A stretch of DNA of 64,000 bases from Actinopolyspora mortivallis DSM 44261 (GTDB lineage Bacteria; Actinomycetota; Actinomycetes; Mycobacteriales; Pseudonocardiaceae): the NCBI RefSeq assembly GCF_000384035.1, contig NZ_KB913024.1, positions 1,565,655 through 1,629,654 of the forward strand, read 5' to 3'. The position numbers were made by a program, and so were the translations under genes. Of the stretch, positions 1-64,000 are shown piece by piece. Under the pieces are notes generated by a model. The model was given only the letters and a program-made list of their open reading frames with translations, ran no database searches and was not told the origin of the DNA. How positions within the stretch are numbered: position 1 is the first letter of the stretch; every line of letters begins with the position of its first letter.

Positions 1-425
1 ATCGGCCTGAACGTGTCCGCCTTTCCGCCCCACAGCCGTCCGGTGCGCGGGTCGACACCCACCGCCACGTTCCCGTCCCGCGCGCAGAGCACCTCCTGCT
101 CGTCGGGCAGATACATCGCCGAACCGGCCAGTCCGCCCTCCGAGGACAGTGTTTCGAGCACCTCGGGTGCGGTTCCCACCCAGCCGGAGTATCCCTCCAG
201 TTCCAGAACCAGGGACCAGACGTTGCCGAGAGAGCGGGCCAGCAGGGTGACCGGCACCTCGTAGTCGACGATCCTGTCCCGACGTGCGGTCACTTCCTCC
301 ACTGTCACGGGCCGCTGTCGTCGCGGCTCCACTCCCATCATGTGCAACGTCTCCGTGGGGGATCTTCGGGTGAGCGTCACGCACCACCCTTCGCCGAAGA
401 TTTCCGTCATGTCCACCTGTGCCAT
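1..425 (-). CDS. DUF6461-like protein, 3' end cut by window edge
   Basis: About 141 residues are visible and the frame runs off the left edge. The ATG at 425 is preceded by a GAGG about 10 bases upstream. The N-terminus reads GEGWCVTLTRRSPTETLHMM, which resembles the opening of DUF6461 proteins (an aromatic-Cys-hydrophobic strand, then a helix ending in a Gly). The later WSLVLELEGYSGW segment also fits that family. No signal peptide or membrane segment is visible. The function of the family is unknown to me. The DUF6461 assignment is by eye. Confidence 0.65.
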   Translation of the reverse strand, partial: MAQVDMTEIFGEGWCVTLTRRSPTETLHMMGVEPRRQRPVTVEEVTARRDRIVDYEVPVTLLARSLGNVWSLVLELEGYSGWVGTAPEVLETLSSEGGLAGSAMYLPDEQEVLCARDGNVAVGVDPRTGRLWGGKADTFRP

Positions 426-708
426 GGGTGCTACCTCACGGTGGTGTCGATTTCTTCTTCCCAGGGGTGTTTCGTCCTCACCGATAACAAGGGTGACGGG
501 CGGGTTTCGCAATCCCCCGAACAGCACCGTGGAGGGTGGAGACCTCACTGTCCGGCTGGTTTCTCCCGACGGTCGTTCCGTTGTGCCTGCCTAAGGTGCC
601 GGCGCGTTCCGCACGGTGGAACGGCGGTATCCGGAAGTCGGGAGCAAGCCCACCCGCCTCGGTGGAGGGAGGTTCCGTCCGGAGTACACGGGACGGATCG
701 GGGCTGGC

Positions 709-2808
709 TCAGCCGTACCTCCGTTCGCTTCGCCAGGACGTGTCCGCGGGGCCACGGGCGAGCTCGTTCCCGTTTGGGGGTCTCCGCTCCGCAGCGGTAG
801 GGGAGGAGTCCTCCTGCGGCTGCTCCGTTCGGTCCCGGTGTCGCCACGCCGTTGCGGGCTCTCCCCGCAGCGCGGCGAGTTCCCCCAGTTCACCGAGTGC
901 CTCGACCTGGGAGGTGGACGAGCCCGACTCCCGCGCCGCCGCCAACGCCTCGGTCAGACAGGTCTCGGCACCGACGAACTCACCACGGCGCAGGTGCAGC
1001 TTCCCTCGTTCGATCAGGACACGGGCACGTCCGGGGTGCTCATCGAGCTCGTTCAACAGGGTGAGTGCCCGGTCCAGGCTGGTGGCGGCTTCGGCGTAGT
1101 GCCCCGTTTCGGAGAGCAGCACGCCGATGCGTCGGTGGCACAGGGCGATGCCGTGCCGGTCGCCGGTGTTCTCGTTCAGGCGTAGAGCCCGGCGGACGTA
1201 GTGCAGGGCCAGCTCATGGTCCCCACCACCGTGGGCGGCCTCGGCGAGGTGGGACAGGGCCGTGGAGATGCCGGCGCGGTCGAACGCGGACTCGGCCAGC
1301 CGCAGCGCCGGGGTGCAGACGTCGAGCACTCTCCGGAAGTGTCCGAGTTCGAGGTGGGCGGCACCGAGACGACAACGCAGGCGTGCTTCGGCTCGGGAGT
1401 GGCCGACCCCGTTCGCCGCCGCGACACCGATGCGGTGCGTGGCGATCCGGGCGCGGTGGTACCGCCGGTGATCGAGAAAACCTCCGAGCGCCTCGCACAA
1501 CTGCCAGACCTGCTGCTGCCATCCCCACCGGTGGGCCACGTGGAGCACGGCGGTGAGGTTGGCGTGTTCACGGTCGAACCACGCGAGTGCCTCGGCAGCC
1601 CCGCAGCGCTCGGGGTTTCGCGAGCTCGGTGCGTGGGAGGGACCGAACCGCCGACGTCGCGGGGTGAGGACCAGGTCGGCTTCGGTGGCGCGAGTCAGGT
1701 ACCAGCACACGATGTGCCACAGGGTTTCCGTGCGGGGCCCGGTGGTGGCGGCGTGCTCGTCGATGGCCCGGGTGTGGGTGAGCACACGCTCGTGGAACCG
1801 GTAGCGCTCTCCGGTGTGCTCGAGCAGATGCGCGCGAGTGAGTTCCTCCAGAGCCGGGCAGTGATCTATTCCGGTGAGTTCGGCCAGGTGCCGTACCAGT
1901 TCCGTGGGAAGGCCGGTCCCGGGATGTCGGGACAGGATCCGGTGGAGTGCCGCCGCTCCGGCGGAGAGCCGTCGATGACGAAGGTCGAGAACGGCGGTCA
2001 CGTGGTGTTCCGCCCACCGATCCTCGGAGGTGGAGCGGTTGCCCTCCACGTGTGGGAGTGCGGTCCGGCGTTCTTCCGCACTCCACGGTGGCCGTTCGTC
2101 CGGCCAACCGGCGAGCACGGCCAGGGCCAGGGGAAGGCCGCCGCCCGGCACCGTCTGTTCGCCGGGCGTTTCGGGATGCTTCGGTGGGAAGTGTTGCCCG
2201 AGGGTACCGGAGAGCACGCGCAGACTTTCCCGATCGTCCAGAGGGGACGGTTCGAGGAAGCGTGCTCCGTCGTGGGCCAGTCCGCTCAGCCGCTCCGTAC
2301 TGGTGACCAACAGGGCTGCGTCGGGGGAACGGGGCAGCAGGGGGCGCACCTGGGCTGCGGAGGCGGCGTTGTCCACGAGCACGACCAGGGACCTTCCCTC
2401 GGTCAGGCAGCGATAGCGTCGCAGCCGTTCCCCGACGTCCGGCGGTATCCCGCTGGGCGGGACCCCCAGGGCACACAGCAGACTTCCGAGGATCTCGGCC
2501 GCCGGGCGCGGAGTGTCCGGACAGGGGCCGTGGCCTTCGACGAACAACCGCCCGTCGGGGAAGTGAGCTCGCCGTCGGTGCGACCAGCGCAGGGCCAGCG
2601 CTGTTTTCCCGATCCCGTCGGGGCCGCTGACCACGGCGAGCAGCGGCCCCGACGTGGTCTCCCGCCACTGGTCGAGCGTGGCGAGTTCCGCGTCCCGGCC
2701 CACTAACGGACCGGGGTCGGGGGGAAGCCACGGAGGAGGCGGTGCCGGCAGGAAACCGCAGCGTTGGGGAATCGTCTGCGAGACCGTTTCGTGGTGGCTC
2801 GTGACCAT
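709..2808 (-). CDS. STAND/NB-ARC NTPase with TPR repeats (AfsR-like without DNA-binding part)
   Basis: 699 residues from the ATG at 2808. An LVGRDAEL motif (about residue 35) leads into a Walker A GPDGIGKT (62-69), an ARC-type stretch LVVLVDNAASAAQVRPLLP and a winged-helix-like region. The C-terminal half has helical TPR-type repeats such as ALHYVRRALRLNENTG and AATSLDRALTLLNELDEHPG. This is the sensor/ATPase half of AfsR/SARP regulators, but no BTAD or DNA-binding domain precedes it. Such proteins are ATP-driven signalling switches; the partner here is unknown. The frame stays open upstream to 3324, but that extension is Arg/Ser/Thr-rich and has no recognisable domain, so I start at 2808, although its ribosome site (GGTCGGA) is weak. 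Confidence 0.75.
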   Translation of the reverse strand: MVTSHHETVSQTIPQRCGFLPAPPPPWLPPDPGPLVGRDAELATLDQWRETTSGPLLAVVSGPDGIGKTALALRWSHRRRAHFPDGRLFVEGHGPCPDTPRPAAEILGSLLCALGVPPSGIPPDVGERLRRYRCLTEGRSLVVLVDNAASAAQVRPLLPRSPDAALLVTSTERLSGLAHDGARFLEPSPLDDRESLRVLSGTLGQHFPPKHPETPGEQTVPGGGLPLALAVLAGWPDERPPWSAEERRTALPHVEGNRSTSEDRWAEHHVTAVLDLRHRRLSAGAAALHRILSRHPGTGLPTELVRHLAELTGIDHCPALEELTRAHLLEHTGERYRFHERVLTHTRAIDEHAATTGPRTETLWHIVCWYLTRATEADLVLTPRRRRFGPSHAPSSRNPERCGAAEALAWFDREHANLTAVLHVAHRWGWQQQVWQLCEALGGFLDHRRYHRARIATHRIGVAAANGVGHSRAEARLRCRLGAAHLELGHFRRVLDVCTPALRLAESAFDRAGISTALSHLAEAAHGGGDHELALHYVRRALRLNENTGDRHGIALCHRRIGVLLSETGHYAEAATSLDRALTLLNELDEHPGRARVLIERGKLHLRRGEFVGAETCLTEALAAARESGSSTSQVEALGELGELAALRGEPATAWRHRDRTEQPQEDSSPTAAERRPPNGNELARGPADTSWRSERRYG

Positions 2809-3257
2809 CGGGATCCGACCGGAGGGGCACTCGTGGGTGACGTGGCCGGGTGCGGAATCATCCCGGATTTCGGGTGGGTGTTCCCCGGAGGTTGCTGTTC
2901 CCCGCCCTGGCGGCACTCCCGCCTCCCGCCGTGTGTTCGATGAACCGTCCTCGACGACCGCGCCGTCCGCCTTGTCGTGGGTAGTACCGGCGGAGCGTGC
3001 GAACAAGGATCTCGCCCGGCGAGTCCGTGAAACACCGAGTCGTGTGGTTCCCTCCGAGCGCTTTTCCCACCTCGACGGTCCGAACGACGGAACTCGCCAT
3101 GTGGGCGTTCGTGCATCACCCACGGCGGGGGGCTCGGCCTCGCCGGAGTGGGTGTCCCGGGGAGCCGTTGCTCCTTTCGGGAAGATCGCCTTGTCGGTGG
3201 ATGTGGCCGGGTGCTGGGATGCGCTTTCCAGCAGTCGATCACGACAGAGGGATCTCA
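2809..3257. other. Gap between divergent STAND NTPase and SGNH pseudogene
   Basis: 449 bases. The minus-strand frame of the STAND gene remains open through this stretch, so an earlier start cannot be excluded. The predicted peptide is low-complexity and unlike any domain I know. I see no convincing promoter or repeat. Confidence 0.4.
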
Positions 3258-3942
3258 TGACGCGAACGCGGAATCCGCTCCTGTCCCGGGAACACCGCTC
3301 ACTGTCCCCGTTCGTCCTGGTCACGGCCCTGGCCGTGATGCTGGTGCCGGCGCCGGTCGTGACGGCCGGAAACGAGTCCTCCGGTGGTCATCCCTGATGT
3401 GTGGCCGACTGGGCGGCCAGCCCGGTTCGAGGGGAGGAGGTGCCCGGTTCCGACTGCCCCGCCGGGAAGGGACTGCGGGGACAGACCGTGCGCAACGCGG
3501 TGCTGACCAGTATGGGAGGCGTCCGAAACGCAACGGTGGCCCTGCCCACCCGCAGCGGTTCGGTGGCGAGCACCACGACACGATCAGCTGTTGGATGGGA
3601 ATCAGCGGCAACCGGTTGTTGACCGAACGGGCCGGCAATCCCTACCCCGGAGTCGCCGGGCTCGACAGGGTGGACCGGGAGGTGTTCGGCCGGAGCGGTG
3701 TGGAGACGGTGATCCCGCTGGAGGGCATCAACGACGTCTCCGAGGACGCCACGGCCGAGCAACTCGTCCGCGGATACGAGCGTCTGGTTCGCCGTGCCCA
3801 CGCACACGGAGTACGGGTGCTCGGCGGCACCCTCACTTCCTAGTACGACAGCGGGGACGGTCCGCATCCCGGCGCCGCCGGGGCCCGGGCGGTGGCCGAG
3901 GCGGTGGAACTGTCCCAACCGCGTCCCCGAGCGCCCCGGTGA
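3258..3942 (+). pseudogene. Decayed SGNH/GDSL-family esterase
   Basis: Pieces of a secreted SGNH hydrolase lie in three frames. At 3258 an ATG begins a signal peptide (hydrophobic core PFVLVTALAVMLVPAPVVTA) and hits TGA at 3395. From about 3401 a second frame gives VADWAASPVRG then LRGQTVRNAVLTSMGG, matching the start of the mature enzyme. From about 3590 a third frame gives ISGNRLLTERAGNPYPG, VETVIPLEGINDVSED and RVLGGTLTS, matching the blocks before and after the conserved GIND motif. TAG at 3841 interrupts this frame, and directly after it comes DGPHPGAAGARAVAEAVEL, the C-terminal catalytic DxxHP block, here with Gly-Pro between Asp and His. The GDSL nucleophile block and the segment before the His block are missing. 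At least two frameshifts, two deletions and stops make it non-functional. Confidence 0.85.
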
Positions 3943-3984
3943 GCGGACCAGCGGGACAGACGGTGTATCACTCCGCCGAACACA

Positions 3985-4021
3985 CCGGTGCGGAAGCGGG
4001 AACAGCCCGTTTCCGCACCGG
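3985..4021. terminator. Bidirectional hairpin between convergent genes
   Basis: A 16-bp stem (3985-4000 with 4006-4021, one G-T wobble) closes a 5-base loop AACAG. It lies between the SGNH pseudogene and the convergent peptidoglycan-binding gene. There is no T-tract, as is common in actinomycetes. Confidence 0.7.
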
Positions 4022-4117
4022 AGGCACGGAGTCCCAACGGTCGGAATCAGCGGTTCGGTGAACGTTGACTCCCGTGTTCGACACGGTCCGAGAGGGATCC
4101 TCCGCAGCGGGCCCGTC

Positions 4118-4534
4118 TCACCAGTCCCGCGGGTTGCAGCCGGTGGCGGTCAGCCAGAGCATGTTCTTCCGCGTGTTCGGCCCGTACACGCCGTCCACGG
4201 CGATCCCGGCCGAACGCTGGACATCCATCACGGCGGAGCGTGTCGCCGGTCCGTAGATGCCGTCCTCGGCCAGGCTCTGGCCGTTGCACTCGTTCAGGGA
4301 CACCTGCAGGGCGCGCACGGCGTTGTTGGAGATCCCCTGGGAGAGCAGGCAGTCCCACGAGTCGCCGGAGGAAGCCGGAAGGTACTGGAACACCTTCGTG
4401 CAGGTGGGCAGTGCCGTGGTGGTGTCGGTGGATGCCGTGGCGGCGGGAGCGACGGTGACGCTCATGGCCCCGGCCGCCGCGAAAACCCCCAGAGTGGCCA
4501 TGAATCTCTTTATTCTTTTCTGCATGTGCTCCAT
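4118..4534 (-). CDS. Secreted peptidoglycan-binding domain protein
   Basis: 138 residues from the ATG at 4534, with GGGGAAG 11 bases upstream; an in-frame ATG at 4525 is a close alternative. Residues 1-35 form a signal peptide (KRIKRF, a hydrophobic core, then APAATAS). The mature part has one PG_binding_1 domain: a helical AVRALQVSLN segment, then two copies of an (E/V)DG(I/V)YGP motif (AEDGIYGPATRSAV and AVDGVYGPNTRKNM). Four cysteines in the mature region could form two disulfides. It should bind cell-wall peptide stems outside the membrane. No catalytic domain is attached, so it may be a targeting or structural wall protein. Confidence 0.85.
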   Translation of the reverse strand: MEHMQKRIKRFMATLGVFAAAGAMSVTVAPAATASTDTTTALPTCTKVFQYLPASSGDSWDCLLSQGISNNAVRALQVSLNECNGQSLAEDGIYGPATRSAVMDVQRSAGIAVDGVYGPNTRKNMLWLTATGCNPRDW

Positions 4535-5011
4535 GATCACACGTTCTTCCCCGGTCGGGACCTTCGTGGCGTGAACACGCCAGTCCCCCGGGGACATCGG
4601 CAAGTCGGTGCGCCCGGTCCGGTTTCCCGGCGGAGGGAACGGTGGTTCCGGAGCACGTCTGAGCCAGCCGGGCACTGTGGAGTGGTGTCCGGCTTTCCGG
4701 CGCGGTGGCGGGGTGCTCGCCGTCGAGTGGCTACGTACCCGAGGAGTTACCGTTGACGCCGGCCACGCTGACGGAGGGGTGCTGGCCCGCTCGTGAGAAG
4801 CCGATGTTCACCGGTGTCGCGGTGAACAGGACAGGGGCGAGAGACGCGAAGCCCTTGTGAGTCGGCAACAGGACGGTTCCGTTCTCGATCCCCCGGTGTC
4901 GGGCACGGAGGGGAAGGCCGCTGCCCGCGTTCCGTAAATCGGGTGACCGAGGTGATCCCGGCCGGATAGGTTCTACGGCGTTTTTGTCCCCGTGTCGTGT
5001 TGGGAGAGTTC
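4535..5011. other. Gap between divergent PG-binding and DUF4328 genes
   Basis: 477 bases. It must hold both 5' regions. I see no tRNA, repeat or well-formed operator. Confidence 0.4.
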
Positions 5012-5944
5012 GTGTCCTGTTCGAGATGCGGTGCGATCGTGTCGGCCTGGGAGGGGACGTGTCCCGGGTGCGGCTGCCCGTTGGGTGGGCCGGGGTTGGT
5101 GCCGGGACAGTCAGCGGGAGCCGCGAGTTCGCCTCCGAGCGGCTCCGTGGGGCGGACGGGCGCGGTCCCGCACTCGGTTCCCCTCGGTTCGACCCCCCGG
5201 AACGGAGAGTTGAAACAGGTCCGTGGTCTCGGCTTGGCCACCGCCTGGCTGTTGGGGGTGCTCGCGGGGCTGTTCACACTCCAGATTCCACTGCGGGCGT
5301 GGGGCTACCACCTGTACCAGGGGCTGTTGGATCCGGACTCGGACATCTACCCGTCCGACGTGACCCCGTTCGAGATCGCCGAGTTCGTCTCACTCTGCCT
5401 GATCGCCGCGGTGTTCCTGGCGACGGCCGTCGTGTTCCTGGTGTGGTTGTTCCGGGTTCGGGCGAACGCGGAACGACTGGGTACGGTCAAGCAGCGCCGT
5501 GCCAAGGGGTGGCTCATCGCCGGATGGATCGTTCCGGTGGTCAACTTCTGGTTTCCGAAGCAGATCGTGACCGACATCTGGCGTGCCAGCCAGCCGGACA
5601 ACCGGGTCTCCGCCGGAGGCGAGGGGGCGAGGGGATCGTTTCGGGGAACCGGTCTGCTGTGGGCGTGGTGGCTGTTGTGGTGGGCTCATCTCCTCGCGGA
5701 CAGGGTGAGCAAGATCCAGGAGATGGCCTACACCGGACCCGGACGGGGTGTGGGGTCGCTGGATCCGCTCGACGTCACCCGGTTGTACCGGGACTGGACC
5801 GTCTCGGGGATGCTCCTTTCCCCGATCAGCGTGGCCGCCGCCGTACTGGCCCTGCTGGTGGTGCTGCGCATCACGAAATGGCAGCAACAGCACCACGCTC
5901 CCCACGACGGACGAATCGGCGCCGTCGCGTTCGCCGGTTACTGA
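5012..5944 (+). CDS. DUF4328 membrane protein with N-terminal zinc ribbon
   Basis: 310 residues. I chose the GTG at 5012 because GGGAG lies 5 bases upstream and the product begins directly with a zinc ribbon (CSRCG then CPGCGCP, within residues 1-25). An in-frame GTG at 4997 would add five residues. A Gly/Ser/Pro-rich linker leads to a membrane domain with about six hydrophobic segments. The block AKGWLIAGWIVPVVNFWFP followed by QIVTDIWRAS is the DUF4328 signature. Function unknown. The domain order (soluble metal-binding head, then membrane body) is common in this family. Confidence 0.8.
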   Translation: MSCSRCGAIVSAWEGTCPGCGCPLGGPGLVPGQSAGAASSPPSGSVGRTGAVPHSVPLGSTPRNGELKQVRGLGLATAWLLGVLAGLFTLQIPLRAWGYHLYQGLLDPDSDIYPSDVTPFEIAEFVSLCLIAAVFLATAVVFLVWLFRVRANAERLGTVKQRRAKGWLIAGWIVPVVNFWFPKQIVTDIWRASQPDNRVSAGGEGARGSFRGTGLLWAWWLLWWAHLLADRVSKIQEMAYTGPGRGVGSLDPLDVTRLYRDWTVSGMLLSPISVAAAVLALLVVLRITKWQQQHHAPHDGRIGAVAFAGY

Positions 5945-6156
5945 GGTGGTCCCGGGGAGCCGGACAGCACCGGTTCCCCGCTCCGGAGCCTCCGTCCGTG
6001 GCGGAGGCGAACGCGCGAGTTCGGAGGAGTTTCCTCCCGGCGCCGTGTGTCGGACGAGGATCACGAAGGCAGACGTCCGGCCGACTCCCTACTATGCTGC
6101 CGAACAACCCGACAGGGTTTCGTTTCCGGCCGGCTCGCGTGGAAGGGCAGACGAGG

Positions 6157-7316
6157 ATGACACGCTACGGCGACTACCAGACCGAGATCTACGCGGGCGG
6201 ACTCGCGGGAGAACTCCCGGCGCATCCGGTCGACTTCCCCTCTCTCGAACGCAAGGCCGCCGAAGTGCTTCCCAGCTGGATCCACTCCTATGTGGCCGGT
6301 GGAGCCGGGGACGAACACACTCAGCGCCTCAACGTCACAGAGTTCCATCGGTGGGGACTGGTGCCGCGGATGCTCAACGGTGCCCATGACCGTGACCTGT
6401 CCGTCGAGCTGTTCGGACTCACTCTGCCGCACCCCTGTTCCTGTCCCCTGTCGGAGTGCTGGGTATCTGTGCCCAGGACTTCCACGGTGACCTGGCCACG
6501 GCGCGGGCCTGCGCCCGCACCGGGGTGCCCCTGACCGTCTCCACCCTCACCCAGGACCCGCTGGAGGAGGTGGCCACCGAACTCGGTGAAACCCCCGGAT
6601 TCTTCCAGCTCTACACCCCAGACGACCGTGATCTCGCCCTGAGCCTGATCCACCGTGCCGAGAACGCCGGATACCGCGCACTGATCGTCACCGTGGACAC
6701 CTGGGTGACCGGCTGGCGCCCCCGTGACCTGAACACGGCCAACTTCCCACAGCTGCGTGGCTACTGCCTGGCCAACTACACCAGTGACCCGGTCTTTCGC
6801 TGTCGTCTTCCGGGGGCTCCCGAGGAGCATCCCTCCTCGGTGGTGGGGGAATGGGTCAACGTCTTCGGCCGTTCCCTCGGTTGGCAGGACCTCGACTGGA
6901 TTCGCGAGGCCACCGACCTGCCCGTCCTGCTCAAGGGAATCCAGCATCCCGACGACGTACGTCGCGCCAGGGACCACGGCGTCGACGGAATCCACTGCTC
7001 CAACCACGGTGGCAGGCAGGCCAACGGGGGGATCCCCGCGCTGCGGATGCTGCCCGAGATCGTCGAGGCCGCCGAGGAGCTGCCCGTGCTGTTCGACTCC
7101 GGGGTGCGCAGCGGAACCGACGTGGTCAAGGCCCTCGCGCTCGGGGCCACGGCCGTCGGGATCGGCAGACCCTACGCCTACGCCCTGGCCGTGGGAGGGG
7201 AGCACGGCGTGGTGCACCAGTCGCGTTCCCTGTTGGCCGAGGCCGATCTGCTCATGGCCGTGGACGGCTACCCGGATCTGGCCGCGTTGCGCCGGGAGGG
7301 ACTGCGTCGGCTCTGA
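6157..7316 (+). pseudogene. Lactate 2-monooxygenase-like FMN enzyme with a single-base frameshift
   Basis: Joining two frames gives 386 residues, close to the roughly 390 of lactate 2-monooxygenases. The ATG at 6157 follows GGAAGG and ACGAGG. The first frame is correct through ELFGLTLPHP; then one C is missing in the run 6432-6435 (CACCCCTG, expected CACCCCCTG). The next frame continues LFLSPVGVLGICAQDFHGD, exactly the expected FMN-binding strand. Downstream features are intact: QLYTP, VTVDTWVTGWRPRDL, LLKGIQHPDD (active-site Lys), SNHGGRQANGG (catalytic His, Arg), FDSGVRSG and GIGRPYAY. The enzyme would convert L-lactate and O2 to acetate and CO2. A homopolymer sequencing error is possible; otherwise it is a very young pseudogene. 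Confidence 0.85.
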
Positions 7317-7362
7317 AGCACCTCGGCGGGCCGGTCTCTTCGTGCGGGGCCTCCGGTGGGTG

Positions 7363-7401
7363 GGACACCCCGGGACGGCGTCGAGGCCTCCCGGGGTGTC
7401 C
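7363..7401. terminator. Perfect 13-bp hairpin between convergent genes
   Basis: GGACACCCCGGGA (7363-7375) pairs perfectly with 7389-7401 around a 13-base loop. It sits between the lactate monooxygenase gene and the convergent beta-helix gene and can serve both. Confidence 0.75.
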
Positions 7402-7411
7402 GGGGAAGGGC

Positions 7412-8662
7412 TCAGCGCGGGTGCCCGATCCCGGCGGCGGGCTCACCGCGACCGAAGTGGTTGCCCGAGGCCCACATGTGCATCCACTTCTCGTTCTCCT
7501 GTCGGTAGGCGTTGCCCTGCTTGTTGACCTCGACCGGTTTCGAGTCGTGGTAGAACCAGTTCTCGTTGATGTCGCACCGGTCGGCGGGTATGCCGCGGAT
7601 CGCGACGGCCTCCTGCGGCCTGGTGTTCGGATGAACGTCGTGGGTGAACTGGAACGTGTTGTGGTGAATGTTGATCGTTCCCCCGGCGACCTCGCCGGAA
7701 CCGTTGTTCTGGCTCAGCCCGTGCATGTCGAAGGCGTGGCTGATGGGGTGAGGCCCCACCAGGTTGTAGCGGGCGGTGTAGCCGTTGCTCTCGTATCCGA
7801 ATCCCGCGATCGAGTGCCGGTTGTAGTCGAAGTAGTTCCACTCGATCACGGACTCACCGTTGTACAGGTTCACCCCGTAGCCGAAGTGCTCCATGGGGTT
7901 GTTGTGGATGCTGCTGTGATCCACTCGCGCGGAGACCGGGTAGTTCCGTGCGCCCACGGAGATCGCGGCGTGCGTGAAACCGTACATCTGGCAGTTGTCC
8001 ACGCGGCAGTTGTCCCCGAGGAAGTGGATTCCACCGATCAGATAGTGCTTGTACTCCTCGTGGTCGGCAGGGTCGCCCACGTTGCCCTCGGGATCCCAGT
8101 AGTTGGCCAGGCGGGGGCCCTGGATGCGCAGTCCGGTGAACCGGACCCGGTCACCCCGGGTCTGGAACATGGGCAGGGGAACGTCCGCCTGCGGGTTGTG
8201 GTCCCGGGTGGTGTAGATCAGCCCGCCCAGGCTGCCGTTGTTGCCACGTCCCCCGGACAGGATGACTCCGGAGGCGATGGACAGGGTGTTCTCGGCGCCG
8301 GTCATGTCGATCCGTGCGTCGTCCCTGACACGGATGATGTCGCCGTCGCCGGCCTGCTCCAGAGCGTTCTTCAGACCGTCGAAGTCGCTGACGTAGAAGG
8401 AGGGGGTGTCACCGGGACTGGAGTGGTAGGTCTTGCCGCCACCCTGTTTCAGGTCCACCGGTGCCGGGTCGGGAAGGGTGTCCACCGCCAGCGTTCCGGC
8501 GGTCCGCCGGGCCGTGGAACGAGTCGAGGCCGCGGCTGTTCCCGTCGCCGTTCCCGCCACGGCGAGTCCCGCCGCACCCACCGTGCCGAGTTTCAGGAAA
8601 TTCCTTCGCCCGAGGGAACCCTCGTCGGGTCTTCCGGGGCCTTTCGACTCGTCGAATCTCAT
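7412..8662 (-). CDS. Tat-exported right-handed beta-helix protein (pectate-lyase-like)
   Basis: 416 residues. The ATG at 8662 has GGAGGA 7 bases upstream. A twin-arginine signal GRRNFLKLGTVGAAGLAVAG lies near residues 18-37, so the protein is exported folded. The body has the rung pattern of a right-handed parallel beta-helix: short strands ending in Asn/His/Gly, for example VRFTGLRIQGP, CRVDNCQMYGFTHAAISVG, VDHSSIHNN, INIHHNTFQF. This resembles pectate lyase and related polysaccharide lyases, but I cannot identify a definite catalytic Lys/Arg set, so the substrate is open. A GH43 arabinanase elsewhere in the window would fit a plant cell-wall lifestyle. Confidence 0.8.
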   Translation of the reverse strand: MRFDESKGPGRPDEGSLGRRNFLKLGTVGAAGLAVAGTATGTAAASTRSTARRTAGTLAVDTLPDPAPVDLKQGGGKTYHSSPGDTPSFYVSDFDGLKNALEQAGDGDIIRVRDDARIDMTGAENTLSIASGVILSGGRGNNGSLGGLIYTTRDHNPQADVPLPMFQTRGDRVRFTGLRIQGPRLANYWDPEGNVGDPADHEEYKHYLIGGIHFLGDNCRVDNCQMYGFTHAAISVGARNYPVSARVDHSSIHNNPMEHFGYGVNLYNGESVIEWNYFDYNRHSIAGFGYESNGYTARYNLVGPHPISHAFDMHGLSQNNGSGEVAGGTINIHHNTFQFTHDVHPNTRPQEAVAIRGIPADRCDINENWFYHDSKPVEVNKQGNAYRQENEKWMHMWASGNHFGRGEPAAGIGHPR

Positions 8663-8989
8663 GAGCGAATCCTCCGTGCGGCGGTTCGGTTGCCGATTTC
8701 GTGAATTCCGGCAGGGATCCTCGGAGATACGTCGAGAGCGAGTCAACACCGTTTCCGGAACGGGAACGGAATGGAAAATTCTCCTCGTCATGTCGGTTTC
8801 GTTCGGGGGAAGGAACCCTGATACGTCCGAGGGAGCGAGTTGCTACTTCCGGGGGAGTCATTGTCCTCGCGGAAGAGGGGAACTCGAAAGGATTTTTACG
8901 AAAAGGCGGGTCGGTGGTGACAACCGGGCGGAGCGAGCCGGGACGGGGCGGGCCGTTCGTTTCCCGGACTTCGGAGAGCTTCGACAACG
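8663..8989. other. Gap upstream of the beta-helix gene
   Basis: 327 bases between divergent genes. It contains an A/T-richer stretch near 8774-8786 and another near 8890-8904, where promoter elements could lie. I see no clear -35/-10 pair or repeat. Confidence 0.35.
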
Positions 8990-9268
8990 ATGCGGGAACC
9001 TTCCGGCTCGTTCCGGCGTGTCGCTGTCGCACGTCCCCGCTCCGCGCGAGCGAGTTCCGCCGGAATCCGGGACACTCGGTTCGGCCCGGAAACCGGGAGA
9101 AGGGGGAGATCACTGAGGGGACTGCTTTCACTGCTGGTGTTCGCGCTGCTGTTGTGGTGGGTGGCGGAATCCCCGCAGGAGGCCGCCGCGGCGGCGCAGC
9201 ACGGGCTGACGATGCTGCGCCGCGTCGCCGAGTCGGTACGGACCTTCCTGGAGACGACGATCTCCTGA
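8990..9268 (+). CDS. Small single-span membrane protein
   Basis: Up to 92 residues. The convincing part is the last 52: a membrane segment LLSLLVFALLLWWVAESP, then an Ala-rich amphipathic helix QEAAAAAQHGLTMLRRVAES ending FLETTIS. Small actinobacterial proteins with this plan (TM with WWV, then Ala-rich helix) are common and uncharacterised. The start is uncertain. The ATG at 8990 has no ribosome site and the first 40 residues are Arg/Ser-rich. AGGGGGAG at 9101-9108 sits just before an in-frame CTG at 9113, which could be the true start. Function unknown. Confidence 0.5.
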   Translation: MREPSGSFRRVAVARPRSARASSAGIRDTRFGPETGRRGRSLRGLLSLLVFALLLWWVAESPQEAAAAAQHGLTMLRRVAESVRTFLETTIS

Positions 9269-9326
9269 ACTCCGCCCGCTCGACGGCACTCGCTCTCCCG
9301 TCACACGGGAGGGCCGAGGTTTCCGT

Positions 9327-10217
9327 TCAGAGGCTGACGGCGATGTGGCCTCCCGCCGAACTCAGCATGGCCCGGGCCGCCGTGGTCACGTCCGGCTCGT
9401 GACCGTGGTTCTCCGCGTGGGCCAGGCGCAGGTTGGCCGCATGGCGTTCCGGATCGTGCCACTGCGGCCAGCGTTCGCGGGCGCACAGTTCCAGTGCGGC
9501 GTGGTCGGGCTCGTCCTCGGTGGTGTGTTCCAGCAGCCACCGCAGATAGGCACGCTGTTCGGCGAGCAGTTTCTCCCCGACGGGCGGTATCGGGCCGTGG
9601 CCGGGTACGAGCGTCTCCGCTCCGAACTCACGCAGCCAGTCGAGTGCCTCGATCCACCCGCCGATGCTGCCGTGTAGGGCCAGCGGGGTGACCCCGGAGA
9701 ACAGCAGGTCCCCGGCGAACAGCACACCCTCCCGCTCGTGGTGCACCACCAGGTCGCCGGCGGTGTGGGCCCGCCCCGGGACGGGATGCAGGCTCACCCG
9801 AGCGTTGCCCAGCTCCAGTGTGCGGGTGGCGGGAACCGGTTCGATCCGGGCGGGAGGAGCGATGTTCCCCCAGTCGAGTTCCCCGAGCAGTTCCGGATGC
9901 GTGTGGGGACCGCTGTGGACGTCCTCGGCCGTGCGCGGCGTGCCGTGGACGGTGCCGCCGGCGCGTTCCACCTGTCCGGCGCCGTTGGCGTGGTCCCCGT
10001 GGGCGTGGGTGAGGACGACCTCCAACGGAAGGTCGCCGGCTTCCGCCCGTACACTGTCGAGCAGGTGACGGGTGCGTGCCTCCGTGGCGCAGGTGTCCAC
10101 CAGCAGCACGCGGTCGTCACCGCGGATCCAGCCGGTGTTGTTGTGGAACCAGCCTCCGGGTAGGCGCAGACAGACCGTGGCCCGCTCACCCGGGCGGATG
10201 ATCTCGGGAGTGGACAT
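9327..10217 (-). CDS. MBL-fold metallo-hydrolase
   Basis: 296 residues. The ATG at 10217 is preceded by AAAGGAAC. The metal site is complete: THAHGDHA (HxHxDH), a downstream PGRAHTAGD His, LFAGDLLF (bridging Asp) and VPGHGP. This is a cytosolic binuclear-zinc hydrolase of the glyoxalase II/beta-lactamase-like superfamily. The substrate cannot be read from the sequence. The C-terminal 80 residues are helical, with EHTTEDEPDHAALELCARER. It lies 48 bases from, and on the same strand as, the S4-domain gene upstream, so the two may be cotranscribed. Confidence 0.85.
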   Translation of the reverse strand: MSTPEIIRPGERATVCLRLPGGWFHNNTGWIRGDDRVLLVDTCATEARTRHLLDSVRAEAGDLPLEVVLTHAHGDHANGAGQVERAGGTVHGTPRTAEDVHSGPHTHPELLGELDWGNIAPPARIEPVPATRTLELGNARVSLHPVPGRAHTAGDLVVHHEREGVLFAGDLLFSGVTPLALHGSIGGWIEALDWLREFGAETLVPGHGPIPPVGEKLLAEQRAYLRWLLEHTTEDEPDHAALELCARERWPQWHDPERHAANLRLAHAENHGHEPDVTTAARAMLSSAGGHIAVSL

Positions 10218-10264
10218 GGTCCGAGTTCCTTTCGCGTGGCTGTCGTGGTTCGGAACGTCGGGGG

Positions 10265-10510
10265 TCAGCCCGGAACCCGCGGGCCACCCGTCTCCCCCGG
10301 TGTCGCGGTCACTCGTAGTTCCCGTCCGGACAACGAGACCTCGTCTCCCGGTACGAGCTGGCGTCCTCGGCGGGTCTCGACCTCGCCGTTGACCCGTGCC
10401 TCACCAGCCTGGATCAGGCTCTTGGCCTCGGCGCCGTGCTCGACCACCCCGGCCAGCTTCAGCAGCTGGCCCAGCCGGATGCTTCCGTCGCTGATCTCCA
10501 CGTCCTCCAT
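10265..10510 (-). CDS. S4-domain RNA-binding protein
   Basis: 81 residues. Almost the whole protein is an S4 domain: IRLGQLLKLAGVVEHGAEAK, then IQAGEARVNGEVETRRGRQL and PGDEVSL. Stand-alone S4 proteins of this size bind structured RNA, often on ribosomal particles. RqcP/YlmH- and YbcJ-type proteins are the nearest known kinds. There is no enzymatic domain. It is probably the first gene of a two-gene unit with the MBL hydrolase. Confidence 0.85.
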   Translation of the reverse strand: MEDVEISDGSIRLGQLLKLAGVVEHGAEAKSLIQAGEARVNGEVETRRGRQLVPGDEVSLSGRELRVTATPGETGGPRVPG

Positions 10511-10893
10511 GTGGGGAATTGTCCCGAACCTGCTTCGTATGCGGGTGGGCGCCCCTGGTTGGAGAGGCGGAGAGATGCGAATTTATTTTGTGAAATATTC
10601 TTCCTTTTTGGGTTCGGAGCGGTTTCCCGGAGTTTCCGTCTTCGCGGAAAGTGGGCTAACTCGTGCGAATGAATTTTTCGGAACATCTCGTCGAGGGTGG
10701 ATACTCGGATCCGGTGCGGGTTAGGATGCCGGATGTGGATCATGTCGGCTCGAAACCGTGCCGTGCGGGACCATGATTTTCCCGTGAGCTCGGTGTGCCG
10801 CCGTTCCGCACTGAAAAGTGTGATCGATTCGGATGGGGTCGTGTTTTTCCGATCCTTCCACCGATCCGGCCGTTCCGAAGGAGAGACGCGATC
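10511..10893. other. A/T-rich gap upstream of the subtilase
   Basis: 383 bases between divergent genes. Around 10575-10610 (GCGAATTTATTTTGTGAAAT and following) the base composition drops far below the genome average. This is the likely promoter zone for the subtilase and/or the S4 gene. I see no clear inverted repeat. Confidence 0.4.
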
Positions 10894-12195
10894 ATGGACG
10901 GTTCCGCTCCGTTTCCCGGCGAGGGGGCTGCCGGAGACTCCGACGAGAACGGGGAGTCCCCGACAGGACGGTATGTCGTGGTGTTCAGTGACGAGGTGTT
11001 CGGCCGGGAGGCCGACGAGGCCGAGACGTTGCGCTCGTTGAGCGGAGCCGTCGACATCGCCAGCACCACCGACTTCGAACACGGCGCCTTGGACGTCGAA
11101 CAGGCCTCCGGTGCCGAGGCGACGATGTTCACCGATCTCGGAATCGGCGTGATCAGGGCCGATCCGGAGCGTGCCCGAGGACTCAGACAGACCGCCGAGG
11201 GGGACTCCCGGATTCTCTCGGTGGAATCCGAACGCATCATGTACGCCCTGGAGAGGAGCCCGACGACCACGGGCATCTCCGAGCGTGTCCCGAACGGCGC
11301 GTGGTCCACGGTCCGTGCCGCTCCCTCCGAGTTCGAGGACACCGACGAGGCCACCTGGGGGCTGCGGGCCACAGAGGTCACGAGTTCCGCACTGACCGGT
11401 GCGGGGATCAGCGTGGCCGTGCTGGACACGGGAGTGGATCGCAACCATCCGGACTTCGCGGGTCGTGAGCTGCACGCACGGTCCTTCGTCCAGGGAGAGC
11501 GGGCCCAGGACGGCAACGGGCACGGCACCCACTGCACGGGTACGGCCTGCGGTCCGCAGCATCCGCCCGAGCCTCCGGGCAGCCGGCGTTACGGGGTGGC
11601 GGGGGAGTCCGAGATCCTGGTCGGAAAGGTTCTCGGGGACGAGGGATCCGGTTCGGAGACCGGTATCCTCGCCGCGATCAACTGGGCGGTGCGCAACGAC
11701 TGCCGCATCATCTCCATGTCCCTGGGGGCCGATGTCCGTTCCGTCTCCTGGCGGTACGAGATGGTGGGACGACGTGCCCTGGCGCGGGGATCGTTGATCA
11801 TCGCCGCCGCCGGAAACAACGCGAACCGCGAGGAGGAGGATCCCGGCTTCGTGGGAGTTCCCGCGAACAGCCCCTCCATCATGGCCGTGGCGGCCGTGGA
11901 TCCTCGGATCGCCGTCGCGAACTTCTCGGCGCGCAGCAATCAGGTCATGGGAGGACAGGTGGACATCGCCGCCCCGGGGGTGGACGTGTACTCCACCTGG
12001 CCGTTGGACCGGCGCTACCGCACGATCTCGGGGACGAGCATGGCCACGCCACACGTGTCCGGCATCGCGGCGCTGTGGGCACAGCGAACGGGAGCGAGCG
12101 GCGAGGCGTTGTGGGCGCGGCTGATGCGTACCGCTCAGCGTCTCGAGATCCCGTCTGTGGACGTGGGGGCGGGGCTGGTCAAGGCGCCGCTGTGA
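10894..12195 (+). CDS. S8 subtilisin-like serine protease without signal peptide
   Basis: 433 residues. The ATG at 10894 has GGAGAG upstream. Residues of about 20-120 resemble an I9 propeptide (YVVVFSDEVFG ... ILSVESERIMYAL). The catalytic domain has Asp178 (VAVLDTGVDRNHP), His210 (NGHGTHCTGT) and Ser382 (SGTSMATPHVSG), all intact, plus the oxyanion-hole Asn in AAAGNNANRE. No secretion signal or membrane anchor is visible, so the enzyme is either cytosolic or exported by another route. The small gene 128 bases downstream looks like a separate propeptide-type partner. Confidence 0.9.
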   Translation: MDGSAPFPGEGAAGDSDENGESPTGRYVVVFSDEVFGREADEAETLRSLSGAVDIASTTDFEHGALDVEQASGAEATMFTDLGIGVIRADPERARGLRQTAEGDSRILSVESERIMYALERSPTTTGISERVPNGAWSTVRAAPSEFEDTDEATWGLRATEVTSSALTGAGISVAVLDTGVDRNHPDFAGRELHARSFVQGERAQDGNGHGTHCTGTACGPQHPPEPPGSRRYGVAGESEILVGKVLGDEGSGSETGILAAINWAVRNDCRIISMSLGADVRSVSWRYEMVGRRALARGSLIIAAAGNNANREEEDPGFVGVPANSPSIMAVAAVDPRIAVANFSARSNQVMGGQVDIAAPGVDVYSTWPLDRRYRTISGTSMATPHVSGIAALWAQRTGASGEALWARLMRTAQRLEIPSVDVGAGLVKAPL

Positions 12196-12322
12196 CATCC
12201 CTGGTGCATCCCCGCAGGACATGAGATTCGCATGGTGGAGCGCTTCGTGCGAGACGTACTCGGCCGCCTGCCCCGCCCCTCCGGGAAGCGGGTAGGGAAG
12301 TCACACCCCCGAAAGGAGGGCA

Positions 12323-12538
12323 GTGTCCGACAGGATCGTGGTCACTCTCGACGACGAGGGCGCGGCGGACATCGCGACCGTCTCCGAGGAGTTACGCCGC
12401 AACGGGATGCACGTGGAACAGGTACTCGAAGAGCTCGGAGTGATCACCGGTTCCTTGGGGCAGGCGGATTTCGTGGGAATCCGGGGAATCCGTGGAATCG
12501 CCTCCGTCGACACCGAGGAGACCTTCGGGATTCCCTGA
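12323..12538 (+). CDS. Small propeptide/I9-like partner of the subtilase
   Basis: 71 residues. The GTG at 12323 sits behind an excellent ribosome site, GAAAGGAGGGCA. The fold pattern is beta-alpha-beta-beta-alpha-beta: RIVVTLDDEG, a helix IATVSEELRRNGMHVEQVL, GVITGSLG, then FVGIRGIRGIASVDTEETF. The last block resembles the 'V..V..D' end of subtilase propeptides (inhibitor family I9). Together with its place right after the subtilase, this suggests an inhibitor or folding helper acting in trans. That is inference. A different small ferredoxin-like-fold role is possible. Confidence 0.7.
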   Translation: MSDRIVVTLDDEGAADIATVSEELRRNGMHVEQVLEELGVITGSLGQADFVGIRGIRGIASVDTEETFGIP

Positions 12539-12602
12539 CCGGGGTGTCGGTGACCCGTACGGTTCCACTCGGTGGGGGTGTGGGGAAACTCCGGGAATGG
12601 TT

Positions 12603-13805
12603 TCAGCGGTTCCGCTCGCCCTGACCCGGGTACCACCAGTCCGCGGGGGGTTCGGTATCCGGTGGGACGGTGTTTCCGACAGCTGAGTTCTGTCGGGTGG
12701 CACGTGCCAGGCGTTCCCGAAGGATCCTTTCGATCCGGTCCGCCGGCACCATGCCCACCGGGTGCTCGTTCTCGAGGACCAGCACCGATCGGGACGTGGA
12801 ACTCCCGCGACGGGCGAGCAGAGCCGTGAGTGGCTCGTCCGAGGTGGCGGAGTCGAACTTAGAGAGTGGTTGGGCGAGTTCCCGCAGTCTCGTGTGCGTA
12901 CGTCGTGCCAGGGGCACGGCACGCAACTGCTCCGGGGTCACTATCCCCTCCGGCGTCCCGGTCACGGCCAGCGCCGTGTTCCCGGAAGGGTCCCCGAACT
13001 CGAAGGCGGACCACACTGTCGAGTCGGCGTCAGCGCGGATGATCCGTGACCCGGGGAGATCACGGACCCGGATTCCGGCGAGCGCGGCACTCACCCGGGC
13101 CTGCTGTTTCTCCGCTCCCGCCGCCTGGATGACGAAGAACCCCACGAGCACCGCCCAGACACCCTCGAACCCCCGAGTGAGCACGCTGACGAATCCGTAG
13201 GCGACGAGCAGGAACCCCAGCCCCGCACCGGCACGCGCGGCCCAGACCGCGGCCCGGAAGCGGTCCCCGGTGCGGGACCACAGCGCGGCACGCAGCACGC
13301 GCCCCCCGTCCAACGGGGCGGCCGGTAGCAGGTTGAACACGGCCACCACCAGGTTCAGCGCGCTCAGGTAACCGGCCACCGCGACGGTGAGCTCACCGGC
13401 CTGGACGAGGGCCAGCATCCAGGTAACCCCGGCGAAGACCACCGCGAGTGCCCCACTGGTCACGGGGCCGACCACGGCTATGAGCAGATCGCTGCGGGGG
13501 GTGGCCGCCTCTCCGCGCAGCCGAGCCATCCCACCCAGCAGCCACAGGGTGATCCCGTCCACGGGTACGCCGTTGCGCACGGCCACCACCGCATGGGCCA
13601 GCTCGTGTACCAGTATCGACACCACCAGCAGCGCCGCGGCGGCCACCCCGGCCAGCCAGTAGAGGACCTCGGCATGGCCGGGGAAGGTGCTCGGAAGCCA
13701 GTAGGAGCCGAGCAGGAACACGATCAGGCCGACGATGCCCGCCACGCTCCAGTGCAGGCCGAGACGGATACCGGCGACGTGTCCCAGCGGAATCGTGCCC
13801 GTCAT
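12603..13805 (-). CDS. Site-2 protease family (M50) membrane metalloprotease with CBS-type tail
   Basis: 400 residues. About six membrane segments. The zinc motif HELAH lies in VVSILVHELAHAVVAV (near residue 66), and the second motif NLLPAAPLDGGRVLRA supplies the third ligand Asp. After residue about 240 the protein is soluble, with two degenerate CBS-like units (TPEGIVTPEQLRAVPLAR and HPVGMVPADRIERILRE). Such rip1-like proteins cut substrates within the membrane, for example anti-sigma factors. The CBS-like tail may sense a nucleotide. No obvious substrate gene is adjacent. Confidence 0.9.
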   Translation of the reverse strand: MTGTIPLGHVAGIRLGLHWSVAGIVGLIVFLLGSYWLPSTFPGHAEVLYWLAGVAAAALLVVSILVHELAHAVVAVRNGVPVDGITLWLLGGMARLRGEAATPRSDLLIAVVGPVTSGALAVVFAGVTWMLALVQAGELTVAVAGYLSALNLVVAVFNLLPAAPLDGGRVLRAALWSRTGDRFRAAVWAARAGAGLGFLLVAYGFVSVLTRGFEGVWAVLVGFFVIQAAGAEKQQARVSAALAGIRVRDLPGSRIIRADADSTVWSAFEFGDPSGNTALAVTGTPEGIVTPEQLRAVPLARRTHTRLRELAQPLSKFDSATSDEPLTALLARRGSSTSRSVLVLENEHPVGMVPADRIERILRERLARATRQNSAVGNTVPPDTEPPADWWYPGQGERNR

Positions 13806-13934
13806 AGCCGATCAACCAACTCGTCCGGAGGTCTCGCACCGCGGGGGAACCCCGCTCGGGTGCCTCCGTCCCCAGCGTCACAGCCTTCCCGTCCCGGGGC
13901 AAGCATCCGGTGGCTGGTGTGCGCACACGCGGAC

Positions 13935-14273
13935 TCATCCGAACAGCACGTGGAGTGTGCCCAGCGCGGCCACCAGGATCGCCAGTAGCGTGAGCACGGC
14001 CGGCAGCCGCCCGTCGGGCAGCGACTGGTTCTCCGGTGGAACCTTCCGGTTACCGGCGTGGTACCGCCGCACGGCGAGACCACTGGCCACCCCGGCCGTG
14101 GGAAGCAGCACGCAGGCCGCCCCCACCGCGAGGTCCGGTCGCGTGTGGGCCACCAACCGGAGCAACACCAGGGTGCCCCCGAGAAAGGCCAGGCAGGTGC
14201 GCAACCAGGCCAGGGCGGTGCGCTCGGTCGGCAGCCCGGGAGGTCCCCGGCGTTCTTCGCCCTCTCGGGACAT
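13935..14273 (-). CDS. DUF202 membrane protein (second of pair)
   Basis: 112 residues from the ATG at 14273 (GGAGCGAGGA just upstream). ERTALAWLRTCLAFLGG is the hallmark of DUF202 proteins, followed by two further hydrophobic segments, three in all. It lies 55 bases after a second DUF202 gene on the same strand, so the two are probably cotranscribed and may form a heteromer. Function unknown. In other bacteria such pairs are small inner-membrane proteins of the YidH/YidG type. Confidence 0.85.
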   Translation of the reverse strand: MSREGEERRGPPGLPTERTALAWLRTCLAFLGGTLVLLRLVAHTRPDLAVGAACVLLPTAGVASGLAVRRYHAGNRKVPPENQSLPDGRLPAVLTLLAILVAALGTLHVLFG

Positions 14274-14328
14274 TCCTCGCTCCGCTCCGCGACCGTGCGT
14301 GCCGTGAGTCCGTCCACGGGAAGGTGCC

Positions 14329-14718
14329 TCATCTGTCCGACAGAAGCAGCAGCACCACGGCGACGAGTCCCACCACGGCGAGTCCGTAACCGAGAAAAGC
14401 ACCCAGGCGGGGAGGCGGCAGCGAGCGTCCGGTGCGCAACGCGTGTTCGGTGACGGCCCAGCGGGTGAACGCCACGGCGCTGACCACGATTCCGCCGAGC
14501 AGCAACAGCACCGCCAGCACGGTGACCAACGGGGTGCGCAGCAGACCCCCCGTGTTCAGCATCTCGATCCCGACCCCGGCGGCCATCAACGCCATCGCGG
14601 TACGCAGCCAGGCGAGGAAGGTCCGCTCGTTGGCCAAGGAGAAACGCGGGTCGGGGTCGGTACCGGCCTCGTAGACCCGGCGCGGCCAGCGCCGGGTTCC
14701 GTGGGACGGCGCGGACAT
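14329..14718 (-). CDS. DUF202/YidH-like membrane protein (first of pair)
   Basis: 129 residues. The ATG at 14718 follows AGGATGG. The DUF202 signature is RFSLANERTFLAWLRTAMAL (residues about 25-44), followed by three membrane segments and short polar loops. It is the upstream member of the DUF202 pair. Function unknown. YidH-type proteins are small inner-membrane proteins. Confidence 0.88.
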   Translation of the reverse strand: MSAPSHGTRRWPRRVYEAGTDPDPRFSLANERTFLAWLRTAMALMAAGVGIEMLNTGGLLRTPLVTVLAVLLLLGGIVVSAVAFTRWAVTEHALRTGRSLPPPRLGAFLGYGLAVVGLVAVVLLLLSDR

Positions 14719-14922
14719 GACGCCATCCTAGCCGGGACGAAACCCCGGTGGTCACGACGGTGGAGGCCGTCCGCGCTCTCCGCCGGAGACAGCGGCCGAG
14801 CTGCCGAACCCCACCGGGTGCCTTCCTCCGCCGCGAGGAGCGCGAAACACCCTCGGTGGTCCGGTTGGGTGGTGCCGCTCGTTGGGTAGCCCCGGAGGGA
14901 AGGGTTCACGGAAGGGGGAGCC

Positions 14923-15339
14923 ATGCAACACGACACCTTCATCGGCCAGGTCCAGGCACGCGCGAAACTCCCGAGCCGGGGCGCGGCCGAGGCCGTCACG
15001 CGCGCCACGCTGGAGACCCTGGGTGAAAGGATTCCGGAGCGACTCGCCGAGCACGTGGCCGCACAGCTTCCCCGGGAGATCGGTGAGCACCTGCGCCGCA
15101 CCGAGGTGTTCAGCGGCACGGGAACCGGAGAGCGTTTCGACCTGGACGAGTTCCTCGAACGTGTCGGAGCCAGGGCGGGGCTGGAGAAACCCCGCGCCGT
15201 CTACTCCAGCCGCGTGGTCATGGAAGTGCTGCGCGAGGCCACTCAGGGCGGCCAGATGGACAAGGTGCGGCACGCCCTGCCCCCACAGCTGCGGGAACTG
15301 CTGGATTCCGGCAGCACCGGTGAGATGCACCCGGCCTGA
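14923..15339 (+). CDS. DUF2267 protein
   Basis: 138 residues. The ATG at 14923 follows GGAAGGGGGAGCC. All-helical, with two repeats of the DUF2267 plan: FIGQVQARAKLPSRGAAEAV ... LETLGERIPERLAEHVAAQL, then DEFLERVGARAGL ... AVYSSRVVMEVLREA ... PPQLRELL. The family is widespread in stress-adapted bacteria and has no firm function. It opens a three-gene same-strand run with the next small gene and the LLM oxidoreductase. Confidence 0.88.
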   Translation: MQHDTFIGQVQARAKLPSRGAAEAVTRATLETLGERIPERLAEHVAAQLPREIGEHLRRTEVFSGTGTGERFDLDEFLERVGARAGLEKPRAVYSSRVVMEVLREATQGGQMDKVRHALPPQLRELLDSGSTGEMHPA

Positions 15340-15428
15340 GGCTCCGTCCGCGCGGCCCGCGCCGCGCTGTGGTGGGTCCCGGGCGCGACACTGTCCTACC
15401 CCGGAAGGGTTCCGGAAGGGAGCAGGTG

Positions 15429-15710
15429 ATGAGCGAGAGCGTCGAGGTCATGCGTCTGGGTGAGCACAGCTACGCCGCCGAGGTGCACGAGGCCGGCCAC
15501 ACCACCGAACACCGGGTGGTGCTCGGGCAGGAGGTGTTGGACGATCTGGCACCCCCACCTCCCGAGGAGAGCACCGTGGTGGCCGAGACGGTGCGGTACC
15601 TGCTGGACCGGCGTCCCTCCACGGCGCTGCCACACGACATCGACCTGGAGGAGCTGCGGGAGGCCGACGCCGGGTTCCTCCCGGAGCTGCGCGCACGACT
15701 CGGGGGGTGA
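15429..15710 (+). CDS. Small soluble hypothetical protein
   Basis: 93 residues from the ATG at 15429, just after GGAAGGGAGCAGGTG. The sequence is acidic, with VMRLGEHSYAAEVHEAGHTT and an EVLDDLAPP...TVRYLLDRR block. The C-terminus ELREADAGFLPELRARL looks helical. I recognise no family. Its stop overlaps the region of the LLM oxidoreductase start, which implies translational coupling to that flavin/F420 enzyme. Confidence 0.7.
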   Translation: MSESVEVMRLGEHSYAAEVHEAGHTTEHRVVLGQEVLDDLAPPPPEESTVVAETVRYLLDRRPSTALPHDIDLEELREADAGFLPELRARLGG

Positions 15711-15712
15711 GC

Positions 15713-16699
15713 ATGGCGCGCATCGGATACACCCTGATGACCGAACAGTCCGGGCCGCGTTCCCTGGTGGAGCACGCCGCGGCGGCCGAACGCAGCGGAT
15801 TCGACTTCGAGGTGATCAGTGACCACGTCTTTCCCTGGTTGACGCCGCAGGGACACTCGCCCTACGCGTGGAGTGTGCTGGGAGCGGTGACCCAGTCGAC
15901 CAGCGACATCGAGCTGATGACCTACGTGACCGCGCCGATCATGCGGTATCACCCCGTGGTGGTGGCCCAGAAGGCCGCGACGGTCGGCCTGTTGTCGGGA
16001 GACCGGTTCCTGCTCGGGCTCGGGGCCGGGGAGAACCTCAACGAGCACGTCGTCGGACGGGGCTGGCCCCCGGTGAACCTGCGGCACGAGATGCTCTCCG
16101 AGGCCATCGAGATCATTTCCGCGCTGTTCGACGGCGGCAGCGTCAACTACGTCGGGACCCACTACCGGGTGGACTCGGCCAGGCTGTGGGACCTTCCGGA
16201 CCGCAGGGTCCCCATCGGAACGGCGGTTTCCGGGCCGCAGTCGGTGAACCGGTTCGCCCCGATGTCCGATGTCATGATCGCCGTGCAGCCCGACGGGCAG
16301 CTCTGCGCGGACTGGGAGCGTCGTTCCCACTGGGTGGGGGACCGCAAGATAGGGCAGCTGCCGGTCTGCTGGGACCCCGACCGCGAGGCGGCGGTGAAAC
16401 GGGCTCACGAACAGTTCAGTTGGTTCGCCGGAGGGTGGAAGGTCAACGCTGAACTGCCCGGCCCGGCGGCTTTCGCCGCGGCGACACACTACGTACGTCC
16501 CGAGGACGTGGCCACGGCCATCCCGTGCGGGCCCGAGGTGGAGCCGATCGTCTCCGCGGTGTCGTCCTACCTCGACGCGGGTTTCACCGACGTGGCTCTC
16601 GTACAGGTGGGAGTCGACACCGATCCCGTCGGCTTCTTCCGGTTCGCCGAGAGAGAGTTGCTCCCCGCGCTGCGTGAGCTGGGAGGCGACGGCCGGTAG
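15713..16699 (+). CDS. LLM-class F420-dependent oxidoreductase
   Basis: 328 residues. I prefer the ATG at 15713 because GGGGGG lies 5 bases upstream; a GTG at 15707 overlaps the preceding stop. The TIM-barrel LLM signature is present: GYTLMTEQSGPRSLVEHAAA, FEVISDHVFPW, ELMTYVTAPIMRYHPVVVAQ, FLLGLGAGENLNEHV and GTAVSGPQS. It matches the subgroup of F420-dependent, glucose-6-phosphate-dehydrogenase-like enzymes (TIGR03557 type), which use deazaflavin F420 as hydride carrier. Substrate unknown. Confidence 0.85.
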   Translation: MARIGYTLMTEQSGPRSLVEHAAAAERSGFDFEVISDHVFPWLTPQGHSPYAWSVLGAVTQSTSDIELMTYVTAPIMRYHPVVVAQKAATVGLLSGDRFLLGLGAGENLNEHVVGRGWPPVNLRHEMLSEAIEIISALFDGGSVNYVGTHYRVDSARLWDLPDRRVPIGTAVSGPQSVNRFAPMSDVMIAVQPDGQLCADWERRSHWVGDRKIGQLPVCWDPDREAAVKRAHEQFSWFAGGWKVNAELPGPAAFAAATHYVRPEDVATAIPCGPEVEPIVSAVSSYLDAGFTDVALVQVGVDTDPVGFFRFAERELLPALRELGGDGR

Positions 16700-16724
16700 G
16701 ACTGTCCACCGCTGGTGGCGGTGC

Positions 16725-17180
16725 TCACCGCGAGCGTTGCCGGGCAGCTTCCCGCGTCGAGGAGGCAGTCGCCTGCTCGACACTGTCCGCGTGGAGGAAG
16801 CGGTCGCCCACCTCCAGCAGGGTCAGCAGTCGGGTCACCGTGGGACTCGGCACGAGAACGAGCTCGACCCCCCGTAGACGTGCACGTGCGGCGGTCTCCA
16901 ACAGTGTGATCACACCGTTGGTGTCGATGAACTCGATGTCGGAGAGGTCGAGTACCAGGGTGGCGGCCGCGCTTTCCAGGCGCCGCCGCAGGGACTCGGC
17001 GAAGGCGGTGGAGGCCGCCATGTCCAGCGTTCCGCTCGCCGAGACCACGAGCGTTCCCGCTTCGGGATGGTGATCACCGCAGCGCAGAGGTCTGTCCGGT
17101 CGCGCTCCGGGGCGGTAGGCCGGAAGGGACTCGATCTCCGGAGTGCGGGTGCTCTGCTCGGGTATGTCGAATTCGGACAT
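16725..17180 (-). CDS. STAS-domain protein (anti-anti-sigma-like)
   Basis: 151 residues. The ATG at 17180 follows GGGGAGAAC. The STAS domain covers about residues 43-140: GTLVVSASGTLDMAASTAFA, TLVLDLSDIEFIDTNGVITL and VELVLVPSPTVTRLL. In classical SpoIIAA/RsbV proteins the phosphorylated residue sits in a DSSG motif. Here the equivalent is DTNGV, with Thr in the key place. It may answer to an RsbW/Cvn-type kinase encoded elsewhere. The gene converges on the LLM oxidoreductase, with only 25 bases between. Confidence 0.85.
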   Translation of the reverse strand: MSEFDIPEQSTRTPEIESLPAYRPGARPDRPLRCGDHHPEAGTLVVSASGTLDMAASTAFAESLRRRLESAAATLVLDLSDIEFIDTNGVITLLETAARARLRGVELVLVPSPTVTRLLTLLEVGDRFLHADSVEQATASSTREAARQRSR

Positions 17181-17583
17181 GTTCTCCCCGCAATCGGGAG
17201 GGTTCGCGGGCCGCTGCTGGTGACGGATTCCCGCCGTTCGTCCGGTTCCGGGCGGTCACCGGGACAACGCGAGGTCGAACCGCGCGGAAACCGGCGGGAG
17301 GTCATCGCGGATCCGTGGGGAAACCGTGTCACCAGGATGCACCCTCCACCGCGTCGCGCAATTCGGAGGAGATCCGCGGGACCGCCGGACTCGGCCTGGC
17401 CCGTCGCTCCCACGGGTGCCCTCGTACGGAGTCCGGATGAATGTGAACAACATTCGACGACGGGCGAGATCCCCTGTGATGCGCGAGGATCGGTGCGGTG
17501 TTCCGCGGGGGTGAGAGTGTGCACGGGCCGGGTGAGGGACGACACGCTTGGTGGCGAGCCGTTTCCGTGGCGGGGGGGCTTCG
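17181..17583. other. Regulatory gap before the nuo-like operon
   Basis: 403 bases between the divergent STAS gene and nuoA. Apart from the inverted repeat at 17439-17455 I see no clear operator or hairpin. Confidence 0.4.
17439..17455. promoter_or_regulatory. Inverted repeat upstream of nuoA with a Rex-like half site
   Basis: GAATGT-GAACA-ACATTC: two perfect 6-base arms around 5 bases, about 130 bases before nuoA. It contains TGTGAAC, identical to one half of the Rex (redox repressor) site of streptomycetes (TGTGAAC..GTTCACA). The other half does not match well. Regulation by Rex is inference. Confidence 0.4.
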
Positions 17584-17934
17584 ATGAGCGGTCTCGGTGC
17601 GCTACCGGTGTTGTTCGGGATCGGACTGCTGGGGCTGGGCATCGCCTACGCGACGGCGCGAGCGTTGGCCGTGGCGGGGCCGGACCGGTCCGTCGACCAG
17701 TTCCTCCCCGGAGGGGAACCGGTCGAACACGCCTTCAGCCGGTTCCACGTGCGCTGGTACACGCTGGCGATGATCTATCTGGCCTTCGAGATGGAAATGC
17801 TGTTCATGTATCCGTGGACGCTGGTGGTGTCCACGGTGGGCGTACGAGCGGTCGTGGAGATGTTCGTCTTCCTCGGCATCCTGCTCGTCGGCGTGGTCCA
17901 CGCGTGGCGCGAGGGGGCGCTGCGTTGGGTGTGA
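17584..17934 (+). CDS. nuoA: NuoA-like subunit of a reduced complex I
   Basis: 116 residues from the ATG at 17584, which follows a GGGGGGG tract 5 bases upstream (a TTG at 17548 is also open). Three membrane segments. RFHVRWYTLAMIYLAFEMEM then YPWTLVV match the NuoA core, but two landmarks differ. The ECG cysteine of the first loop is replaced (FLPGGEP), and the FDVE motif reads FEME. In complex I NuoA wraps around NuoH beside the quinone entry. First gene of an eight-gene operon. The GTGA overlap with the next gene implies coupling. Confidence 0.88.
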   Translation: MSGLGALPVLFGIGLLGLGIAYATARALAVAGPDRSVDQFLPGGEPVEHAFSRFHVRWYTLAMIYLAFEMEMLFMYPWTLVVSTVGVRAVVEMFVFLGILLVGVVHAWREGALRWV

Positions 17935-19169
17935 GTCGAACCGTGCTGCGCCTGGCCCTGGCCCGGCCGCACGTGATGGTGCTCCAGGCAGTGGGCGGGA
18001 CGCGGGTCCGGCTGGCCGTGGACGATGAGCTGCGTCGCCGCGGATGGCCGAGCGCTCTGTCCCCGGCGGACACCGACGTGCTGGTACTGGCCGGGGCAGC
18101 GGGAGCCCGGTTGGCCGGGACGGTCCGATCCCTGTGGCGACGCGTACCGGAGCCGCGGCTGTTCCTCCACGTGGAGGAGGCCGGGGAGGTTCCGCGCCTC
18201 TTCGACAGCGTGCGGGACGAGCTGGCAGGGGGAGGGCGGCAACGGAGCCCTCTTCCGGAGTCCGGGGCCGACGCCGGAACGACCGAGGAAAACCGGGGAG
18301 AGAGAAGGTACTCGGACTCCTCCGGGAGGCGGACGGCTTCCCACGGGGGAACGCACGGGGAGGCGGAGGGCCACGAGCACCACGCGGGCACTGCTGAGGG
18401 GCTCGCCATGGCCGGACGCGGCCCGGACCGGGACGGTCTCGCCCTCGACCGGCTACACGTCCCCCTCGGACCGCCGCTTCCGGGATGGCCTCCCGGCCTG
18501 CTCGTTCACACCGTTCTGCAGGGAGACGTCCTTCAGCGGGTCGAGGCGGAACGGCTCGACGACCCCGACGCCGAGGGAGAGTTCTGGGGCGAACCGTGGC
18601 GCCACGCCGCCGAAGGACACCGTGTTACCAGGGGGCGGGCCGCACGCCGGGTGGTGGCTGCCCGGCTGGACAGCCTGGCGGGGTTACTCACGGTCGTGGG
18701 ATGGCCGGATCCGGCCGGACTCGCCCGGAGGATCCGGGACGAGACGTTGGCGGGAGGACCGGGGAGACGGCTGCGTGCCCGGATCGCCCGCCTGGCCGGG
18801 AGGCTGCGACGTAGCCGGACGCTGACCTGGCTCACCAGCGACATCGGGGTGCTCCCCACGGGGAGGGCCCACCGGGCCGGCTTCGGTGGAACCGTGCTGC
18901 GGGCGAGCCGGGCCGGCGGCGACGTGGCGGCACGGTGGCGGGAGTGGCTGACCGAGATCGAGCGCGGGGCACGCGAGGTCGACGACACCTCCGCCCTTTC
19001 CGGAACCACGGAGGCGCCCGCCTGGGTTCGTTCCGGTCCGGTACTGGAGGTGTTGCCCGCTCTGTTGGAGGGGGCCGAGCTGTCGGCGGCGCGGCTGACG
19101 GTGGCCAGCCTCGACCCGCGCGGCACCGGGACCCCGCCGGATGAGGGGTGGGGGTTCTCCGGTGCTTGA
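17931..19169 (+). CDS. Fused NuoB/NuoD-derived protein lacking all cluster cysteines
   Basis: 412 residues from the GTG at 17931, overlapping the nuoA stop. Residues 45-95 resemble NuoB: DTDVLVLAGAAGARLAGTVR then VPEPRLFLHV, aligning with the 'DVLVVAG...MPEP' block. Residues 165-205 resemble the NuoD C-terminal region: GPDRDGLALDRLHVPLGPPL and TVLQGDVLQ, with WLTSDIGVL further on. A His-rich linker (EGHEHHAGT) joins the halves. There is not one cysteine in the whole protein, so the N2 iron-sulfur cluster ligands of NuoB are gone, and most of NuoD is reduced. It cannot carry electrons as NuoB does. A structural cap coupling something else to the membrane arm is my inference. Confidence 0.75.
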   Translation: MSRTVLRLALARPHVMVLQAVGGTRVRLAVDDELRRRGWPSALSPADTDVLVLAGAAGARLAGTVRSLWRRVPEPRLFLHVEEAGEVPRLFDSVRDELAGGGRQRSPLPESGADAGTTEENRGERRYSDSSGRRTASHGGTHGEAEGHEHHAGTAEGLAMAGRGPDRDGLALDRLHVPLGPPLPGWPPGLLVHTVLQGDVLQRVEAERLDDPDAEGEFWGEPWRHAAEGHRVTRGRAARRVVAARLDSLAGLLTVVGWPDPAGLARRIRDETLAGGPGRRLRARIARLAGRLRRSRTLTWLTSDIGVLPTGRAHRAGFGGTVLRASRAGGDVAARWREWLTEIERGAREVDDTSALSGTTEAPAWVRSGPVLEVLPALLEGAELSAARLTVASLDPRGTGTPPDEGWGFSGA

Positions 19170-20085
19170 GACTCCGCTGTGGTGGCCGGCGGTCCTGCCC
19201 GTGGCACTCGGCGGGTTCGCCTGCGGTGCGGTCGCCTTCGACTCGGTGCTCTCGGCCCGGGCGGGTGGTACTTCCTCCGGGAGGGAACTCCTCACACCCC
19301 TGCGGGAGACGGTCCGGTCGCTGGTGACCCAGCGGCGCGGAACCCGCGCGGCCGACACGGTGCTGTGGCGGGTGGGGGTGGCGGCCGTGCCCGTGGCGGC
19401 GTTGTTGGCCGCGCTCGTGCTGCCGCTCGGCAAGTACGTCGTGGCCGATCCCGACGTGGGGATCGTGTGGTTCAACGCGGCGGAGATTCTGGGATGGGCG
19501 GCCGTGTGGGCCGCTGGGTGGGGGGCGAACTCGGTTTTCTCCCTGGTCGGTGGATATCGGTTCGTGGCCCAGGGACTGTGTTACGAGCTGCCGCACATGT
19601 TCGCCCTGATCGCCGTGGCCACGGCGGCGGGGACGTTGCGGGTGGGGGAGGTCGTCGAGGCCCAGCGGAACGTCTGGTTCGTGGCGTGGATGCCGGTGGC
19701 GTTCGTGGTGTATCTGATCAGTGCGGCCGCGATGGCTTTCCGGGCCCCGTTCGGCGCCCCGGTGGGCACGGACCTGGCCGGCGGTGCGGCCACGGAGCTG
19801 TCCGGCGTGGATCGTCTGCTGTTCCTGGCGGGCAGGTGGCTGCTGTTCGTGGTGGCCCTCGCCTTCTCCGTGCCGTTGTTCCTGGGCGGTGGACAGGGAC
19901 CGCTGCTGCCGCCGTGGTTGTGGAGCGTGGTCAAGACGGCCGGGGTGGTGACGTGTGTCGTCTGGCTGTCCCGTCGTTTCCCGACGGTGCGCGTGGACAG
20001 GTTCGCCGAGTTCTCCTGGACGGTGCTGCTGCCGGCGAGTCTGCTGCAGGTGCTGGTGGTGTCGGTGATGGTGCTGATCCGGTGA
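19162..20085 (+). CDS. nuoH: NuoH-like subunit of a reduced complex I
   Basis: 307 residues from the GTG at 19162, chosen for GGGGTGGGGG 7 bases upstream; the ATG at 19141 has no ribosome site. About eight membrane segments. GLCYELPHMFALIAV corresponds to the conserved YE(I/L)P helix. AFRAPFGAPVGTDLAGGAAT then ELSG corresponds to the quinone-loop block, normally PEAE.ELv.gyhtEYSG. Here the PEAE carboxylates are replaced by PVGT. NuoH carries the link between quinone chamber and proton pumps, so these changes argue against ordinary ubiquinone/menaquinone coupling. It overlaps the upstream gene by 8 bases. Confidence 0.85.
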   Translation: MLETPLWWPAVLPVALGGFACGAVAFDSVLSARAGGTSSGRELLTPLRETVRSLVTQRRGTRAADTVLWRVGVAAVPVAALLAALVLPLGKYVVADPDVGIVWFNAAEILGWAAVWAAGWGANSVFSLVGGYRFVAQGLCYELPHMFALIAVATAAGTLRVGEVVEAQRNVWFVAWMPVAFVVYLISAAAMAFRAPFGAPVGTDLAGGAATELSGVDRLLFLAGRWLLFVVALAFSVPLFLGGGQGPLLPPWLWSVVKTAGVVTCVVWLSRRFPTVRVDRFAEFSWTVLLPASLLQVLVVSVMVLIR

Positions 20086-20094
20086 GGAGTAACG

Positions 20095-20679
20095 GTGCAG
20101 ACGGTTCTTGCCTGGGGTTTCGGTGTGCTCGCCGTGGTGTGCGCCCTACTGGTCTTCCGGCTGGACTCGATGGCCCGGGTGACCTTCGCCCTGCTGGCCT
20201 CGTTCCTGTTCGTCGCCTTCGAGGTGCTGCTGCTGGGGCTGAACTACCTCGGGGTGGTGCTCGTGCTGATGACGGTCATGGAGATGGTGATCATGGCCGT
20301 TTTCATGGTCATGTACATGATGAACCCGGCCGGACTGGTGCCCATGGCCATGTACCACAACAGGGCGGGCGCGATGGCGGTCTCGGTCGGCACCTTCTGC
20401 CTGCTGGCGGCCGGGACCCTGCTCGTGGACTGGCCGGAACGGGTGGGACGCCCCGTGTCCGATCCCACAGCGGAGCTCGGGGCGGAACTGATGTCCTCCC
20501 AGATGCCGACGATGATGACTCTGGGCATGGTGCTGTTCGCCGCGATCCTCGCCACGGTGACCCTGTCTATGCCCAGGGGACGTTACGACCGTTTCGGGGG
20601 GAGCCCGCGCGGTCGTCCCACCGACCCGGTTCCGGGGGGCCTCGGCCCCACGACCGTGTCGCCGGGGGAGCGGCGATGA
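20095..20679 (+). CDS. nuoJ: NuoJ-like subunit of a reduced complex I
   Basis: 194 residues. The GTG at 20095 follows GTGAGGAGTAACG. Five predicted membrane segments. The N-terminal LDSMARVTFALLASFLFVAF and EVLLLGLNYLGVVLVLM match the conserved helix 2-3 region of NuoJ, with a Met-rich run VMEMVIMAVFMVMYMMNPAG after it. The loop PVSDPTAELGAELMSSQMPT precedes the last helix. NuoJ lies between NuoH and NuoK in the membrane arm. The gene is coupled to nuoK by an ATGA overlap. Confidence 0.88.
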   Translation: MQTVLAWGFGVLAVVCALLVFRLDSMARVTFALLASFLFVAFEVLLLGLNYLGVVLVLMTVMEMVIMAVFMVMYMMNPAGLVPMAMYHNRAGAMAVSVGTFCLLAAGTLLVDWPERVGRPVSDPTAELGAELMSSQMPTMMTLGMVLFAAILATVTLSMPRGRYDRFGGSPRGRPTDPVPGGLGPTTVSPGERR

Positions 20680-20981
20680 CTCCGGAACCGTTTCTGCTCA
20701 CCGCCTCCGCGCTGTTCGCGACGGGACTCTACGGGGCCCTGTCCCAGCAGTCGATCGTGATGCTGATGATGGGGCTGGAGCTGATGATCGCCGGGGTCGT
20801 GCTCGCCGCGGCCGCGTTCCACCACCTCGTGAATCCGGAGGCCTCCGAGGGGCAGGTGCTCGTCCTGGTGACCGTCACCGCCATGGCGGTGGAGATGGCG
20901 GTGGGTTTCGCCGTGGTCACGGCCCTGTTCCGGGCCAGGGACGTGGACACCAGCGACCAGGCCGCCGACCTGCGGGGGTAG
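20676..20981 (+). CDS. nuoK: NuoK-like subunit of a reduced complex I
   Basis: 101 residues from the ATG at 20676, overlapping the nuoJ stop. Three membrane helices. Both essential glutamates appear conserved: one in LMMGLELMIAGVVLAA (helix 2) and one in VTAMAVEMAVGFAVVTALF (helix 3). These form part of the E-channel in complex I, so this stretch of the proton path looks usable. The QQSIVML start of helix 2 is typical. Confidence 0.9.
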   Translation: MTPEPFLLTASALFATGLYGALSQQSIVMLMMGLELMIAGVVLAAAAFHHLVNPEASEGQVLVLVTVTAMAVEMAVGFAVVTALFRARDVDTSDQAADLRG

Positions 20982-20984
20982 TTG

Positions 20985-22856
20985 ATGGCCTTCCTGGTGT
21001 GGTCGTTGGTCCTGCTACCCGTCCTGACCGGGGGCGTGCTGGCCTGTACGGGCACACGCGGTGCGGTGCCCGCCTTTCCCGTCGGGATCGCCGTGGCCGC
21101 GGCGGATCTGGTGGCGGCCGTGGCGGCCACGGTCGTGCGTCCGAGTTCCGAGGTGCCGCTGTTCCGGGGAATCGGGTTCGGGCTGGCCGTGGAGGGTCCG
21201 TCGGGTCTGTTGCTCGTCCCGGTCACCGCGGTGGTCCTCGCGGTGCTGTGGTTCTGCGCCACGGCGATCGGCCCGCGCGAGTCGGCGGCCAGGTTCACCG
21301 GGCTGATGCTGGTGTTCTCCGGGGCCATGCTGGGAACCGTCACCGCCTCCGGGTTGGTCCCGTTGCTCGTCTGCTGGGAGGTCATGGGGGCGACGAGCTG
21401 GGCGCTGATCGGCTTCTGGTGGCGGCGGAACACCGCCGTGCGGGCCGCGAACACCGCACTGCTCACCACCAGAAGCGCCGACCTCGGGATGTACGTGGCC
21501 GCCGGTTCCGCCCTGGCCGGGGGAGCGGGTTCGCTGGCCCTGGACGAGCTTCCGGAGCTCGCGGCCCCCTGGTCCACCGTGGCCGCGGGCGGACTCGTGG
21601 TGGCCGCGCTGGGCAAGTCGGCCCAACTGCCGTTCCACTTCTGGCTCTCCCGGGCGATGGAAGGTCCCAGCGGGGTTTCGGCTCTGTTGCACTCGGCGAC
21701 CATGGTCGCGGCGGGCGGGTACCTGCTGCTGCGCGTGCACCCCCTGCTCGCCGAGGAGAGCGGGGTTGCTGCGGCCACGGCCTGGATCGGGGCGCTCACC
21801 GCGCTGGTGCTGGGACTGGTGGCCGTGGCCCAGCGGGACCTCAAGCAGTTGTTGGCCGCCTCCACCTCGGCCCAGCTGGGTTTCGTCGTGCTCGCCGCTG
21901 GTACCGGCGGCGTGTTCGGCGGTACGGCGCATCTGGTGGCGCACGCGGCGACGAAGGCGGCACTGTTCCTCGTGGCCGGAGCCTGGCTGGTCGGGTTCGG
22001 CACCGAGAGGTTGGTGGAACTGCGGGGAGTGGGGCGGGTCCGGGGTGGACTCGGAGGGGTTTTCACGCTCGCCGCGGCGGTGCTGGCCGGACTGCCTCCG
22101 CTGTCGTTGTGGGCGACCAAGGACGGGATTCTGGCCGGGCTCGGCGAACACGACGCGGCGCTGTACTCCCTCGGAACGGCGGCGGCGACACTGGCCACGC
22201 TCTACGGGGTCAAAGCCGTCCGGCTGGTGCTGACACCCCCACCGGGTGGGCCGCCCGTCGTGCGGCAGGGGACCGAATCCGGGGGAGGCCTCCCACCTGG
22301 ACGCGCGATCCCCGCCCCGGCCCTGTTGTCCGCGGCGGCGGCCGTGCTCGGAGTCCTCACCCTGCCGTGGACGTCCGAGCGCCTTTCGCGCGCGATCGGT
22401 GTTTCCGCCCCGGCCGTTCCCACTCCGGCGGAAGGAGCGTTCTCCGCCGCGCTCGCCGTGGTCACGGCCGCGGTGGTCTGGTGGTGGGGGCGGCGTCCGC
22501 CGCCCGTTCCCGCCAGGATCCGTTCCGGGCTGCGCCGTTGGGGGGTGTTCGGAACCCCACTGGCTCGGTTGCCCGTACGCGCGCTCGCCGCGCTGGCCGC
22601 CGCGTTGGCGACGTTCGACGACCGTGTGCTCGACCGTGGTGTGCACGCGCTGGCCGGGGCTGGGATCCGGTCGGCACGTGCGCTCGAACGGGCGGTAGAA
22701 CGCCCGTTGAACGGAGGGGTGTACACGCTGTCCGCCGTCGTGGGCGGTCTCGGACGGACGGCCCGGCGGGCACAGACCGGCCTGCTGCACCAGTACTACG
22801 CCCAGGCCGTGGTCGCGCTCCTCGCGCTGGCGTTGCTGCTGCTGGTGGTGAGGTGA
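20985..22856 (+). CDS. nuoL: NuoL-like antiporter subunit
   Basis: 623 residues from the ATG at 20985; TTG at 20982 is also in frame. This is a Mrp/NuoL-type subunit. The pump residues are conserved: Glu in LLVCWEVMGATSWALIGFWW (helix 5), Lys in AALGKSAQLPFHFWLSRAME (helix 7), and HAATKAALFLVAG (helix 12 region). A long C-terminal part after a Gly/Pro-rich linker (PPGGPPVVRQ) contains an amphipathic segment and a final membrane helix, as expected for the lateral helix HL. The distal pump of the arm therefore looks intact. Confidence 0.9.
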   Translation: MAFLVWSLVLLPVLTGGVLACTGTRGAVPAFPVGIAVAAADLVAAVAATVVRPSSEVPLFRGIGFGLAVEGPSGLLLVPVTAVVLAVLWFCATAIGPRESAARFTGLMLVFSGAMLGTVTASGLVPLLVCWEVMGATSWALIGFWWRRNTAVRAANTALLTTRSADLGMYVAAGSALAGGAGSLALDELPELAAPWSTVAAGGLVVAALGKSAQLPFHFWLSRAMEGPSGVSALLHSATMVAAGGYLLLRVHPLLAEESGVAAATAWIGALTALVLGLVAVAQRDLKQLLAASTSAQLGFVVLAAGTGGVFGGTAHLVAHAATKAALFLVAGAWLVGFGTERLVELRGVGRVRGGLGGVFTLAAAVLAGLPPLSLWATKDGILAGLGEHDAALYSLGTAAATLATLYGVKAVRLVLTPPPGGPPVVRQGTESGGGLPPGRAIPAPALLSAAAAVLGVLTLPWTSERLSRAIGVSAPAVPTPAEGAFSAALAVVTAAVVWWWGRRPPPVPARIRSGLRRWGVFGTPLARLPVRALAALAAALATFDDRVLDRGVHALAGAGIRSARALERAVERPLNGGVYTLSAVVGGLGRTARRAQTGLLHQYYAQAVVALLALALLLLVVR

Positions 22857-22859
22857 CCC

Positions 22860-24368
22860 GTGCTGAGTCTGGTGGTGTTCCTCCCGTTGGCGGTGGCGGC
22901 GGCGTTGGCCCCGCTTCCCTCCACCGTCTCCCCGCGGGTGTTCACGGTGGGGTGGGTGTGCGCGGCGGCGGTCGACGCACTGCTGGTCCTCGTGGTGTGG
23001 CTGGTTCACGCGGCGGGTACGGGCATCACGTTCGAACAGCGGGTGCCCTGGATCCCCGGAGCGGGGGTGGGGTACCACGTCGGCGTGGACGGGTTGTCCC
23101 TGCCGCTGGTGGGGCTCACCTCCGCACTGTTTTTGGCCTGTGCGGTCCACTCGGTGCACCGCACGCGCGGCGTCAAGGGATTCGTGCTGCTGTTCCTGTT
23201 CCTGCAGACGTGCTGTCTCGGACTGTTCACCGCGCTGGACCTGATCCTCTTCTTCGTCTACTTCGACCTGTCCATCGTGGGGATGTACTTCGTGATAGCC
23301 GGCTGGGGCAGTGGCAACGCCGGGCCCTCGGCCCTGAAGTTCTTCCTGTACACGTTCCTCGGTTCGCTGGCGCTGCTGCTGGGTTTCCTCGGCCTCTACC
23401 TGGCCGCCGAGCCGCACACCTTCGACATCGTCGAACTCGCCCGGGCCGCCCCGCTGTCGGGACAGGGAGTGTTCGGCGCGCTGGTACTGGGAGCGATCGG
23501 GGTGGGGCTGCTGATCAAGACGCCGGTCTTCCCCTTCCACACCTGGATGCCCCCCGCGCACACGGACGCGCCCGCCGTCGGTTCGGTGATCCTCGCCGGA
23601 GTGCTGTTGAAGATGGGCACCTACGGGTTCGTGCGGATCGCCATGCCCCTGCTGCCCCGAACCTGGAACGAGTACGCCTGGCTCGTGGTGCTGCTGGGGG
23701 TGGTCTCGGTCCTCTACGGAGCCCTGGTCGCCTTCGCCCAGGAGGACTTCAAACGCATGGTCGCCTACACCTCGGTCAACCACATGGGATACGTGATCCT
23801 CGCCCTGGGTTCGGCGGGGTTGGCCGTCGGCTCGGCGGAGCAGGCTCGTGTGCTGGCCGTGACCGGGGCCGTCACCCAGATGGTCAGCCACGGGCTGCTC
23901 ACCGGGGTGCTGTTCCTGCTCGCGGGAGCGCTGTACGCGCGGGGAGGAACCCACGCCATGGGACAGTACTCCGGGCTGGCCGGACCCGCGCCGGTGTTCG
24001 CCGGTGTCACGGCCGTGACCGTGTTCGCCTCGTTCGGGATACCGGGGTTTTCCGGGTTCGTCGCCGAGTTCCAGATCCTCGCCGGAGCACTGGCCACCGC
24101 CACCCTCGCCGCGGCCCTGGCGCTGCCGGGCATCCTGGTCACGGCCGCGTTGCTGCTGCGTGCGCTGCACCGGATCTGCCTCGGTGAACGACCTTCGATC
24201 CCTCCCCGCCCCACGGAGGGCTCCCACGACTTCACCGACCTGCGAGCGAACGAACTGACGGCGATGCTTCCGCTGCTCGGTGCGGCCCTGCTGATCGGGA
24301 CGCTGCCCCGCTGGCTGCTCGCCCCCATCGAAGCCGGAGCCGTCCACCTCGTCGGGGCGATCGGTTGA
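22860..24368 (+). CDS. nuoM: NuoM-like antiporter subunit
   Basis: 502 residues. The GTG at 22860 is 3 bases after nuoL. About 14 membrane segments. The Lys of helix 7 is present (GLLIKTPVFPFHTWMPPAHT). The helix-5 Glu, normally in (F/W)EL.L.PMYFLI, is Asp here: FFVYFDLSIVGMYFVIAGWG, and the Pro has become Gly. KRMVAYTSVNHMGYVILALG and GLLTGVLFLLAGALY are typical. In complex I this is the middle pump. Glu to Asp may preserve function. Confidence 0.9.
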   Translation: MLSLVVFLPLAVAAALAPLPSTVSPRVFTVGWVCAAAVDALLVLVVWLVHAAGTGITFEQRVPWIPGAGVGYHVGVDGLSLPLVGLTSALFLACAVHSVHRTRGVKGFVLLFLFLQTCCLGLFTALDLILFFVYFDLSIVGMYFVIAGWGSGNAGPSALKFFLYTFLGSLALLLGFLGLYLAAEPHTFDIVELARAAPLSGQGVFGALVLGAIGVGLLIKTPVFPFHTWMPPAHTDAPAVGSVILAGVLLKMGTYGFVRIAMPLLPRTWNEYAWLVVLLGVVSVLYGALVAFAQEDFKRMVAYTSVNHMGYVILALGSAGLAVGSAEQARVLAVTGAVTQMVSHGLLTGVLFLLAGALYARGGTHAMGQYSGLAGPAPVFAGVTAVTVFASFGIPGFSGFVAEFQILAGALATATLAAALALPGILVTAALLLRALHRICLGERPSIPPRPTEGSHDFTDLRANELTAMLPLLGAALLIGTLPRWLLAPIEAGAVHLVGAIG

Positions 24369-25780
24369 TGGAGTCCGGATTCACCGCACTGCTGCCCGAG
24401 ACGATCCTGGCCACGGGGGCCGTCCTCGGTTTGCTGCTGGGATCCTGGCTGCCGCTGCGACACCAGTGGCCGGTGCGGCTGATGGCGGTACTGGCCTGCC
24501 TGCTCGGACTGGCCGCGGTGTTCGCGGCACCACCACTTCCCCATCCGGTCTTCGGGGGCAGCTACGCGGTGGACGTCGCCACGCAGACGGGCCGGGTGGT
24601 GGTGCTGGGCGGCACCTTGCTGGTGATCCTGCTGTCGGCGGAGTCGGTGCGTTCCCACCCCAGGGAGACCGAGTTCCACGTGCTCGTGCAGCTCGGGGCG
24701 TTGGGCACGCTCGTGCTGCTCGGTGCCACGGATCTGTCCCTGCTGGTCGCGGGCTATCTGCTCGCCTCGGTCCCCCTGTACGCCCTGGCGGGGTTCCGCG
24801 GGGATGCCGTGGGAACGGAGGCCGCGCTGAAGTACTACCTGCTGGGGGCGTTGTTCGGGGTCGTCATGATCGCGGGGGCGACCCTGCTCTACGGGGTGGG
24901 GCGTTCCACCGGTTACGCGGTGCTCGCCCGTACTCTGCCCACGGCCCCACCGAGCGTGGTCGCGATCGCCGCCGTGGCTCTGCTGGCCGGATTGCTGTTC
25001 AAGGCCGGGGCGGTGCCCACCCAGTTCTGGATCCCCGACGTGACCAGAGGGGCGGACGCGGCCGTGGCCGCCCTCGTGACCACCCTGCCGAAGATCGGTG
25101 GACTGGTGGCCCTGTTCCGCCTGGTGGAAGGGGTGTTCCCGGCGGGTGGTGGATGGCCGGTGCTGTTCGCGCTCCTGGCCACCGCGGCCATGACGCTCGG
25201 CAACCTCGCCGCGCTGAACCAGCCGACGGTGCGGGGGTTGTTGGCCTACTCCACCATCAGCCAGGTCGGGTACCTGCTGCTGGCGGTGACGGTGGCCGGC
25301 GAGAGCGAGTTCGCCGGACCGGCGCTGCTGTACTATCTGCTCGCCTACGCGGTGACCAACCTCGGGGCTTTCGCCGTGGTGTGCCGGTTTCCGTACGCCG
25401 AGACACCCCGGGACTATCGGGGGATGGCCCGATGGCGGCCGGGCGCGGCCGTGGTACTGCTCGTGTGCCTGCTGGGGCTGGTGGGAACACCTCCCACAGC
25501 GGTTTTCCTCGGCAAACTGCGAGTGTTTGTGGCGGCCGTGGACGGTGGGTACGGGTGGTTGGCCGCGGTCGCCGTGGTCAACACCGTGATCAGTCTCTTC
25601 TACTACCTGCGTTGGCTCGTTCCCGTGTTCCTGCCGGCGGTGTCCGCCCGGGACGGCGGTCCGGTTCCCACCGGAGGGCGGGCGGCTCTCGGCGGCGGGA
25701 TCGCGGCCTCGGTGTCCCTGCTGGCCGGAATCGGTGCCGGGCTGTTCCTCCCGCTGTTGGACGGGCCGGTGTTGCCCTGA
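24368..25780 (+). CDS. nuoN: NuoN-like antiporter subunit
   Basis: 470 residues from the ATG at 24368 (TGATG overlap with nuoM). About 14 membrane segments. EAALKYYLLGALFGVVMI, FKAGAVPTQFWIPDVTRGAD (helix-7 Lys present) and LLAYSTISQVGYLLLAV are typical. The helix-5 segment reads LLVAGYLLASVPLYALAGF, where family members have E(L/M)LSLPLY: the pump Glu is Ala. That residue is needed for proton transfer in standard complex I, so the proximal pump may be silent or altered. Last membrane-arm gene of the operon. Confidence 0.9.
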   Translation: MESGFTALLPETILATGAVLGLLLGSWLPLRHQWPVRLMAVLACLLGLAAVFAAPPLPHPVFGGSYAVDVATQTGRVVVLGGTLLVILLSAESVRSHPRETEFHVLVQLGALGTLVLLGATDLSLLVAGYLLASVPLYALAGFRGDAVGTEAALKYYLLGALFGVVMIAGATLLYGVGRSTGYAVLARTLPTAPPSVVAIAAVALLAGLLFKAGAVPTQFWIPDVTRGADAAVAALVTTLPKIGGLVALFRLVEGVFPAGGGWPVLFALLATAAMTLGNLAALNQPTVRGLLAYSTISQVGYLLLAVTVAGESEFAGPALLYYLLAYAVTNLGAFAVVCRFPYAETPRDYRGMARWRPGAAVVLLVCLLGLVGTPPTAVFLGKLRVFVAAVDGGYGWLAAVAVVNTVISLFYYLRWLVPVFLPAVSARDGGPVPTGGRAALGGGIAASVSLLAGIGAGLFLPLLDGPVLP

Positions 25781-25840
25781 ACCGCGGAATGCCGGGCGGG
25801 TGTTCGCGCTGTCTCCCGGGGCCGGCGCCCACGCGGGTTT

Positions 25841-25882
25841 GCCGGCCCTCCGTAACGGGGAACTCAGTGGTAGCGGGCCGGC
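25841..25882 (+). terminator. Possible terminator of the nuo-like operon
   Basis: GCCGGCCC (25841-25848) pairs with GGGCCGGC (25875-25882) across a 26-base loop, 60 bases after nuoN. The loop is long, so this is a weak call. Confidence 0.35.
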
Positions 25883-25986
25883 CGGGGTGTCGGTTCACCC
25901 CTCGGCCCGGTTTCGACGACTCCGGGACCGACAACGCCTACGCACGACACCCCGCGTGTTTCGGACGATCGACACAGGGAGCGGCC

Positions 25987-26298
25987 ATGCCCTTCACCGC
26001 GACGAAACTCCTGCTGATAGGTGACTCCGCCGAGCTGGAGAGGTTTCGTGACTGGGCACGGCGGGCTGGTTTCCGGCTCGTCGGGAGAGTGGACCCGGAA
26101 GTGCGGTACGTGATCGCCGACGAGGACGTGCTCGACGGCGACTGCACTCCGGAGCAGGGATACTGGCTGGCTCGGGCCAGGGCGACCGGGCTGGAGTGCC
26201 TGTCCCCGGCCACCGGGAAGTCCCGACTGTGCCGGATCCTGGAGGGCAGGGTCCCGGAGGAACAGGAACGCGCTCGACTGCTCACCGGCGGTCGTTAG
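25987..26298 (+). CDS. Small stand-alone BRCT-like protein
   Basis: 103 residues. The ATG at 25987 follows AGGGAGCGGCC. The pattern LLLIGDSAELERFRDWARRA, GFRLVGRVDPEVRYVIADE and QGYWLARARATGLECLSP is that of a BRCT or BRCT-like domain: a strand ending in G(D/N)S, a helix, 'V...V.YVIA(D/E)', 'K..KA...G'. The C-terminus EEQERARLLTGGR is helical. In larger proteins such a domain recognises phosphopeptides or DNA ends. It is 206 bases after nuoN on the same strand, but I see no functional link. Confidence 0.6.
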   Translation: MPFTATKLLLIGDSAELERFRDWARRAGFRLVGRVDPEVRYVIADEDVLDGDCTPEQGYWLARARATGLECLSPATGKSRLCRILEGRVPEEQERARLLTGGR

Positions 26299-26301
26299 CG
26301 C

Positions 26302-26316
26302 GGGCCACGGTGGCCC
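26302..26316 (+). terminator. Short GC hairpin after the BRCT-like gene
   Basis: GGGCCA-CGG-TGGCCC: a 6-bp perfect stem with a 3-base loop, immediately after the stop codon at 26298. No T-tract. Confidence 0.4.
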
Positions 26317-26413
26317 CTGCGGTGCTTTCGGAAGCGGAACGGAGGTTCCGGTCGGCGCCGGAGGAATCGAGTGAGCCGACCTGTCCGGCGCGACGGGGCC
26401 ACCCGCCGACGGC

Positions 26414-26566
26414 TCAGTTGTACCCGAGCGTGATGACGGTGTCCCGCTCCGCCTCCTCCTCGTCGAACTCCGCGCGGATCTCGTCGGCCGACGGTGTCGA
26501 GGCCCGCGTCTCCCGGCGGTCCTCCTCCGCGGTGTGCTGCTCTCGCGGATTCGACGAGCGGCGCAT
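26414..26566 (-). CDS. Short acidic protein of unknown function
   Basis: 50 residues from the ATG at 26566. GGAG lies 8 bases upstream (an in-frame GTG at 26575 is an alternative). The peptide is hydrophilic: a basic start MRRSSNPREQ, then acidic STPSADEIRAEFDEEEAERD, ending VITLGYN. It could be a degradation-tag-like or intrinsically disordered regulator. I recognise no family, and its reality rests on the ribosome site and composition alone. Confidence 0.45.
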   Translation of the reverse strand: MRRSSNPREQHTAEEDRRETRASTPSADEIRAEFDEEEAERDTVITLGYN

Positions 26567-26712
26567 CTCGATCACTCCACTCCAACTGTTTGGCTGCGGC
26601 GGGATGTTTTCCGGTGGATTCCCGGCGAGGGCGCGGTGCCAAACCTCGTCGCCCCGTGTTCCTCGGGAACCCGTCGTCGGTCGGAGTGAGCCGGATGCGC
26701 TGCCGAGCGCCA

Positions 26713-27687
26713 CTACCGGGAGGCTTCCCGCAACGGGGGGCAGCCGCGTGAGGCGATTCTCTCGGCGGCGGGGGCGGTGGAGGACCGGGCGACCTCGATC
26801 GTGGTGTGGTCGATGTCGAACCGTTCGTCCAGCAGTTCGCTCAGGTGTTTCCGGACGGCGTCGGGATCGCAGTGGTCGTGGACGACGACGTGGGCCGAGA
26901 GCGCCGGGAAACCGGAGGTGATTTCCCAGACGTGCAGATCGCCGATACCGGTGACCCTGGGGTCGGAGAGCAGCTCGGAGCGGATCTCGGCCGGATCGAG
27001 GCCCCTGGGGGCCGCCTGGAGGAACACCCGCGCGGACTCGGCGACCAGGGAGAGCCCGGACTTGAGCATCAGGGCCGCGACCACCAGTGCGGCCAGTCCG
27101 TCGGCGCGCATGAATCCCGTGGTCAACACGAGCACTCCCGAGACCGTGGTGCCGAGGAAGGCGTACAGGTCGTTGAGCACGTGCTGGAAGGCCCCTTCGA
27201 TGTTGAGGCTGTCCCGGTTGGCCTTCGCCAGGATCCAGGTGGCGAGCAGGTTCACCAGGACGCCGATGCTTCCCACCACCAACACGGTGAGTCCGCCCAC
27301 CTCGGGTGGGTCAATCAGGCGGGTGATGCCTTCGTAGCCGAGATAGCCGCCGAGTGCGGTGAGCGTGAGGCCGTTGACCGAGGCGGCCAGGGTGCCCGAG
27401 CGCTTGAGGCCGAAGGTGTAGGAGCCGAAGCTGCCCCAGCTGCTCAGTGTCATGGCGATCAGGGCGAAGGCGATCGAGGCCGTGTCACTGAGCATGTGCG
27501 CGGCGTCCGAGAGCAGCGCCAGCGAGTTGGCCACGAGAGCCGCCACGGTCTCACCGACCATGAACCCGCCCAGCAGGAGCAGGGCGAGGAGCAGTTTTCT
27601 CCTGTCGGCGTGGGGACTCACCCCGTGACTGTGACCGTGACTGTGGCCGTGCTGTGTCGTGGGGGAGTCTGACTCTCGCGGGTGCAC
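26713..27687 (-). CDS. Cation diffusion facilitator (Zn/Co-type exporter)
   Basis: 324 residues from the GTG at 27687 (GGAG 8 bases upstream). His-rich N-terminus HGHSHGHSHG, six membrane segments and a cytosolic C-terminal domain. The transport-site motifs are LLSDAAHMLSD in helix 2 and HVLNDLYAF in helix 5 (a His/Asp-type site typical of zinc exporters of the CzcD/ZitB kind). ITSGFPALSAHVVVHDHCD matches the ferredoxin-like cytosolic domain. It exports divalent metal in exchange for protons. The short inverted repeat upstream may be its metal-responsive operator. Confidence 0.92.
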   Translation of the reverse strand: MHPRESDSPTTQHGHSHGHSHGVSPHADRRKLLLALLLLGGFMVGETVAALVANSLALLSDAAHMLSDTASIAFALIAMTLSSWGSFGSYTFGLKRSGTLAASVNGLTLTALGGYLGYEGITRLIDPPEVGGLTVLVVGSIGVLVNLLATWILAKANRDSLNIEGAFQHVLNDLYAFLGTTVSGVLVLTTGFMRADGLAALVVAALMLKSGLSLVAESARVFLQAAPRGLDPAEIRSELLSDPRVTGIGDLHVWEITSGFPALSAHVVVHDHCDPDAVRKHLSELLDERFDIDHTTIEVARSSTAPAAERIASRGCPPLREASR

Positions 27688-27732
27688 CGAGGAGGCTCCA
27701 ATTCATCAATACTTACGCATCCGTTCGGCGAT

Positions 27733-27748
27733 GAATATATAAACATTC
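27733..27748. promoter_or_regulatory. Inverted repeat in A/T island upstream of the CDF exporter
   Basis: GAAT-ATATAAAC-ATTC, 46 bases upstream of the CDF start codon. A/T-rich hyphenated repeats of this kind are typical of ArsR/SmtB-family metal repressors. The repressor gene is not in the window, so the assignment is inference. Confidence 0.4.
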
Positions 27749-27880
27749 GCTTATTGGTGCAAGGTGTCGGCTGCCGTGGGCCGATCCTTCCGTCGCCGAG
27801 GAGGCCTTCGTCCGGGCGGCCCGACCGGAGGAGCGAGGCGTTTGTCCTCCGTGCTCCACCTCCGCGTCCTACGGGCCCCT

Positions 27881-27899
27881 TACCCCCCTACCGTATGAT
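27881..27899 (+). promoter_or_regulatory. Candidate CsoR operator over the csoR promoter
   Basis: TACCCCCCTACCGTATGAT ends in the -10-like TATGAT. It aligns with the copA operator (TACCCCCGTAGGGTATAAC) at 14 of 19 positions, with the same left arm TACCC. This suggests that CsoR also controls its own gene. Confidence 0.55.
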
Positions 27900-27994
27900 G
27901 GAAGGGAGCCTCCGGGGTGGCTCGGCGCGTGTTCGCGGGTGTCGCCCCGGGTAACGTGGGCGCTGGACCGTCGAGCGGGCGATGGGAGTGTGAG

Positions 27995-28276
27995 ATGCGC
28001 GGATACACGCAGGACAAGGAGGACTACCTCAAGCGGCTGCGGCGTATCGAGGGGCAGGTCCGAGGGCTGGCCCGCATGATCGAGAACGACGAGTACTGCA
28101 TCGACGTGCTGACCCAGATCTCGGCGGCCACCAAGGGGCTGCAGGCCGTCTCCCTCGGGCTGCTCGACGAGCATCTCAAGCACTGTGTCGCCGAGGCCTT
28201 GACCGAGGGTGGCCAGGACGCCGACGAGAAGGTCCGCGAGGCCAGCGACGCGATCGCGCGCCTGGTCCGTTCGTGA
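27995..28276 (+). CDS. csoR: CsoR-family copper-sensing repressor
   Basis: 93 residues. I start at the ATG at 27995 with GGGAG 6 bases upstream; a GTG at 27917 is open but adds unrelated sequence. All-helical: KRLRRIEGQVRGLARMIEND then C-H-C copper ligands at Cys35 (DEYCIDVL), His60 and Cys64 (LLDEHLKHCV), matching the C36-H61-C65 set of Mycobacterium tuberculosis CsoR. Apo-CsoR binds operators and Cu(I) releases it. The divergent-looking operator and the copper ATPase gene 326 bases downstream complete a standard circuit. Confidence 0.92.
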   Translation: MRGYTQDKEDYLKRLRRIEGQVRGLARMIENDEYCIDVLTQISAATKGLQAVSLGLLDEHLKHCVAEALTEGGQDADEKVREASDAIARLVRS

Positions 28277-28602
28277 GCCACTGAGTCCGCCGGGTGCGTT
28301 CCGGTGACGACCGTTTCCGAGCTCGCCTCCCGGTGACTGTCCCCTCTGGTACCCCGCTCCCGTTGTGGTACTGGGTAGGCCCCCGGAGGATCCGCGTCGC
28401 GCGGACGCCGGGAGGGTGACGGTTCCGTGATGGTGCCCCGGTGGGGTCCCTTTTCCGTTTTGACACGGTACCCCCGTAGGGTATAACATCCGGGATGTTC
28501 GGAACGACGGACCCACGAGCGGCCCGGAGCCGGGTCCTCGAAGCGCACTGTTCCACGGTGCCTCCCGGCTTCCCGGTGAACACGGCACAGCGGAAGGGAC
28601 CG
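28277..28602. other. csoR-copA gap carrying the copA promoter
   Basis: 326 bases if copA starts at 28603. The only clear elements are the promoter and operator at 28460-28487 and an alternative leaderless start at 28495. Confidence 0.6.
28460..28487 (+). promoter_or_regulatory. copA promoter with embedded CsoR operator
   Basis: TTGACA (28460-28465), a 16-base spacer and TATAAC (28482-28487) form a near-consensus sigma-70-type promoter. The spacer holds a perfect inverted repeat TACCC-CCGTA-GGGTA (28469-28483) that overlaps the -10 box. Binding of apo-CsoR there would block polymerase until copper arrives. Confidence 0.85.
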
Positions 28603-30954
28603 ATGATGACCGGTCGACAGGACACGGCCTCCGCGGCGACCACGACCGAGACGGAACTGTCCATAAGCGGGATGACCTGCGCCTCGTGCGCCGCACGCAT
28701 CGAGCGCAAACTCAACAGGCTCGACGGGGTCGCCGCCACGGTCAACTACGCCACGGAGAAGGCCCGGGTGCGCCACCCGGTGGGCATGGGCACGGATGAG
28801 CTGGTCGACACCGTGAAGGCGGCCGGCTACGACGCCGTCCCCCCGGCCGCGGACTCCCGCGCCTCCGAACCGTCCCGGCAGGATCCCTCCTCCACCGAGG
28901 AGCGCGACACCGAGCTCGAAGGGTTGCGCGTGCGACTGCTCGTCTCGGCGTCGTTGTCCGTGCCGGTGGTGGCGCTGGCGATGATTCCCGCCCTCCAGTT
29001 CACCTACTGGCAGTGGATCTCGCTCACTCTGGCGGCCCCCGTGGTGGTGTGGGGGGCGCTGCCGTTCCACCGGGCGAGTTGGACCAATCTCCGCCACGGT
29101 GCGGTCACCATGGACACGTTGATCTCGATGGGCACCCTGGCTGCCTTCGGGTGGTCGTTGTACGCGCTGCTGCTGGGCGGAGCCGGTGTCCCCGGGATGA
29201 CGCACGGATTCGAGTTCGTGGCCGAACGCGGTGGTGGTGGGGAACAGATATATCTGGAGGTCGCCGCGGGAGTGACCACCTTCCTCCTGGCCGGCAGGTA
29301 CTTCGAGTCCCGGGCCAAACGTCGTTCGGGAGCCGCCCTGCGTTCCCTGCTCCAACTCGGCGCCAAGGACGTCACCGTCCTCCGTGAGGGGCAGGAACGG
29401 CGCGTTCCCGTGGAGGAACTGGGGGTGGACGATCACTTCGTGGTACGGCCTGGTGAGAAGATCGCCACAGACGGGGTGGTCGTCGACGGTGCCTCGGCGG
29501 TGGACACCAGCATGGTGACGGGGGAGTCCGTTCCGCTGGAGGTGGGGCCCGGCTCCTCGGTGACGGGAGCCACCGTCAACGCCGGAGGAAGGCTGGTCGT
29601 CCGTGCCACCCGGGTCGGATCCGACACCCAGTTGGCCCGGATGGCCAAGCTGGTCGAGGACGCCCAGGCGGGCAAGGCGCGGGTCCAACGGCTCGCCGAC
29701 CGCGTCTCGGCCGTGTTCGTCCCCGTGGTGATCGCGCTCGCCCTCGGAACCCTGGTGTTCTGGTTGCTCTCCGGCGGCGGTGTGACCACGGCCTTCACCG
29801 CCGCCGTGGCCGTGCTGATCATCGCCTGCCCCTGCGCGCTCGGGCTGGCCACTCCGACCGCTCTGATGGTCGGGACCGGCCGGGGCGCCCGGTCGGGAAT
29901 CCTGATCAAGGGGCCCGAGGTGCTGGAGTCGACCAAGAGGGTCGACACGGTGGTGTTGGACAAGACCGGGACCGTGACCGAGGGACGCATGGAACTCGTC
30001 GACGTCCGGCCCGCCGACGGTGAGTCGGAACAGGAGGTGCTCCGGATCGCGGCGGCCCTGGAAGACGGATCGGAGCACCCCGTGGCGCGGGCCGTGGTCG
30101 ACGCCGCACGGACACGGGTGCGGAACCTGCCGGAGATCCAGGAGTTCTCCAATGTGGAAGGACTCGGTGTCCGCGGCGTCGTCGACGGGAGGACGGTGCT
30201 GGTGGGGCGGCAGCGTCTGCTCGAACAGCACGGTGTCGTCGTGCCCGACTCGTTGGACACGGCCAGGGACGAGGCCGAACGGAAGGGCGGCACCGCGATC
30301 ATGGTGGCCTGGGACGGAAGAGCCCGCGCGGTGCTGGCCGTCTCCGACACCGTCAAACCGACGGCGGCCGAAGCCGTTCGGGGGATGCGTGAGCTCGGAC
30401 TGAAGCCGATGCTGCTCACCGGGGACAACAGGGCCGCCGCCGAGGCGATCGCCTCCCGGATCGGTGTCGAGGAGGTCGTCGCCGAGGTGCTGCCTCGGGA
30501 GAAGGCGGACGTCGTCGAACGGCTGAGAGAGCGGGGAAGCACGGTCGCCATGGTCGGTGACGGGGTCAACGACGCCGCGGCACTGGCCCGGGCCGACCTC
30601 GGGTTGGCGATGGGGACCGGCACCGACGTGGCGATCGAGGCCGGGGACCTCACACTGGTGCGGGGGGATCCACGGGCCGTCGTCGACGCGATCAGGCTGT
30701 CCCGCCGAACCCTGCGCACGATCAAGGGCAACCTGTTCTGGGCCTTCGCCTACAACGTCGCCGCCCTTCCGTTGGCGGCGGCGGGTCTGCTCAACCCGAT
30801 GATCGCTGGTGCGGCCATGGCCTGCAGTTCCGTGTTCGTGGTCAGCAACAGCCTCCGGCTGCGTGGTTTCCGCGGCAGCGGGTCGGGGCAGCCGGCGGAA
30901 CACGAGTCCGAGCGGAGTGGGATCCCGAGCTCCCCTGTTCACGCGAGCCGGTGA
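28603..30954 (+). CDS. copA: Copper-translocating P1B-type ATPase
   Basis: 783 residues from the ATG pair at 28603/28606, preceded by GGAAGGGA. An ATG at 28495 lies about where transcription should begin and would add 36 residues as a leaderless start. One N-terminal metal-binding domain (GMTCASCAARIE), eight membrane helices with the Cu(I) motif CPC (IIACPCALGLATPTALMVG), the phosphorylated Asp in DKTGTVTEG, the SEHP(V/L) motif and the hinge MVGDGVNDAAALA are all intact. It pumps Cu(I) out of the cytosol. Control by CsoR is strongly indicated by the promoter. Confidence 0.95.
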   Translation: MMTGRQDTASAATTTETELSISGMTCASCAARIERKLNRLDGVAATVNYATEKARVRHPVGMGTDELVDTVKAAGYDAVPPAADSRASEPSRQDPSSTEERDTELEGLRVRLLVSASLSVPVVALAMIPALQFTYWQWISLTLAAPVVVWGALPFHRASWTNLRHGAVTMDTLISMGTLAAFGWSLYALLLGGAGVPGMTHGFEFVAERGGGGEQIYLEVAAGVTTFLLAGRYFESRAKRRSGAALRSLLQLGAKDVTVLREGQERRVPVEELGVDDHFVVRPGEKIATDGVVVDGASAVDTSMVTGESVPLEVGPGSSVTGATVNAGGRLVVRATRVGSDTQLARMAKLVEDAQAGKARVQRLADRVSAVFVPVVIALALGTLVFWLLSGGGVTTAFTAAVAVLIIACPCALGLATPTALMVGTGRGARSGILIKGPEVLESTKRVDTVVLDKTGTVTEGRMELVDVRPADGESEQEVLRIAAALEDGSEHPVARAVVDAARTRVRNLPEIQEFSNVEGLGVRGVVDGRTVLVGRQRLLEQHGVVVPDSLDTARDEAERKGGTAIMVAWDGRARAVLAVSDTVKPTAAEAVRGMRELGLKPMLLTGDNRAAAEAIASRIGVEEVVAEVLPREKADVVERLRERGSTVAMVGDGVNDAAALARADLGLAMGTGTDVAIEAGDLTLVRGDPRAVVDAIRLSRRTLRTIKGNLFWAFAYNVAALPLAAAGLLNPMIAGAAMACSSVFVVSNSLRLRGFRGSGSGQPAEHESERSGIPSSPVHASR

Positions 30955-30997
30955 GGGCTCCGTCCTCGGTGTGATTCCGCACCCGCGGCAGAGCGGT

Positions 30998-31037
30998 GGC
31001 CCGCCCGACGGAGCTCGCCCTTCCCGTCGGGCGGGCC
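30998..31037. terminator. Perfect 14-bp hairpin between convergent copA and add
   Basis: GGCCCGCCCGACGG (30998-31011) pairs perfectly with 31024-31037 around a 12-base loop. It can stop transcription from both sides. Confidence 0.8.
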
Positions 31038-31089
31038 GGTTCGCCGTCCGCCCCGGTCTCACGCGGGCCGGCCACCGCGGCTCTTTCCT

Positions 31090-32235
31090 TCAGTGCCCTG
31101 CGGTCGGAAGCGGTCCCACGGAGTCGTCGACCTTGCCGAACAGGGACTCCGAGCGCAGTGCGGCGTAGCCCGGCTTGATGACCTCGTTGATGAGGGCCAG
31201 CCGTTGGTTGAACGGCAGGAAGGCCGACTTCATCGCGTTGACCGTGAACCACTGCATGTCGTCCAGGGAGTAGCCGAAGTGCTCGATGAGTTCGGAGAAC
31301 TCCCGGGTCATGCTGGTCTGGCTGATGAGCCTGTTGTCGGTGTTCACCGTCACCCTGAAGTGCAGTTTCCGCAACAGGGCGATGGGGTGTTCGGCCAGTG
31401 AGTCCACCGTGCCGGTGTGGACGTTGGACCGGGGGCACATCTCCAGCGGTATCCGACGGTCCCGGACGAACGAGGCGAGTCGTCCGAGAGCGGCCCGGCC
31501 GTGTTCGTCGACGGTGATGTCGTCGAGGATACGCACCCCGTGGCCCAGCCGGGCGGCTCCGCAGTACTGGATGGCCTCCCAGATGGAGGGCAGTCCGAAC
31601 CCTTCGCCGGCGTGGATGGTGAAGTGGAAGTTCTCCCTGCGCAGGTACTCGAACGCCTCCAGGGACTGGGTCGGGGGGTGTCCGGCCTCCGGTCCGGCGA
31701 TGTCGAAACCGACCACCCCCGAGTCGCGGTAGCGTACGGCCAATCGGGCGATCTCGGAGGACCGGGACTCCTGACGCATCGCGCACAGCAACAGGCCGAT
31801 CCGGATGCGACGTCCCGCTTCGGCGGCCCGTGCCGTTCCCTGTTTGAAGCCCTCCAGCAGTGCCTCGACGACCTCGTCGAGTTCCATACCGGCCTGGGTG
31901 CTCAGTTCGGGCGCGTAGCGCACCTCGGCGTAGACCACACCGTCGGCCGCCAGGTCCTCGGCGCACTCGGAGGCGGCCCGGATCAGGGCCTCCGGGGTCT
32001 GCAGCACACCCACCGTGTGGACGAAACGCTCCAGGTACTCCTCGAGGGATCCGGCGTTGGTGGCCGCGGCGAACCACTGCTCGATCCCGTCCAGGTCCTT
32101 GGTCGGCAGGTGCCGGTACCCGGTGCGTTCGGCCAGTTCCACGACGGTGCGCGGGCGGAGTCCGCCGTCCAGGTGATCGTGCAGCAGGACCTTCGGGGCC
32201 TGCCGGATCTGTTCGATCGTGGGAGTCGTCATCAC
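31090..32235 (-). CDS. add: Adenosine deaminase
   Basis: 381 residues. The GTG at 32235 has GAGGAG 9 bases upstream; ATG follows as codon 2. Zinc ligands and catalytic residues are present: [10 protein letters not shown] (HxH), TIHAGEGFG (His, Glu), RLGHGVRI and VNTDNRLIS (Asp). [14 protein letters not shown] is typical of the C-terminal helix. It converts adenosine (and deoxyadenosine) to inosine in purine salvage. A GntR regulator is divergently encoded, with matching palindromes in front of both genes, so adenosine use is probably ligand-regulated. Confidence 0.93.
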
Positions 32236-32336
32236 GAGCCGTGTCTCCTCGTCAAGCGCGTCGATCTCGATGGGGTGTGTCCAGTGGCCGAGTGAACCGG
32301 GGAACTCGGCCCGCAGCGGTCCGGAAAGTGAGTCTG

Positions 32337-32347
32337 TTGTCAGACAA
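32337..32347. promoter_or_regulatory. GntR-type operator, add side
   Basis: TTGTC-A-GACAA, a perfect palindrome with a one-base centre, 102 bases upstream of the adenosine deaminase start. It is repeated almost exactly at the promoter of the divergent regulator. Confidence 0.65.
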
Positions 32348-32471
32348 GCTCGGTTTGGACCGAGTGTCTACCAATGCGGCTCCTCCCCGTCAAGCGCCTC
32401 GCGCGGAGAGTCCTTCGATCGCAGTGTACTCCGGAGATTCCCGAAGCGGGGAAAACGCGAAGGGGGAGTGA

Positions 32472-32509
32472 TTGACGCGGCCACCCGGATTGGCTAACTT
32501 GTCTGACAT
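32472..32509 (+). promoter_or_regulatory. Promoter and operator of the GntR regulator
   Basis: TTGACG (32472-32477), 17 bases, TAACTT (32495-32500). The palindrome TTGTC-T-GACAt (32499-32509) overlaps the end of the -10 box, so the regulator should repress itself. Confidence 0.65.
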
Positions 32510-32523
32510 CGTTCGGGAGTGAG

Positions 32524-33270
32524 GTGAAGGTGTCGGGGCATCGAGCACGACGCAGGCCGGCGGTGGATCTCTACGAGCGGATCGTCGAGTCCATCCGGTC
32601 CGGGCGGTATCCTCCCGGATCCACCCTGCCCTCCGAACCCGCGCTCGCGGCGGAACTGGGCGTGAGTCGCCCCGCCCTGCGTGAGGCTCTGATCCTGCTG
32701 CAGGAGGACGGGGTGATCACGGTGCGCCGTGGGGTGGGGCGCACCGTGCGCAGCGGAACGCCCCGCAAGGGCTTCGAACGACTGTGCCCGGTGGAGCACC
32801 TGCTGCCGGGGCAGACACGGGTGCGGGCGTTGACCCGTTCCTCCGAGGAACCCACGGATCTGGTGCTGCAACACCTGCCGGTCCCCGCCCATCGCGAGGT
32901 CCGGTTCTGGGAGAGCGTCGTCGACTCGGACGGACGTGCGGCGTGTCTGGTCCAGGAGTGGACGCTTCCCGACGACATGCTGCGGGACAGGGACGCGGAG
33001 CTGCCCGCCGAGCTGGAGGCCGCCGTGGACCGGAGGCGCACAGTGCTGGACGTGCTGGGTTCCCACGAGCCCGCCCTGTCCCTGCACGGGTCGAGCGGAC
33101 TGAGCGCCACCCTGCTGGGCAGGCAGCGCGGGGAAGTCTTCGAACGACCTCCGGAAACCCCGGTGGTGCTGGTCACCCAGGTGGTCAGCGCCGACGGTGT
33201 TCCGGTGCTCGTCGCCAAGTACGTCCTTCCCAGCGGTGCCCCCGCGATGCCGCTGCTCCAGTCCCGCTGA
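32524..33270 (+). CDS. GntR-family regulator with UTRA effector domain
   Basis: 248 residues. GTG at 32524 (GTG at 32530 is also possible). N-terminal winged helix: VDLYERIVESIRSGRYPPGS, LPSEPALAAELGVSRPALRE, GVITVRRGVGRTV. From about residue 80 a UTRA ligand-binding domain (FERLCPVEHLL, REVRFWESVVDSDGRAACLV, TPVVLVTQVVSADGVPVLVA), which places it in the HutC subfamily. A likely ligand is a purine nucleoside or related compound, from its divergent pairing with adenosine deaminase; that is inference. Confidence 0.88.
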   Translation: MKVSGHRARRRPAVDLYERIVESIRSGRYPPGSTLPSEPALAAELGVSRPALREALILLQEDGVITVRRGVGRTVRSGTPRKGFERLCPVEHLLPGQTRVRALTRSSEEPTDLVLQHLPVPAHREVRFWESVVDSDGRAACLVQEWTLPDDMLRDRDAELPAELEAAVDRRRTVLDVLGSHEPALSLHGSSGLSATLLGRQRGEVFERPPETPVVLVTQVVSADGVPVLVAKYVLPSGAPAMPLLQSR

Positions 33271-33339
33271 CCGCGTACCACACCGTGGTCGTCTCCGTCC
33301 ACCGGGCCGTGGAGGGCTTCGGCGGGCATACTTCGGCGC

Positions 33340-33498
33340 ATGAACGGTTCCACACGGGACAGCGGGGACGTGGTCGAGTTCTGTGACCTGTGCGGTCGTC
33401 CTGTCGACCGGGACAACGCCCGCTACGAGAGGGTCGGCGACGTGGTGCTCACCGCCTGCGGCGAGGACCACATGCGCCAACTGCGGGAACGCCGGTGA
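33340..33498 (+). CDS. Small zinc-finger-like protein
   Basis: 52 residues from the ATG at 33340. It holds CDLCGRPVDR near residue 15 and LTACGEDHMRQL near residue 38, together a Cys2...Cys-x3-His arrangement that could hold one zinc ion, like treble-clef or MYM-type knuckles. It sits between the GntR regulator and the VOC gene, on the same strand. No ribosome site stands out, but the conserved-looking Cys pattern makes non-coding chance unlikely. Confidence 0.6.
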   Translation: MNGSTRDSGDVVEFCDLCGRPVDRDNARYERVGDVVLTACGEDHMRQLRERR

Positions 33499-33648
33499 GT
33501 CGCCGACTCCGGTCCGCCGGGGACGGGTCCGGCGCTGTCGCGCGAGCCCCGTTCCTCGGCGGGCGAGCACCGCCGGTGGGTGTCACCGTGTCCTGGTAGG
33601 ACATCCGTCCGCGACGGGTGTCGAGGACACGTCGACGAAGGGGAGCAC

Positions 33649-34440
33649 ATGATCACCACTGACGCCGTTGTCGGGTCCCCGTGCTGGATCGATCTCGGCG
33701 CCCCGGACGTGCGGGCAGCCGTGGAGTTCTACGGAACGGTGTTCGGCTGGGAGTTCGAAGGACTCGACGAGGACGGCGAGTACGGGGTCTTCCGCCTCGA
33801 CGGGCGGAGGGTCGCCGGGATCGGCCCGCTCACCGAGGAGAACGCGCGTTCGGCCTGGATGATCTACTTCAGCACCACCGACGCCGACGCGGCCGCCCGG
33901 ACGGTGCGGGAGCTGGGGGGAACGGTGCGTCGGGAGCCGTTCGACGTCGACGGACGGGCGCGACTGGCCCAGTTCACCGATCCGTTGGGGGCCGAGTTCG
34001 CGGTCTGGCAGGCGGGAACGGACCGCGGACTGGAGGTCGTGGACGAACCGGGCGCGCTGAACTGGATCGAGCTGTACACCAGCCACGTGGCCGCTGCCAA
34101 GGAGTTCTACTTCGAACTGTTCGGGTGGAGCATGGAGGACATGCCGCTTCCCGGCAGCGGGGGTGCCTACGCCCTGCTCACTCCCGCCGGGGGGAACCAG
34201 GAGCACACCCACGGCGGGATGATGCAGGTGTCCTCGGAGTATCTCGACCTCGCCGAGGGGCTGCCGTACTGGCACCCGGTGTTCGCGGTGCGCGAGTGCG
34301 ACGCCACGGTTTCCCGGGTCACCTCCCACGGGGGCGGTATCCAACTGGGGCCGGAGAACGCGGAGAACGTGGGACGGATGGCGGTCTGCCTCGACCGTTC
34401 CGGGGCGGATTTCGTCGTCCTGGAATCCACGAACGAGTGA
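33649..34440 (+). CDS. Two-domain VOC (glyoxalase-fold) protein
   Basis: 263 residues. The ATG at 33649 follows GAAGGGGAGCAC. Two tandem VOC domains of about 125 residues: CWIDLGAPDVRAAVEFYGTV ... FTDPLGAEFAVWQ and LNWIELYTSHVAAAKEFYFE ... LDRSGADFVVLE. This resembles the 'hydroxylase'-type VOC proteins of actinomycetes. Metal-ligand positions (His/Glu) are not all obvious, so it may bind ligands rather than catalyse. Substrate unknown. Confidence 0.88.
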   Translation: MITTDAVVGSPCWIDLGAPDVRAAVEFYGTVFGWEFEGLDEDGEYGVFRLDGRRVAGIGPLTEENARSAWMIYFSTTDADAAARTVRELGGTVRREPFDVDGRARLAQFTDPLGAEFAVWQAGTDRGLEVVDEPGALNWIELYTSHVAAAKEFYFELFGWSMEDMPLPGSGGAYALLTPAGGNQEHTHGGMMQVSSEYLDLAEGLPYWHPVFAVRECDATVSRVTSHGGGIQLGPENAENVGRMAVCLDRSGADFVVLESTNE

Positions 34441-34501
34441 GGAGTCCGTCGACCGCTGATACCCCGAATCGGTGTATCGAGTCCACTCTTTCGGGCAGGA
34501 G

Positions 34502-34520
34502 GACTCCGGATTCCGGAGTC
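34502..34520 (+). terminator. Hairpin after the VOC gene
   Basis: GACTCCGG-ATT-CCGGAGTC: an 8-bp perfect stem with a 3-base loop, 62 bases after the VOC stop codon. No T-tract. Confidence 0.5.
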
Positions 34521-34562
34521 AGTTGCACCAAGGCGCGTTGACCTCGGATAACTTCACCTCTA

Positions 34563-34607
34563 CCTTTCGTTTCCGAAAGGTTTCGAATGATTTTCGATAT
34601 TTCGGAC
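34563..34607. promoter_or_regulatory. Cluster of CGAAA/TTTCG repeats upstream of the arabinanase
   Basis: CCTTTCG-TTTC-CGAAAGG (34563-34580) is a perfect 7-bp palindrome. Further TTTCGAA, TTTTCGAT and TTTCGGA elements follow to 34605, in the most A/T-rich stretch of the area. TCCGAAA and TTTCGGA also form a wider inverted repeat. This looks like a multi-site operator for a sugar-responsive repressor of the LacI or ROK type. Confidence 0.5.
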
Positions 34608-34674
34608 AATTGTTTCCGGTGTTGAGAGCCTTTCGGTTTCCACCGCCGGAAAACCGGTGGAGGTGTTGCGTTCC

Positions 34675-35652
34675 ATGCGTGCACGTTCCGGACGGGTCGC
34701 CGTGGCACTCGGGGCGGCCCTGACCGTACTGTTGTGGGCCGCCCCCGCTTCGGCGGCCGACTATCCGATGCCGGGAGCGGTGTCCGGGGACCTGGCCGCC
34801 CACGATCCCTCCATGCTGTCCCGGGACTCCGGTTACCTGTTGATGTCGACCGGTGGCGGCATCGAGACGCGCACCTCGACCGACCGCGTTCGTTTCGAAC
34901 GCGACGGTGACGCCTTCGCCGAGGTCCCCGACTGGGTGTACGACTACAACTCCTCCGGGGATATCTGGGCCCCGGACATCTCCTTCCACAACGGAAGGTA
35001 CTGGCTGTACTACGCCGCCTCCACCTTCGGCACGAACGACTCCGCGATCGGACTGGCGACCAGCACCTCCGGGGACCCCGGAACCTGGCGGGACCAGGGC
35101 ATCGTGTACGCCACGGACAGCGGCGACGACCACAACGCCATCGACCCGAACCTGCTGGTCGACGCCTCCGGGCGCTGGTGGCTGTCCTTCGGCTCCTTCT
35201 GGAGCGGGATCCGCATGATCAGAATCGATCCGGACACCGGGCACAGACACGACGGTGACCGTACGCTGTACCACCTGGCCAACGGTCCGGCCGGATCCGA
35301 CGCCGTGGAGGCTCCCGCGATCATCCGGCACGGTGACTACTACTACCTGTTCGTCTCGTTCGGACAGTGCTGTCAGGGCACTGACAGCACCTACCGCGTC
35401 ATGGTGGGCCGGTCAACCAGCCCCACCGGTCCCTACACCGACCGCTCGGGAACGCCGATGCTGCGCAACGGGGGAACGGAGATTCTGGCCAGCCACGACA
35501 ACGTCATCGGACCCGGTGGGCAGAGCATCCTCCGCGACGGGGACGAGCGACTGCTGGTCTACCACTACTACGACGCCGACGCCGACGGCGCGCACACGTT
35601 GGGGATCAACCTGCTGGAATGGGACCAGCAGGGATGGCCGCGAGTGGTGTGA
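34675..35652 (+). CDS. Secreted GH43 arabinan endo-1,5-alpha-L-arabinosidase
   Basis: 325 residues from the ATG at 34675; in-frame GTGs at 34657 and 34663 are possible earlier starts. Signal peptide with core VAVALGAALTVLLWAAPASA. GH43 five-blade propeller catalytic residues: Asp in LAAHDPSMLS (base), Asp in AIDPNLLVDASGRWW (pKa modulator) and Glu in AVEAPAIIRHGDYYYLF (acid). QCCQGTDSTYRVMVGRS is typical of endo-arabinanases. It degrades plant arabinan outside the cell. The upstream repeat cluster suggests induction by sugar. Confidence 0.93.
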   Translation: MRARSGRVAVALGAALTVLLWAAPASAADYPMPGAVSGDLAAHDPSMLSRDSGYLLMSTGGGIETRTSTDRVRFERDGDAFAEVPDWVYDYNSSGDIWAPDISFHNGRYWLYYAASTFGTNDSAIGLATSTSGDPGTWRDQGIVYATDSGDDHNAIDPNLLVDASGRWWLSFGSFWSGIRMIRIDPDTGHRHDGDRTLYHLANGPAGSDAVEAPAIIRHGDYYYLFVSFGQCCQGTDSTYRVMVGRSTSPTGPYTDRSGTPMLRNGGTEILASHDNVIGPGGQSILRDGDERLLVYHYYDADADGAHTLGINLLEWDQQGWPRVV

Positions 35653-35663
35653 CCGGCTCGGCG

Positions 35664-35699
35664 GGGCCGTGTCCGACGTGTCCGCGCCGGACACGGCCC
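35664..35699. terminator. Perfect 12-bp hairpin between convergent GH43 and BCCT genes
   Basis: GGGCCGTGTCCG (35664-35675) pairs perfectly with 35688-35699 around 12 bases. It sits in the 52-base gap between the two stops. Confidence 0.8.
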
Positions 35700-35704
35700 G
35701 GTCC

Positions 35705-37357
35705 TCAGTGCTCGCGCCGTTCGTGTCGTCCCGGTCCGGAGCCCTCCTCGCCTTCGGCGCGTTGCCGGACCGAGTGTCGGACCGTGGCCTCACGCAGGCC
35801 GGTCAACGGACTCGGCTCCTGCGGTCGGAGCATGGGGCGTTCGTTGCTGAGCCCCTTGCTCAGCCCCAGACACATGATCAGCAGCACGATGCAGAACGGC
35901 AACCCCGCGACGAGGGAGGCGGTCTGCAGCGCGCTCAGCGCGTTCTCGCCGCTGACCGCCCCGGCCGCCAGCAGCACGGCGGCGATCACACCCTCCAACA
36001 CGGCCCAGAACATTCGCTGCTGCCACCGCGGATGGGGGTCACCACCGTTGGTGAGGATGTCGACCACCAACGATCCGGAGTCCGAGGAGGTGGCGAAGAA
36101 CAACACCACCACCACGATCGCCACCACCGAGGCGATCACACTCACGAACTGGACCACCGGCAGCTGGTTGAACAGCACGAACATGGCCGTTTCGGAACTG
36201 GCGTCCCCGAGCGGGTTGTTCGGGTTGGTCCGCAGACGCTGCAAGGCGGCGTCGCCGAACACCGTCAGCCACACCATCGAGGCCCCCACCGGGGCGAACA
36301 GCGCTCCGCCGATGAACTGCCGGATGGTTCTGCCGTAGGAGATGCGGGCCAGGAACATCCCGACGAACGGGGACCAGGAGATCCACCAGCCCCAGTAGAA
36401 CAGCGTCCAGTCCGCCTGCCACTGCTGGGCCTGCTGGTTGCCCGGATAGGTCTCGAAACTCGTCAGCGGCAGGTTCTGCAGGTACGTCCCGATGTTGGTG
36501 GCCAGGGCGTTGACGATGTCCCGGGAGGAGGCGACCACGAACACGAAGACCATCAGGGCGAAGGCCAGCCAGAGGTTGACCAGGGAGAGGTTGCGGATGC
36601 CCCGGTCGATGCCGAGCATCACCGACACGACCGCGATGGCCGTGATGGCCAGGATCACGATCACCTGTAGCCCGGCGGTGTTCTCGATGCCGAACAGGGT
36701 CTCCAATCCGGCTCCCACCTGCTGGCCACCGATGCCCAGCGAGGTACCGAGCCCGAACAGGGTGCCGAAAACCGCCAGGATGTCGATCAGGTGTCCGACC
36801 CAGCCGTATATGTGGTTGCCGATCAGAGGATAGAAGGCGGCGGCGGGACGCAGCGGCAGTCCCTTGCGGAAGGCGAAGTACCCCAGGGACAGCCCGAGCA
36901 CGATGTAGATCGCCCACGGATGCAGTCCCCAGTGGAAGAAGGTGAGGTTCATCGCCTCGGCGACGTCCTCCTGGGTACCTCCCGTTCCGGTGGGGGGACT
37001 CAGGTAATGCGAAACGGGTTCACTGACGGCGTAGTAGACCAGTCCGATTCCCATTCCCGCCGTGAACAGCATGGCGAACCAGGGCATGCGGCCGTACTCG
37101 GGACGTGAGTCGGGAGGTCCCAGACGTATGTTCCCGAAACGGCTCAACATGATCACCACGACGAAGACGAGGAAGAACGTGGCGGCCAGGATGTAGAGCC
37201 AGCCGAAGTTCGTGGTGATGAAGCCGTTGACCGTCCCGGCAACGGTCGCGACGTTGGACGGAGCCAGCACCCCCCAGAGGACGAAGGCCACCGCTATGAT
37301 CCCCGAGATGATGAACACCGGGGGGTTCGTGTGGGTTCTGACGTATTCTCGAATCAC
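35705..37357 (-). CDS. BCCT-family betaine/choline transporter
   Basis: 550 residues from the GTG at 37357; its ribosome site is weak (GGGGATGG). Twelve membrane segments. The family signatures are clear: MLFTAGMGIGLVYYAVSEP (sodium/substrate glycine stretch), FFHWGLHPWAIY (aromatic betaine cage) and WGWWISWSPFVGMFLARISY followed by GRTIRQF. GMGIG is the form seen in sodium-coupled betaine carriers such as BetP. The C-terminal tail is charged (RQRAEGEEGSGPGRHERR), as in osmosensing members. It imports compatible solutes during salt stress. Confidence 0.93.
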   Translation of the reverse strand: MIREYVRTHTNPPVFIISGIIAVAFVLWGVLAPSNVATVAGTVNGFITTNFGWLYILAATFFLVFVVVIMLSRFGNIRLGPPDSRPEYGRMPWFAMLFTAGMGIGLVYYAVSEPVSHYLSPPTGTGGTQEDVAEAMNLTFFHWGLHPWAIYIVLGLSLGYFAFRKGLPLRPAAAFYPLIGNHIYGWVGHLIDILAVFGTLFGLGTSLGIGGQQVGAGLETLFGIENTAGLQVIVILAITAIAVVSVMLGIDRGIRNLSLVNLWLAFALMVFVFVVASSRDIVNALATNIGTYLQNLPLTSFETYPGNQQAQQWQADWTLFYWGWWISWSPFVGMFLARISYGRTIRQFIGGALFAPVGASMVWLTVFGDAALQRLRTNPNNPLGDASSETAMFVLFNQLPVVQFVSVIASVVAIVVVVLFFATSSDSGSLVVDILTNGGDPHPRWQQRMFWAVLEGVIAAVLLAAGAVSGENALSALQTASLVAGLPFCIVLLIMCLGLSKGLSNERPMLRPQEPSPLTGLREATVRHSVRQRAEGEEGSGPGRHERREH

Positions 37358-37548
37358 TGTTGATCACCATCCCCGAGCGGCCGCGGGGCACCTGTGGCGC
37401 GGGACCGAGGGACTCGGTCCGGAACCATCGTCCTTCATTCGACCGTGTCGTGCAGGACAGTGGGACCGGAGGGCCGTCGGTCGCGGCGGCCGTGGTGGAC
37501 CGAGCGGTAGCCTGCCGGTGGTTCCCGAACAGTTCGGAAGGAAGTGAC

Positions 37549-38010
37549 ATGGTGGAACCGACCGCGAGCGCCCGGCTGGAACTGCCGATCCCGGCGGAAC
37601 GGGCCTACCGGATGGTGACCGACCTCGACACGCTGGCCACCGTGTCCGCCGAGGTGCACGCCTGTGAGTGGTTGGACGAGCCGCCGCCCCGCCCCGGAGT
37701 CAGGTTCCGTGGGTTCAACCGCAACGGTGACAGGTCGTGGTCGACGGTGGCCACCGTGCGGGTGGCGGATCCGGAAAGGTGTTTCGCTTTCGACGTCGAC
37801 GACGGGGACACGCCCGTCTCGCACTGGCGGTACGAGATACACCCCACCGACACCGGGTGCGTGGTGGTCGAGAGCACCTGGGACCGGCGTCCCGAGTGGT
37901 ACACCCCCGTGAGCGCGGAAACCACCGGGGAACCGGAACGCGGGGCGGCGAACCAGCGCAACATCGAGCGAACCCTGCGGGCGCTGCGTGCGTTCTCCGA
38001 ACGGGAGTGA
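37549..38010 (+). CDS. SRPBCC-fold (START-like) protein
   Basis: 153 residues. The ATG at 37549 follows GGAAGGAAGTGAC. SRPBCC pattern: ASARLELPIPAERAYRMVTD, RFRGFNRNGDRSWSTVATVR, FDVDDGDTPVSHWRYEI, GCVVVESTWD and a long C-terminal helix NIERTLRALRAFSERE. It has a hydrophobic pocket fold used for lipid or aromatic ligands. Ligand unknown. Divergent from the BCCT carrier. Confidence 0.85.
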   Translation: MVEPTASARLELPIPAERAYRMVTDLDTLATVSAEVHACEWLDEPPPRPGVRFRGFNRNGDRSWSTVATVRVADPERCFAFDVDDGDTPVSHWRYEIHPTDTGCVVVESTWDRRPEWYTPVSAETTGEPERGAANQRNIERTLRALRAFSERE

Positions 38011-38330
38011 GCCGTCCGCCGACGGACGAGGTGTGAAAAGCCGAGGTGTTTTCCGTGGACACGGTTTTTCCGTCGGGAACGGCTCGTTCTCGGGGATGGA
38101 CGGTCCGCGGAGTCCGGCGACAGTCGGGGTGGACGGCCACCGCGCCGAAGCGTGTGGGCGAGTGCGTACGATCTTGACTGCGGCGCTCCCACCGGACAGG
38201 AGTCGTGCCGGGCCGTTCTTCCCCGCCCGCGCGGAGGAGCGGAGTCTGCTGTGGGCGCTGGCCCCGGCGGGATGTCGCCTTCGTGGCCGTCATCGCGCAT
38301 GATGCCCGCACGTTCGTTCACGAGGAACGC
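38011..38330. other. Gap upstream of the conservon
   Basis: 320 bases. It must carry the cvnA promoter. I see no convincing repeat, hairpin or -35/-10 pair. Confidence 0.4.
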
Positions 38331-39641
38331 ATGACACAACAACACCCAATGTTTCCGAGCCCCCAGCGTGCCGCCAGGGGGGCGGTGGTTCGTTCGGCCG
38401 TAGGCGCAGGCCTGGCCGCGCTGGTGGTGACCGGGGCGGTCACCGTACTGCGCCAGCGTAACCGCATCGCGGAGCTGCTCAGACAGCTCGACAACCACGA
38501 AGCCGAGCTCGAACACCTGCGGACCAAACGGCTGCCCGCCCTGGCCGAGTCCCTCAACGGGGGGACACACGTCCGTGTTCCCGGGCCGCTGGGCGGTGGT
38601 GACGAGAACGGTGCCGCGGAGTCGTTGGAGGCGCTCGTGGGCGGCATCGAGGAAGTGGTGCGGCTGACCAGGGAGCACGTCGAACAGGCTTCGCGGAGGA
38701 CCCTCACCGGGGTGCTGGACACCGTGCGCGGACTCGCCGCCGAGCAGCACATGGCGGTCTCGGAGATGCAGCACCGCCACGACGACGCGGACGTGCTCGC
38801 CGACCTGTACACCATCGACCACGCGGGATCCCAACTGAGCAGGAGATTACGCGGGTTCGCCGTGCTGTTCGGGGCGTGGATCGGACAGCAGCGTTCGGCG
38901 ACCCTGCTCCAGGAGGTACTGCGCGGGGCCCAGTCGCAGATCAGGGACTACCAACGCGTCACGGTCAGTCCGCACTGTCCGCGGTCGCTGGGCTGTGGTC
39001 CCGAGGAACTCGGGGTGGTCACCCGCGCGGTGGAACCGCTGGTGCTCGTGGTCGCCGAGCTGTTGGACAACGCCACGCGCTACTCGCCGCCCTACGCGCA
39101 GGTGTGGGTGGGGGTGCAGCCCGCGCACAACGGGGTCGCCGTGACGGTCGAGGACGCCGGGGTGGGGATGCCGCTGGAGGAACAGCGTCGTGCGGCCCGA
39201 CTGCTGTCGAACGAGCGGGTTCCCCTGGACGAGATCGGTGACCCGCCCCGGGTGGGGTTCGCGGTGATCGGGCTGCTGGCCGCCCGGTACGGCCTGCGGG
39301 TGTCCGTGGACTCCCCCTCCAGCTACGGCGGGGTGCGTGCGGTCGTCTTCGTTCCCAACGAACTACTCACCCGCCTGGACTCCGAGGAGTCCGAGCCGGA
39401 GGAGACCCGGCAACCGGCGAGCACGGTGACGGCCTCCGGAGCGGGGAGCAACGGGACGGAAACGACCTCCAGTGGTCTGCCGAAGCGCGGTGGGCGGAAG
39501 CGGAACGCCGCCGCGAGACCGGCGCCGGCGGCTGCCCCGGACAGTTCCGGCAGCGCCGTGGGACTGGCCGCCTGGCAGCAGGCCACCGAAGCGAACAGCC
39601 CCGGCCGGGGGAACGACGACGGGGAGGACGGCGAAGCATGA
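38331..39641 (+). CDS. cvnA: CvnA-like sensor/ATP-binding protein of a conservon
   Basis: 436 residues. The ATG at 38331 follows ACGAGGAACGC. One N-terminal membrane segment (AVGAGLAALVVTGAVTVLRQ) and a coiled-coil ELLRQLDNHEAELEHLRTKR. A helical dimer domain with DADVLADLYTIDHAGSQLSR replaces the usual His-box. A GHKL ATPase domain has N-box AELLDNATRYSPP and G1-box VEDAGVGMP. The C-terminus is a disordered Ser/Thr/Gly-rich tail. CvnA proteins resemble histidine kinases and scaffold the CvnB-C-D signalling complex at the membrane. It overlaps cvnB by 4 bases. Confidence 0.92.
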   Translation: MTQQHPMFPSPQRAARGAVVRSAVGAGLAALVVTGAVTVLRQRNRIAELLRQLDNHEAELEHLRTKRLPALAESLNGGTHVRVPGPLGGGDENGAAESLEALVGGIEEVVRLTREHVEQASRRTLTGVLDTVRGLAAEQHMAVSEMQHRHDDADVLADLYTIDHAGSQLSRRLRGFAVLFGAWIGQQRSATLLQEVLRGAQSQIRDYQRVTVSPHCPRSLGCGPEELGVVTRAVEPLVLVVAELLDNATRYSPPYAQVWVGVQPAHNGVAVTVEDAGVGMPLEEQRRAARLLSNERVPLDEIGDPPRVGFAVIGLLAARYGLRVSVDSPSSYGGVRAVVFVPNELLTRLDSEESEPEETRQPASTVTASGAGSNGTETTSSGLPKRGGRKRNAAARPAPAAAPDSSGSAVGLAAWQQATEANSPGRGNDDGEDGEA

Positions 39642-40063
39642 ACACGAACACGGTTCGGCGGCCTGAACTGCGGTGGATGCTCGACGACGTGCTGCTGCCG
39701 GAGGTGCGCAGCGCAGTGGTGCTGGCCCGGGACGGACTGGTCATCACGGCGACCGGTGAGATCGACGAGGCGGACGCGGACCGGTTCGCCGCCTGCCTGG
39801 CCTCGTTACGCGCCGCTTCGGCCGCCTCCGCGGAGTTCTGCACGGACGGTTCCACCTCCGAGTCAGCGTGGAACCAGACCCTCGTGGAGCTGAGCACGGG
39901 ATACGTTTTCCTGATCGCCGCCGGTCCGCACGCCTACCTGGGTGTCTCCACGACCAAACAGGTGGACATGGGGCCGGCCACTCAGCGCTTCCACGCGGTG
40001 GTGCAGAAACTGGGCGCCGAACTCGGAACGATTCCCAGGTCCGGGGACAGTGAACGCTCATGA
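39638..40063 (+). CDS. cvnB: CvnB-like roadblock/LC7 protein
   Basis: 141 residues, ATGA overlap with cvnA. Roadblock/LC7 fold: LRWMLDDVLLPEVRSAVVLA, RDGLVITATGEIDEADADRF, AAGPHAYLGVSTTKQVDMGP. These proteins act as regulators of small Ras-like GTPases, here CvnD. The C-terminus TIPRSGDSERS is polar and short. Confidence 0.92.
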   Translation: MNTNTVRRPELRWMLDDVLLPEVRSAVVLARDGLVITATGEIDEADADRFAACLASLRAASAASAEFCTDGSTSESAWNQTLVELSTGYVFLIAAGPHAYLGVSTTKQVDMGPATQRFHAVVQKLGAELGTIPRSGDSERS

Positions 40064-40419
40064 GCCCACCCCGGCGACGGGACCGGGAGGCGTTGGTACG
40101 CCCCTATCTGATCACCGGCGGCCGGGCTCACCCGACGGTGGGATCGCTCGGCATCACCACACTCGTGCGGGCGGCCCCGGAGACCGAGTCGCTCGGACTG
40201 GGGCCGGAACACCGACGTGTGGTGCGGCTGTGTTCCGGCGGAGCGCTCTCGGTCGCCGAAATCGCCGCCCGTCTCGAACTGCCCGCCAGCGTGACCAGAG
40301 TGATCGTGGCGGATCTGCTCGACGAGAACCGGTTGCAGGTCCTGTCCAGTGGACGCGAGCAGGCGCCGGACCGGGAACTGCTGCAGGAGGTGCTTGATGG
40401 GCTCAGAGCCCTCCGATGA
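40060..40419 (+). CDS. cvnC: CvnC-like DUF742 protein
   Basis: 119 residues, ATGA overlap with cvnB. DUF742 landmarks: LVRPYLITGGRAHP near residue 12 and a winged-helix-like LCSGGALSVAEIAARLELPA, SVTRVIVADLLDENRLQVL. It is a fixed partner in conservons and has no solved biochemical role. It overlaps cvnD by 23 bases. Confidence 0.92.
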   Translation: MSPPRRRDREALVRPYLITGGRAHPTVGSLGITTLVRAAPETESLGLGPEHRRVVRLCSGGALSVAEIAARLELPASVTRVIVADLLDENRLQVLSSGREQAPDRELLQEVLDGLRALR

Positions 40420-41002
40420 GGTGTACCTGGCCCCCACGGTCCGCACCGCCGTCAAGGTGCTGGTGCTGGGGCCCTTCGCGGTGGGCAAGAGCACCTTCGT
40501 CGGCACCCTGTCCGAGATCCCGCCGCTGTACACGGAGGAGACCATCACCCGGACGGGTGCCGTGGCCGACGATCCGCACGGGATCTCCGGAAAGACGACC
40601 ACCACCGTGGCGCTGGACTTCGGGCGTCGCACCCTCAACGACCGGCTCGTGCTCTACATGTTCGGCACCCCGGGACAGCGTCGTTTCCTGTCTCTGTGGG
40701 AGGACCTCGCCTACGGCTCCCTCGGGGCGCTCGTGCTGGCCGACATCGCCAGGATCGAGGAGTCCTTCGAGATCATAGGCGTCCTCGAGGAACGGGGACT
40801 GCCCTACGCGGTGGCCATCAACGACTTCCGCAACGCGGAGATGCCTCCCGACGAGGAACTACGCGAGGCTTTCGACCTCCTTCCGGAGGTTCCCCTCGTC
40901 ACCTGCGACGCTCGGGAGAGGGACTCGGCGGCGCGGGCGATGATCTCACTGGTCGAACACGTGCTTTCCGTTTGTCCACAACAGTCCCAGGAGTCCGCAT
41001 GA
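40397..41002 (+). CDS. cvnD: CvnD-like small GTPase of a conservon
   Basis: 201 residues from the ATG at 40397, behind GCAGGAGGTGCTTG. P-loop LVLGPFAVGKSTFVGTLSE, switch II MFGTPGQRR and base-recognition region AINDFRNAE (normally NKxD; here NDF). The family is Ras-like and signals with CvnB/CvnC. The gene overlaps cvnC by 23 bases and the P450 gene by an ATGA. Confidence 0.92.
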   Translation: MGSEPSDEVYLAPTVRTAVKVLVLGPFAVGKSTFVGTLSEIPPLYTEETITRTGAVADDPHGISGKTTTTVALDFGRRTLNDRLVLYMFGTPGQRRFLSLWEDLAYGSLGALVLADIARIEESFEIIGVLEERGLPYAVAINDFRNAEMPPDEELREAFDLLPEVPLVTCDARERDSAARAMISLVEHVLSVCPQQSQESA

Positions 41003-42375
41003 CCCGATCTGACGACTCCGCCGCACCGGTGTGTCCGATGCGGCGAACTCCGCTGCACGACCGTACTTTCGCCGACGACCCGGACGGGGTGTACGAGAGC
41101 CTGCGCGCCGAGGGGCCGCTGGCGGACGTGGAGCTGGCCCCCGGTGTTCCGGCGACGCTCGTGCTGGACTACGACACCGCGCTCTCCGTGCTGCGGGACC
41201 CGGCCCGTTTCCCCAAGGACTCCCGCGTGTGGCAACGGACCGTCCCCCAGGACAGCCCCGTGGTGGCGATGATGATGTACCGGGACAACGTGCTGTTCCA
41301 GGACGGTCCCGAGCACGACAGACTGCGTGAGGCGATCACCGACGCCCTGGGCAGGGTGGACTCCTTCACCCTGCGTCGGTACGTGCGTCAGAGTGCGGAG
41401 AGTCTTATCCGGGACTTCGCCCCGAAGGGTGAGGCCGACCTGCTCAACGACTACGCGCGGATACTCCCGTTGCTGGTGCTGACCAAGCTCTTCGGCAGCC
41501 CTCCCGAGATCACCTCGCGCATGGTCGACGCGATCACGGCGCTGTGGGACGGGGTGGACACCGAACAGGCCAACCTGGAACTGGGGAGCTGCGTCGCCGA
41601 GGTGGTGGCGCTGCGCCGCGAACACCCCGCGGCGGACGTGACCACGTGGCTGTTGGAGCACGAGGCGGGACTGGACGACGAGGAGATGATCCAGCAGCTC
41701 GTGGTGCTCATGGGCGCCGGGGCCGAACCGATGCAGAACCTGGTGGCCAACGCGCTGCGGCTGTGGCTGTCCGACGAACGGTTCGCCGGCAACCTCTCGG
41801 GCGGCAGACTGCCGGTGGAGGACGCCATCGACGAGGTGCTGTGGCAGCAGCCCCCGCTGGCCAACTACGCCATCACCTTCCCACCCCAGGACGTGGAGCT
41901 GGCGGGACGGGTGTTGCCGGCGCACCGGCCCGTGGTGATCGGGATCGCCGCCGCGAACAACGATCCGGCGCTGTGCTCGGCGCGGCGGGACGGCAACCGG
42001 GCCCATCTCGCGTGGAGCGCGGGGGCGCACACCTGTCCGGCCCGTGGGACCGCCCGCATGATCGCCTCTGTCGCGATGGAGACGGTTTTGGATACCTTGC
42101 CCGATATGGACCTGGCCGTGCCCGTGGAGCGGCTGGAGTGGAGAACGGGCCCGTTCCATCGAGCTCTGACCGCGCTTCCGGTGCACTTTCCGCCGGTCCC
42201 GGTACCCGACCGTGACGAGGAAGCGACTGGAGGCAGTGACTCGTGGAGCACTCTTCCTGCCCGTACACAATGGACCCGACAGGGCGTGACGTCCACGCGG
42301 AGGCGACGTTCCTCCGCGAACGTGGACCGGCTGCCCGGGTGGAACTCCCTGGTGGAGTGGTTGCGTGGGCGGTGA
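40999..42375 (+). CDS. Conservon P450 of CYP157 type lacking the ExxR motif
   Basis: 458 residues. The ATG at 40999 overlaps cvnD by 4 bases. I-helix region VVLMGAGAEPMQNLVANAL, heme loop WSAGAHTCPARG with the Cys ligand at 346. The K-helix motif, almost universal as ExxR, is Glu279-Val-Leu-Trp282 (DEVLWQQPP). CYP157 enzymes of streptomycete conservons are known to lack ExxR in this way. The last 44 residues overlap the next P450 gene by 133 bases and look non-conserved (Arg/Ser-rich), so the original stop may have been lost. Its redox role in the conservon is unknown. Confidence 0.88.
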   Translation: MTRSDDSAAPVCPMRRTPLHDRTFADDPDGVYESLRAEGPLADVELAPGVPATLVLDYDTALSVLRDPARFPKDSRVWQRTVPQDSPVVAMMMYRDNVLFQDGPEHDRLREAITDALGRVDSFTLRRYVRQSAESLIRDFAPKGEADLLNDYARILPLLVLTKLFGSPPEITSRMVDAITALWDGVDTEQANLELGSCVAEVVALRREHPAADVTTWLLEHEAGLDDEEMIQQLVVLMGAGAEPMQNLVANALRLWLSDERFAGNLSGGRLPVEDAIDEVLWQQPPLANYAITFPPQDVELAGRVLPAHRPVVIGIAAANNDPALCSARRDGNRAHLAWSAGAHTCPARGTARMIASVAMETVLDTLPDMDLAVPVERLEWRTGPFHRALTALPVHFPPVPVPDRDEEATGGSDSWSTLPARTQWTRQGVTSTRRRRSSANVDRLPGWNSLVEWLRGR

Positions 42376-43475
42376 CCGACCACCGTCGATTACGTGAGCT
42401 GCTCTCCGACAGCAGAGTGTCCAAGGACCCCACCCAGCACTGGCCGAGTTGGATCGACGGCTCGATCCCCCAGGACTGGGCGTTGGCCGGCTGGGTGGGG
42501 GTGCGCAACATGTTCACCGCGCACGGCCAGCGGCACCGCCGACTCCGCTCGCTGGTCTCCTCCGCCTTCACCCCACGCCGAGTGACCGCGTTGTACCCCG
42601 ACGTCCGGGAGATCACCGAGGAGCTGCTCGACGAGCTGGCCGACATCCCGCCCGGTGCCGAGGTGGACTTGCGGGAGAACTTCGCCTATCCGTTACCGAT
42701 CTCGGTGATCTGCCGGCTGTTCGGGGTTCCCGACCGGATGCGTCCGGGATTGCGGCGGGTCGTCGACGGCGTCTTCGACACCTCGGCCACCCCGGAACAG
42801 GTGCGGGCCACCCAGCACGAACTGTACGAACTGCTCGGTGAACTCGTGGCCGACAAACGCGCGGCACCCGCCGACGACCTGACCAGCGTCCTGCTGGCCG
42901 CCCGCGACGAGCAGGACGGCAGGCTGGACGAGCGGGAACTGGTCGACACGTTGATCCTGCTCATCGGCGCGGGACACGAAACCACGGTCAACCTGCTCGA
43001 TCACGCCGTGGTCGCGTTGCTGAGCCATCCCGAGCAGCTGGAGCTCGTGCGAGCGGGGGAGTACTCCTGGGACCGGGTGGTCACCGAAACCCTGCGCTGG
43101 CAGCCCCCGCTGGCCAACGTGCCGCTGCGTTACGCGGTCGAGGACATCGAGCTCGACGACGGGGTGGTCATCGGACGGGGTGAACCCATCCTCGCCGGTT
43201 ACGCGGGCGCCTGCCGGGACCCACGGCGCTACGACAGTCCGGACTCCTTCGACATCACCCGAGACGACAACGATGACCACCTGGCCTTCGGCCACGGGGC
43301 GCACTACTGCCTCGGTGCCTCGCTGGCCCGGCTGGAAGCCAAGACCGCGCTGCCCGCCTTCTTCGCGCGTTTCCCCGAGGTCCGGCTGACGGTTCCCGCC
43401 GCGGAGATCCCTCCGGCGGGAGGGTTCATCGCGAACGGGCACCGGCGGCTTCCCGCCGTGTTACGGGAGGAGTGA
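42243..43475 (+). CDS. Conservon P450 of CYP154 type with canonical motifs
   Basis: 410 residues. The GTG at 42243 follows GGAGGCAGTGACTC. I-helix LILLIGAGHETTVNLLDHAV (acid-alcohol pair Glu-Thr), K-helix ETLR (282-285), heme loop AFGHGAHYCLGASLARLEA with Cys356. This matches actinomycete CYP154-type enzymes, which commonly sit next to CYP157 genes in conservons. It needs ferredoxin and reductase from elsewhere. No biosynthetic genes surround it, so the substrate is open. Confidence 0.88.
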   Translation: MEHSSCPYTMDPTGRDVHAEATFLRERGPAARVELPGGVVAWAVTDHRRLRELLSDSRVSKDPTQHWPSWIDGSIPQDWALAGWVGVRNMFTAHGQRHRRLRSLVSSAFTPRRVTALYPDVREITEELLDELADIPPGAEVDLRENFAYPLPISVICRLFGVPDRMRPGLRRVVDGVFDTSATPEQVRATQHELYELLGELVADKRAAPADDLTSVLLAARDEQDGRLDERELVDTLILLIGAGHETTVNLLDHAVVALLSHPEQLELVRAGEYSWDRVVTETLRWQPPLANVPLRYAVEDIELDDGVVIGRGEPILAGYAGACRDPRRYDSPDSFDITRDDNDDHLAFGHGAHYCLGASLARLEAKTALPAFFARFPEVRLTVPAAEIPPAGGFIANGHRRLPAVLREE

Positions 43476-43487
43476 ACCCACGAACAA

Positions 43488-43520
43488 CGTTCCCGTCCGC
43501 TCGTCGGGCTCGCGGGAACG
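43488..43520 (+). terminator. Hairpin after the conservon
   Basis: CGTTCCCG (43488-43495) pairs with CGGGAACG (43513-43520) over a 17-base loop, just after the second P450 stop codon. Confidence 0.5.
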
Positions 43521-43620
43521 ACGCGGTTCGCCGGTACGGAGTTCGGTGGAGATCCCTACGGCACCCGGCCCGTCACGGACTACCATCCGGCGGGCCGTAT
43601 CGACAGCGAGGGGAGCTTTC

Positions 43621-44712
43621 ATGCCCGTATCCGCCGGTCGTGTGATCACCTCCGAGCCGGGCGGTTCCGGTCGGGAACGTCTCGCTCCGATGGAGGCGGT
43701 ACGGATCGCACGCAAGGTCACCGACAACCTCCGGGACGGGCTCACCGGACCGAGGGCCCAGGCCGCTGTGCGCGCGTTACGTCGCCTGCTCCGGGCCGAC
43801 GCGGTGGCGCTGGCGGACTTGTCCGGGCGCATGGAACAGGCCGGTCGGATGAGCGGCGCCGACGAGGCTGTGGGCGCGGTGGGCGAGGTGTTGCGCACCG
43901 AGAACAGGCGGGGGAGACCGCCGCTGGTGGCCGTGCCGCTCCGCCCGGAGGAGGAGCTGGCCGGGGTGTTGGTGGTCCGCGGCGAGGTACGGATGTCCGA
44001 GGTCCGACACGCCGCGGAGTGGGTGGAGGACTCGCTGGAACGGGCCAGGCTGGAGTGCTCGGCCGAGCAGGCGGCCCGTTCCGAACTGCGGGCACTGCGC
44101 GCCGAGATCTCGCCGCACTTCGTGTACAACGCGTTGACCGTGATCGGTTCACTGGTCCGTTCCGACCCGGATCGCTCCCACGAGCTCATGCTCGATTTCG
44201 CCGAGTTCATCCGGTACGGCCTGGCTCGGGACAGGGAGTACACCACGGTCTCCGACGAGTTCCACGCCGTGGAGACCTATCTGGCGTTGCAGCGGGCCGT
44301 GCTCGGACAGCGGCTGCGGGTGCGCATCAGAGTCGCCCCCGACGTGCTCGCCGTGCCGCTGCCGTACCTCGTGCTGCAACCGCTGGTCGAGAACGCGGTG
44401 CGACACGGCGTGGAGCCCGCCTTCGGGGCTGATCCACGGCGTACCGGCCTCGTGCAGGTCTCCGGGGAGGCAGCGGAGGGCGACCTGGTGGCCGTGGTGG
44501 AGGACGACGGGGCGGGGATGGACCCGGCCCTGGCGGAGAGGATCCTGTCCGGAGACACCAGGGGCAACGGTCTCGGTCTGAGTAATGTGGACCGTCGGCT
44601 CCGTGCCGCCTACGGATCGTGGTACGGGTTGGTCCTCGAGACGGCGGAAGGGGCCGGTACACGGGTGACCGTGCGGATCCCCCTGTCCCAACCGGGAGTG
44701 GTGCCGCGATGA
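43621..44712 (+). CDS. LytS-type sensor histidine kinase with GAF-like sensor
   Basis: 363 residues from the ATG at 43621 (GGGGAG upstream). No membrane segment is visible. Residues of about 40-145 form a GAF-like domain. Phospho-acceptor His166 sits in LRAEISPHFVYNALTVIGSL, the HisKA-type box of the LytS/YehU family. The ATPase has LVLQPLVENAVRHGVEP (N-box), VEDDGAGMDP and NGLGLSNVDRRLRAAYG. It is paired by an ATGA overlap with a LytTR regulator and lies in one run with two symporter genes, so it probably senses a cytosolic or membrane-permeable carboxylate. Confidence 0.9.
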   Translation: MPVSAGRVITSEPGGSGRERLAPMEAVRIARKVTDNLRDGLTGPRAQAAVRALRRLLRADAVALADLSGRMEQAGRMSGADEAVGAVGEVLRTENRRGRPPLVAVPLRPEEELAGVLVVRGEVRMSEVRHAAEWVEDSLERARLECSAEQAARSELRALRAEISPHFVYNALTVIGSLVRSDPDRSHELMLDFAEFIRYGLARDREYTTVSDEFHAVETYLALQRAVLGQRLRVRIRVAPDVLAVPLPYLVLQPLVENAVRHGVEPAFGADPRRTGLVQVSGEAAEGDLVAVVEDDGAGMDPALAERILSGDTRGNGLGLSNVDRRLRAAYGSWYGLVLETAEGAGTRVTVRIPLSQPGVVPR

Positions 44713-45491
44713 GACGAGGTCTGCGCGTGCTGGCCGTGGACGACGTGCGACCGGCTCTCGACGAGCTGTGCCGACTGCTGCGAACCTCCCCCAGAGTGGC
44801 GGGGACCCTCGGCGCGGGGGAGGCGTTGGAGGCCCTGCGACTGATCCAGGGCGACCGGTTCGACGCGGTGTTCCTGGACATCTCGATGCCGGGCCTGGAC
44901 GGGATCGAACTGGGATCGTTGCTGGCCAGGCTCGACTCTCCACCGGCCATCGTTTTCGTGACCGCCTACGACGATTACGCCGTGACGGCCTACGACATCG
45001 GTGCCGTGGACTATCTGCTCAAACCGGTGCGCCAGGAACGTCTCTCCGCGGCCCTGGAGAAGGTGACCAGGATGGCCACCACGAACGGGCGGGGTGCTGG
45101 GGAAGCGGAACCCACCCCCGAGGCCATGGCGGCCCTGCCGGTGGAGAGCGCCGGGCGGACCAGGTACGTACGGCGCGGTGAGGTGTGCTTCGTCTCCGCC
45201 GACGGAGACTACGTACGACTGCACACCCTCTCGGGCGAGCACGTGGTGCGGATGCCCATATCGCGGCTCGAGGAGTACTGGCAGGACCACGGTTTCCACC
45301 GCGTGCATCGCAGTTACCTCCTCGCGTTGGCAGCGGTGCGGGAACTGCGCAGCGATTCGACGGGAGGGCTCGTCGCCCACACCGAGGTCGGCGACGTCCC
45401 GGTCAGCAGGAGACACGCGCGGCAGCTGCGGGAACTGCTGCTACGGCACGCCCAGCGCACCGAGAGCGGAGGTGACGGGCGGATCCGATGA
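44709..45491 (+). CDS. LytTR-family response regulator
   Basis: 260 residues, ATGA overlap with the kinase. Receiver domain: acidic pair AVDDVRP, phospho-Asp57 (AVFLDISMPGLDG), Lys105 (DYLLKPVRQ). From about residue 150 a LytTR DNA-binding domain: VCFVSADGDYVRLHT, EHVVRMPISRLEEYW, FHRVHRSYLLAL. LytTR proteins bind direct repeats at promoters of transporters. It likely controls the downstream symporters, which are translationally coupled to it. Confidence 0.92.
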   Translation: MRRGLRVLAVDDVRPALDELCRLLRTSPRVAGTLGAGEALEALRLIQGDRFDAVFLDISMPGLDGIELGSLLARLDSPPAIVFVTAYDDYAVTAYDIGAVDYLLKPVRQERLSAALEKVTRMATTNGRGAGEAEPTPEAMAALPVESAGRTRYVRRGEVCFVSADGDYVRLHTLSGEHVVRMPISRLEEYWQDHGFHRVHRSYLLALAAVRELRSDSTGGLVAHTEVGDVPVSRRHARQLRELLLRHAQRTESGGDGRIR

Positions 45492-45838
45492 GCGGTGGCA
45501 GAAGAACGGTGGTGATGAGCCCGCAGACCAGGCTGGCCCGGTCACGGCCCACGCCCGGCAGACGGTGGCGGAAGCCCCCGCTGGAGGTGCACGAGTTGGA
45601 ACGGGCCGGAAGACTGTATCGGGCCCAGCGTCGTCACGCCGTGGGCACGGTGGGCCTGCTGGTCGTGCTGGTGTTCGGTCTCCCGCCGCTGCTGGGGCTG
45701 TTCGCCGCGGCGGGCCAGCTCCGGCTGTTCGGGGTTCCGTTCTCCTGGGTGGCGCTGGTTCTGGTGCCCTTCCCCGGGATGGTGCTGTTGGCGTGGTGCC
45801 AGTCGCGTCGGGCGGAGTCGCTGGAGAGACGTCGATGA
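45488..45838 (+). CDS. Small two-span membrane partner of the first symporter
   Basis: 116 residues, ATGA overlaps on both sides. A basic N-terminus (RRTVVMSPQTRLARSRP), then two membrane segments separated by a short loop: VGLLVVLVFGLPPLLGLFA and VPFSWVALVLVPFPGMVLLA. Position and plan resemble the DUF485 proteins that precede acetate-type SSS transporters, though sequence similarity to the second DUF485 protein in this window is low. It probably forms a complex with the next gene product. Confidence 0.75.
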   Translation: MSGGRRTVVMSPQTRLARSRPTPGRRWRKPPLEVHELERAGRLYRAQRRHAVGTVGLLVVLVFGLPPLLGLFAAAGQLRLFGVPFSWVALVLVPFPGMVLLAWCQSRRAESLERRR

Positions 45839-47514
45839 CGGCCCTGCTCGCGGTGTCTCCCGTGGTGCTGCTGACCCTGTTCGTCGGGCTCCGGGGGATC
45901 TCGGCGACGCGGACCACCTCGGAGTTCCTGGTCGCCTCGCGGGGGATCACTCCGTTGGTCAACGCGGCGGCCGTGTCGGGGGAGTACCTCTCGGCCGCCT
46001 CGTTCCTCGGAGTCGCGGGCATGATGGTCCGGGACGGGGTGGGAGCCCTGTGGTATCCGGTGGGATTCACCGCCGGCTACGTGGCGATGCTGAGCCTGGT
46101 CGCCGCGCCGATGCGCCGCTCCGGGGCCCTGACGGTGCCCGACTTCGCCGAGACGCGGTTGGGGTCTCCGGCGCTGCGCAGGCTGAGCGCGGTGGTGGTG
46201 CTGGTGATCGCGGTGCTCTACCTGGTTCCCCAGTTCCGCACGGCGGGGCTGGTGCTCAGTGTGGTCGGGGACGTCAGTTACTGGGTGGGCGTGGTGATCG
46301 CCGGAGGGGTGATCAGTACGACCCTGGCGCTGGGGGGAATGCGTGCGGCCACCTACGTGCAGGCCTTCCAGTTCTGCCTGAAACTGGTGCTGTTCGCCGT
46401 GCCCGCGATCTGGTTGGTGGTGACGGTGGGCGCACAGACCCGCCAGGAGGCGGTCGACCCAGCGGAGTTCACCAGGTTCGAGGAACGGACCAGAGTGGAG
46501 TTCCGGGTCGGGGCGACCCTGCGGGTGCGACGACCGACCGAGGTGCGTTCCCCCGAAGGCAACGCTCGGGTCCTGCGGGCGGGGGAGCACCACGTCGAGG
46601 CGGGTCAGGTGCTGGTCTTCCCGGAGGGAGCGGAGGTCCCCGCCGTGCCCGGAGCCGCTCCTCCCGGAGGGGAGCACTGGGGAAGGCCGCTGCTCAACGT
46701 CGCCGATGCCGGACATCCCCTGTTCGGAACGTGGGCGGTACTGGTGGCGACCGTGTGCGGCACCATGGGACTGCCGCACGTGCTGGTTCGTTTCCACACC
46801 AGCCCGGACGGGAGGGCGGCCCGGCGTACCGCCGCGCTGACCGTGGTGTTGCTGAGCCTGTTCTACCTGTTCCCCGGCGTCTACGGAGCGCTGGGCAGAG
46901 TGCTGCTTCCCGAGCTCTACCTGTCCGGGGGCACCGACACCGTGGTGGTGGCCCTGCCGACGCAGGTGGACACCGGCTGGTCGGCAACCCTGTTCACCGT
47001 GTTGTTGACCGGCGGTGCCTTCGCCGCGTTCCTGGCGACCTCGCTGGGCCTGCTGCTGGTGGTTTCGGGGGCGCTGTCGCACGATCTCCTGCCCGGCGGG
47101 GTGACCCGGTTGCGGGGAACCGCGCCGCTCGCGGCGGCCGTGACGGTACTGCTGGCCCTGCCCGCGGTGTTTCTGGACACCAACATTCTGGTCACCTGGG
47201 CGTTCACGATCGCGGCCGCGACCTTCTGTCCGTTGCTGGTACTGGGTATCTGGTGGTCCGAACTCACCGTCGCGGGTGCGGTGAGTGGGATGTCGGTGGG
47301 GCTGGTCGGGTCCTCCGCGGGCATGGCGGTTACTCTGTTCGGGCCACCGTTGGACGGCTGGAAAGCGGTGTTGACCGCGCAGCCGGCGCCGTGGGTGGTG
47401 CCGTTGTCGTTCGTCACCATGCTGCTCGTCTCGGCCCACACTCGCGCCCCCGGCTGGGCGAGGACCGAGATGCTGCGGCTGCACCTGGACGAACCCGCCG
47501 CGCCGGCACGCTAG
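45835..47514 (+). CDS. Sodium/solute symporter (SSS) with an inserted soluble segment
   Basis: 559 residues. The ATG at 45835 overlaps the upstream stop. SSS signatures: SEFLVASRGITPLVNAAAVS, GEYLSAASFLGVAG, VATVCGTMGLPHVLVRFHTS, TWAFTIAAATFCPLLVLGIWW. The sodium-site residues near GEYLSAASF look intact. Between helices 6 and 7 there is an extra soluble stretch of about 85 residues (positions roughly 200-290) with EFRVGATLRVRRP and VLRAGEHHVEAGQVLVFPEG, rich in beta-type residues. The likely substrates are acetate-like monocarboxylates. Confidence 0.85.
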   Translation: MTALLAVSPVVLLTLFVGLRGISATRTTSEFLVASRGITPLVNAAAVSGEYLSAASFLGVAGMMVRDGVGALWYPVGFTAGYVAMLSLVAAPMRRSGALTVPDFAETRLGSPALRRLSAVVVLVIAVLYLVPQFRTAGLVLSVVGDVSYWVGVVIAGGVISTTLALGGMRAATYVQAFQFCLKLVLFAVPAIWLVVTVGAQTRQEAVDPAEFTRFEERTRVEFRVGATLRVRRPTEVRSPEGNARVLRAGEHHVEAGQVLVFPEGAEVPAVPGAAPPGGEHWGRPLLNVADAGHPLFGTWAVLVATVCGTMGLPHVLVRFHTSPDGRAARRTAALTVVLLSLFYLFPGVYGALGRVLLPELYLSGGTDTVVVALPTQVDTGWSATLFTVLLTGGAFAAFLATSLGLLLVVSGALSHDLLPGGVTRLRGTAPLAAAVTVLLALPAVFLDTNILVTWAFTIAAATFCPLLVLGIWWSELTVAGAVSGMSVGLVGSSAGMAVTLFGPPLDGWKAVLTAQPAPWVVPLSFVTMLLVSAHTRAPGWARTEMLRLHLDEPAAPAR

Positions 47515-47696
47515 CCCGGTTCCCGCGGACGTCGGCTGTTCCCCGAACGGGACGGTGGCACGTCCGTCCTGTCCGGACGACCGTTCGTCCACCGCTCGTC
47601 GCGCTTGATCGTCCGTCGGGCCCACGGTTCTCCCCGAGACGGACGGCGCCTCCTTAACGTGTCGTGCATCACCCGTTCGTGTCAGGAGGCACCTTC

Positions 47697-48041
47697 GTGA
47701 CAACCGATGAGTTCGAACAACGTGCTCCGGCGCCGGAGCAGTGGGCCCGGGCCCACTCCAGCGCGGAGTTCGTCGCGCTGCGGCGTCGTCTGCGCGGCTT
47801 CGTCTTTCCGGTGGCGGTCCTGTTCCTCGCCTGGTACCTGCTGTACGTACTGCTGGCCGACTATGCCCACGGATTCATGTCCATCCAACTGTTCGGCAAC
47901 ATCAACGTCGGACTCGTGCTGGGACTGTTGCAGTTCGTCTCCACCTTCGGCATCACCGCGCTCTACGTGCGTTTCGCCAACCGGCGACTCGATCCGCTGG
48001 CCGGCAAGGTCCGCACCGAGCTCGAAGGAGAGGAAGAATGA
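47697..48041 (+). CDS. DUF485 membrane protein
   Basis: 114 residues. The GTG at 47697 has AGGAGG 7 bases upstream. DUF485 pattern: FVALRRRLRGFVFPVAVLFL, AWYLLYVLLADYAHGFMSI, GNINVGLVLGLLQFVSTFG and the C-terminal YVRFANRRLDPLAGKVR. Two membrane segments. DUF485 (YjcH-like) proteins are encoded immediately before acetate permeases and are probable accessory subunits. ATGA overlap with the next gene. Confidence 0.92.
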   Translation: MTTDEFEQRAPAPEQWARAHSSAEFVALRRRLRGFVFPVAVLFLAWYLLYVLLADYAHGFMSIQLFGNINVGLVLGLLQFVSTFGITALYVRFANRRLDPLAGKVRTELEGEEE

Positions 48042-49654
48042 TCCGGCTGGCACAGGACGCGGGGCTGGAAGGCAGCAACCCCGCCATCAACATCAGCATC
48101 TTCGCGGCTTTCGTGGTGGTGACGCTCGTGGTGGTGCTCCGGGCGAGCCGCACCACCAAGACCGCCTCGGACTACTACGCGGCGGGCAGGGCCTTCTCCG
48201 GGCCGCAGAACGGTATCGCCATCTCGGGCGACTACCTTTCGGCTGCCTCCTTCCTCGGCATCGTGGGGGCGATAGCGCTCTACGGCTACGACGGGTTCCT
48301 CTACTCCATCGGCTTTCTGGTGGCCTGGTTGGTCGCGTTGCTGCTCGTCGCCGAGCTGCTGCGCAACACCGGGAAATTCACCATGGGTGACGTGCTGGCC
48401 TTCCGGATGAGGCAGCGCCCGGTCCGCGCGGCCGCGGCCACCTCGACGCTGGCGGTCAGCTTCTTCTACCTGCTCGCGCAGATGGCCGGAGCCGGAGTGC
48501 TCGTCTCCCTGCTGCTGGGGATCGGCAGCGCCGTGGGCCAGAGCGTGGTCATCGCGATCGTGGGCGTCATCATGATCGTCTACGTGCTGGTGGGCGGGAT
48601 GAAGGGCACCACGTGGGTGCAGATCATCAAGGCCGCGTTGCTGATAGCGGGTGCCGCCGCGATGACCCTGTGGGTGCTGGCCCGGTACGGTTTCGACTTC
48701 TCCGCGCTGTTGCAGGGGGCCGTCGACAAGGCCGGCGCCGACGGTCAACGGTTGCTCGAACCGGGAGCCAAGTACGGGACCTCGGAGATCAGCAAACTCG
48801 ACTTCCTGTCCCTGGGAGTCGCCCTGGTGCTGGGCACGGCGGGGCTGCCGCACGTGCTCATGCGCTTCTACACCGTGCCCACCTCGCGGGAGGCGCGTCG
48901 TTCCGTGGTGTGGGCGATTTTCCTGATCGGGTTGTTCTACCTGTTCTCCCTGGTGCTCGGCTACGGTGCGGCGGCGATCGTGGGGCCCGAGACCATCGGC
49001 GACGCTCCGGGGGCCTCCAACTCGGCAGCGCCGCTGCTGGCCCAGGCGTTGGGCGGGCCGGTGCTGCTCGGCTTCATCTCGGCGGTGGCCTTCGCCACCA
49101 TCCTCGCCGTGGTGGCCGGGTTGACCATCACGGCCTCCGCCTCCTTCGCCCACGACATCTACGCCAACGTGATCAAGAAGGGCGAGGCGGAGGACAAACA
49201 GGCCGAGGTGCGGGTCGCCCGGATCACGGCCGCGGTGATCGGGGCTCTCGCCATCATCGGAGGGATCCTCGCGCGCAACCAGAACGTGGCCTTCCTGGTC
49301 TCCCTGGCGTTCGCGGTGGCGGCCTCGGCGAACCTGCCCACGCTGCTGTACTCGCTGTTCTGGAGGCGGTTCAACACCGCCGGTGCGCTGTGCAGCATCT
49401 ACGGAGGACTGGCCGTGGCCGTGGTGCTCATCGTGTTCTCACCGGCGGTCTCCGGCAGCGAGAGCGCGATGCTGAGCGGGGTGGACTTCCACTGGTTCCC
49501 CCTGGAGAACCCGGGACTGGTCTCCATCCCGGCCTCGTTCCTGCTCGGTTGGCTCGGGACGCTGCTGTCCAGTGAGCACAACGAGGCCAAGTACATGGAG
49601 ATGGAGGTGCGCTCGCTCACCGGGGCGGGTGCGGAGAAGGCCTCGACGCACTGA
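48038..49654 (+). CDS. actP: Acetate/monocarboxylate SSS symporter (ActP-like)
   Basis: 538 residues. The ATG at 48038 lies within GAAGGAGAGGAAGAATG. About 13 membrane segments. TASDYYAAGRAFSGPQNGIA, ISGDYLSAASFLGIVGAIAL, VGGMKGTTWVQIIKAALLI, GTAGLPHVLMRFYTVPTS, AFATILAVVAGLTITASASF and AHDIYANVI are diagnostic of cation-acetate symporters. It takes up acetate and similar acids with sodium or protons. With DUF485 it forms the second symporter pair of the LytS/LytTR locus. Confidence 0.93.
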   Translation: MIRLAQDAGLEGSNPAINISIFAAFVVVTLVVVLRASRTTKTASDYYAAGRAFSGPQNGIAISGDYLSAASFLGIVGAIALYGYDGFLYSIGFLVAWLVALLLVAELLRNTGKFTMGDVLAFRMRQRPVRAAAATSTLAVSFFYLLAQMAGAGVLVSLLLGIGSAVGQSVVIAIVGVIMIVYVLVGGMKGTTWVQIIKAALLIAGAAAMTLWVLARYGFDFSALLQGAVDKAGADGQRLLEPGAKYGTSEISKLDFLSLGVALVLGTAGLPHVLMRFYTVPTSREARRSVVWAIFLIGLFYLFSLVLGYGAAAIVGPETIGDAPGASNSAAPLLAQALGGPVLLGFISAVAFATILAVVAGLTITASASFAHDIYANVIKKGEAEDKQAEVRVARITAAVIGALAIIGGILARNQNVAFLVSLAFAVAASANLPTLLYSLFWRRFNTAGALCSIYGGLAVAVVLIVFSPAVSGSESAMLSGVDFHWFPLENPGLVSIPASFLLGWLGTLLSSEHNEAKYMEMEVRSLTGAGAEKASTH

Positions 49655-49670
49655 GGACGTGACACCGTGA

Positions 49671-49706
49671 CGGGGTGGGGCGCTCGTCGGACTCGACCCC
49701 ACCCCG
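49671..49706. terminator. Hairpin after actP
   Basis: CGGGGTGGGG (49671-49680) pairs perfectly with 49697-49706 over 16 bases, right after the actP stop codon. Confidence 0.65.
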
Positions 49707-49751
49707 TTCGTCCCCCGAGGACGGGTTCGCCTTCCGGGGACGGCATCGTTT

Positions 49752-49799
49752 CGGGGAACGGCGCGGACGTGGGCCGAACCGCGGCCGTTCCCCGTTTTC
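49752..49799 (+). terminator. Hairpin with T-tract before the dioxygenase
   Basis: CGGGGAACGGC (49752-49762) pairs with 49784-49794, followed on the plus strand by TTTT. It is one of the few hairpins here with a T-tract. It ends the actP unit and lies at the end of the convergent dioxygenase gene. Confidence 0.65.
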
Positions 49800-50688
49800 A
49801 GCGGGCGCGTTCCGGCATCCCTTCCGGGGGCGGGGTGGCGGTGGGGTCGATTCCCAGCACCACCCGCGCCCGTGTCGTCCCCGGAGGAAACGGGGGAGGA
49901 GCCGGTTCGAGGTCGAGCAGGGTCATCGGTCCCTCGTCCCCACTGTCGTAGAGCAGGTCCCGCTCGTTGGTGGTTCTCGGGACGGTGTTGCCCGAGTACG
50001 GCCACAGGCGGGCGAGGTGGGAGTTGAAGGACTCGGGAAAGTAGAGCTGCCCCGTGTGCGAGGTGTGCCCGCCCTCCCACACGCCGTCCGAACGGTGTCC
50101 ACCGGTGATCGTCTTGACGTGGATGTGGACGGTGCGTCCCTGGTACCAGCCGGGGACGATGCTGCGGAAACTCGCGACACCCTCGGAGTCGGTGAGCCGG
50201 ACACCGCGTAACCAGGTCGTGTCGTCGGTCGGTGGGGCGTGACCGTCCTCGTCCAGCGGGGGCGTTTCGTCGTTGCCGTAGCCGGTGTAGGAGGAGTAGA
50301 CGCCCAGCGCGTCGCAGTGCCAGACGTCCACGGCGATGCCCGGCAGCGGGGAGCAGTCGACCGCGTCCACCACGACGATGTCCAACAGCAGCCCCGACCC
50401 GCGTCGGTCCTCGGTGATGTCTTCGCGCAGAATGCGGTAGTCCAGGTAGTACGGCCCCTCCATCTGTTCGGGAGCCAGGACGCAGGAGGGGGCGCCTCTG
50501 GTAGGTCCGGCGGATTCGGCGTCCGCGGTGACCACGGAACCGGAGCCACCGAGCGCGGCCGCGGCCGTGCCGAGGCCGAGCCCGCCGAACGCGGCCAGGA
50601 TCCCGCGTCGCGTGGTCTTCGCGCGGGTGGATTCCCGCGGCTTTCGTGGGGAACCGTTCTCGGAGTCCTGTTCGACCATGACCGGCAC
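49798..50688 (-). CDS. Tat-exported intradiol ring-cleavage dioxygenase
   Basis: 296 residues from the GTG at 50688 (GGAG 8 bases upstream); the ATG at 50679 is the alternative. A twin-arginine signal TTRRGILAAFGGLGLG is followed by an Ala/Gly core. Fe(III) ligands of catechol-type dioxygenases are present: a Tyr in MEGPYYLDY, then Tyr, His and His in PGWYQGRTVHIHVKT. DVWHCDALGVYSSY and GHTSHTGQLYFPE also fit. Exported members of this family act on unknown aromatic or lignin-derived catechols outside the cytosol. Confidence 0.9.
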   Translation of the reverse strand: MPVMVEQDSENGSPRKPRESTRAKTTRRGILAAFGGLGLGTAAAALGGSGSVVTADAESAGPTRGAPSCVLAPEQMEGPYYLDYRILREDITEDRRGSGLLLDIVVVDAVDCSPLPGIAVDVWHCDALGVYSSYTGYGNDETPPLDEDGHAPPTDDTTWLRGVRLTDSEGVASFRSIVPGWYQGRTVHIHVKTITGGHRSDGVWEGGHTSHTGQLYFPESFNSHLARLWPYSGNTVPRTTNERDLLYDSGDEGPMTLLDLEPAPPPFPPGTTRARVVLGIDPTATPPPEGMPERAR

Positions 50689-50789
50689 GGTAGGTGCTCC
50701 GCCGCGGGAGTCCCAGCGCGGTGGACCACAAGTTCGCGCAGCCCGCCCCGGAGCGTGCGGACGTGGACGACCGGCTCCCCACGGCCGGG

Positions 50790-51725
50790 TCAACCGGGAC
50801 GGAACCAGGTGAGCGGTCCACGGGAGCAACCGCGGACGGCCTCGGCCAGCATCCCCAGCGAGCTGCCCTGCTCCCCGCCTTGTGGTGGGAGGAAGTACCG
50901 CTCCACCAGCCTGATCCACAGCTCCTTGGTGGGGGTGAAGTGCAGGTGCCGACCGGGGTGCTGCTCCTGCCACCGGCGGATCGCCTCGATCTTGTGGGTT
51001 CCGTGCCCGTGACAGACGAGATGGACGTCGTAGGGCCCGGAAACGTGACGTGCCAGGTCACGCAGGAAGCCGGAGAGTTCCCCGCCCCGCTCCGGGACGT
51101 CACGGCGGGACAGGCGTGTCACCAGTTCGGAACGCAGGGCCCGCTGTCCGGAGTCCTCGACGGGAACGAACACTCTGCCCGCCCCGTTCTCGGGATCGGA
51201 CCGCTCGTCCACGGCCACCGCCATGACCGACTCCGGAGGCGCGACGTACAGGGCGCTCCATCCGGATGGAGTCCGCCGGTGTTCCTCCTCCGCAGGCGGG
51301 GGAGTGACGCCTGCCCGCCGCAGGATGCGCACCACGGAGGAGGGGGAGACTCCCGTCCTGGCGGCCAGGGAACGTTTGCTCCACCGCAGACCGTTCGGAG
51401 GGCGCTCGGTCAGCGCCGCCTCCAGCACGCTCCGGACCTGTCCCGAGGACAGGGAACGCGGTGCTCCCGAACGCGGGCGGTCCCGGAGCGCGGCCAAACC
51501 GCCCTCCAGGAAACGCCGTCGCCATTTGCCCACCGACTGCGCGGAGACTCCCAGTTCCCGGGCGACGGCGGCGTCACTGGAGCCGCGTGCGCAGGCGAGC
51601 ACGATGTGGCAGCGCAGCACCACCGCCTGCGGTGTGGAGGGAAGGCCGATCCAGCGCACCAGCTCGTTCCGCTCCCGCCGCGACACCGCCAGTGGTTTTC
51701 GCGAGCCGAACGAGGTCGTGTTCAT
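50790..51725 (-). CDS. IS630-type transposase-derived protein with a broken catalytic triad
   Basis: 311 residues from the ATG at 51725. N-terminal HTH: ARGSSDAAVARELGVSAQSV, GKWRRRFLEGGLAAL, then a second winged region WSKRSLAARTGVSPSSVVRI. C-terminal DDE_3 fold: first Asp at 173 (VAVDERSDPEN), Glu275 (WIRLVERYF) exactly 35 residues after the expected second Asp. That second Asp is His239: CHGHGTHK replaces CDNYGTHK. The conserved surroundings show the substitution is real, so it is unlikely to transpose. I find no flanking inverted repeats. Confidence 0.85.
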   Translation of the reverse strand: MNTTSFGSRKPLAVSRRERNELVRWIGLPSTPQAVVLRCHIVLACARGSSDAAVARELGVSAQSVGKWRRRFLEGGLAALRDRPRSGAPRSLSSGQVRSVLEAALTERPPNGLRWSKRSLAARTGVSPSSVVRILRRAGVTPPPAEEEHRRTPSGWSALYVAPPESVMAVAVDERSDPENGAGRVFVPVEDSGQRALRSELVTRLSRRDVPERGGELSGFLRDLARHVSGPYDVHLVCHGHGTHKIEAIRRWQEQHPGRHLHFTPTKELWIRLVERYFLPPQGGEQGSSLGMLAEAVRGCSRGPLTWFRPG

Positions 51726-51806
51726 GAGACGTCGATACCAGGCAGTCGGTCGCGTGGAAAACCGGGAGGAAGGGCTTCGGGGCACGCCCTCCGCCCCCGT
51801 GACGAG

Positions 51807-53018
51807 TCAGGACCACAGGCGCTCGGTGGCCAGGTCGGCTCCTTGGCGCAGCGCCTCGAGTTTCGCCCAGGCGATCTGGGGGTGCAGCCGTCCTCCCAAC
51901 CCGCAGTCGGTGGAGGCCAACACGTTCTCCCGCCCGACGCACTCGGCGAATTTGACGATGCGGTCGGCCACGAGCTCGGGGTGCTCGACCACGTTGGTGG
52001 CATGACTGACCACTCCGGGAAGCAGCAACTTCCCCTCCGGAAGCGTGACGTCCCGCCACACCTTCCACTCGTGTTCGTGACGGACGTTGCCCGCCTCGAA
52101 GGCGTAGGTCCGCACGTCGATCGCCAGCAGCACGTCGACCAGATCCCGCATGGGCAGATCCGTGACGTGGGGGCCGTGCCAACTCCCCCAGCACAGGTGG
52201 AAACGGATGCGGTCCTTCGGAAGGCCCCGGATCGCGTGGTTCAGGGCCTCCACCCGGCTCATGGTGAATCGTTTGTAGGCCTCCACCGAGGGTTCCGGGT
52301 TGATCTGGTCCCAGTTCTCCGCGATGGCCGGATCGTCCAACTGCAGGATCAGACCGGCGTCGATGATCGCCTTGTACTCCTCCCGCATGGCCTCGGCGCA
52401 GGCGTAGAGGAACTCCTCCTCGTCCTCGTAGTACTCGTTTCCGATCCGTGAGCAGCTTCCCGGGCCGATCGACGTCATGAAGCCCTCGTCCACCCCGGAC
52501 TCGTCCAGGGCTTTCCTGAACCGGGCGATGTCGGTGTGGAGGGCCTCGTACCCCACGTAGGCCAGCGGGCCCCGGCACACCGGAGCCATCGCGGGTCCAC
52601 CGCTGGTGAACACTCCGGAGGTGGGGTCGGTGTAGGCGTCGGCGAAAAGAGCACGGTCACGTCGGTCACCGAAGCTGCCGAGGGTGATGTCTCCCGCCTT
52701 CGAGGGCCGGTGGGTGATGTCGAACAGGGACACGTCCTCCAGTTCCAACCCGCCGAGACGCTGGAACGAGTAGGACCACCAGGCGCCGTAGTCCACTTTC
52801 TGGGTCATGGCCTTGCCGAACTCCCCGTCGCCGACGACGTCCAACCCGATGCGACGCTGTCGTTCGACGAGATCCGCGGTCGCCCGTTCCAGACCGTTCC
52901 GATAACGCTGTTCGGTGATGGATCCGTCGGCACGGTGCCGGTTGAGTTCGAGAACATCGTCCGGGCGGGGGAGACTGCCCACCTGGGTGGTCAGGATTCG
53001 ATCGCTGCTGGAGCGCAC
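51807..53018 (-). CDS. MetE C-terminal-like cobalamin-independent methyltransferase
   Basis: 403 residues from the GTG at 53018 (GGAGGAAAGGAA upstream). It matches the catalytic half of MetE/UROD-fold enzymes: TTQVGSLPRPDDVL, DVVGDGEFGKAM, LILQLDDPAIAENW, FHLCWGSWHGPH (His/Cys zinc ligands), YAFEAGNVRHEHEW (Glu) and LASTDCGLGGR (Cys). Like similar stand-alone proteins it lacks the N-terminal MetE domain. Known relatives transfer methyl groups to homocysteine or other thiols from simple donors. Donor unknown. Confidence 0.88.
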   Translation of the reverse strand: MRSSSDRILTTQVGSLPRPDDVLELNRHRADGSITEQRYRNGLERATADLVERQRRIGLDVVGDGEFGKAMTQKVDYGAWWSYSFQRLGGLELEDVSLFDITHRPSKAGDITLGSFGDRRDRALFADAYTDPTSGVFTSGGPAMAPVCRGPLAYVGYEALHTDIARFRKALDESGVDEGFMTSIGPGSCSRIGNEYYEDEEEFLYACAEAMREEYKAIIDAGLILQLDDPAIAENWDQINPEPSVEAYKRFTMSRVEALNHAIRGLPKDRIRFHLCWGSWHGPHVTDLPMRDLVDVLLAIDVRTYAFEAGNVRHEHEWKVWRDVTLPEGKLLLPGVVSHATNVVEHPELVADRIVKFAECVGRENVLASTDCGLGGRLHPQIAWAKLEALRQGADLATERLWS

Positions 53019-53228
53019 TGTCGCGTTCCTTTCCTCCGGGTGCCGTGCGGTCAATCTCTCCGTTCCGGGCAGGAAAGGCAAACAACGACGAACACCGCAG
53101 CTCATCGCCGCGTGGCCACGGGAGAGCCGCGGGTGCTTCCCGTTCCGGTGTCGACGGATTTGCGGTCCGGACCGCAAGTGAGGTGCACACGGACGGCGGA
53201 ACCGTCCTGCCGGTGCGAGCATCGGGTC

Positions 53229-54317
53229 GTGGTCGACAGAGGTGTTTCGGGACGTCGCCGCTCGCGTCGTGCCGAGATCCGGGCGTGGCGCAGGATGCTG
53301 GCCGACGAGTTGGCGGAGTCCAGGGTCTACCGCGAACTCGCCGATCGCAGGCAGGGCGTGGAACGCGAGATCCTGCTCGGACTGGCCGAGGCGGAGCAAC
53401 GTCACGCCGGGCACTGGAGGAAGTTGCTGGGGTCGGAGGCGAAACCACGCCGGGCCACCCTGCGCATGAGGACGTTGGCCCTGTTGGCCCGGCGGTTCGG
53501 ATGGATTTTCGTACTGGCCCTGGTCCAGCGCGCCGAGAACCGTTCCTCCTACGGCTCCGAGGAGAACGCCACCGCGGCGATGGAGGCAGACGAGCGCGTC
53601 CACGGTGAGGTGGTCCGTGGACTGGCGGCGCGCGGCCGTGCCCGCATGTCCGGGACCTTGCGTGCCGCCGTGTTCGGGGTCAACGACGGTCTGGTGAGTA
53701 ACTTCGCGCTGGTGCTCGGGGTGATCGGCGGCGGAGCCACGACCACGGTGGTGCTGCTGACCGGGCTCTCCGGTTTGTTGGCCGGGGCCCTGTCCATGGC
53801 GGCGGGGGAGTACGTCTCGGTCAGTTCCCAGCGCGAACTGCTCGCGGCCGCGCGCCCGGACGAAAGAACCCACGGCTTCGTGGCGTACCTCGACGTGAAC
53901 GCCAACGAACTGGCCCTGGTGTACCGTGCCCGTGGGCTGTCCGCCGAGGAGGCGGAGCGCAGCGCCGCCGCCGTGTTGCGGAACTCCGCCGGCGGACTGC
54001 CCGCCGTGGAGGGGGACGGTTCCGCCGGCGAGGCGGTGGGCAGCGCGGCGGGGGCCGCCTCGTCGAGCTTCGTCGCCTTCGCGGTGGGGGCGTTGTTGCC
54101 CGTGGTGCCCTTCCTCCTGGGACTCCACGGGCTCGGTGCCGTGTTCGTGGCCGGTGTCTTGAGCGGAGCGGCGTTGTTGCTCACCGGTGCCGTCGTCGGA
54201 GTGCTGTCCGGTGCCGCTCCCTCCTCGCGTGCGCTGCGACAGCTGGCCATCGGTGTGGCGGCGGCGGGCTCCACCTATCTGCTCGGCACCGCTTTCGGGG
54301 TGCTCACCGGTGGGTGA
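53229..54317 (+). CDS. Ferritin-like domain fused to a VIT/CCC1-type Fe/Mn transporter
   Basis: 362 residues from the GTG at 53229; no ribosome site is visible, so the start is soft. Residues 10-130 are a rubrerythrin-like four-helix domain with metal-binding Glu/His spacing: LADELAESRVYRELADRRQG, LAEAEQRHAGHWRKLLG, EADERVHGEVVRG. From about 140 a VIT1/CCC1 membrane domain has GTLRAAVFGVNDGLVSNFAL, GALSMAAGEYVSVSSQREL and three further helices. Fusions of this plan (MbfA-type) export iron from the cytosol; the ferritin head senses or delivers Fe(II). Mn is also possible. Confidence 0.9.
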   Translation: MVDRGVSGRRRSRRAEIRAWRRMLADELAESRVYRELADRRQGVEREILLGLAEAEQRHAGHWRKLLGSEAKPRRATLRMRTLALLARRFGWIFVLALVQRAENRSSYGSEENATAAMEADERVHGEVVRGLAARGRARMSGTLRAAVFGVNDGLVSNFALVLGVIGGGATTTVVLLTGLSGLLAGALSMAAGEYVSVSSQRELLAAARPDERTHGFVAYLDVNANELALVYRARGLSAEEAERSAAAVLRNSAGGLPAVEGDGSAGEAVGSAAGAASSSFVAFAVGALLPVVPFLLGLHGLGAVFVAGVLSGAALLLTGAVVGVLSGAAPSSRALRQLAIGVAAAGSTYLLGTAFGVLTGG

Positions 54318-54346
54318 CTGCCTCCGGCACGGGCCGTCCCCGCCGA

Positions 54347-54763
54347 TCAGCTCGCCGAGAGTGCCTCCATGAGGTCTCCCACCCGTGGTTCCGGAACGTT
54401 GCGAGCCAGGTCGGACACGGCGATGATGCCGACCAGACGCTGCTGGTCGATGACGGGAAGCCTGCGGATCTGGTGCGCGCTCATCAGACGCAGCGCCTCC
54501 TCGGAGGAGTCGTCGGCGCCGATCGTCACGGCCTCCTGCTGGTTGAGGTCCCCGGCGGGGAAGGTTCCCGCGTCCCTGCCCTGGGCGACGACCTTGATGA
54601 CCAGGTCGCGGTCGGTGACCACGCCCTTGACCTTGTTGTCCTTGCCGCAGATGGGCAACGCTCCCACCCCGAGCCGGGCCATTTTCCGTGCCGCGTCCGC
54701 CGCGGTCTCCTCGGTGCGTACGCACTCGGGGTTCGGTTGCATCACGTCGCGCGCCGTGCTCAT
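54347..54763 (-). CDS. Two-CBS-domain protein
   Basis: 138 residues. Two CBS units: DVMQPNPECVRTEETAADAA, VGALPICGKDNKVKGVVTDR D, and AVTIGADDSSEEALRLMSAH, QIRRLPVIDQQRLVGIIAVS. It matches stand-alone CBS (HRP1-like) proteins of actinomycetes, which bind adenine nucleotides and respond to stress. Translationally coupled (ATGA) to the small gene upstream. Confidence 0.92.
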   Translation of the reverse strand: MSTARDVMQPNPECVRTEETAADAARKMARLGVGALPICGKDNKVKGVVTDRDLVIKVVAQGRDAGTFPAGDLNQQEAVTIGADDSSEEALRLMSAHQIRRLPVIDQQRLVGIIAVSDLARNVPEPRVGDLMEALSAS

Positions 54764-54948
54764 GTTTCACCTCCGGTGTCCGTGGCCGAGTGATCGACTT
54801 GCGGCCGGGTGTCCGTGTCGGGGTGAGGTTTCCGCAGCCAGATCGTCTCGAGGCCGGGACTCTGCCCGAGACCGTCGTCGGGAAGTTGGCGCGGATCGGC
54901 CAGCTCGACGTCCTCCCGCTGTGGAGGTGCGGTTCTCGTGGTGCTCAT
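54760..54948 (-). CDS. Small hydrophilic protein coupled to the CBS gene
   Basis: 62 residues from the ATG at 54948 (GGAG 6 bases upstream). No domain is recognisable: basic start MSTTRTAPPQREDVELADPR, then LPDDGLGQSPGLETIWLRKP and a polar tail ending TDTGGET. Its TGA overlaps the CBS start codon, so translation of the two is linked. Confidence 0.65.
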   Translation of the reverse strand: MSTTRTAPPQREDVELADPRQLPDDGLGQSPGLETIWLRKPHPDTDTRPQVDHSATDTGGET

Positions 54949-55038
54949 CGGAGTCTCCGGGCCTCGGCTGGGTGCGTTTCCCTCACCCCCGTGGTTTCCC
55001 ACACCGAGCGGTTCGAAACCCGCCGGTGTCCGCCGCCG

Positions 55039-55335
55039 TCACCCGGGTTCCCCGCGCCGCTTGCGGTGTGCCACCCACGCCAGGTCGACCACCGCCACGA
55101 CCCCCAGCACCACGAGCAGCACCCCGAACCAGCGCAGTGGCGCGATGGTCACGAGCAGCGTCACTCCCGAGCCGAGGCAGAAGACGGCCCCGAAAGCCGC
55201 CAGCCACAGTCGCGGCGTGAGGGCGCTCAATGCGGGCGGAGCCCCGGTCAGTCGTCCCAGCACGTCGTGGTAGCCGGGAAGTCCCTTCTCGTAGTGTTCC
55301 CGTCCGTTGCCGGTGTCCTTCTCCTCGTCGCTCAC
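55039..55335 (-). CDS. Small DUF6343-like membrane protein
   Basis: 98 residues. A polar N-terminus (MSDEEKDTGNGREHYEKGLP) precedes two membrane segments: ALTPRLWLAAFGAVFCLGSG and WFGVLLVVLGVVAVVDLAWV, ending in a basic tail AHRKRRGEPG. The S-AL..RL.LA.FG....C block resembles DUF6343 proteins of actinomycetes. Function unknown. Confidence 0.65.
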   Translation of the reverse strand: MSDEEKDTGNGREHYEKGLPGYHDVLGRLTGAPPALSALTPRLWLAAFGAVFCLGSGVTLLVTIAPLRWFGVLLVVLGVVAVVDLAWVAHRKRRGEPG

Positions 55336-55419
55336 ACGGTCGGTGTTTCCGTAGTGCGCCCGGATGAAACGAGCATCAACCGCGCGTGACCGTGTTTCCG
55401 GTTCCCGAAAGTCGCTCGT

Positions 55420-56334
55420 TCAGGATCCGGGATGAAGTTCCGCGAGACGTTGGCGTGGGCGGGTGAGCGAGGTGGCCCGGTTTCCGATGCCGGACCACTC
55501 GTCGCCGTGGGTGGCCAGCCGTTGCGGAACGTCCCCGACGGTGAATCCGCGGGGACTGGCCTCGTCCAGTTCGTGCCAGGAGATCGGCATGGCCACCGGG
55601 GCCGTGTTCCTGGCACGTACCGAGTAGGGGGCGACCGTGGTCTGCGCGTAGGAGTTGCGCAGGTAGTCCACGAAGATCCGTCCCGCCCGGTCCTCCTTGC
55701 GCTGCTCGGCGGTCAGCAGCTCGGGACTCCGCTCGGACAGCACCGTGGCGATCCCGCGGGCGAACTCGCGCACCCGGTGGAAGGTGTCCTCACGTCGGAG
55801 GGGGACGAGTACGTGGAAACCACGGGATCCTGTGGTCATGACGAAGGTGGGAAGCCCGACCTCCTCCAGGACCCGCCGGGTGTGGTGGGCGGCGGAACGG
55901 AGTTCCTCGACTCCGTTGTCGGACGGGTCCAGGTCGAAGACCATCCTGTCCGGACGTTCGAGGTCGTCGATCCGGGACAGCCACACGTGCGGAGTCAGGG
56001 ACCCCTGGTCGGCCAGGTGGACCAGTGTGTCGGGTTCCTCGCAGACCACCTGGAGGTTTCGCCCACCCTCCCTTTTGGGGACCTCGACACGACGGACCCA
56101 TCGCGGGGTCCGCTCGGACACGTTCTTCTGGAAGATCCGTTGTCCCTCGATGCCGTCCGGATACCGCTCCGAGGCCAGGGGACGGTCCTTCGTGTACCGC
56201 ACGAGGGTGGTACCGACCCGGTGGTAGTACTCAGCGATGTCGCCCTTGGTGAGCCCGTCCCGGGGGAACAGCACCTTGTCGGCCCTGGACACCTCGACCC
56301 GGTGTCCGCCGAGCTGGATGGTCCTGCTACTCAT
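55420..56334 (-). CDS. LigD-type polymerase/primase domain protein
   Basis: 304 residues. The ATG at 56334 follows GGGAGGCGGG. It covers the PolDom of bacterial LigD: EVSRADKVLFPRDGLTKGDI, DRPLASERYPDGI, the metal-binding DxD in MVFDLDPSDNG, TGSRGFHVLVPLRR and SYAQTTVAPYSVRARNTAPV. The protein ends where the domain ends, with no ligase or phosphoesterase part. Ku is not in the window. In NHEJ this domain fills gaps with ribonucleotides. It probably works with a separately encoded ligase. Confidence 0.92.
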   Translation of the reverse strand: MSSRTIQLGGHRVEVSRADKVLFPRDGLTKGDIAEYYHRVGTTLVRYTKDRPLASERYPDGIEGQRIFQKNVSERTPRWVRRVEVPKREGGRNLQVVCEEPDTLVHLADQGSLTPHVWLSRIDDLERPDRMVFDLDPSDNGVEELRSAAHHTRRVLEEVGLPTFVMTTGSRGFHVLVPLRREDTFHRVREFARGIATVLSERSPELLTAEQRKEDRAGRIFVDYLRNSYAQTTVAPYSVRARNTAPVAMPISWHELDEASPRGFTVGDVPQRLATHGDEWSGIGNRATSLTRPRQRLAELHPGS

Positions 56335-56648
56335 CCCGCCTCCCTGAGCACATAGGCGGGGTCCCTGCCCTCCCGGCACGACCAACCGGCAGACGGCCCA
56401 GGCGGTGCACGAGTGTGGCCAGCGCCGGATCCTCCCGGTCGGAGGGGGATCCTCGTCGCAGTGCCGTGCGGCCCTCCGTGCTGAGTTCCTCGAACAGCGT
56501 GTTCACCGTGGTATCCCGTGCTCGGCGATCGTGTCCGGAGCCGCGTCCCTTTCCGTGGGGCGGGCAACGCCGTTCCCCGCGCCTGGGCTGGACCCGTTCC
56601 GCGTACGGTCGGGCTACCCGCCGTGGTCGGTGGTGAAACGAGTGCTGT
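56335..56648. other. Gap between LigD-Pol and DUF1015 genes
   Basis: 314 bases on the minus side. A 59-codon open frame (GTG at 56506 to a stop at 56327) reads NTLFEELSTEGRTALRR near its start. It overlaps the polymerase start codon, but I cannot establish that it is expressed. No operator or hairpin is evident. Confidence 0.4.
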
Positions 56649-57788
56649 CTAGTGCAGTTCGCGGACGAACAGTCCCGGGGCCGTCTTGGGGTCGAAGCAG
56701 GTGGACTTCGGCGGCATCACCGCGCCCGTGTCGGAGACGGCCATGATCTGCTCGACGTCGGGAGGGCGGGGAACGAAACAGACCGCGTTCCTGGATGCGC
56801 ACCAGCACCGCGTTCCCGAGGGATCCGCCGGAACGGTGGAGCCCGCCGAGTCCACCAGACGTGCCACGTACGGGTACAGCTGTTCGTCCAGCACCACCGC
56901 GTCCAACGTCCCGCGGACCGAGCGGTCCGGTGAGCCCGAGGGATCCAGCCACAGGCGGAAACACCGGTCGTGCAGTCGCAGGAGCACCATGCCGGGTGCC
57001 GGGTTGCTCGGAGCGTGGCGCGGGCACTCCTCCACCCGGGCCACGGTGGGGTGCTCGGCCAGCACGTCCAGTATCTCCGAGGTGGACAGACCGGGGGGTT
57101 CCGGCAGGCAGCGATGGTAGCCGAGCACCCGCATCTCGCTACCCGGGAACAGGGCGGCCAGGGTGAACGAGCGGGTGTCGGTGTCACGGTGCGGACGTGT
57201 TCGCGAGCGGCGCTCCGCCACGGCCATCCGGTGGTGGCCGTCGGCGATGTACACCCTCGACAGGGCTCCCAGTTCGCGCCGCACCAAACCGGCCAGCTCG
57301 GCGTCCCGGCGTATCCAGACGCTGTGTTCCACACCTCCGGAGGAGAGGATGCCCACGTCCGGGGTGTGCCGGGTCGTCTCCCGCAGGGAGGAGGCGAGTG
57401 CGGGCAGGTCCGGATGGGTGAGCATCACCGGCATCTGTTCGGCGCCGCTCGCTTCGGTGAGTTCGGCGATACGGCGTTCCCGGTCCGGCCGGGTGGCCTC
57501 GTGACGTCGGATACGCCCGTTGCGGTAGTCCTCGAGTGAGACCTCGACCACGACCCCCGTCTGTTCGTGACGTCCGCTGCGCAGCCGGTACACCAGCACG
57601 GCGGGAAGCATCGGGCGGACGTAGCCTCCCGTCTCCAGCAGGTCGCGTACCCGGTTCGGGTCCAGACATCCGTCCAGTGACTCGACCGCGTGCGGGGCGA
57701 TCACCGAGACTCGGGGCGGACGTACGGTGATCCCCCCTGCCCCGGCCTCCGCGACGGCACGGGGGCTCTGTCGTTGCGGGGCGCTCAT
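56649..57788 (-). CDS. DUF1015 protein
   Basis: 379 residues. Clear DUF1015 features: PPRVSVIAPHAVESLDG near the start, YIADGHHRMAVAERRS in the middle (a near-invariant ADGHHR motif) and MPPKSTCFDPKTAPGLF at the C-terminus. The family is of unknown biochemistry but is repeatedly encoded next to 3-phosphoglycerate dehydrogenase-like genes. That is so here: its start codon overlaps the stop of the upstream serA-like gene by an ATGA. Confidence 0.9.
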   Translation of the reverse strand: MSAPQRQSPRAVAEAGAGGITVRPPRVSVIAPHAVESLDGCLDPNRVRDLLETGGYVRPMLPAVLVYRLRSGRHEQTGVVVEVSLEDYRNGRIRRHEATRPDRERRIAELTEASGAEQMPVMLTHPDLPALASSLRETTRHTPDVGILSSGGVEHSVWIRRDAELAGLVRRELGALSRVYIADGHHRMAVAERRSRTRPHRDTDTRSFTLAALFPGSEMRVLGYHRCLPEPPGLSTSEILDVLAEHPTVARVEECPRHAPSNPAPGMVLLRLHDRCFRLWLDPSGSPDRSVRGTLDAVVLDEQLYPYVARLVDSAGSTVPADPSGTRCWCASRNAVCFVPRPPDVEQIMAVSDTGAVMPPKSTCFDPKTAPGLFVRELH

Positions 57789-58804
57789 GACGCACCACCG
57801 GTGGGTGCGGTCGTCCGCGTCGAGCGGCCGCTACGCAGACTGTCCTCGTTGACGCAGTGCAGCACCGTCCCGTTCCGGAAGGCTTCGACCATACGGACGA
57901 CCTCGGCCGCCACGGCCCGCTGGGCCTGCTCGGTCGAGGCCCCGATGTGGTGGGTTCCGTAGACGTTGGGGTGGCTCGCCAGCCGTGACTCGACGGTGCC
58001 CGTGGCCGTTTCCGGTTCGTGCGTGAACACGTCGATACCCGCGCGAACTCCCTTGGTCTCCATGGCCTCGATGAGGGCGTCTTCGTCGACGAGTTCTCCG
58101 CGTGCGGTGTTGAGCAGGATCGTCCCCGGCCGTACCCGGGAGAGCAGCTCGTGGTCGACCAGCCCGCGGGTCTCCTCCGTGAGTGGCAGGTGCAGGGAGA
58201 GCACGTCGCAGGTGCTGACGAGTTCCTCGGTGTTGGGAAGGAAGGTGATGCCGAGGGAGCGAGCCCGTTCGAGGACTTCCGGGTCGCGGCGGGGTTTGTC
58301 CACCGCGTGGACATGGGTCCCGAAGGCGGCGGCCCGAGTGGCGAACTCCAGCCCGATGTCTCCGAGGCCGAGCACGCCGACCCTGCGCCCGTGGATTCCG
58401 CGGGCCCGGGAGTAGCGTCGTTTGTCCCAGCGTCCCGCCCTCAGGTCGGCGACGTTGTCGGCGATGTTGCGGTCCAGTGCGAGCAGCAGGGCGAACGCGA
58501 GTTCGGCCACGGCCGTGGAGTTCCTGCCGGGTACGTTGCACACGTGGACACCGTGTTCGCCCGCGGCGGCACGGTCGATGGTGTTGGTGCCGGAACCCGC
58601 TCTGATGACCAACCGCAGCGCGTCGGCCTCGGCGAACACCGGTGCGGGGACCCGCGTGCTGCGGACGACGAGAACCTCGCAGCCTCGCAGGGACTCCCCG
58701 AGTCGTTCTGGGGTCGTCTCCGGCAGGTAGCGGCACTCATCCCCCGCCTCGGTGAGCGCGGTCAGGGAGTCTTCCGGGAAGGCGTCGGCGACAAGAATCC
58801 TCAT
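57785..58804 (-). CDS. D-2-hydroxyacid dehydrogenase, SerA-like
   Basis: 339 residues. The ATG at 58804 follows GGGAGCAGCCG. The D-2-hydroxyacid dehydrogenase plan is complete: substrate strand VIRAGSGTNTID, nucleotide motif VGVLGLGDIGLEFATR, catalytic Arg in ILLNTARGELVDED, Glu in DVFTHEPETATG and His in YGTHHIGASTEQAQ. AGSGTNTID and HIGAST favour 3-phosphoglycerate dehydrogenase (serine synthesis), but no ACT/regulatory tail follows. Tandem operators lie upstream. Confidence 0.88.
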   Translation of the reverse strand: MRILVADAFPEDSLTALTEAGDECRYLPETTPERLGESLRGCEVLVVRSTRVPAPVFAEADALRLVIRAGSGTNTIDRAAAGEHGVHVCNVPGRNSTAVAELAFALLLALDRNIADNVADLRAGRWDKRRYSRARGIHGRRVGVLGLGDIGLEFATRAAAFGTHVHAVDKPRRDPEVLERARSLGITFLPNTEELVSTCDVLSLHLPLTEETRGLVDHELLSRVRPGTILLNTARGELVDEDALIEAMETKGVRAGIDVFTHEPETATGTVESRLASHPNVYGTHHIGASTEQAQRAVAAEVVRMVEAFRNGTVLHCVNEDSLRSGRSTRTTAPTGGAS

Positions 58805-59128
58805 CGGCTGCTCCCTCGTGAATCGGTCGGGCCTCCCGCGAGTGGTTTCGGTGGTCGTACCGTGCCTGGGCCGGTGACCCGAGAGCCGTGTCCGCGTGAG
58901 CCACGTGAGTAACGATGGCCAAAAATTGTTGCTTATCACGCAAAGTATTGCTTATAACGCAATATTGGCCGTGCTGAGGGAGGACGTCAACAGCCGCGCC
59001 CCACTTCGGGAGACGAACTCGCCCGACAGCATGAAGATCACGCGGTCTCCGGGTGAACACCACGGACGCGAGGAGGGGCCGCCGGACCGGAGGGAGCGCG
59101 GCGGTGAGAGGCGGAGGCGGGGAAGTGC
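58805..59128. other. Regulatory gap upstream of the serA-like gene
   Basis: 324 bases. Its main content is the A/T-rich pair of 15-base palindromes at 58929-58962, listed separately. No gene is evident. Confidence 0.5.
58929..58962. promoter_or_regulatory. Tandem operator upstream of the serA-like/DUF1015 pair
   Basis: Two copies of TTGCTTAT(C/A)ACGCAA, at 58929-58943 and 58948-58962, with centres 19 bases apart. Each is an imperfect palindrome with TTGC...GCAA arms. They are 125 bases before the serA-like start. The shape fits Lrp/AsnC-type amino-acid-responsive regulators, which bind cooperatively to spaced sites. The regulator itself is not in the window. Confidence 0.65.
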
Positions 59129-59875
59129 TCAGCGCGGAGAGGGCTCTCCCACGATCTCGGTGCAGCGAAGACCGTCGCCCACCGCCGGAGTCCCGTCCAG
59201 CGCGAGCGCACCGTACTGTTCCACCTCGGAACAGCGGACCGGAGCCCCGTCGACGAGCAGCGGGGCCATCTCCCGGTCCGCCGCGGTGTAGGCGAGCAGC
59301 CGTTCGGGTTCGGTACCGTCATCCAACCGGACGGGGTGTGATCGGTGCAGCCGGACCAGTCGGTAACGCCGTCCCCGGCCCTCGCAGCGGTCGAGCACCC
59401 GCCGTTGCTGGGCGGTCGCGTACCAGACCGCGTGCTGCTCGACCGTTCCCGGTGCCGAGGCGAGCACGGCGGGACGTTGCCCGTCCCGAGGACGCAGCCC
59501 GGCCGACCACACGGCGGCCATGTCGGTGCAGCTCGCCCGGAGAACCACGGCCGGGCCGGCCAGTCCCAACTCGGAACGCAACCAGCTGATCTTCTCCGGG
59601 CAGACGTTCGAGCCGTAGGCGAGTACGGGGCGACGTCGGTGGAGGGGAGCGGCCCCCCGTGTCGTGAGCCAGTGGTTCAGGCAGGGGCGCTCGGTGTCCG
59701 TCACCACCCGCCAGCCGGAGGGGGCCGTCCCGTCGGGAAGGACCGGATAACCCGTCCCGTCGACGTGGACGAAGGAGCAGTCGGGGCGAGCTCCCGGGTA
59801 GGGGTTCTCGGGGTACTCGGCGTCACGGAACGGCTCGACCACCGTCGAGTCCGTTCGGAAGTGTGGGGCGACCAT
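59129..59875 (-). CDS. GGCT-fold (gamma-glutamylcyclotransferase-like) protein
   Basis: 248 residues from the ATG at 59875. The central domain shows the GGCT/AIG2-like pattern: PVLAYGSNVCPEKIS (YGSN substrate loop), CTDMAAVWSAGLRP, HAVWYATAQQRRVLDRCEGR (catalytic-position Glu in CEGR), RRYRLVRLHRS and LLAYTAADREMAPL. The N-terminal 80 residues are extra. Enzymes of this fold cleave gamma-glutamyl amines or modify small molecules. Substrate unknown. Confidence 0.75.
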   Translation of the reverse strand: MVAPHFRTDSTVVEPFRDAEYPENPYPGARPDCSFVHVDGTGYPVLPDGTAPSGWRVVTDTERPCLNHWLTTRGAAPLHRRRPVLAYGSNVCPEKISWLRSELGLAGPAVVLRASCTDMAAVWSAGLRPRDGQRPAVLASAPGTVEQHAVWYATAQQRRVLDRCEGRGRRYRLVRLHRSHPVRLDDGTEPERLLAYTAADREMAPLLVDGAPVRCSEVEQYGALALDGTPAVGDGLRCTEIVGEPSPR

Positions 59876-60007
59876 CGGTCGTCCACGTCTACCCGACGAA
59901 ATCCGGTGGTGCCGCGATCCACGTCACAGCACAGGGCGAAAGGGGGTGCGAATCCGTGTTTTTCCCGTGATGTGGGAAAACAGTCCGGGCACGTGACCGC
60001 ACGAACG

Positions 60008-60049
60008 CGCGTGGGTGAGCGTCTCCCACGGGAGACGCTCACCCACGCG
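60008..60049. terminator. Perfect 20-bp hairpin after the cold-shock gene
   Basis: The 20-base arm 60008-60027 (CGCGTGGG ... GTCTCCC) pairs base for base with 60030-60049, leaving only 2 bases between the arms (4 if the closing pair opens). It lies 24 bases after the csp stop codon and 132 bases from the start of the GGCT gene. There is no T-tract. It is the longest perfect stem I found in the window. Confidence 0.85.
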
Positions 60050-60072
60050 GTTAAGAATCCGGGCAGAGGCCC

Positions 60073-60276
60073 TCAGAGAGCGCGGACGGTGTCGGCCTGC
60101 GGCCCCTTCGACCCCTGGCTGACCGTGTACTCCACCTGTTGAGCCTCGTCCAGCGTACGGAAGCCGGGGGCGTCGATCGCGGAATAGTGCACGAACACGT
60201 CCGGGCCACCCTCGTCCGGGGCGATGAAACCGAAGCCCTTCTCCGAGCTGAACCACTTCACGGTGCCTTGGGGCAT
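60073..60276 (-). CDS. csp: CspA-family cold-shock protein
   Basis: 67 residues. RNP1 KGFGFIAP and RNP2 VFVHYSAI are intact: [40 protein letters not shown], then [19 protein letters not shown]. It is a single OB-fold RNA/ssDNA-binding protein that melts RNA secondary structure. The 304-base region upstream is long enough for a regulated 5' leader, as is usual for csp genes. Confidence 0.95.
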
Positions 60277-60580
60277 GGCTGTCTCCTTCCGGGAGCTGAC
60301 TGCAGGTCACCGGTGGCCGACCCTCTCGCGGCCACCCTCGGTCGTGGATCTCAGACGGCGCCTACTCCAGCTACACCAAAGACAGCGGCTCGCCCGCACC
60401 AAACATCTGCGAACGTGCGTGTGACACGACTCAGAAAACGACCTGACGCCATCCTACACACCGAAACCCGTTCCGACATCACGGAGGCGAGCGGGATGTC
60501 GCCCGGCCGAACTCCTCCGTGTCGTGCACAGTGAGGACCGACAGGTGCCGACGGCTCCTCGGGCGGGAGGTGTCACGAGC
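60277..60580. other. csp 5' region
   Basis: 304 bases between divergent csp and the membrane-protein gene. It probably holds the csp leader (minus strand) and both promoters. I see no clear cold-box or hairpin. Confidence 0.4.
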
Positions 60581-61699
60581 GTGAGTGATCCGGAAGGCGA
60601 CACGCGGACCTCGGGCGGGACGCGGAGTGCCCCGAGAAGAGCGGTGGCGGGCGAGGTGCGGGACGCCGTTTCGTTCCGGACGTTCCTGCTGATCGTCGGG
60701 GTGCTGTTGTTGCAGATGGGATTCATTCTGTCCTATGTGGGGGCCTTCCACGATCCCTCTCCGCACCGGTTGTCGGTACGGGTGGCGGGACCCGAGGCAG
60801 CCGCGGACAGGATGGTCGACAGGATCAACGCGTTGCCGGACGAGCCGTTGCGGGCCCGGACGGCTCCCGACCCGCGGGCCGCCCGGGAGGCGCTCACCTC
60901 CGGGGAGACGGCGGGTGTGTACGTGCTCCGTCCCTCCGAGCCCGCGGACCGGTTGTTGTTGGCCACCGCCGGGGGCTCGGCCAAGGCCGAGGCGGTGCGG
61001 AGCGTCCTCGGTGGGATGGCGGCCCGACAAGGGCGGCAGCTGGAGGTCAGCGACGTGGTACCGGTCCAGAGTGGGGACTCCCGGGGGTTGACCGGTTTCT
61101 ACCTGGTGGTGGGATGGACGGTCGGCGGCTACCTCGTGGCCGCGTTGCTGGGGGTGTCGCGCGGTGCTCTGCCGGCCAACCCGAGCCGGGCGGCGATCCG
61201 GCTCGTCTCGGTGGCGGTTTACGCGGTGCTCTCCGGTCTGGGTGGCGCACTGGTCGTCGGTCCACTGCTGGGAGCGCTCACCGGACACCCGGTCCGACTG
61301 TGGTTGCTGGGAGCGTTGCTGGTGTTCGCGGCCGCCGCGGTGACCATGGCCTTGCAGGTGCTGTTCGGGGTGGTGGGGATCGGTCTCACGGTGTTGCTCT
61401 TCGTGGTGCTGGGCAACCCGAGTGCGGGCGGTGCCTACGCCCCCGAACTACTGCCCGCCTTCTGGCGGGAGATCAGCACCGCCCTGCCGAACGGGGCGGG
61501 AACGGACGCGGTGCGCAACATCGTCTACTTCGGATCCCACCATGTGACCGGCGACGTGCTGGTCATAGCCGCTTACGCGTTGGGGGGAACCGTGGTGGCG
61601 CTGCTCGGTGCCGTGTTGCGCGCACGTCGTGCCCCCGTCCCGGCCCCGGCGCGGGAGGACGATGGCACGGCACACGGAAAACATCACCGGCAGGAGTAG
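60581..61699 (+). CDS. ABC-2/DUF3533-like multi-span membrane protein
   Basis: 372 residues from the GTG at 60581 (GGGAGG 10 bases upstream). One membrane helix after a short cytosolic start (FRTFLLIVGVLLLQMGFILS), a soluble loop of about 120 residues with LSVRVAGPEAAADRMVDRIN, then five helices (for example FYLVVGWTVGGYLVAALLG). This is the YhgE/Pip or DUF3533 plan, seen in ABC-2-type permeases and in envelope-stress proteins. No ATPase gene is adjacent. It ends 16 bases inside the convergent MBL gene. Confidence 0.75.
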   Translation: MSDPEGDTRTSGGTRSAPRRAVAGEVRDAVSFRTFLLIVGVLLLQMGFILSYVGAFHDPSPHRLSVRVAGPEAAADRMVDRINALPDEPLRARTAPDPRAAREALTSGETAGVYVLRPSEPADRLLLATAGGSAKAEAVRSVLGGMAARQGRQLEVSDVVPVQSGDSRGLTGFYLVVGWTVGGYLVAALLGVSRGALPANPSRAAIRLVSVAVYAVLSGLGGALVVGPLLGALTGHPVRLWLLGALLVFAAAAVTMALQVLFGVVGIGLTVLLFVVLGNPSAGGAYAPELLPAFWREISTALPNGAGTDAVRNIVYFGSHHVTGDVLVIAAYALGGTVVALLGAVLRARRAPVPAPAREDDGTAHGKHHRQE

Positions 61700-62745
61700 C
61701 GCAACACTCCCGCGCTCCGTTCGCTGGCCAGGCGCCGCTGACTGACCAACAGTTTCAGATGCGCCGAGGTCTCCAGCACGGCCAGGATCCTGCTGAAGAC
61801 GTCCAGCTCGTCCAGTGTGCGTTCGTGCCGGGTCCAGTTCAGGGCGCGGGCGGTCTCGTAGGCGGTGCTCGCTCCCCGCTCCACGGTGGCGGCCATGGTG
61901 TCGAGCCGCCGCTGGTGGTGGGAGAGCAGTTCGTCCACCCGGGAGCGCAGGCTGTCGTGTACGGGACCGTGGGCGGGCAGTATCCGGTCGTCGGGCAGTT
62001 TCCGCACCAGGTGCAGCGAGTCGAGGTAGTCCCGCAGGGGGAGGGGGCCGGGAGCCTGTTCGAGACCCACCGACGGGGTGATGGCGGGCAGTACGTGGTC
62101 ACCCGTGAACACCAGACCGTTGTCCTCGTCGTGGAACACCACGTGTCCCCGAGTGTGTCCCGGAGTGCTCACCACACGGAGCGTGCGCTCGGCGAGGACG
62201 AGTTCGGTGCCGTCACTGAGCCATTCGTCCGGTTGCTGCCAGTGGGGTCCGTGCTCCGGAGTCCCGGTGTCGAACTCCGCGCTCAGTTCGTCGAGTACGT
62301 GCTCCGCCCCGCACTCGACCAGTTCCCGGCGTTGCCGTTCCAGGGGGATGTGGTCCCGGGCGCCGAGCCGTTCCAGGTTGGCCCGCTCACCCTCCCCGAG
62401 CGCGACGTGGCAGCCGAGTTCCTCCCGCAGCGCGATCGCCTGGGTGTAGTGGTCACGGTGCGCGTGGGTGACCAGTATTCTGGTGATGTCCGCCGGACGC
62501 GCCCCCAGTGTCTCCAGCGCCTCTCCCAGCAGCCGTCGGGACTCGGGCAGCGCCCAACCTCCGTCAACCAGGGCGATCCCTGCGGAGTCCCACAGTGCGT
62601 ACACGTTGACGGCGCGCAGCCCGTCGCTGGGCATCGGCAGCGGTATCCGGTACACCCCGGGGGAGACCTCGTGGGCACCCGGGTGGGTCCATGCTGTGTC
62701 GGACACGAGCACCTCCGTGGGACGGACTTGATGGTCGGCAGGCAT
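61684..62745 (-). CDS. MBL-fold hydrolase with C-terminal helical domain
   Basis: 353 residues from the ATG at 62745. The frame is open upstream but has no good start there. Motif set: NVYALWDSAGIALVDGGW, ILVTHAHRDHYTQAI (HxHxDH), VVSTPGHTRGHVVFHDED, VFTGDHVLPAITPSV, LPAHGPVHD. The C-terminal RVDELLSHHQRRLDTMAATV then SRILAVLETSAHLKLLV is a winged-helix-type tail as in LACTB2-like hydrolases. The palindrome over the start codon suggests repression by a TetR-type regulator. Confidence 0.88.
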   Translation of the reverse strand: MPADHQVRPTEVLVSDTAWTHPGAHEVSPGVYRIPLPMPSDGLRAVNVYALWDSAGIALVDGGWALPESRRLLGEALETLGARPADITRILVTHAHRDHYTQAIALREELGCHVALGEGERANLERLGARDHIPLERQRRELVECGAEHVLDELSAEFDTGTPEHGPHWQQPDEWLSDGTELVLAERTLRVVSTPGHTRGHVVFHDEDNGLVFTGDHVLPAITPSVGLEQAPGPLPLRDYLDSLHLVRKLPDDRILPAHGPVHDSLRSRVDELLSHHQRRLDTMAATVERGASTAYETARALNWTRHERTLDELDVFSRILAVLETSAHLKLLVSQRRLASERSAGVLRYSCR

Positions 62746-62760
62746 ACCATACGGTCGGTA
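62745..62760. promoter_or_regulatory. Imperfect palindrome over the MBL gene start
   Basis: TACCATACGGTCGGTA: outer TACC...GGTA and central CG are symmetric (10 of 16 positions). It touches the ATG of the MBL hydrolase. The spacing is typical of TetR-family sites, but no TetR gene is in the window. Confidence 0.35.
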
Positions 62761-62938
62761 GGTGATCGAGGGAGTGCGACGCACGTCACCGGACACGTGG
62801 GCCGCCGCCGGGGCGACGGTGGGAGCTCGCCCGCGTCCGGGGCGAATATCCTGAGGGGACGACCGTGGATCGGCCACGGGTGGGGAGTCGAGACGGTTCG
62901 GCCGGTCGACATCCGGTGAGCAGGAAAGGGGCGCGACC

Positions 62939-63310
62939 GTGTCCGGACACATGCGGATCGGCGAGGTCGCCGAGCGCACCGGTCTGTCGTTGCGCACCAT
63001 CCGCTACTACGAGGAAGTCGGGCTGGTGGTGCCGAGCGCGCGCAGCCAGGGCGGTTTCCGGCTCTACACCGAGCCGGACGTCGAACGGCTGAACATGATC
63101 AAACGGATGAAGCCGTTGGGCTTCCAGCTCGACCAGATGAGGGAACTACTGGAGATCCTCGACGACCGTGAACACGGTGAGCTCACGGAGCAGCGTCGCG
63201 ACAGACTCGAGGAGTTCCACACCTCGGTGCGGGAGCGCTGCACGAGTCTTCGTGCCGAGTTGCGCACGGCAGAGGACTTCGCGGACACACTGTGGCGACG
63301 TCTGCCGTGA
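62939..63310 (+). CDS. MerR-family transcriptional regulator
   Basis: 123 residues from the GTG at 62939 (AAAGGGG upstream). The HTH is IGEVAERTGLSLRTIRYYEE, then VGLVVPSARSQGGFRLYTEP; a dimer helix follows (EQRRDRLEEFHTSVRERCTS). No metal-binding Cys set is present in the expected positions (the only Cys is in ERCTSL), so it is probably not a heavy-metal sensor. It lies 193 bases from the divergent MBL hydrolase gene and may control it. Confidence 0.88.
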   Translation: MSGHMRIGEVAERTGLSLRTIRYYEEVGLVVPSARSQGGFRLYTEPDVERLNMIKRMKPLGFQLDQMRELLEILDDREHGELTEQRRDRLEEFHTSVRERCTSLRAELRTAEDFADTLWRRLP

Positions 63311-63364
63311 ACGTTCCGCCCCGGTCGGGGCGAACGCCGCGGCGCAGGCCCGGTGCGTGATGAG

Positions 63365-63398
63365 CTCCGCCGGGTGTCCCGCGGGACACCCGGCGGAG
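63365..63398. terminator. Perfect 17-bp hairpin between convergent MerR and SulP genes
   Basis: The arm 63365-63381 (CTCCGCCGGGTGTCCCG) pairs with 63382-63398 with no intervening base. It can stop both genes. Confidence 0.8.
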
Positions 63399-63453
63399 GC
63401 GGAAAGACCTCCCGCCCGGTGACGTGGTCGCCCCCCGGGGAGGCGCTTGGGTT

Positions 63454-64000
63454 CTAGTGTCCGCCCCCCAGTTGGCCGGCCAGTGCCTGGTGGCGTCGTT
63501 TGCTGGGCTCGTTCATGCCGTTGATGGTGACCGTGGTCCCGCGTTGACGGTACTTGGTCTCGATGGCGTCCAGCGCGGCCACGGTGGAGGCGTCCCAGAT
63601 GTGGGCTCCCGACAGGTCGATGACCACGGTGCCGGGATCACCGGCGTAGTCGAACTGGAACACCAGGTCGTTGCTGGAGGCGAAGAACAGCTGACCGGTC
63701 ACCCGGTAGATCTTGGTGGTGCCGTCCGGGTCGAGGACACTGTCGACGGTGACCAGGTGGGCCACCCGCTGGGCGAACATGACGATGGCCATGACCACCC
63801 CGACCACGACGCCGATGGCGAGGTTGTGCGTGGCCACGGTGACCCCCACGGTCACCAGCATGACGGCCGTTTCGCTCTTCGGCATCCTGCGCAGGGTTCG
63901 TGGCTGGATGCTGTGCCAGTCGAAGGTGCCGATCGAAACCATGATCATCACTCCGACCAGCGCCGCCATGGGAATGATTGCCACGACCGGCCCCAGCGCC
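63454..64000 (-). CDS. SulP-family permease, 5' end cut by window edge
   Basis: The last 181 residues are visible. Membrane helices [19 protein letters not shown] and [35 protein letters not shown] lead to a cytosolic STAS domain: [40 protein letters not shown]. This is the C-terminal half of a SulP sulfate/bicarbonate transporter. The N-terminal SulP core lies beyond the window. Confidence 0.92.

Follow-up and report, generated by a model that had tools for sequence, protein, structure and literature searches.

How complex I (NDH-1) couples its redox chemistry to proton pumping is still debated, and among complexes with similar subunits, the energy-converting hydrogenase-related complexes (Ehr) carry a NuoD-like subunit whose metal site does not function. 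Work on Mrp (CPA3) places the Na+ exit path at the E-channel and proposes that redox pumps swap cation movement for electron transfer (PMC7419157). A partial NDH-1 operon with the order nuoA-hypothetical-nuoHJKLMN has been described in marine actinomycetes (Salinispora 'partial 2', Kocuria flava S43 and Streptomyces SM17/SM18), and the relevant passages of these papers interpret it as a salt-related proton or sodium pump (PMC6676996; also PMC3314556 and PMC6002675). According to a figure legend, neither UniProt nor PDB contains a homologue of the hypothetical proteins, and the published passages hold nothing on a B/D nature, a linker, methionines or a copper link. One carrier strain came from copper-rich mine fluid (PMC6676996) and one from a copper mineral (PMC6002675). 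A literature search, which covered texts outside the supplements and did not query PMC6676996 for 'copper', returned no paper linking the operon to copper.

We analysed a stretch of 64,000 nucleotides from Actinopolyspora mortivallis DSM 44261 (the window), in which eight genes at 17584-25780 encode NuoA, a B/D fusion, and NuoH, J, K, L, M and N. This gene order equals that of the marine operon, where the hypothetical protein lies between nuoA and nuoH. Matched by described gene order and not by sequence, the marine operon is very probably the same module.

Results

Gene content of the module

17584..17934, + strand: nuoA-like gene (A2); Pfam Oxidored_q4, 81.5 bits
17931..19169, + strand: B/D fusion (BD2); degenerate NuoB half (residues ~1-100), disordered His-containing linker (111-163), degenerate NuoD half (~164-403); no Cys
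18261..18419, + strand: BD2 linker, residues 111-163, placed by model pLDDT <50 and alignment; contains HGGTHGEAEGHEHH
19162..20085, + strand: nuoH-like gene (H2); Pfam NADHdh, 173.7 bits; E216/E218 equivalents lost, M146 and M177 gained
20095..20679, + strand: nuoJ-like gene (J2), methionine-rich; Pfam Oxidored_q3, 37.4 bits; best E 4.4e-11 to PDB NuoJ-type chains
20676..20981, + strand: nuoK-like gene (K2); E35 and E73 kept, M29/M31/M70/M74 gained
20982..22856, + strand: nuoL-like gene (L2); E133/D167/K212/K325/K380 kept
22860..24368, + strand: nuoM-like gene (M2); K220/K251/E403 kept, D136 at the E144 equivalent
24365..25780, + strand: nuoN-like gene (N2); K213/K243/K384 kept, L132 at the E133 equivalent

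The seven membrane subunits A, H, J, K, L, M and N all pass the Pfam cut-off. Because a Pfam search with the window fusion alone is too weak (E 0.12), its B/D identity was established from a family profile and a structural model, in which the fused subunit retains a NuoD-like fold. The module thus shares with complex I homologous A, H, J, K, L, M and N subunits and remnants of B and D, and differs from it in lacking C, E, F, G and I, the N2 ligands and the NuoD quinone motif, and in having a methionine-rich core.

The window fusion contains no Cys, and the motifs CC, GAC, PGCP, HPxxHG and CxxC occur in none of 109 fusion rows, which represent 94 distinct sequences because some species were entered twice. 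At the site of the NuoD GPxHPxxHG motif, 106 of the 109 rows (91 distinct) carry GPxLxxWPxG instead. The CxxC metal ligands that mark the D-like subunit of [NiFe] hydrogenases are therefore missing from all 94 distinct fusions; compared with the described features of Ehr, the module has lost the NuoB ligands as well. The initial annotation had proposed an eight-gene membrane arm with a B/D fusion, without NADH or Fe-S subunits and with a fusion unable to hold cluster N2. Gene content and order are borne out, by Pfam for seven genes and by profile and model for the fusion; C, E, F, G and I are all missing from the window operon; and the lack of Cys in the window fusion, together with the absence of NuoB motifs from all 94 distinct fusions, agrees with the loss of N2. 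The full nuo operon that it had suggested looking for is present at another site in the same genome, complete with 14 genes.

Distribution and evolution

A fusion homologue was found in 36 of 150 family genomes and in 27 of 394 class genomes (own genome included), and relatives of the module also occur on plasmids and in Lysobacter, with soil and sputum isolates among the hosts. NuoH2 relatives were found in 432 stretches, of which the best 80 are the named loci. The order A-BD-H-J-K-L-M-N is intact in 64 of these 80, in 23 of 27 class loci and in 35 of 39 family loci. The module is thus a widespread, mobile family and not a local oddity; a scan of viral contigs with NuoH2 found no relative.

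Other actinomycetes have a second, incomplete nuo cluster of their own, with the order A-B-C-H-I-J-K-L-M-N, adjoining genes that motifs and gene order suggest are 2-oxoacid:ferredoxin oxidoreductase-like. In contrast to the module, this cluster retains the B cysteines and NuoI, and has none of the 14 J methionines described below. Descent of the module from it is unsupported: in a NuoM tree the fusion type forms a clade (support 97/99) and the A-B-C-H-I-J-K-L-M-N type a separate one (90/96), with long branches for the NuoM of E. coli and of the 14-gene operon. The Lysobacter locus (L132), which has no script-called fusion, was read for this tree.

The degenerate B and D parts, and the longer NuoM branch of the window copy (0.48, vs 0.10-0.11 for its nearest relatives), might suggest a decaying duplicate of complex I. 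We disfavour this reading as scarcely credible, given that the gene order is mostly complete, new residues have become fixed, the module is carried on plasmids, and dN/dS is below 1 (0.24-0.60 for eight pairs that were informative out of ten).

Electron and proton paths

We considered how the residues of the two halves of complex I fare in the module, using the E. coli numbering and roles of the NuoH quinone-side positions E36, R46, D213, E216, E218, E220 and E228. None of 80 NuoH2 sequences keeps E216, and E218 is deleted in all 80; E36 is kept in 3, and the E220 position is Asp in 77. The quinone side is partly retained (R46 in 17, D213 in 50 and E228 in 78 of 80). In NuoJ, the Y59 position is Met in 77 of 78. 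Judged from these alignments, the electron path is lost, with the N2 ligands, the NuoD quinone motif and two NuoH quinone-loop glutamates gone.

The proton path fares differently. E81 of A is kept in 74/74 (E71 in the window), E36 of K in 78/78, E144, D178, K229, K342 and K399 of L in 73/73, K234, K265 and E407 of M in 76/76, and K247 and K395 of N in 77/77; M E144 is Asp in 76/76 and N E133 is Leu in 77/77. As aligned, A, K, L, M and N retain nearly the full set of residues along the proton path.

A redox pump that draws on an unknown donor docked onto the fusion, which the initial annotation had entertained, would be consistent with the NuoD-like fold and the partly kept quinone side of NuoH. 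It finds no support here, however: the fusion has neither the NuoB cysteines nor the NuoD quinone motif, NuoH lacks E216 and E218, and the cluster contains no Fe-S gene. We regard it as highly improbable. A gene upstream (15707-16699), presumably F420-type oxidoreductase-like, was considered as the donor and set aside, since it lies outside the recurring neighbour clusters.

Methionine gain and the fusion linker

With conservation in 90% or more of sequences as the criterion, J2 has gained 14 Met (plus H88), K2 four, A2 two (M75 in 74/74) and H2 two; by the same criterion the antiporter-like subunits have gained one Met (M2), one His (L2) and nothing (N2). All 14 J2 positions are Met in 26/26 sequences of the independent class sample, and each of six canonical NuoJ has Met at 0 of the 14. 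The window J2 has Met at 12 of 14 (the exceptions are T60 and V82). The Met content of J2 is 9.5%, vs 2.7% in E. coli NuoJ, 2.6% in the NuoJ of the genome's own 14-gene operon and 1.6% over the window's called genes. On alignment, the Met residues gained by J, K, A and H are near-invariant and adjoin the E-channel acids, although they could have a structural role.

The Mrp antiporters resemble the module in coupling antiporter-like subunits to a cation path, but the module keeps A, H and B/D, has another operon order and places Met beside the E-channel acids. No Mrp E, F or G Pfam family was found in the eight proteins at E up to 10, a search in which HMMER filters drop most weak matches.

Over 70 relatives, the linker is 13.4% His and 6.1% Met, vs 3.0% and 1.2% in the rest of the fusion, and the linker of the fusion is usually rich in His and Met. 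These 70 fusions come from the 80 named loci, after seven in which a motif-based script called no fusion (L075, L079, L108, L129, L130, L132 and L146) and three with short or wrong-frame fusions (L074, L088 and L090) were left out; the family fusion set comprises the 39 loci minus L067 plus the window. Fewer than five His precede the motif in 20 of the 70. A tie between His-poor linkers and loss of copper neighbours was rejected, as several His-poor fusions adjoin copper operons (among them L116, L118, L136 and L149). In the window linker there are five His and a single Met, without Met-His repeats.

Copper neighbourhood

Three metal-related genes lie beyond nuoN in the window:

26713..27687, - strand: CDF cation efflux protein; Pfam Cation_efflux, 120.5 bits
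27995..28276, + strand: CsoR-type repressor, 2.2 kb past nuoN; Pfam Trns_repr_metal, 103.7 bits
28603..30954, + strand: copper-type P-type ATPase with HMA domain; by Pfam, and exceeding the TIGR01511 cut-off

In Actinopolyspora biskrensis (L074), CDF, CsoR and CopA genes also lie downstream of the module, with more intervening genes. Using a home-made gene caller and marker profiles, we found a Cu-ATPase within 5 kb of the module at 13 of 40 loci, vs 0.20 expected; in the class sample, only 2 of 27 loci have the Cu-ATPase. Within 10 kb of the class modules, DUF305 occurs at 8 of 27 loci (0.29 expected) and multicopper oxidase at 6 of 27 (0.24 expected). At least one copper marker accompanies 12 of 27 class loci, vs 0 of 8 controls (by order, three 14-gene and four 10-gene nuo clusters; the eighth, L191, is not a nuo cluster). 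The 27 include L189, which has a fusion fragment only, without called module genes. A Pfam tally of 139 of the 153 genes beside class-sample modules is headed by DUF305 (6) and multicopper oxidase (5), with most families seen once or twice, and five of six plasmid regions examined (from 13 matches) have heavy-metal ATPase, HMA, CsoR, multicopper oxidase or DUF305 genes nearby. A copper marker is absent from the stretch examined at 31/80 named, 15/27 class and 16/39 family loci.

A CsoR-type box, by the consensus given in an excerpt of PMC3902906, precedes nuoA at 14 of 99 loci, vs 17 of 1019 other genes, the exact box being absent ahead of nuoA in the other 85. Without boxes near copper-gene starts the counts are 9 vs 10 (p 1e-5, p values here overstating independence because the loci are related). 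Linkage between the module and copper genes is far above chance. Upstream of the window nuoA there is no CsoR box with two mismatches allowed; the window CsoR gene has a CsoR-like box at 27881 with two mismatches. By its sequence the window copy is an atypical member, with no CsoR box before nuoA, two J2 Met missing and a linker without repeats.

Discussion

The loss of the electron parts, the retention of proton-channel residues, the gain of methionines and the frequency of copper-resistance neighbours suggest that copper may be what the arm moves, or what drives it. We put at about even the chance that the eight genes form a redox-dead complex-I membrane arm serving copper homeostasis. The earlier suggestion of a proton or sodium channel or antiporter holds insofar as an ion-moving arm fits the kept proton-path residues, and missed the copper-gene neighbours and the methionine-rich core subunits, as well as the extent of this mobile family.

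The published reading, in which a sodium or proton pump helps Salinispora, Kocuria and sponge Streptomyces adapt to marine or osmotic conditions, gains from the likeness to Mrp as a relative. The window's host also belongs to a halophilic genus, Actinopolyspora. The redox drive required by a pump is absent, however, among the hosts are isolates from soil and sputum, along with plasmids bearing metal cassettes, and carriers came from the copper-rich mine fluid and copper mineral mentioned above. In addition, methionine is a ligand for soft metals and not for Na+. We consider this reading distinctly unlikely. Alternatively, copper may not be carried at all: metal bound on the fusion could open or close the arm as a proton or monovalent-cation channel, restoring pH or membrane potential under copper stress. 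The kept proton path, the His/Met linker and the copper context would suit such gating, which requires no metal path, but it does not call for Met to be near-invariant in J, K, A and H, and we consider it possible but unlikely.

For copper homeostasis by transport, we suggest that the linker and the old quinone pocket would collect Cu(I) at the cytoplasmic face, that Cu(I) would then travel along the methionine-lined E-channel, and that this step would be coupled electrostatically to proton entry via L, M and N, by analogy with the Na+/H+ exchange proposed for Mrp. Somewhat short of even odds, we propose that this constitutes a new transporter class, in which Cu(I) movement along the E-channel replaces electron transfer to quinone and the three antiporter-like subunits drive it or are driven by it. 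Sequence leaves the direction unfixed, and the same evidence would fit an importer feeding copper enzymes such as the adjoining multicopper oxidases. A neighbourhood with CsoR and Cu-ATPase speaks for copper excess, however, which makes import very unlikely; export is more likely, since CsoR, Cu-ATPase and multicopper oxidase keep company with the module.

The methionine gain in core subunits, the His/Met linker and the copper-gene clustering are new here, and offer an alternative reading of the published 'marine adaptation' operon. Genes labelled 'NADH dehydrogenase', perhaps hundreds of them, could have their annotation corrected. If the copper reading is true, the module would be a natural form of complex I without redox drive, its E-channel re-lined for metal, that separates the two halves of the coupling problem, and copper biology would gain a large multi-subunit transporter carried on plasmids of soil and clinical actinobacteria.

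Loss of the electron path and retention of the ion path

The motifs CC, GAC, PGCP, HPxxHG and CxxC are absent from all 109 fusion rows examined, 94 of which are distinct. In NuoH (E. coli residue numbers and roles), E36 is retained in 3 of 80 rows and R46 in 17, whereas E216 is never retained and every one of the 80 rows has E218 deleted; E220 has become Asp in 77, and E157 (80/80), E228 (78/80) and D213 (50/80) are retained. NuoJ Y59 is replaced by Met in 77 of 78 sequences, with Thr in the window copy. Retention is complete for E144, D178, K229, K342 and K399 of L (73/73), K234, K265 and E407 of M (76/76), K247 and K395 of N (77/77; K217, 76/77), E36 of K (78/78) and E81 of A (74/74). K E72 is kept in 72 of 78 and is Asp in the remainder, A D79 is Asp in 67 sequences and Glu in 7, and two substitutions have gone to fixation, Asp for E144 in M and Leu for E133 in N. 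Eight of ten relative pairs give dN/dS values of 0.24 to 0.60, the other two having no synonymous change. With its ion path kept, its electron path lost and selection purifying, the module is not a pseudogene, and it is not an ordinary oxidoreductase either.

Across 70 fusions, the linker between the degenerate NuoB and NuoD halves is rich in His (13.4% vs 3.0% elsewhere in the fusion) and Met (6.1% vs 1.2%), and 50 of the 70 carry at least five linker His. The Lysobacter linker is a series of HDQMDH-like repeats; the window linker is less typical, with five His and one Met across the 60 residues preceding the motif.

Distribution and mobility

A fusion homologue is encoded by 36 of 150 genomes, in 18 of 46 genera, of the window's own family. 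In the class sample 27 of 394 genomes, the window's own included, match the fusion profile at more than 100 bits, and 27 loci, one of them (L189) a fragment only, were fetched from the other 26. A NuoH2 scan of named genomes found relatives encoded in 432 stretches; the best 80 of these form the named set and include two Lysobacter species. The order A-BD-H-J-K-L-M-N is complete, as judged by a simple gene caller, at 64/80 named, 23/27 class and 35/39 family loci, and contig ends interrupt some of the rest.

In the NuoM tree, module-type sequences form a single clade (97/99), separate from the sampled 14-gene and 10-gene nuo clusters. Within the tree, the Lysobacter sequences join those of Brachybacterium and Kocuria (100/99), a placement that indicates transfer between phyla. 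NuoH2 occurs in 13 plasmid records (E up to 1e-30) and NuoJ2 in 14 (E up to 1e-8).

Several related arrangements were also seen. One genome has an isolated fusion-NuoH pair (G024:C3, L067), perhaps a remnant, and its complete module elsewhere (L051). At L062:8118-10496 the called fusion continues in frame through NuoH and NuoJ, an uncertain call given the masked stretch inside it. Other actinomycetes (L190, L192, L194, L195) have a second nuo cluster, A-B-C-H-I-J-K-L-M-N by motif-based names, in which NuoD, E, F and G were not called and which lies next to two divergently oriented genes that, also by motif, resemble a 2-oxoacid:ferredoxin oxidoreductase; a complex I without NuoD would itself be odd.

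Association with copper genes

Copper-ATPases (109 genes over the TIGR01511 cut-off in 36 family genomes) lie within 5 kb of 13 of 40 fusion loci, where uniform placement predicts 0.20, within 10 kb of 14 (0.41 expected) and within 15 kb of 18 (0.61). DUF305 and multicopper oxidase, the two Pfam families seen most often when 139 genes beside class-sample modules were scanned, occur within 10 kb of 8/27 (0.29 expected) and 6/27 (0.24 expected) class loci. With seven home-made profiles, a copper marker is found at 49/80 named, 12/27 class and 23/39 family loci and at 0/8 controls, in sets that share species and of which the named one is ranked by similarity and is not random. The same profiles find no marker at 31/80, 15/27 and 16/39 loci, respectively, which counts against the copper reading.

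Of six plasmid regions opened, five have genes for heavy-metal ATPase, HMA, CsoR, DUF305 or multicopper oxidase near the module; the sixth, from Rhodococcus, has mobile, plasmid and hypothetical genes only. Plasmids of bacteria isolated from sputum carry the module next to heavy-metal ATPase and HMA genes, as in Mycobacterium avium plasmid pHP17a (L153), where the fusion is annotated as DUF4779. HMA and Cu-ATPase genes also flank a gene for a 320-residue protein whose start resembles a leader (L111:6102-7100 and relatives); a profile of this protein matches 18/80 named loci, and no Pfam family matches it at E up to 0.01.

Past nuoN the window encodes a CDF exporter (at 0.9 kb), CsoR (2.2 kb) and a Cu-ATPase (2.8 kb); in Actinopolyspora biskrensis these three also lie downstream of the module, with more intervening genes. 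Immediately past nuoN, 25987-26298 encodes a small, 103-residue protein with a 73% identical counterpart near the module of a congeneric genome (L033). Two consecutive genes, whose products we take to resemble DUF202-type proteins, are also present:

14329-14718, minus strand, small membrane protein
13935-14273, minus strand, small membrane protein

For Streptomyces lividans, PMC3902906 gives the CsoR operator as ATATACCCCTNAGGGGTATAT, with TAC-X9-GTA. We sought TACCC-N(4-6)-GGGTA up to 300 bases upstream of genes and found it before nuoA2 at 14/99 loci vs 17/1019 other genes (22/99 vs 29/1019 with one mismatch). With boxes near CsoR, HMA or CopA starts excluded, the counts are 9 and 10, respectively (p 1e-5), three of the nine being an identical box in Pseudonocardia. 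L170 has an exact box before the module, no copper marker in the fetched stretch, and a multicopper oxidase within 20 kb. In the window no such box precedes nuoA; csoR is preceded by one with two mismatches.

Methionines gained near E-channel acids

We scored as gained any His, Met or Cys present in at least 90% of members and in no canonical sequence of the set (3 to 8 per subunit, NuoJ only 3). By this measure the gains are 14 Met and one His in J2, four Met in K2, two Met each in A2 and H2, one His in L2, one Met in M2, and none in N2. The J2 signature is roughly LMMxMEMxxMxxxMxMxMMNPxGLMPMxMxH; none of its 14 positions is Met in six canonical NuoJ. In the independent class sample all 14 are Met in 26/26, as are the K2 and H2 positions and A2 M75, with A2 M70 in 15/26. 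Window J2 is less typical, with T60 and V82 at two of the 14. Met content is high in J2 (9.5% vs 2.6-2.7% in canonical sequences) and K2 (7.7% vs 4.0-5.1%), not unusual in A2 (4.9% vs 2.7-4.2%) or H2 (2.6% vs 1.6-4.6%), and below canonical counterparts in L2, M2 and N2.

A structure model (pLDDT 74.6, pTM 0.55) places J2 M59 to M76 within one predicted helix, 50-76, in which M60, M64, M67, M71 and M75 would fall in an 80-degree arc if each residue turns the helix by 100 degrees. Gained Met lie near E-channel acids in H (E142/M146), A (E71/M75), K (E35/M31; E73/M70, M74) and J (E63 amid M59-M67).

Implications for module function

For the family the copper link has good support; for the window copy it is weaker. 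Available sections of earlier reports present the partial operon as a marine or osmotic adaptation and call the gene between nuoA and nuoH a hypothetical protein (PMC3314556, PMC6676996, PMC6002675); they mention carrier strains from copper-rich mine fluid (PMC6676996) and a copper mineral (PMC6002675), and in those sections the operon is not tied to copper. Our search found no literature linking the two.

Our favoured reading is Cu(I)/H+ exchange by the module, with export the most likely direction; copper carriage, its direction and its stoichiometry are inferred. The strongest rival is a copper-gated proton channel, in which copper would open or close the proton path instead of being exchanged for protons. 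For Mrp, PMC7419157 proposes that antiporter-like subunits admit protons, that Na+ exits through the small-subunit region along a path coinciding with the E-channel, and that redox pumps have electron transfer in place of cation movement. In this module that replacement seems to have run in reverse: a complex I arm discarded its redox half, and its E-channel acquired soft-metal ligands.
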